DNA of 14,736 nucleotides from Candidatus Latescibacterota bacterium (GTDB lineage: Bacteria > Latescibacterota > MVCY01), in assembly GCA_030669445.1 (NCBI GenBank), contig DAOVDP010000014.1, forward strand, positions 1 through 14,736, in the 5' to 3' direction. Shown here one piece after another: positions 1-14,736 of this stretch (position 1 is its first letter; every line of letters begins with the position of its first letter). The translations under genes and the position numbers were made by a program. Below the pieces are notes generated by a model. It was not told where the DNA came from and did not search any database. It saw only the letters and a list, made by a program, of their open reading frames with translations.

Positions 1-523
1 TCACCCACATCACCGGCCAGGTCTTACCCCGTCCAGAAAAGAAGCCGGACATAGCAGAGGAAGCAATGGCGGGCGCAGCCCCCAGACAAAGCACCTGGAA
101 ATAGATTGTCTCGTACTGTTGAACCAGTTCTCCATGTCCAACAAATCTGAAAACAGGTCCTGCAACAGGAATCAAAACAAGGTGTACCATCCCCCCAACG
201 ACTGCCACATACATCCCCTGCCAAAGGATTGGACCGATCATCTTGTCCCGAGCGGCACCGTGGTATTGAGCAACAAATGTGCTCACATAACCAGCGGTTC
301 CCAGGAACAGACTCATTATAGTGAAATTAAGAACACCAGCCGGCATTGCGGCCGCGATAGCCTCCGGCGAGTACCAGGTGAGAAACATTCGGTCAACGAA
401 ATGCTGGACAGACCACGCCCCTGTACTCAGAATTAGCGGAATAGCGATCCTCAGCATCTCGCGGTATCCGCTTTCACAATGCCAGCGGTGGTTCAAAAAC
501 TGAGTGGTCGTTCTGAATATCAA
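1..523 (-). CDS. MATE family efflux transporter, N-terminal part (runs off the window)
   Basis: Reading leftwards, about 174 residues of an integral membrane protein are visible before the window edge. After a short cytoplasmic lead comes EMLRIAIPLILSTGAWSVQH, then FVDRMFLTWYSPEAIAAAMP and further hydrophobic stretches (IMSLFLGTAGYVSTFVAQY and LCLGAAPAIASSAMSGFFSG). This is the usual opening of MATE (multi-antimicrobial extrusion) cation-coupled exporters, which have about 12 membrane helices and 450 residues; roughly the first third is here. The start is inferred to be a TTG at 521-523, because an AGAAGGA ribosome site lies 8 bases upstream and the frame is closed by a stop just before it. 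The 5' side abuts a MITE-like palindrome (540-708), so any native promoter is displaced or supplied by the element. The exported substrate cannot be told. The gene points the same way as the GH3 gene but is separated from it by 312 bp of repeats. Confidence 0.85.
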   Translation of the reverse strand, partial: MIFRTTTQFLNHRWHCESGYREMLRIAIPLILSTGAWSVQHFVDRMFLTWYSPEAIAAAMPAGVLNFTIMSLFLGTAGYVSTFVAQYHGAARDKMIGPILWQGMYVAVVGGMVHLVLIPVAGPVFRFVGHGELVQQYETIYFQVLCLGAAPAIASSAMSGFFSGRGKTWPVMWV

Positions 524-539
524 TTTTTGGATCCTTCTT

Positions 540-708
540 TAATTAGTGTCTGTCCGCAAACTTAGTTTTGAGGGAAATGTCATTGCGAGGAGTGAGGAAC
601 GAACGACGAAGCAATCTTTGTATTTTCAAGAGATTGCTTCGCTCCTTTTAGTCGCTCGCAATGACGAGAATATTCCAAGTTGGTTAGTTTCCGGACAGAC
701 ACTAATTA
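540..708. repeat. MITE-like palindromic element with about 23-bp terminal inverted repeats
   Basis: The ends 540-562 and 686-708 are inverted copies of one another (TAATTAGTGTCTGTCCG on the left, its exact reverse complement on the right, continuing with one mismatch). The interior is an imperfect palindrome: 580-617 and 632-664 carry the CATTGCGAGG...GAAGCAATCT type of sequence seen dispersed in many bacterial genomes. At 169 bp with no coding capacity, it fits a non-autonomous miniature element. No clear target duplication is visible. Together with the hairpin at 736-788 it fills the 312-bp gap between the MATE and GH3 genes. Confidence 0.7.
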
Positions 709-735
709 GCCCTGCAGAGATAATATCGGAAAGGT

Positions 736-788
736 GTGGGAGGCATCTCCAGACGCCGACAGGGTTGGGCTCTGGAGAGCCCTCCCAC
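736..788. repeat. Hairpin repeat downstream of the GH3 gene
   Basis: The arms 736-753 (GTGGGAGGCATCTCCAGA) and 771-788 pair over 18 positions with two mismatches around a 17-base loop. It lies about 48 bases beyond the GH3 stop codon. Neither strand has a run of T after it, so it is not a textbook intrinsic terminator. It could protect the 3' end of the mRNA or simply be a dispersed palindromic repeat. Confidence 0.55.
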
Positions 789-835
789 AGAAATAGATGA
801 TAATGCTCACCGTGAGTGGAAGCGAACCTCAAAAG

Positions 836-3100
836 TTAATCAACTTCCGTCATTTCCCCGGCAACCTCAAAGCTCTCGGTCAACACATTGAACTCGCCCT
901 CTGTTTTCCCTTCGCCGGTAGGCTGGTTTCCGCCAACTGCTACCATAAACTCACCCGGTTCAACAACACGATTTCCACGGGCATCAATAAGAGACATTTG
1001 ACCAGAGGTGAGGGTGAATCTGACCATCTTCTTTTCGCCGGCTGCCAGGGGTATTCGTTCAAAACCCTGAAGCTGTCTGATCGGTACCGGAACCGAGGCG
1101 GCAACATCGGTCAGGTAAAGCTGCACCACCTCGTCACCGGATCGCCCGCCGATATTTTCCACCTGCACACTGATCTCGACATTCTCACCAGGCGCTACCT
1201 TTTTCGGCCTCACCTTCAGATTACTGTACATGAACTTCGTATAGCTCAATCCATATCCGAAGGGAAACAGAGATTCATCTCTGAAGTAGCGGTAGGTTCT
1301 CCCTTCCATTCTGTAGTCAGTGAAAGGAGGTAGTTGATCCACCGATTTATAAAATGTGACCGGAAGCCTTCCCCCCGGGTTGTAATCCCCGAACAGCACA
1401 TCAGCAATAGCAGTGCCTCCTTCCTCACCCGGATACCACGCCTCTACAATGGCCTGAGCGTGTTCATTTGCCCAATTGACTGATACAGCACTGCCGTTGA
1501 TCAGGACGACCACGAGGGGCGTACCGGTAGCATGGATAGCCTTGAGCAAGTCCTGTTGAGCACCCGGTAAGGCCAAATCTGTCCGATCCCCTTGACTACT
1601 TTGGCCTGCCTCTACCCCTTCTTCCTGTCCCTCTTCGCCTTCTATTTTCTGGGAAAGACCGACAATTACAATCGCGATGTCGGATTTCTTAGCAAGCTCC
1701 ACGGCCTGGGTAAAGCTCTGGGTGTAATTTCTGCTGATTCCACAACCCCTCGCATAAAAAACCTCGGTTTGTGGGGAAACCCTATTTCTAATGCCTTCCA
1801 GAGGTGTTATGGCCTGGGAGGGAGTTCCGTGGTAGTTTCCTAAAAGAACTTGCACATCATCGGCATTGGGTCCTATCACCGCTATTGATTTCAGACCTTT
1901 GTCCAAGGGCAGAAAATTATTCTCATTCTTCAACAGCACGATGGATTCTCTGGCTGTCTGCAGGGCCAGCTCTCTGTGTTCCTGGCAATCGTTCACATCG
2001 AAGGGAATTTGGGCATAGGGAACCATTTCCGGTGAATCAAACATTCCCAGCCGAAACAGGGCAGTAAAAAGACGCTTGACTGCCCTGTCTATTATCCCTT
2101 CGGATATTAAGCCTTGCCCGACCGCTATCAGCAATGCGCCATAGGTTTCACCACAGTTAAGGTCACAGCCGGCACCAGCCGCCAGGGCGGCGGCTTCTTG
2201 GGCAGTTTTAGCAACGCGATGAGTCTTGAAAATGTCGCCAATAGCGCCACAGTCAGACACCACATAGCCGTCAAATCCCCATTCATCTCGGAGGATGTCT
2301 TGCAGCAGGGTCTTGCTTGCACAACAAGGCTCACCATTGGTTCTGTCGTAAGCTCCCATGATTGAAACTGCCTTACCTTCCTGAACACAAACCTTGAAGG
2401 CTGGAAGATAGGTTTCCCTCAGATCTCTCTCACCGACCCGGGCATCAAAATGATGACGGTCTTTTTCTGGTCCGCTGTGAACTGCAAAGTGCTTGGGGGT
2501 GGCGACAACCTTCAAATAACGAGGGTCGTCTCCCTGCAGCCCTTTGACAAATGCCACCCCAATCCTTGAGGTGAGATATGGATCTTCTCCGTATGTCTCC
2601 TGGCCTCTGCCCCACCTGGGGTCTCTGAAAATGTTGATGTTCGGTGACCAAAACGTCAGGCCGGTATAGATCTCCCTGATTCCTTTTCTGACAGCCTCGT
2701 GATGTTTGGCTCTTGCTTCATCTGAGATCGCGGTGGCCACCCGGTGAATGAGATCGGTATTCCAGGTGGCGGCCAGGCCGATTGCCTGAGGAAAGACCGT
2801 GGCGATTCCCGCCCTGGCAACACCATGCAGGCACTCATTCCACCAATCGTACTGGGGAACATCCAGCCGCTCGATTGCCGGCGCGTTGTTCAACATTTGG
2901 GAGATTTTTTCCTCCAACGTCATTCTGGAAATAAGGTCATCCACCCTCTTTTCGATCGACAGGGTGGGGTCTTTGTAGGCCAGCTTGTCCTGGTTAGATG
3001 CTGCCGAAGTTGCCTCATCCGCCACTGTTGGCGATTCTGTGTGCTTTTTCTTCGGTTTCATTTCGGGTATCCATCCTTTCAAGAAGTTAGTCCCTGTCAC
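836..3100 (-). CDS. Glycoside hydrolase family 3 beta-glycosidase (beta-glucosidase or beta-xylosidase type)
   Basis: This 754-residue retaining glycosidase should release non-reducing-end sugars from beta-linked oligosaccharides. The GH3 barrel domain spans about 45-345. It contains the WWNECLHGVARAG motif (86-98), the KHF...H substrate-site motif (K203, H204, H208) and the nucleophile in YVVSDCGAIGD, Asp283. The alpha/beta sandwich domain spans about 385-620, and the general acid/base Glu should lie in the IEGEEGQ stretch (E487 or E489). A fibronectin-III-like domain (about 640-730) closes the protein. The WWNE..HGVARAG pattern leans towards the beta-xylosidase/beta-glucosidase branch, but specificity is not settled. 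There is no signal peptide, so it is probably cytoplasmic and acts on imported oligosaccharides. The GTG start at 3100 has GGAG four bases upstream; an ATG at 3061 (residue 14) is a real alternative. The leader runs back to the operator at 3223-3249. Confidence 0.93.
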   Translation of the reverse strand: MTGTNFLKGWIPEMKPKKKHTESPTVADEATSAASNQDKLAYKDPTLSIEKRVDDLISRMTLEEKISQMLNNAPAIERLDVPQYDWWNECLHGVARAGIATVFPQAIGLAATWNTDLIHRVATAISDEARAKHHEAVRKGIREIYTGLTFWSPNINIFRDPRWGRGQETYGEDPYLTSRIGVAFVKGLQGDDPRYLKVVATPKHFAVHSGPEKDRHHFDARVGERDLRETYLPAFKVCVQEGKAVSIMGAYDRTNGEPCCASKTLLQDILRDEWGFDGYVVSDCGAIGDIFKTHRVAKTAQEAAALAAGAGCDLNCGETYGALLIAVGQGLISEGIIDRAVKRLFTALFRLGMFDSPEMVPYAQIPFDVNDCQEHRELALQTARESIVLLKNENNFLPLDKGLKSIAVIGPNADDVQVLLGNYHGTPSQAITPLEGIRNRVSPQTEVFYARGCGISRNYTQSFTQAVELAKKSDIAIVIVGLSQKIEGEEGQEEGVEAGQSSQGDRTDLALPGAQQDLLKAIHATGTPLVVVLINGSAVSVNWANEHAQAIVEAWYPGEEGGTAIADVLFGDYNPGGRLPVTFYKSVDQLPPFTDYRMEGRTYRYFRDESLFPFGYGLSYTKFMYSNLKVRPKKVAPGENVEISVQVENIGGRSGDEVVQLYLTDVAASVPVPIRQLQGFERIPLAAGEKKMVRFTLTSGQMSLIDARGNRVVEPGEFMVAVGGNQPTGEGKTEGEFNVLTESFEVAGEMTEVD

Positions 3101-3209
3101 AATTCTCCGGTTTGGGGTTTGCTCTGTGAAGATATTGCGTTCCCAATGGAGGAATAGAATTCATCTCCTTGTATTGGTTGTTGCTCTGAAAAAGAAAGAA
3201 AAAAATACC

Positions 3210-3249
3210 TTGACAAGTCGAATTTTGTTGTATATATTATACAACAAAA
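3210..3249 (+). promoter_or_regulatory. XRE gene promoter overlapped by a 27-bp inverted-repeat operator
   Basis: TTGACA at 3210-3215 and TATATT at 3233-3238 are separated by 17 bases, an ideal sigma-70 layout. Two perfect 12-bp arms, TTTTGTTGTATA (3223-3234) and its reverse complement (3238-3249), lie around a 3-base centre and cover the -10 element. An inverted repeat placed this way upstream of an XRE gene is the classic arrangement for autorepression. AGGAGG at 3252-3257 is the ribosome site, 8 bases before the ATG. Confidence 0.8.
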
Positions 3250-3263
3250 ATAGGAGGAGTTAA
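3236..3263 (-). promoter_or_regulatory. Possible divergent promoter towards the GH3 gene, inside the same operator
   Basis: On the minus strand the operator contains a perfect TATAAT (3236-3241). With 16 bases of spacing there is a TTAACT (3258-3263), which matches four of six positions of the -35 consensus. If active, it would give a transcript with a leader of roughly 130 bases into the GH3 gene, placing both divergent genes under one operator. The -35 match is weak, so this is a proposal only. Confidence 0.35.
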
Positions 3264-3265
3264 CG

Positions 3266-3634
3266 ATGCAACAAAACATCTTCGGTGAACGTCTAAAAGA
3301 ACTCCGTCAGAAGAAGGGGTTGTCACTTCGGGCCTTTTCGCTCAAGTGTGGTAAAGACCCTGGAAATATAAGCCGTGTGGAGCGCGGATTGTTACCTCCC
3401 CCAAGGTTGCCTCGGGTCTTGGAACAATACGCTGATGCCCTTGATTTAAGGGACAAAAAGGAACGTCGAGAGTTCTTTGACCTGGCAGCCATAGGTGCTG
3501 GACGCCTGCCAGGTTACGTAATGAACGATCAGGAACTCATTAGGAAGCTTCCCTTGTTTCTCAGGACCCTCGAAGAGCAGCCGCTGGACCAGGCAAAATT
3601 AGACACCCTGGTGAAACTCATCCGGGGAGCGTGA
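3266..3634 (+). CDS. XRE-family helix-turn-helix transcriptional regulator
   Basis: This is a 122-residue DNA-binding protein and the only clear rightward gene. An N-terminal lambda-repressor-like fold covers about residues 6-60, with FGERLKELRQKKGLSLRAFS leading into the recognition region KDPGNISRVERG. A C-terminal part of about 60 residues (FFDLAAIGAGRLPG, then a Leu-rich helix ending KLDTLVKLIRGA) probably mediates dimerisation. Proteins of this shape are often antitoxin-like or solitary repressors. No toxin-sized partner gene is visible on either side, so solitary regulation is favoured. The start is firm: AGGAGG, 8-base spacer, ATG, and a strong promoter. It most likely represses itself through the inverted repeat over its -10 box, and may also control the divergent GH3 gene. 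Confidence 0.85.
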   Translation: MQQNIFGERLKELRQKKGLSLRAFSLKCGKDPGNISRVERGLLPPPRLPRVLEQYADALDLRDKKERREFFDLAAIGAGRLPGYVMNDQELIRKLPLFLRTLEEQPLDQAKLDTLVKLIRGA

Positions 3635-3645
3635 TGGGAGATCCC

Positions 3646-3667
3646 GGAGAACACTTTCTCCCCTTTT
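3646..3667 (+). terminator. Weak possible terminator after the XRE gene
   Basis: A 6-bp stem (GGAGAA at 3646-3651, TTCTCC at 3656-3661) with a 4-base loop is followed by CC and four T. It lies a dozen bases beyond the XRE stop codon, between two convergent genes, where a terminator would be expected. The stem and T run are both short. Confidence 0.35.
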
Positions 3668-3737
3668 GTCGCAGAGACCCTTGTCTCTCCCTCGCCCTCT
3701 CACCTCTTCTGCTTCTTTCCCCCGCTTCACTCGTCGG

Positions 3738-4562
3738 CTATTCATAAGGAATTCCACATTCATCCAGCAGTCTCTTAAGCGCCTGGGCGGCGGTGTGGAA
3801 AAGCTCCGGGCCTGAGAAGCCGCCGAAGCGTCCTGCTGCCTTCAGATGGGGCTCCAGCACCAGAAATCCATCAAAGTCCCTCTCTTTGAGGGAGATGAGG
3901 AGCTCGCGTACCTGACCGTCGCCCTGCCCAGCCGGGACAACACTGCCGTCGGCAAATAGTGCATCTTTTATATGCATCTCTTTGATGAAATCGGCCACCT
4001 TCGGATAGGCGTTGTTGAAGGGTTTCTCGCCCGCCTGGACGAAATTGGCCGGATCAAAGACTGCCCGCAGATAAGGAGAATCTATTGTGGTGAGGATATC
4101 ACGACATCTACGGCTGGCTTCCCCGTAAATATCCTTCTCATTCTCGTGCAGCAGTACAATCCCAGCTTCACCGGCCAGCTCCACCTTCCGGGCCATACGT
4201 TCCATCACCTGACCCCGATATTTGGCGGGATTAGCATCTTCAGGTATAAAGTAGGAAAACAATCGGATATACTTAGTTCCGAAAATGTGAGCAAGCTCGA
4301 GAGCATATTTGAACCGCTCTAAATGGAGAGCGAAATCCTCTTCGATTCCGATTTTGCCGATGGGCGAACCGATAGCTGTGACCCCGATGCCGCAGGCGTC
4401 CATTCTCTCTTTGATCTGCTTGGCCTCCTCAACCGTGAGGTCAAGAACTGCCTTGTTGTCTACACCTCGGAGCTCCAGATAGCGAATGTTCTCCCGCTGC
4501 ATAGCCTTTATCTGCTCATCGAGCATAGGTGAAATCTCATCTGCAAATACTCCTAAACGCAT
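3738..4562 (-). CDS. Sugar phosphate isomerase/epimerase-like TIM barrel (xylose isomerase-like, AP endonuclease family 2 fold)
   Basis: This 274-residue protein belongs to the metal-dependent sugar isomerase/epimerase superfamily (hydroxypyruvate isomerase, tagatose/psicose epimerase, IolE/IolI type). The barrel opens with MRLGVFADEISP. The expected ligand set is visible: Glu140 (VLLHENE), Asp170 (AVFDPANF), His197 (EMHIKDA) and Glu237 (LVLEPHL), which usually hold a divalent metal. The exact substrate cannot be read from sequence. The ATG at 4562 is preferred over an in-frame TTG at 4583, because a GGAAGGAGG ribosome site lies just upstream of the ATG and the TTG sits within it. It follows the decayed GH2 locus by about 40 bases in the same direction, so it probably rides on the promoter at 6279-6307 and handled a sugar released by those glycosidases. 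Confidence 0.85.
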   Translation of the reverse strand: MRLGVFADEISPMLDEQIKAMQRENIRYLELRGVDNKAVLDLTVEEAKQIKERMDACGIGVTAIGSPIGKIGIEEDFALHLERFKYALELAHIFGTKYIRLFSYFIPEDANPAKYRGQVMERMARKVELAGEAGIVLLHENEKDIYGEASRRCRDILTTIDSPYLRAVFDPANFVQAGEKPFNNAYPKVADFIKEMHIKDALFADGSVVPAGQGDGQVRELLISLKERDFDGFLVLEPHLKAAGRFGGFSGPELFHTAAQALKRLLDECGIPYE

Positions 4563-4604
4563 AGTCGAGTTTCCTCCTTCCAAAAGTTACAATTTTGTGC
4601 GGTG

Positions 4605-4850
4605 TTAACCATTTTCCCCCCAGCGCAACATATTCAGCACAATCCGATCGGCCACTGGGTCTTTGCCCAGATTTGAGCCCAGTTCCAGCTTGGAGAGAAG
4701 CACCCGCCCTTTGCCTTGTCCGGTGACCAGCATATCGGTGTACCAGGTGGTGGGGTCGGCACCGGCAGCCACAATCCCCACGATGATCTCCGGATCAAGA
4801 TCAGCAACACAGGTCTCCTTACATTGTCTCCCGCGCCCACAGGTTGGCAT
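4605..4850 (-). pseudogene. C-terminal domain of the broken GH2 glycosidase (displaced reading frame)
   Basis: In the frame ending at 4605 the sequence reads DLDPEIIVGIVAAGADPTTW, then WYTDMLVTGQGKGRVLLSKL and ends LGKDPVADRIVLNMLRW. That looks like the C-terminal domain that follows the barrel in some GH2-related proteins. It is cut from the catalytic part by a one-base shift near 4819-4835: the upstream frame reads DWEYANLWARETM and then meets TAA, and dropping one base would continue it as KETCVADLDPEI. An independent start for this piece is unlikely. A sequencing or assembly slip could cause this one lesion, but the GH2 locus also has a larger deletion (see 4819-5529). Confidence 0.7.
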
Positions 4851-5529
4851 ATTCCCAGTCCATCAAACAGCCGCTGGGTAAACCCTCAAAGACAGGATGC
4901 GGCTTCACATAGTGGAAGTTTCCTCCCAGACCACCCCTGCCGTCGGTGTGGCCTATCACAAACCTCAGGAACAGGTACATCAATTCGTTGAAATTGCCCT
5001 CTAAAAAGATCGCTGTGGCGCCATTTTGCACCATCTGGCTCAACTGCCGCAGCGGGTCGGGTTGGCCCAACATCGCAAAGGATCGATAATCGAACTCCGT
5101 TATCGGCGCCGGGCCATAGCGGTGCATATCCCGCACCCCCACCGGTTCAGTGGAATAGGGCAGGTAGGCGTTGGTACCGTTGCCGTAGCCGCCAGAATCA
5201 TCCAGGACGATCCGGGTGGGATCCAGCTCGCGGGCGATCAGGCACAGATGGTGCATAATGGCCACAGAGCCGGCGATCTGCACTCCTCCCAAGTTGCTCG
5301 TTTCGTTAAGGATGCCCCACATCACCACCGAGGCGTTGTTGCGATCGCGCAGCACCAGTTCCCTGACCTCACGCTCCTCCCGTTCCCACAGCTTCGGGTT
5401 ATCTTTCATCCAGCGGATGGGCGGCTCCTCGTGGAACATCAGCCCCATTTCGTCCGCCAGCTCAACAAATCGCTTGGGCGCAGGTTTGACATGGATGCGC
5501 AGCATATTCAACCCGGCTCTGAGGAGCAT
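4819..5529 (-). pseudogene. Catalytic TIM-barrel part of a broken GH2 glycosidase
   Basis: The frame is coherent from LLRAGLNMLRIHVKP onwards, a standard GH2 barrel opening. Both catalytic positions are still visible: the acid/base Glu in MWGILNETSN and the likely nucleophile Glu in PAPITEFDYRSF. The part ends at LMDWEYANLWARETM followed by TAA. In a complete GH2 enzyme about 200 residues (rest of the sugar-binding domain plus an immunoglobulin-like domain) lie between the GVGWYRREF segment and RAGLNMLRIH. Here the two meet directly at about 5515-5530 and out of frame, so an internal deletion of roughly 600 bp is inferred. An ATG at 5529 could in principle open this fragment, but it has no clear ribosome site. 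Original specificity (galactosidase, glucuronidase or other) is uncertain. Confidence 0.8.
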
Positions 5530-6100
5530 CAAATTCCCGGCGGTACCAACCCACGCCGTCGTAAAAGGGGAACTTCTCCTCCCAGCAGGAGGGCACCCTG
5601 ATCTCGTGAAACTGTGACCCGGAGACATTCTCTGCGAACCACTTCTCCTGTTTACCTACATTGCCCGGATCCAGGGCGATCTGCCACTGTCCATCCAGAC
5701 TGACATTCTCTCTTGGCATCTCTTGCCTCCTGTTTTCGATTGTATCCGTGTACCCGAAATCATGGTGTGCGATTGGAATCATATACACCTGCCAGCACCT
5801 TTGCGGCATCCACGTCATGGAGTACCGATCCCGAATCTTTCCGTCAGCCAAGAGGACAAACTCTATCGGCACCGACTCACGAATGTCGGGAATGTAAGCA
5901 CGATATGTTCCTTCACCCGGCGCGATCTTGCCGATCTCCATATGTTCTTCTTGCGAGCCGAACTTGACCGCAACGCTCCCATTCACGGCCTCGGCAGCAT
6001 TCCAGATAACTAAATCCACAGCCTGTGTCAATCCTTGTGCGGTTTGGACAAAGAATACGGTGGGCTCAATCACCTTCAATTGCAAAGATGTCGTGTTCAT
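5462..6100 (-). pseudogene. Chimeric remnant: GH38 mannosidase-like N-terminus joined to a GH2 N-terminus
   Basis: The first about 125 residues from the ATG at 6100 (ribosome site GAAGGTG) resemble the leader domain of bacterial GH38-type proteins. They end in QVYMIPIAHHDFGYTDT, where the HHD motif would supply zinc ligands. Immediately after, in the same frame, the sequence becomes a GH2 start: MPRENVSLDGQWQIALDPGN and later VPSCWEEKFPFYDGVGWYRR. The GH2 part keeps its own ribosome site: AGGAGG at 5726-5731, 6 bases before an ATG at 5719. This suggests two adjacent genes (GH38 upstream of GH2), with nearly all of GH38 deleted up to the GH2 ribosome site. After GVGWYRREFDAP the frame is wrong and stops at 5462. 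Neither enzyme can be functional as read. The promoter at 6279-6307 lies upstream. Confidence 0.78.
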
Positions 6101-6278
6101 TTTCACCTTCAGGTCTATTTAAGAGCTTTCAAGACGAATTGGCAGCGTCCGTGGATAGATTCTGAGCACGCAAAACTCGCTGGAGTTTCGGGGAATTTAT
6201 CGTCATTCTCAGCGGGGCAAAATGAACCAGCATTCCACATCAACACAGATGAGGGAGACTACCGAGAAATCGTATGGT

Positions 6279-6307
6279 ATAATATAAGTGTTAATCGAGA
6301 GTGTCAA
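6279..6307 (-). promoter_or_regulatory. Sigma-70 promoter of the decayed glycosidase/isomerase operon
   Basis: On the minus strand TTGACA (6302-6307) and TATTAT (6279-6284) are 17 bases apart. Transcription would start near 6272 and reach the GH38-like start at 6100 after a leader of about 170 bases. It probably also feeds the isomerase gene ending at 3738. No operator is obvious. Confidence 0.65.
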
Positions 6308-6341
6308 GAAAATTTTTGGCTCTCCCCCAAATTAGTCTTTT

Positions 6342-6371
6342 GTTGGGTTCGCTGCGCTTAACCCAACCTAC
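6342..6371. repeat. Short inverted repeat, copy 1 (GTTGGGTT...AACCCAAC)
   Basis: Eight-bp arms at 6342-6349 and 6360-6367 flank a GC-rich loop and are followed by CTAC. A second copy of the same sequence is at 7477-7505. It is of the REP type of dispersed extragenic palindrome, and nothing nearby assigns it a function. Confidence 0.6.
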
Positions 6372-6495
6372 AGACCGAGAGGTAGGGAGCCGGGGTTCAC
6401 CCGGTTGGATAACTACTTCACAGACTCAAATATTTGATAGTTATCAGTATCTAACGGGGTGCTCCCCGGCCGGTACGGGAGATTGCCTAACAAAT

Positions 6496-6523
6496 TAGGG
6501 GCGACCACGGAGGGTCGCCCCTA
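6496..6523. repeat. GGGGCGACC hairpin repeat, copy 1
   Basis: Perfect arms of 11 bp (6496-6506 and 6513-6523) enclose the loop ACGGAG. The same unit recurs at 8347-8368, and a truncated right half (CCCCTACAGATTC) recurs at 7331-7343. The trailing AGATTCTTTCT is shared by all three. This is a dispersed palindromic family that sits at the breakpoints of gene remnants in this window. Confidence 0.65.
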
Positions 6524-6637
6524 TAGATTCTTTCTCTTCTCTGTTTTTCTGCGTTTCAGCGGTCCTTTCAGCGCTTCAGTGTTACCTGATCAGCGCCGTC
6601 TTCCGCGTCTGGACGAGCTGGCCGTCAACCTTCGGCG
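6517..6637. repeat. Direct repeat of 121 bp, copy 1
   Basis: This segment matches 7330-7450 without gaps at a constant offset of 813 bp, with about 14 differences counted by eye. It covers the end of the hairpin repeat, a T-rich stretch and the last codons of a minus-strand gene tail. Together with copy 2 it brackets the retropepsin-like gene. Confidence 0.75.
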
Positions 6638-6717
6638 ACCCACCTGACGACCACTCCGGCCGAGTCGGTGGCGGTGAATGAGGTAAGGGTGACCGGCAAG
6701 AAGTCCCTATATCGGAA
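6582..6717 (-). pseudogene. Remnant of a secreted protein with a C-terminal sorting-type tail, copy 1
   Basis: On the minus strand 6717 to 6628 reads LPVTLTSFTATDSAGVVVRW, a sequence typical of the segment before the C-terminal Ig-like or type IX sorting-like domain of secreted proteins. It hits a stop at 6625-6627. In another frame the last codons read KVDGQLVQTRKTALIR and stop at 6582-6584. The middle of the domain is missing, so this is the collapsed 3' end of a larger gene. The same ending occurs at 7395-7478. Confidence 0.55.
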
Positions 6718-6764
6718 ATGGTCCCCGCGGATTCTCTATGGAGCTTTGGGACAAAAATCAACAC

Positions 6765-6794
6765 AAAAAGGCCAGAGCAAATTGCCCTGGCCTT
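6765..6794 (-). terminator. Intrinsic terminator of the retropepsin-like gene
   Basis: The arms 6768-6780 and 6782-6794 (AAGGCCAG...CTGGCCTT, one mismatch) form a strong hairpin. Read on the minus strand it is followed by a run of T (6765-6769 on this strand are A). It lies about 45 bases beyond the stop codon at 6840. Confidence 0.75.
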
Positions 6795-6839
6795 GAGAGT
6801 GGCGAACTTATTTGCAGGTTTTAGGAATCCTTTCGTGTT

Positions 6840-7217
6840 TCACAACAGCCGGAATTTGGTCACCCTGGGGTCAATGATAACCTCCTCGTTTTCAAAATCG
6901 AGCTTGAAGCGCCATTTCTGCATCGTGGAAGCGCCAATGATAAGCTCTTCTGAAAAGTCGGGGATTACCATAAACTCGTCCGAGAAGCGATAGCCGTTGA
7001 GGTAGAAGTCGAGGCTCACCCGCTCTTTCACTTCTACATCCTCGCCCTTCTTTGCCGTTCCCAGTGTGAGAGGAGTGGATAACGGAGTAAAAATCTCCAG
7101 CCTCTGAGCCAAGCTCTTCTCAATGCAGGAATAGGTGGCGCCGCTGTCAAACAGGCCCTCCAGTTCCTTCTCACCTTTTGAACCTGCAAGTTTCAGCTTC
7201 TTGGCGATAATGGCCAT
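6840..7217 (-). CDS. Retropepsin-like (retroviral-type) aspartic protease domain protein
   Basis: This is a 125-residue single-domain protein. The hallmark active-site loop is LFDSGATYSCIE, with Asp24-Ser25-Gly26-Ala27 as the catalytic triad plus Ala. The later part, SEELIIGASTMQKW followed by KLDFENEEVIIDP, matches the hydrophobic-G and substrate-groove end of retropepsins. Such domains act as homodimers, each giving one Asp; no transmembrane segment or signal peptide is seen, so a soluble cytoplasmic protein is expected. Its targets are unknown. The ATG at 7217 is chosen because AGGAGG lies 7 bases upstream and a near-perfect promoter lies just before it; the longer frame from 7301 would start inside that promoter. 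The gene is an isolated unit with its own promoter and terminator, bracketed by two copies of a 121-bp repeat. Confidence 0.85.
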   Translation of the reverse strand: MAIIAKKLKLAGSKGEKELEGLFDSGATYSCIEKSLAQRLEIFTPLSTPLTLGTAKKGEDVEVKERVSLDFYLNGYRFSDEFMVIPDFSEELIIGASTMQKWRFKLDFENEEVIIDPRVTKFRLL

Positions 7218-7272
7218 TGTATAACCTCCTGAAAAACTCCTTCTTTTTGCCTCCTTGCTTTTTGACGGATTA

Positions 7273-7301
7273 AATATAGGAAAATAAACTCCGCTTGTCA
7301 A
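7273..7301 (-). promoter_or_regulatory. Sigma-70 promoter of the retropepsin-like gene
   Basis: TTGACA (7296-7301) and TATATT (7273-7278) on the minus strand are spaced by 17 bases. The predicted start near 7266 leaves a leader of about 50 bases ending in AGGAGG and the ATG at 7217. This promoter fixes the gene start. Confidence 0.8.
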
Positions 7302-7329
7302 TAGAGAACTTCACAGCAGCTGAAAATTA

Positions 7330-7450
7330 GCCCCTACAGATTCTTTCTCTTCTCTGTTTTTCTGCGTTTCAGCGGTTCTTTCAGCACTTCAGTGTTACCG
7401 CATCACGGCCATCTTCCGCGTCTGGACAAACTGACGGTCAACCTTCAGCA
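7330..7450. repeat. Direct repeat of 121 bp, copy 2
   Basis: This is the partner of 6517-6637 at an offset of 813 bp. It starts at a truncated right half of the GGGGCGACC hairpin repeat and ends inside the second gene tail (7395-7478). Confidence 0.75.
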
Positions 7451-7478
7451 CATAGAGGTAAGCCCCGCTGGCTTTTGT
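7395..7478 (-). pseudogene. Remnant of a secreted-protein C-terminal sorting-type tail, copy 2
   Basis: Read leftwards, this encodes ASGAYLYVLKVDRQFVQTRK then MAVMR and a stop at 7395-7397. That is the last strand pair and basic end of the FlgD-Ig-like or type IX-like C-terminal domain. Only about 27 codons survive. They start directly at the GTTGGGTT-type repeat (7477-7505), so everything upstream of the repeat has been lost or replaced. The tail has no start codon or ribosome site of its own. Confidence 0.6.
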
Positions 7479-7505
7479 CGGGTTCGCTGTGTTTAACCCA
7501 ACCTA
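7477..7505. repeat. Short inverted repeat, copy 2
   Basis: Arms 7477-7484 and 7495-7502, with one mismatch, match the element at 6342-6371, including the trailing CTAC. On the minus strand its edge supplies the TAG stop codon of the 35-residue membrane peptide, and its other edge meets the sorting-tail remnant. Confidence 0.6.
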
Positions 7506-7610
7506 CGAAACTTTCGTTTTTCGGCTGTGCGATCCGCCCCAGACCGTCACCAGGATCATAAGCAGGAAGGCCAGCGCTATGTTTACCAGGGCGGTAATTC
7601 TCCAGATCAT
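7503..7610 (-). CDS. Small single-pass membrane peptide, 35 residues, coupled to the response regulator
   Basis: The ATG (7608-7610) overlaps the TGA stop (7607-7609) of the response regulator in an ATGA arrangement, the usual sign of translational coupling. The peptide reads MIWRITALVNIALAFLLMIL, then VTVWGGSHSRKTKVS and TAG. It has one strongly hydrophobic helix (about residues 5-25) followed by a short basic tail. A GGA lies 10 bases before the start. The stop codon comes from the edge of a dispersed repeat, so the gene may be a shortened form of a longer membrane protein. I do not recognise a family. If real, it would sit in the inner membrane with the basic end in the cytoplasm and could be a partner of the regulator. 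Confidence 0.5.
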   Translation of the reverse strand: MIWRITALVNIALAFLLMILVTVWGGSHSRKTKVS

Positions 7611-8023
7611 CGGGACTTGTTCCTTTGTTCGAGGCGACTGCAGACCTCAATAACAGAGAGCACCTGTATCAGATACTTCAGGTCGAGAGGTTTAGGGATG
7701 AACTTAAACGCGCCCAACTCCAGGCTTCTTTTGGCGTCTTCCTCTGCTGTTCCTCGGCCGGACATCATTATTACCGGCACCTTGGGGTATTGCTGCTTGA
7801 TTATCTGCAGCAGTTGGAATCCATTTGTCCCTGGCATCTCAATGTCGGAGAGGACCACAAGTGGGGTCCCCTTTCTCAGTATCTCGAGAGCCTCCCGGGC
7901 CCCGCAAGCAATGATTGTCTGATACTCCCAGTGGTCGAGGAGGTCCTCCAACATGGAACATATGTGTTCATCATCATCCACAATCAGAACAGTTACTTTT
8001 CCCCTTGGAGTCCTTTGCACCAT
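7607..8023 (-). CDS. Single-domain response regulator (CheY-like receiver)
   Basis: This 138-residue protein is almost entirely a receiver domain: VLIVDDDEH (acidic pocket D16-D18), phospho-acceptor Asp60 in VVLSDIEMPG, Ser88 in VIMMSGRG, and Lys111 in FIPKPLD. All the conserved positions are intact. There is no DNA-binding or enzymatic output domain, so it should act as a phosphorelay intermediate or by protein contact. The ATG at 8023 has only a weak purine-rich site (GAGAAGAAAA) upstream. A sigma-70 promoter at 8179-8207 lies upstream, and a sigma-54 promoter at 8553-8568 could also read into it. It overlaps the start of a 35-residue membrane peptide downstream. The cognate kinase may be the one encoded at 10908-12671. 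Confidence 0.88.
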   Translation of the reverse strand: MVQRTPRGKVTVLIVDDDEHICSMLEDLLDHWEYQTIIACGAREALEILRKGTPLVVLSDIEMPGTNGFQLLQIIKQQYPKVPVIMMSGRGTAEEDAKRSLELGAFKFIPKPLDLKYLIQVLSVIEVCSRLEQRNKSR

Positions 8024-8178
8024 ATTTTCTTCTCTTTGTACACTTTGCCCCCTGAATCAACAGAAAGGAGAAGCAGTTGGCATCTCTCCACTGATCTAGG
8101 GATGACAAACAGTTCCTTATTTCCCCTCTCTTTCCCTATTGTCTGTCTCCTCTTGCTCAGGCCTGGTCTTATGTTCCA

Positions 8179-8225
8179 AGAATAGGCGAAGGGTCCGAGC
8201 CTGTCAAGCACTAGAAGCCTTCGCC
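8179..8225 (-). promoter_or_regulatory. Sigma-70 promoter of the response regulator, with inverted repeat around the -35 box
   Basis: On the minus strand TTGACA (8202-8207) and TATTCT (8179-8184) are 17 bases apart, giving a start near 8172 and a leader of about 150 bases. The arms GGCGAAGG (8185-8192) and CCTTCGCC (8218-8225) form an inverted repeat enclosing the -35 box. It may be an operator, or a weak terminator hairpin without a good T run. Confidence 0.6.
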
Positions 8226-8323
8226 CTTTAACCAGGCATCGAGAGGAGTTTTTGGGCGCCCGGCCTTTTTGTTAGCTATGAGGTGGTTTCTTTTCAAGTT
8301 GCGGCAAGGACCTGGTATGGGTC

Positions 8324-8419
8324 CTAACTCTTGGGGAAACCTCCTGGGCGACCACGGAGGGTCGTCCCTACAGATTCTTTCTCCCCCCAACCTCCCTTTT
8401 TCTCCGCGGATTCTGCCAT
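8324..8419 (-). pseudogene. Truncated copy of a response-regulator start (31 codons)
   Basis: From an ATG at 8419, with GGAG 8 bases upstream, the frame reads MAESAEKKGGWGEKE and ends at 8324 after 31 codons. Both the leader and the first codons resemble the start of the response regulator at 9422 (MAKSVEKKGSQG). The similarity covers roughly 8390-8475 against 9390-9475. The copy breaks off where the GGGCGACC hairpin repeat begins. It is the first open frame after the sigma-54 promoter, but is unlikely to make a functional receiver. Confidence 0.6.
8347..8368. repeat. GGGCGACC hairpin repeat, copy 2
   Basis: Arms 8347-8354 and 8361-8368 with the loop ACGGAG pair with one G-T. It is followed by the same CTACAGATTCTTTCT as at 6521. 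It marks the break in the truncated response-regulator copy. Confidence 0.6.
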
Positions 8420-8440
8420 CCGAGTTTCTCCTCTGAACAC

Positions 8441-8460
8441 TGTGGCCCTTAAGGGCCACA
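8441..8460. promoter_or_regulatory. Perfect 20-bp palindrome in the leader of the truncated regulator copy
   Basis: TGTGGCCCTTAAGGGCCACA is a perfect palindrome with no central spacer, lying between the sigma-54 promoter and the ATG at 8419. The matching place upstream of the intact regulator has lost the symmetry. It could be an operator or an RNA hairpin; no T run follows. Confidence 0.4.
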
Positions 8461-8552
8461 TTAAACCGAACCTTGCCAAATTATCTTATCAACAGAGTCG
8501 AACCATGCCAGGAGGAAATCCCTCGCTGTTCGTCTGTGTGGCGTGAAAGGGC

Positions 8553-8568
8553 AGCAACTTTCGTGCCA
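8553..8568 (-). promoter_or_regulatory. Sigma-54 (RpoN) -24/-12 promoter
   Basis: The minus strand reads TGGCACGAAAGTTGCT. This matches every fixed position of the sigma-54 consensus, with GG and GC separated by exactly 10 bases. Transcription would start near 8543 and run left through the truncated regulator copy towards the response regulator at 8023. A terminator lies just upstream, and three repeated sites at 8676-8849 sit about 140, 220 and 300 bases upstream, as expected for activator enhancers. Confidence 0.75.
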
Positions 8569-8574
8569 GATAAT

Positions 8575-8606
8575 AAAAAGGCCACTCAGTGTATCTCTAA
8601 GTGGCC
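8575..8606 (-). terminator. Intrinsic terminator of the rpoN-kinase-NtrC-regulator operon
   Basis: GGCCACT (8580-8586) and AGTGGCC (8600-8606) form a perfect 7-bp stem, followed on the minus strand by TTTTTATTA. It would stop transcripts coming from the regulator ending at 8898 and insulate the sigma-54 promoter immediately downstream. Confidence 0.75.
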
Positions 8607-8675
8607 AGTAACAATTCAGTTGTAAAAATATTTCTTTAGTCTAAAGCCTGTCTTAAAATGCCGCCAGCACAATTA

Positions 8676-8849
8676 TGTTCAATATCTGACACTCTTTTTT
8701 TTCACAATTTTCCTATCTCTCTGGCTTAAAAACAGCTATTTCCATTACTGGAACTGTTCAATATCTGACAGCGATTCCCCCCACAATTATCTTAGTTGCC
8801 TGATTCCGGTGAGGTTATCTCGATTGTCATCACTGTTCAATTTCTGGCA
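8676..8849 (-). promoter_or_regulatory. Three 16-bp sites at exact 79-bp spacing, probable activator enhancer array
   Basis: On the minus strand the sites read TGTCAGATATTGAACA (8676-8691), the identical TGTCAGATATTGAACA (8755-8770) and TGCCAGAAATTGAACA (8834-8849). The start-to-start distance is 79 bp both times. The sequence between sites is largely different, apart from a shared CACAATT. Each site is an imperfect palindrome (TGT-N10-ACA in two of the three). Their place upstream of a sigma-54 promoter and next to an NtrC-type gene suggests activator binding sites. Confidence 0.6.
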
Positions 8850-8897
8850 CCAAGCAGCGACCAACATGAAATCGGTAACCACAAAACCTTTGTATCC

Positions 8898-9422
8898 CTA
8901 TTGGCAACTCACCGTAGCGTCCGATGTTACATCGCACCCATGTCTCTTCCTGTCTAATTTTCTCATCAGCCTTTCTTCTCTGCGATGATTTTGATCTGTT
9001 TTCCCCTTTCTCTTTGACCCTATCTCCCTCTTCATAAGCGTTCTCTCAATGCGTTCTCTTGCTTCGCTCTTCAGAAATTGCGATTTGGTGAGGTAGTCCG
9101 CTGCCTCTGCCTTCATAGCCTGTATGGCTGTCTGAACCGAACTGTATCCGGTTACCACGATGACCGGCAGCGTTGATCTCATCTGCTTTAGGGTCTTAAG
9201 TAGATCTATGCCGTTCATACCCGGCATCCAGATATCTGTGATCACCAGATCAAAATCTGCTCCGCCTACCAATTGGATAGCCTGTGCCGCACTGGTAGTA
9301 GTGGTGACCGTGTAACCCCACGCTCTCAAGATATCAGCGTAGACCTCTACGAAATCTCTCTCATTGTCCACTAATAATATTTGTGCCCCCTGACTTCCCT
9401 TTTTCTCTACGGATTTTGCCAT
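8898..9422 (-). CDS. Response regulator with receiver domain and basic C-terminal tail
   Basis: This protein has 174 residues. The receiver spans about 12-125: ILLVDNERD (Asp19 with Glu21), phospho-acceptor Asp63 in VITDIWMPGMNG, Thr91 in VVTGYSS, and Lys113 in YLTKSQF. The Pro that normally follows this Lys is replaced by Ser. After the receiver comes a highly basic tail of about 45 residues (KREIGSKRKGK, RREERLMRKLDRKRHG) with no recognisable output domain; it could touch nucleic acid or be the result of truncation. The ATG at 9422 is preferred (GGAGG 10 bases upstream) over the longer frame from 9461. The gene follows the NtrC-type gene by about 60 bases and is the last of the operon before the terminator at 8575-8606. 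Confidence 0.85.
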   Translation of the reverse strand: MAKSVEKKGSQGAQILLVDNERDFVEVYADILRAWGYTVTTTTSAAQAIQLVGGADFDLVITDIWMPGMNGIDLLKTLKQMRSTLPVIVVTGYSSVQTAIQAMKAEAADYLTKSQFLKSEARERIERTLMKREIGSKRKGKTDQNHRREERLMRKLDRKRHGCDVTSDATVSCQ

Positions 9423-9480
9423 CCGAGTTTTTCCTCCGAACATCTCCTTAAAGGTTAGCACTAAACCAAAACTTGATCCG

Positions 9481-10845
9481 TTAACTCTTATTCAACGCGT
9501 ACTTCTTTATCTTGTTGTAGAGGGTTCCCCGACTTATCCGGAGCAGGGTGGCAGATTTACTCAGGTTCCAACCAGTTTCCCCCAAGGCCTTAAGTATCAA
9601 TATCCTTTCTGCTTCGGGCAGGGATTTTGAACTCAATCTCAGGGTAAATCCTTCGGCCTCATCAGCATTTTTTAACTCGGGGGGCAGATCGGCTGGTTTT
9701 ATGATATCACTCCCAGATAAGACAACTGCCCTTTCCATGTAATTCCTCAACTCCCTCACATTTCCCGGCCAGTGATAGGGCAGCATCAGATCGAGGGCAT
9801 CATCGGATATCCCCTCAATTCTCTTGTGAGTTTCCTTAGCGAATATCCTAAGAAAATAGTTTGTCAGAATGGGGATGTCTTCTTTTCTTTCTCTCAGAGG
9901 CGGTATATGAATGGGAACGACGTTCAGACGATGGAACAAATCCTCCCGGAATCTCTTCTCTCTGATGGCTTTTTCCAGATCCTGATTGCTCGCTGAGATG
10001 AGTCTAATATCAACCTTGATTGTCTCTGTTCCGCCTACTCTTTCAAACTCCATTGCCTGCAAAACCCGGAGCAGCTTTGCCTGGGTAGAGAGGGGGATGT
10101 CGCCGATTTGATCCAGAAACAGGGTTCCTTTATCGGCCAATTCAAACCTGCCTTTCCTCTGAGTAAAAGCAGAGGTAAAGGCACCTTTCTCATGACCAAA
10201 AAGCTCGCTTTCCAGAACACCATCAGGAAGAGAGGCACAGCTCACTTTGATAAATGGCCTGTTCTTGCGAGGACTGGAATAATGGATGACATGTGCTAAA
10301 AGCTCCTTCCCGGTGCCACTTTCCCCGGTCAGCAGCACTGATGAGTTCGTCGGAGCAATGGTCTTTATCCTCTCAAATATTGCCTGCATCGCCGACGCCC
10401 TTCCCACAATATTATCAAAATGATAATTTTTGCTCAGCGTCTCCTGGAAATATATATTGTTTTCTAATAGGTTCTTACGTTCCAGTATCCGGTCGACTAT
10501 CTGGAGGATTTCATCAGGGTTAAAGGGTTTCAAAATGTAATTATAGGCGCCTTTTCTTGTAGCATCAATGGCGTTCTTTATAGTGCCATAGCCCGTTAGC
10601 ATGACGAACATTGTCCAGGGATACTCTTCTTTTACTCGCTCTAAAAGCTTCATACCATCCATCCCCGGCATCTTCAGATCAGTTACTGTCAAATCAAAAG
10701 GGGCGTTCCCCCGGAGGATCTCTAAGGCCTCCAACCCACCTGTTGCAATAGAGACAGCATGTCCCTTGCCTCTCAGGATATCCCCCAGTGTCTCCAGCAT
10801 ATTGACCTCATCGTCAACTAACAAGATCCTCAGTCTGTCACTCAT
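9481..10845 (-). CDS. NtrC-family sigma-54-dependent response regulator
   Basis: This 454-residue activator has three domains. The receiver (1-120) has Asp11, Asp12, phospho-acceptor Asp56 (VTDLKMPG), Thr84 and Lys106. The AAA+ domain (about 145-385) has Walker A GESGTGKE (174-181), ELFGHEKGAFTSA, and the arginine-finger region FREDLFHRLNVVPIHIPPLR. A Fis-type helix-turn-helix follows (about 410-450, WNLSKSATLLRISRGTLYNK). Two things are odd. The sigma-54 contact loop is GAFTSA rather than GAFTGA, and Walker B reads TLFLDQIGD with Gln246 where Glu is normal. Ser202 (VSCASL) replaces the usual Asn of NCAAL, though that change is also seen in other members. The ATG at 10845 (AGGGA 5 bases upstream) is preferred over GTG at 10872. 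It lies about 60 bases after the kinase gene, its likely partner. Confidence 0.93.
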   Translation of the reverse strand: MSDRLRILLVDDEVNMLETLGDILRGKGHAVSIATGGLEALEILRGNAPFDLTVTDLKMPGMDGMKLLERVKEEYPWTMFVMLTGYGTIKNAIDATRKGAYNYILKPFNPDEILQIVDRILERKNLLENNIYFQETLSKNYHFDNIVGRASAMQAIFERIKTIAPTNSSVLLTGESGTGKELLAHVIHYSSPRKNRPFIKVSCASLPDGVLESELFGHEKGAFTSAFTQRKGRFELADKGTLFLDQIGDIPLSTQAKLLRVLQAMEFERVGGTETIKVDIRLISASNQDLEKAIREKRFREDLFHRLNVVPIHIPPLRERKEDIPILTNYFLRIFAKETHKRIEGISDDALDLMLPYHWPGNVRELRNYMERAVVLSGSDIIKPADLPPELKNADEAEGFTLRLSSKSLPEAERILILKALGETGWNLSKSATLLRISRGTLYNKIKKYALNKS

Positions 10846-10907
10846 TATCTTCCCTTTGGGTGTAACCAACACCGACCGATGTGAAATCAGTCGCTAATAC
10901 AAAACCC

Positions 10908-12671
10908 TTACGCTCTCGTGGGCAGTCTCAAGGTAACAATCGTTCCCTTCTCTTTCCTATTCTCAATGGTTATATCCCCTCCGAATTTTTTGACAGTTGA
11001 ATAACCAAGGGATAGTCCTAACCCCGTTCCGGACTCTTTAGTAGTGAAGAAAGGGTCAAAGACATCCCCCAGCACCTCTTCTGGGATGCCCATCCCGGTA
11101 TCTTCGAAGACGATCTCTATAGAATCCTTTTGTTGTTCAGTGGCATCTGCAGGCACCGACTTGGTAGCTACCCTCAAGCTGCCGCCGTCGGGCATCGCCT
11201 GAGTTGCGTTGAGGATGATGTTCAGGAAGGCCTGTTTTATCTCGTCAAGGTTCAGAAATATAGCAGGCAATCGTCTTAGATTCAACTCTAAGCTGATATC
11301 ATTGACTCGAAGCTCTTTCTCCACCAGACTCAGGGTCATCTCCAGCAGTTCATTAATATCAACTTCCGCTAATTCATACTCTGAACTCCTGGAAAATTGT
11401 AGCAGATTTTCGATCACTCTTGTGGCTCGCTCCACCTCAGATTCCATGATCTTGAGGTGCTTCCGGACCTCTGGCCTTTCAGATTTCAGGATATCTTTAA
11501 TGTAACATAGGGATACATTTATAATTCCTAGGGGATTTCTGACCTCGTGGGCGACTCCTGCTGCTAGCTGCCCTAATCCGGCCAATTTTTGAGCCTGTGC
11601 AAGAGACCGCTGGGTTTTCGCCAACTCATCGTTTTTCTGCTTCACCTGTTGATCCAGCAAGTGACTGAGCTCTCTGGTCTCAGAGTGAAGTCGGGCGTTT
11701 TCTATTGCCACAGCGATCTTCTCGCCCAGCAAACGTAGCAACACCCGTTCTCCTTCACTTAAGCTATCAGGCCCCGTGCTCCCTACTATAAGAACTCCCA
11801 TCACAGTATCCTGTGTTCGGATAGGGATACCAGCAATTACCTTAATCCCCCTTTTCCTGTCGTCTTGGGGAATTCTCAGTACACCCTCGAGAGCTACTCT
11901 AACAGCAACTGGCTTCCCTTCTCTAATCACTCTCCAGACGATGCCGTTCTTTCTGGGCTTTGCGGGCTGGTAATGCAAACCCAGTCCTGGTTTTGAACTC
12001 ACCACAGCTTCCCGGAGTTCCTCTCCCTTAGCATCTAATAACCAGATGATGGCACGTTGACTGTTAGTGATCTCAATAGCGCTATCTGTGATCAGTTTAA
12101 GCATTCTGGTCATATCATGGGTCTTGTCGATGACCTGGCAGATCTCACAGAGTTCTTCCGCTGCCAACACAAGTCCCTTGCACTCGGTTATGTCGGCCAT
12201 ATTGCCTAATAAGGCCGGTTTCCCATCATATTGGATAATCACTGGCGTAAGTTGCGCCCATCTCAGCTCGTCGTCCTTTCGTATGTATTTGAACTCCGGT
12301 CTTGGAGGTGCGTCGGAAATATCGCCGGTTAAGACTCTATTCGTTGATCTCTCTATCTCATCTTTATGATCAGGATGTATGATATCCAGATAATTCATGC
12401 TCATCAATTCCTCAGCGGAGTATCCTGTTAGAGCCTCCATAGTCCCGTTTACAAACTTGAATTTCCCCTCCTGAAAGATGTAGATCCCGTCGGTAGACTT
12501 CTCCACAATAACCCTGCAGATCTCTGCCGCCCTCTGCTGTGTCCAATCGTGTGTTCCTGGCGGACAGGATTTCATCTTCGTTGTCAATTTTCCCTCGAAT
12601 ATCTTTCTATTTGCAGAATAGACAGGGACAGTATACCAACTACCGCTGGGTTTAAGAAGTCTATATTTCAT
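10908..12671 (-). CDS. PAS-GAF sensor histidine kinase (NtrB-like)
   Basis: This 587-residue kinase has no clear transmembrane segment, so it is probably cytoplasmic. A PAS domain spans about 48-165 (IYIFQEGKFKFVNGTMEALT, ending LLGNMADITE), and a GAF domain about 175-325. A coiled region (about 330-362) leads to the dimerisation domain with the phospho-acceptor His375 in AAGVAHEVRNPLG. The ATPase domain keeps the N box (FLNIILNATQAMPDGG, N484/N488), G1 (EDTGMGIPEE), the F box (DPFFTTKESG) and G2 (GTGLGLSL). The start is placed at the ATG at 12671, where AAGGA and GGAGG lie upstream; the longer frame to 12737 begins with TTG and has no ribosome site. The first about 45 residues match nothing I know. 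It should phosphorylate the NtrC-type protein directly downstream and perhaps the two receiver proteins. The signal is unknown. Confidence 0.92.
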   Translation of the reverse strand: MKYRLLKPSGSWYTVPVYSANRKIFEGKLTTKMKSCPPGTHDWTQQRAAEICRVIVEKSTDGIYIFQEGKFKFVNGTMEALTGYSAEELMSMNYLDIIHPDHKDEIERSTNRVLTGDISDAPPRPEFKYIRKDDELRWAQLTPVIIQYDGKPALLGNMADITECKGLVLAAEELCEICQVIDKTHDMTRMLKLITDSAIEITNSQRAIIWLLDAKGEELREAVVSSKPGLGLHYQPAKPRKNGIVWRVIREGKPVAVRVALEGVLRIPQDDRKRGIKVIAGIPIRTQDTVMGVLIVGSTGPDSLSEGERVLLRLLGEKIAVAIENARLHSETRELSHLLDQQVKQKNDELAKTQRSLAQAQKLAGLGQLAAGVAHEVRNPLGIINVSLCYIKDILKSERPEVRKHLKIMESEVERATRVIENLLQFSRSSEYELAEVDINELLEMTLSLVEKELRVNDISLELNLRRLPAIFLNLDEIKQAFLNIILNATQAMPDGGSLRVATKSVPADATEQQKDSIEIVFEDTGMGIPEEVLGDVFDPFFTTKESGTGLGLSLGYSTVKKFGGDITIENRKEKGTIVTLRLPTRA

Positions 12672-12694
12672 TAGGCAATCCTTTCCTCCGTAGT

Positions 12695-12720
12695 GCCGAC
12701 GGGAAGGGATTCCCGGCGGC
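12695..12720. other. Strong hairpin just before the kinase ribosome site
   Basis: Arms 12695-12705 and 12710-12720 (GCCGACGGGAA and its near-perfect complement, one mismatch) enclose a 4-base loop. It stands in the 105-base gap between rpoN and the kinase, immediately upstream of GGAGG (12686-12690 region). With no T run it is not a terminator. It may lower or uncouple kinase translation, or stabilise a processed mRNA end. Confidence 0.45.
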
Positions 12721-12776
12721 CTCGGCAAGTCGAACAACAGTGAAGAGAGGAATTAACTACGTTGAATCCAGAGAGT

Positions 12777-14192
12777 TCAGAATTTTCTCCGGTAAGCAGT
12801 AGGGGGAATGCGCATTCTGTTCCGGTACTTAGCGACTGTGCGCCTGGCTATATTGAAGCCCTCTTTGTTCAGCAGTTCAACGATCTGCTGGTCGCTCAGG
12901 GGACTTTGACTATCCTCTGCCTCTATTAGCTCTCTTATTCTCTCCATCATTCTCTTGGCGGAGATGCCCTCACCAGAAACAGAGCTAATCTTGCTGTCAA
13001 AAAAGTATTTCAGCTCGAAGATCCCGTGGGGAGCTTGCACATACTTCCCATTGGTCACCCGGCTGATGGTTGAGGGGTGAAGTTCCAGGGAATCGGCTGC
13101 CTCCTGGAGCACCATCGGTTTCAGGCCCGAAACCCCCTGGTCAAAGAAATCCCGCTGTCGCTTGACGATAAACTTCATTAACCTTAACATAGTGGAGCGT
13201 CTCTGTTCGATGGTTCTGATCAGCCAACGGGCAGAATTCAGCCTTTCCAGCACATATTTGCGCTCTTCTTCGGAGGTCTTACCCCCTTTCAACAACGAGA
13301 GGTAGCGGCGATTAATCCTCAGAGTGGGAATGGACCTGTCGTTAAGCATCACCACATATTTATCGTCCATTTTCTTCACAATCAGATCGGGAGTTATCTG
13401 CCTTGCCTCAGATCCAAAAGCGGCAGCGGCTGGCTTGGGAGTTAACCCGGAGATTACCTTGAGTGCTTCTCGAATCTCCCCCTCAGTGAGCTTCAGAGAT
13501 TCTGCAATCTTGCGGTAGTGATGTCTCTTCAAATCCTCCAACCGGGATTGCACGATTCTCATAACCGGGCTATCTTGCCTGCCTTGTTCCCGGAGTTGAA
13601 TCATAAGACACTCTCGGAGGTCTCTGGCCCCTACCCCTGAGGGGTCAAAGGCCTGGATGGTCTCCAGCACCCTTTCCACCTCTGTCTCTGGGACATTCAA
13701 GGTTGACGCTATCTGCTGCACCGGACAGACCAAATATCCATCCTCATCGATATTTCCGATAATGGCCTCTCCGATCCTAAGCTCCTCCGGAGAAGAGAAG
13801 GCGATTCGGAGCTGTTGAAGCAGGTGGTCTGCCAGAGAAGCTTGGCTGACAACAACCGGCTGCTGTCTATCTTCGTCAAGGTCACCCCCCTGTCGCATAG
13901 GATAGCCCATCTCATATCCGGCGGCAAGATATTCGCTCCAGTCCACCTCATCGAAGTCAGAATCAAGCTCCTTCTCTTCTTCGGGTTCTTCCTCTTCCTC
14001 CGAAGATAGACCCTCTTCTTGTTCCTCTGATTCCTCCTTGGGAAGCTCCTCCAGCATTGGATTTAGCTCCAGTTGCTGTCTTATCACCTGTTCCAGCTCC
14101 AAGGTTGGCAGTTGGAGAAGCTGAAGAGACTGTATCTGCTGCTGGGAGAGTCGTTGCTGGAGCTGCAATTTTTGATCTAATCTTTGAAGCAT
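12777..14192 (-). CDS. rpoN: RNA polymerase sigma-54 factor RpoN
   Basis: At 471 residues it has the normal family length. Region I (1-50) is Gln/Leu-rich, LQQRLSQQQIQSLQLLQL, and contacts activators and the -12 element. An acidic region II follows (about 52-85, runs of Glu and Asp). The core-binding region spans about 110-300, with LTPKPAAAAFG (250-260) and the conserved GNIDEDGYL. The helix-turn-helix is near 362-385 (LQEAADSLELHPSTISRVTN), and the RpoN box ARRTVAKYR (449-457) reads the -24 element. The ATG at 14192 has GGGTGA upstream. The gene lies 67 bases after lptB, a widespread pairing. Downstream comes a kinase/NtrC pair instead of the hpf and ptsN genes common in Proteobacteria. A matching -24/-12 promoter is present at 8553-8568. 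Confidence 0.97.
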   Translation of the reverse strand: MLQRLDQKLQLQQRLSQQQIQSLQLLQLPTLELEQVIRQQLELNPMLEELPKEESEEQEEGLSSEEEEEPEEEKELDSDFDEVDWSEYLAAGYEMGYPMRQGGDLDEDRQQPVVVSQASLADHLLQQLRIAFSSPEELRIGEAIIGNIDEDGYLVCPVQQIASTLNVPETEVERVLETIQAFDPSGVGARDLRECLMIQLREQGRQDSPVMRIVQSRLEDLKRHHYRKIAESLKLTEGEIREALKVISGLTPKPAAAAFGSEARQITPDLIVKKMDDKYVVMLNDRSIPTLRINRRYLSLLKGGKTSEEERKYVLERLNSARWLIRTIEQRRSTMLRLMKFIVKRQRDFFDQGVSGLKPMVLQEAADSLELHPSTISRVTNGKYVQAPHGIFELKYFFDSKISSVSGEGISAKRMMERIRELIEAEDSQSPLSDQQIVELLNKEGFNIARRTVAKYRNRMRIPPTAYRRKF

Positions 14193-14259
14193 CTATTCAC
14201 CCGCTGGTTCTACTTTCTCTTATTTCTGTCCGCTCACTCTCAAGACGTTGGCATCCCCA

Positions 14260-14736
14260 TCAGTCGAGTTTAAACCTTTCTCCTAAGTACACCTCCCGGA
14301 CTTGCGGGTCATTGGCCAGTTCCTCCGCCGTTCCCGACTTAAGGATCTTGCCCTCAGACATAATGTAAGCTCTGTCAGTTATCCGTAAGGTTTCTCGCAC
14401 ATTGTGATCGGTGATTAACACCCCGATGCCTCTCTGTTTCAACTCGAACACAATGTTCTGAATATCTTCCACTGCAATTGGGTCTACACCCGTGAAAGGC
14501 TCATCCAAAAGGAGGAACTTGGGATTGGTAACCAGAGCCCTGGTGATCTCCACCCTCCGCCTTTCTCCTCCTGAGAGGGTATAACCTTTACTCTTAGCAA
14601 GATGGGAAAGAGCCAGTTCTCTTAAGAGCTTATCCAGACGCTGCCTGCGTTTTTCCTTGGAGAGGGGGAGGGTTTCCAGGACAGCCATTATATTCTCCTC
14701 CACTGTTAACTTCCGGAAGACTGAGGATTCCTGGGG
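14260..14736 (-). CDS. lptB: LPS export ABC transporter ATP-binding protein LptB, 5' part beyond the window
   Basis: The last about 158 residues are visible, entering the window at [16 protein letters not shown] (Q-loop region). They show the ABC signature [15 protein letters not shown], Walker [17 protein letters not shown] and the switch His in [11 protein letters not shown]. The ending ([20 protein letters not shown], then [13 protein letters not shown]) is characteristic of LptB. It powers extraction of lipopolysaccharide from the inner membrane with LptF/LptG and feeds the LptC-A-D bridge. This, together with rpoN directly downstream, supports a Gram-negative cell. The Walker A part lies outside the window. 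Confidence 0.95.

Follow-up and report, generated by a model that had tools for sequence, protein, structure and literature searches.

Genes of the locus

On the minus strand of the window, that is, the whole stretch of 14,736 nucleotides that was analysed, lie rpoN, which encodes sigma-54 (12777–14192; TIGR02395, 445 bits against a cut-off of 277), the gene of a histidine kinase with PAS, GAF, HisKA and HATPase_c domain matches (10908–12737), the gene of an NtrC-type enhancer-binding response regulator (9481–10845), and RR1, which encodes a single-domain response regulator (8898–9422, ATG at 9422). The preliminary description had reported rpoN and an NtrC-type gene here, and both are found in place, the first by TIGR02395 above cut-off and the second by Response_reg, Sigma54_activat and HTH_8 matches. 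The histidine kinase is the probable partner of the NtrC protein. Past RR1, on the same strand, is a conserved cassette of about 335 bp (8525–8859) that runs from three enhancer sites through a sigma-54 promoter and recurs in the genus as nine further copies, paralogous or orthologous.

The window is the entire contig C189 of genome G000, a 1.29-Mb MAG that is 62% complete. Five genomes, G000 to G004, make up the genus set; G001 is 57%, G002 90% and G004 67% complete. Since the genomes are incomplete, the absence of a cassette or gene can come from MAG gaps.

The first full-length gene past the promoter is RR2 (7607–8023, minus strand), encoding another single-domain response regulator, about 520 nt from the expected transcription start. 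A 31-codon relic (8324–8419, minus strand) lies downstream of the promoter. Around its ribosome-binding region and start it resembles RR1, with 8383–8475 matching 9386–9475, the RR1 leader and start, at 79%; this suggests that part of RR1 was duplicated long ago. The 520-nt leader and the gene relic before RR2 make the target of the window copy uncertain, and this counts against the best explanation given below.

RR2 differs from its G003 counterpart (L150) by four non-synonymous and no synonymous changes, and ntrC next door has a dS of 0.13. Pieces of the window from 9442 down to 5051 are mostly 97–99% identical to G003, and the ntrC piece is 94% identical. The pattern of the RR2 region against that of ntrC suggests that this region may have been exchanged recently.

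The sigma-54 promoter and the three sites

The −24/−12 element TGGCACGAAAGTTGCT is located at 8553–8568 on the minus strand, with the start expected near 8543. It had been described as a full-consensus element, and it matches TGGCAC-N5-TTGCW exactly. With two mismatches allowed the window contains three matches against 1.87 expected, and 57 of 200 shuffles reach three, so the loose matches are uninformative; the sole exact one is that at 8553. The exact pattern occurs three times in the 1.29-Mb G000 genome, and its reversed control does not occur. The other exact matches in G000, on C149 and C197, have no site with up to two mismatches upstream; on C197 one site match falls about 1.3 kb downstream of the −24/−12 element, within a reading frame. 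Consensus matches to sigma-70 promoters (three, shuffle mean 1.4, sd 1.5) are at chance level.

The three 16-bp sites on the same strand are the distal site 1, TGCCAGAAATTGAACA, at 8834–8849, site 2, TGTCAGATATTGAACA, at 8755–8770, and the promoter-proximal site 3, with the same sequence as site 2, at 8676–8691. Site 1 matches the other two at 88%. The starts at 8676, 8755 and 8834, with spacings of 79 and 79 bp, agree with those first described. Three sites with up to three mismatches were found in the window, with 0.10 expected; only one of 200 shuffles reached three. Their centres lie at about −140, −219 and −298 relative to the expected start near 8543. The sites have the dyad form TGYC-N8-RACA, which fits TGT-N10-ACA save that site 1 starts with TGC.

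Sigma-54 promoters are reported to require an enhancer-binding protein (PMC4641369). Conserved dyads of the activator type at about 140–300 bp upstream match the UAS layout (about 80–300 bp), and binding to them is predicted. The window element is thus supported, as judged from its sequence and layout, as a putative sigma-54-dependent promoter with an enhancer array.

A cassette duplicated within the genus

A motif scan of the G000 genome identified another triple array, on C126, with sites at 99, 177 and 255. Between the window and C126 the likeness, at 85% identity, begins ahead of site 1, runs past the promoter and covers about 350 bp. BLAST of the cassette against 60 genomes found two copies in G000, two in G002, four in G003 and two in G004, ten in total; the remaining genomes of the 60 have none, the only match in G050 being 31 bases outside the cassette part of the query. 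Pairwise identity among the copies ranges from 67 to 98%.

The preliminary description proposed that the motif could be used to search for the regulon, and that sites scattered or inside genes without a sigma-54 promoter would speak against it. All 25 perfect matches in the five genus genomes fall in cassettes, before the same promoter, and these exact matches recover the ten triple arrays. The cassettes have 30 sites altogether, 25 exact, three with one mismatch and two with two mismatches. Matches with one mismatch number 11 in the genus, three within cassettes and eight outside; the four examined of these eight (G000 C93, C198 and C108; G001 C48) are inside ORFs and were rejected as extra regulon members. 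Two of the 43 two-mismatch matches are cassette sites. Zero-mismatch promoter matches in the five genus genomes are inside cassettes in nine of nine cases.

A pattern of two sites with a gap of 50–80 bp was searched in 64 phylum genomes, the five of the genus and 59 others. Its 19 matches are confined to four of the 64, the cassette-bearing ones; G001 and the 59 others have no such site pair, and the reversed control gave none. A profile built from the ten cassettes was also run on the five genus genomes, scoring 150 first-look candidates per genome (of 312 to 705). It returned the ten known copies and two weak matches, G003:C80 (E 0.002) and G003:C195 (E 0.125). The match in G003:C80 looks like a distant relative of the cassette with other dyads. 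The architecture, the copy number and the conservation and spacing of the sites can be read directly from these copies, as can, for the set of genomes searched, their confinement to the genus.

Alignment and tree divide the copies into four groups: A comprises the window and G003:C220; B, G000:C126, G003:C29, G002:C60 and G004:C153; C, G003:C45; and D, G003:C62, G004:C35 and G002:C100. D is split from the others with full support, and the placement of C is weak (80/74).

Conservation and spacing within the cassette

The sites and the promoter are the most conserved parts of the cassette. Across the ten aligned rows, mean identity is 0.971 for the 48 site columns (40 invariant), 0.960 for the 15 promoter columns (12 invariant) and 0.816 for the remaining 276 columns (94 invariant). 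Site 2 is identical in all ten copies. The promoter element is the same in the nine other cassettes, with one TGG to CGG change at the first base and one G to A change after TGGCAC; some copies read TTGT instead of TTGC. The fit to TGT-N10-ACA holds for site 2 in 10 of 10 copies, for site 3 in 9 of 10 and for site 1, with its TGC, in none.

When the three site blocks were moved jointly along the 289 columns that precede the promoter, conservation was best at shift 0, with shifts 1 to 3 near it. Only three of 20,000 random block sets matched the zero-shift value; since the rows are related, this is a comparison within the alignment and not a probability of function. The test is not fully independent because of this relatedness, which counts against the best explanation.

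The spacing is rigid. Start to start, sites 2 and 3 are 78–79 bp apart and site 3 is 123–126 bp from the promoter in all ten copies. Sites 1 and 2 are 77–79 bp apart in A, B and C and 89 bp apart in D, where 11 bp, about one helical turn, are added (89 = 78 + 11), probably in a single event. At 10.5 bp per turn these distances are 7.4–7.5 turns between sites 2 and 3, 11.7–12.0 between site 3 and the promoter, and 7.3–7.5 or 8.5 between sites 1 and 2; from site 1 to site 3 the separation is 14.9–16.0 turns. The idea that neighbouring sites occupy alternate faces of the DNA, raised from the window alone, is borne out by a near-half-turn offset (7.3–7.5 or 8.5 turns) in 10 of 10 copies.

A terminator-like hairpin of 10 pairs with a T run (8580–8606, minus strand) abuts the −24 element; the hairpin is followed by TTTTTATTAT, which ends against that element. 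Terminator-like sites in 7500–9000 number three against a shuffle mean of 1.7, a count at chance level, so the case for the hairpin rests on conservation. Its pairing is kept at 8–10 of 10 pairs in the seven A, B and C copies and falls to 4, 7 and 4 of 10 in the D copies. The upstream gene runs towards the promoter in A, B and C where readable, and is divergent in D. The decay in D together with the divergent gene suggests that the hairpin simply ends upstream transcription, and this is probably its role.

Loci behind the cassettes

The preliminary description set the array beside rpoN and ntrC. This adjacency is true in the window, but the array is not tied to these genes, being duplicated before other loci. 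Orientation to the next gene is constant in the nine copies with a readable full downstream gene. What follows the cassette is a response regulator gene in the window and, elsewhere, an ABC-export operon, a gene for a secreted protein, or a start resembling that of a membrane protein where the contig ends.

The B copies precede the ABC-export operon in four of four array-bearing genomes, the widest-spread position. Next to the C126 copy are an ABC-type ATPase and an ABC-2 permease, followed by more ABC-like genes. Downstream are also the gene of an S8 protease-like protein, with similarity to peptide-maturation proteins (QhpE and TIGR04066, both below cut-offs), and a small frame that by eye is carrier-protein-like. 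The D copies precede a 263-residue protein with a signal-like start; the protein after it, scanned in two of the three genomes, has an FlgD-like tail (G003) or a lamin-tail domain (G004). The C copy is followed by the membrane-protein-like start, after which the contig ends. In the D loci (L153 5294–5564, L157) the leader ahead of the 263-residue protein has a strong ribosome-binding site and a frame of three codons, ATG AAG GGA TAA, that precedes the real gene.

At the ntrC locus the cassette is present in two of the three genus genomes with that locus assembled (G000 and G003), and absent in G002. About 4.3 kb (window 8970–4651) with the cassette, RR2 and more genes is missing in G002 (L158 5609–5713), where the gap falls between RR1 and a sugar-isomerase-like gene; the same 4.3 kb is largely present in G003. 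A dispersed intergenic repeat, TAGGGGCGACCC...GTGGTCGCCC, occurs in the window at 8346–8385 and 6477–6536, in L158 at 5649–5709 and in L034 at 10432–10461. It is located at the G002 junction.

The candidate activator

The NtrC-like protein matches PF00072, PF00158 and PF02954 above cut-offs, corresponding to a receiver, an AAA+ sigma-54 interaction domain and a Fis-type HTH. The NCBIfam cut-offs of the equivalogs for AtoC (468 of 714 bits), NtrC of nitrogen regulation (429 of 559) and PrsR (PEP_resp_reg, 406 of 503) were missed; the PEP-CTERM regulator PrsR was considered as an identity and set aside. The L1 loop reads GAFTSA, and among the best 120 of 7,999 scored homologues 33 have GAFTSA, 48 GAFTDA and 16 the exact GAFTGA.

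In the Walker B motif the catalytic glutamate is replaced by glutamine (LFLDQI), so the protein lacks the usual DE. The codon is CAA at 10108–10110 on the minus strand, Q255 of the 463-residue reading or Q246 if numbering starts at the ATG (10845). In the three best solved relatives (4l4u, 1ny5 and 3dzd) the aligned residue is the glutamate of FLDE. Among the best 120 of the 7,999 homologues seven have DQ and 113 DE. The seven are the closest of the 120, with 84–99% identity, and include genus genomes, e.g., G003 with its contig of 9,602 bases. Glutamate is found in the eighth homologue, at 79% identity, and in the 112 after it. Over three genomes, all with CAA, a dN/dS of 0.17–0.25 shows purifying selection on the gene. 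Walker A and the HTH are present, and five positions, including the Walker B glutamine, deviate from columns conserved in at least 90%. With this selection and only five off-consensus positions, ntrC does not look like a decaying gene.

Seven other activator genes have downstream sequence in the stretches read, and a −24/−12 element follows five of them. Two of the five, G003:C80 and G002:C53, are orthologues with CTGTCTAACC-type dyads, with an ABC operon next in G002; G000:C197 and G003:C126 are paralogues without a clear site repeat; and G002:C200 has TGTAACATA-type repeats. The window motif, with up to two mismatches, is absent upstream of all five promoters. Because activator genes of the genus often precede promoters that lack this motif, the NtrC protein is the best candidate for it. 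Two of the seven, G003:C195 and G000:C56, have no −24/−12 match just downstream; the habit is therefore not universal, which counts against the best explanation. The ntrC gene and cassettes occur together in G000, G002 and G003, and neither is in G001. Also on the negative side, G004 (67% complete) has two cassettes and no detected orthologue of the window NtrC, and the ntrC locus of G002 (90% complete) has no cassette. By position, by exclusion and by this weak co-occurrence, the strongest candidate for activating the cassettes is the NtrC-like protein encoded beside the array.

The units after G003:C80 (L199 4560–4913) and G002:C53 (L201 5264–5600) are distantly similar to the terminator-promoter part of the cassette, with different dyads.

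Proposed explanation and alternatives

Taken together, the data are best read as a sigma-54 enhancer-promoter cassette of about 335 bp, copied within a single uncultivated genus of Latescibacterota type, that would place several loci under one NtrC-like activator. We put the probability of this joint reading at about 78%. The adjacent PAS-GAF kinase would phosphorylate the regulator, and each of the three dyad sites would bind one of its dimers. Three dimers could supply one hexamer, with the sites near a half turn off from each other and site 3 near whole turns from the −24 element. Once assembled, the ring would loop to the sigma-54 polymerase at the −24/−12 element, and the terminator against that element would shut off upstream transcription where the upstream gene is co-directional.

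An activator that carries the Walker B glutamine might be hydrolysis-poor, and another activator could then drive the promoter; this too weighs against the best explanation. The corresponding engineered PspF E108Q is reported to have less than 1% ATPase activity and 30-fold tighter ATP binding and to form constitutive hexamers; it is defective on duplex DNA at ATP levels suited to the wild type, and active at low ATP and on pre-melted DNA (PMC4132715). The array could thus be the sigma-54 enhancer of another activator of the genus, with the adjacent NtrC as a competitor, brake or mixed-ring partner. The defect of E108Q on duplex DNA favours this, as do the cassettes of G004 with no NtrC orthologue detected, the several genus activators with an intact DE (glutamate in 15 of 15 with a readable Walker B), and the activator of G003:C80/G002:C53, which precedes the distantly similar terminator-promoter unit with CTGTCTAACC-type dyads and, in G002, the ABC transporter. 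These points are countered by the absence of window-like sites (up to two mismatches) before the promoters neighbouring the other activators, by the selection that maintains ntrC with its Walker A and HTH, and by the cassette adjoining ntrC in both G000 and G003, while MAG gaps can account for the absences. We consider this alternative unlikely, and it is the one that survives best.

Copies that are dispersed and 67–98% identical, one of which (A) occupies the ntrC locus in some genomes and not in others, might also be those of a small mobile element or a non-coding RNA gene, with the three 16-bp repeats incidental. This is very improbable, given that there are only two to four copies per cassette-bearing genome, that nine readable copies keep one orientation to the next gene, that conservation peaks at the sites and promoter, that the promoter-adjacent hairpin is terminator-like and decays in the D copies, and that the window copy has no Rfam match (E ≤ 1, window 7500–9600). 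Least probable of all is that the sites serve a repressor or some different regulator with no part in sigma-54 activation: the protein cannot be named from the dyads alone, but their fixed distance to the −24/−12 element in 10 of 10 copies, about 140–300 bp upstream, is an enhancer layout, and sigma-54 promoters are reported to need an enhancer-binding protein (PMC4641369).

Returning to the NtrC-like activator, the glutamine may give slow hydrolysis and tight ATP binding. We raise tentatively, as a possibility that we judge rather less likely to be right than wrong, that this natural, fixed glutamate-to-glutamine change and the rigid three-dimer array act together, pre-assembling an ATP-locked, slowly cycling hexamer. 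Such a hexamer would activate or poise the sigma-54 polymerase persistently, putting the genes for export and surface proteins under a slow or latched switch. If the activator truly works with a Walker B glutamine, it bears on whether activation needs ATP hydrolysis or ATP binding.

Comparison with known systems

A literature search for Latescibacterota and sigma-54 found nothing, and the cassettes yield a sigma-54 regulon in concrete form, comprising sites, a promoter and candidate targets, in a phylum whose gene regulation is seemingly little studied. The kind of system is already known; the copied, rigid triple array of about 78 bp with a Walker B glutamine activator is a variant, and this combination was not found described in the literature search.

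NifA is not known to be a two-component receiver protein. Its UAS, given as TGT-N10-ACA (PMC10590331), is fitted by sites 2 (10/10) and 3 (9/10) and differs from site 1 with its TGC. In Desulfovibrio most sigma-54 regulons are reported to comprise one to four operons, and the −24/−12 consensus is tGGcacg/tTGCt (PMC4641369). TGT/ACA half-sites occur in three motif groups of that account, spaced by 9, 11 or 12 compared with 10 here, and its accessible portion contains no regular triple arrays (PMC4641369).

The Walker B change is the same residue change in the same motif as that of PspF E108Q, which is engineered, whereas in the present clade it occurs naturally and is conserved. The sources obtained in the literature search mention, in their accessible portions, no naturally occurring Walker B variants, and a search for GAFTSA variants found nothing. 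The NtrC of Caulobacter, also a natural NtrC-family protein, lacks the canonical GAFTGA. It has been described as a notable, atypical bEBP (PMC10274813); in the present protein, by contrast, Walker B is the odd part, and many relatives share its GAFTSA loop.

The NorR-norVW system likewise has three activator sites upstream of a single sigma-54 promoter; the three sites are reported to be needed for ATPase activity, with enhancer DNA stabilising the oligomer (PMC2941729). The present arrays differ in their site spacing of about 78 bp, in having been copied to several loci, and in a candidate activator that belongs to the two-component regulators and has a Walker B glutamine. In the Vibrio qrr genes, related sigma-54 enhancer-promoter units answer to one NtrC-like activator, LuxO (PMC4740811). 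The qrr units, as reported, have LuxO sites in tandem and small RNAs as their products; the present ones have three sites and precede protein genes. The qrr enhancers are reported to tolerate indels of about 11 bp (PMC4740811). The added 11 bp of the D group fit this tolerance, but sit between sites and not in the site-to-promoter loop. The copied cassettes offer a natural series for testing the effects of site spacing and helical phase.
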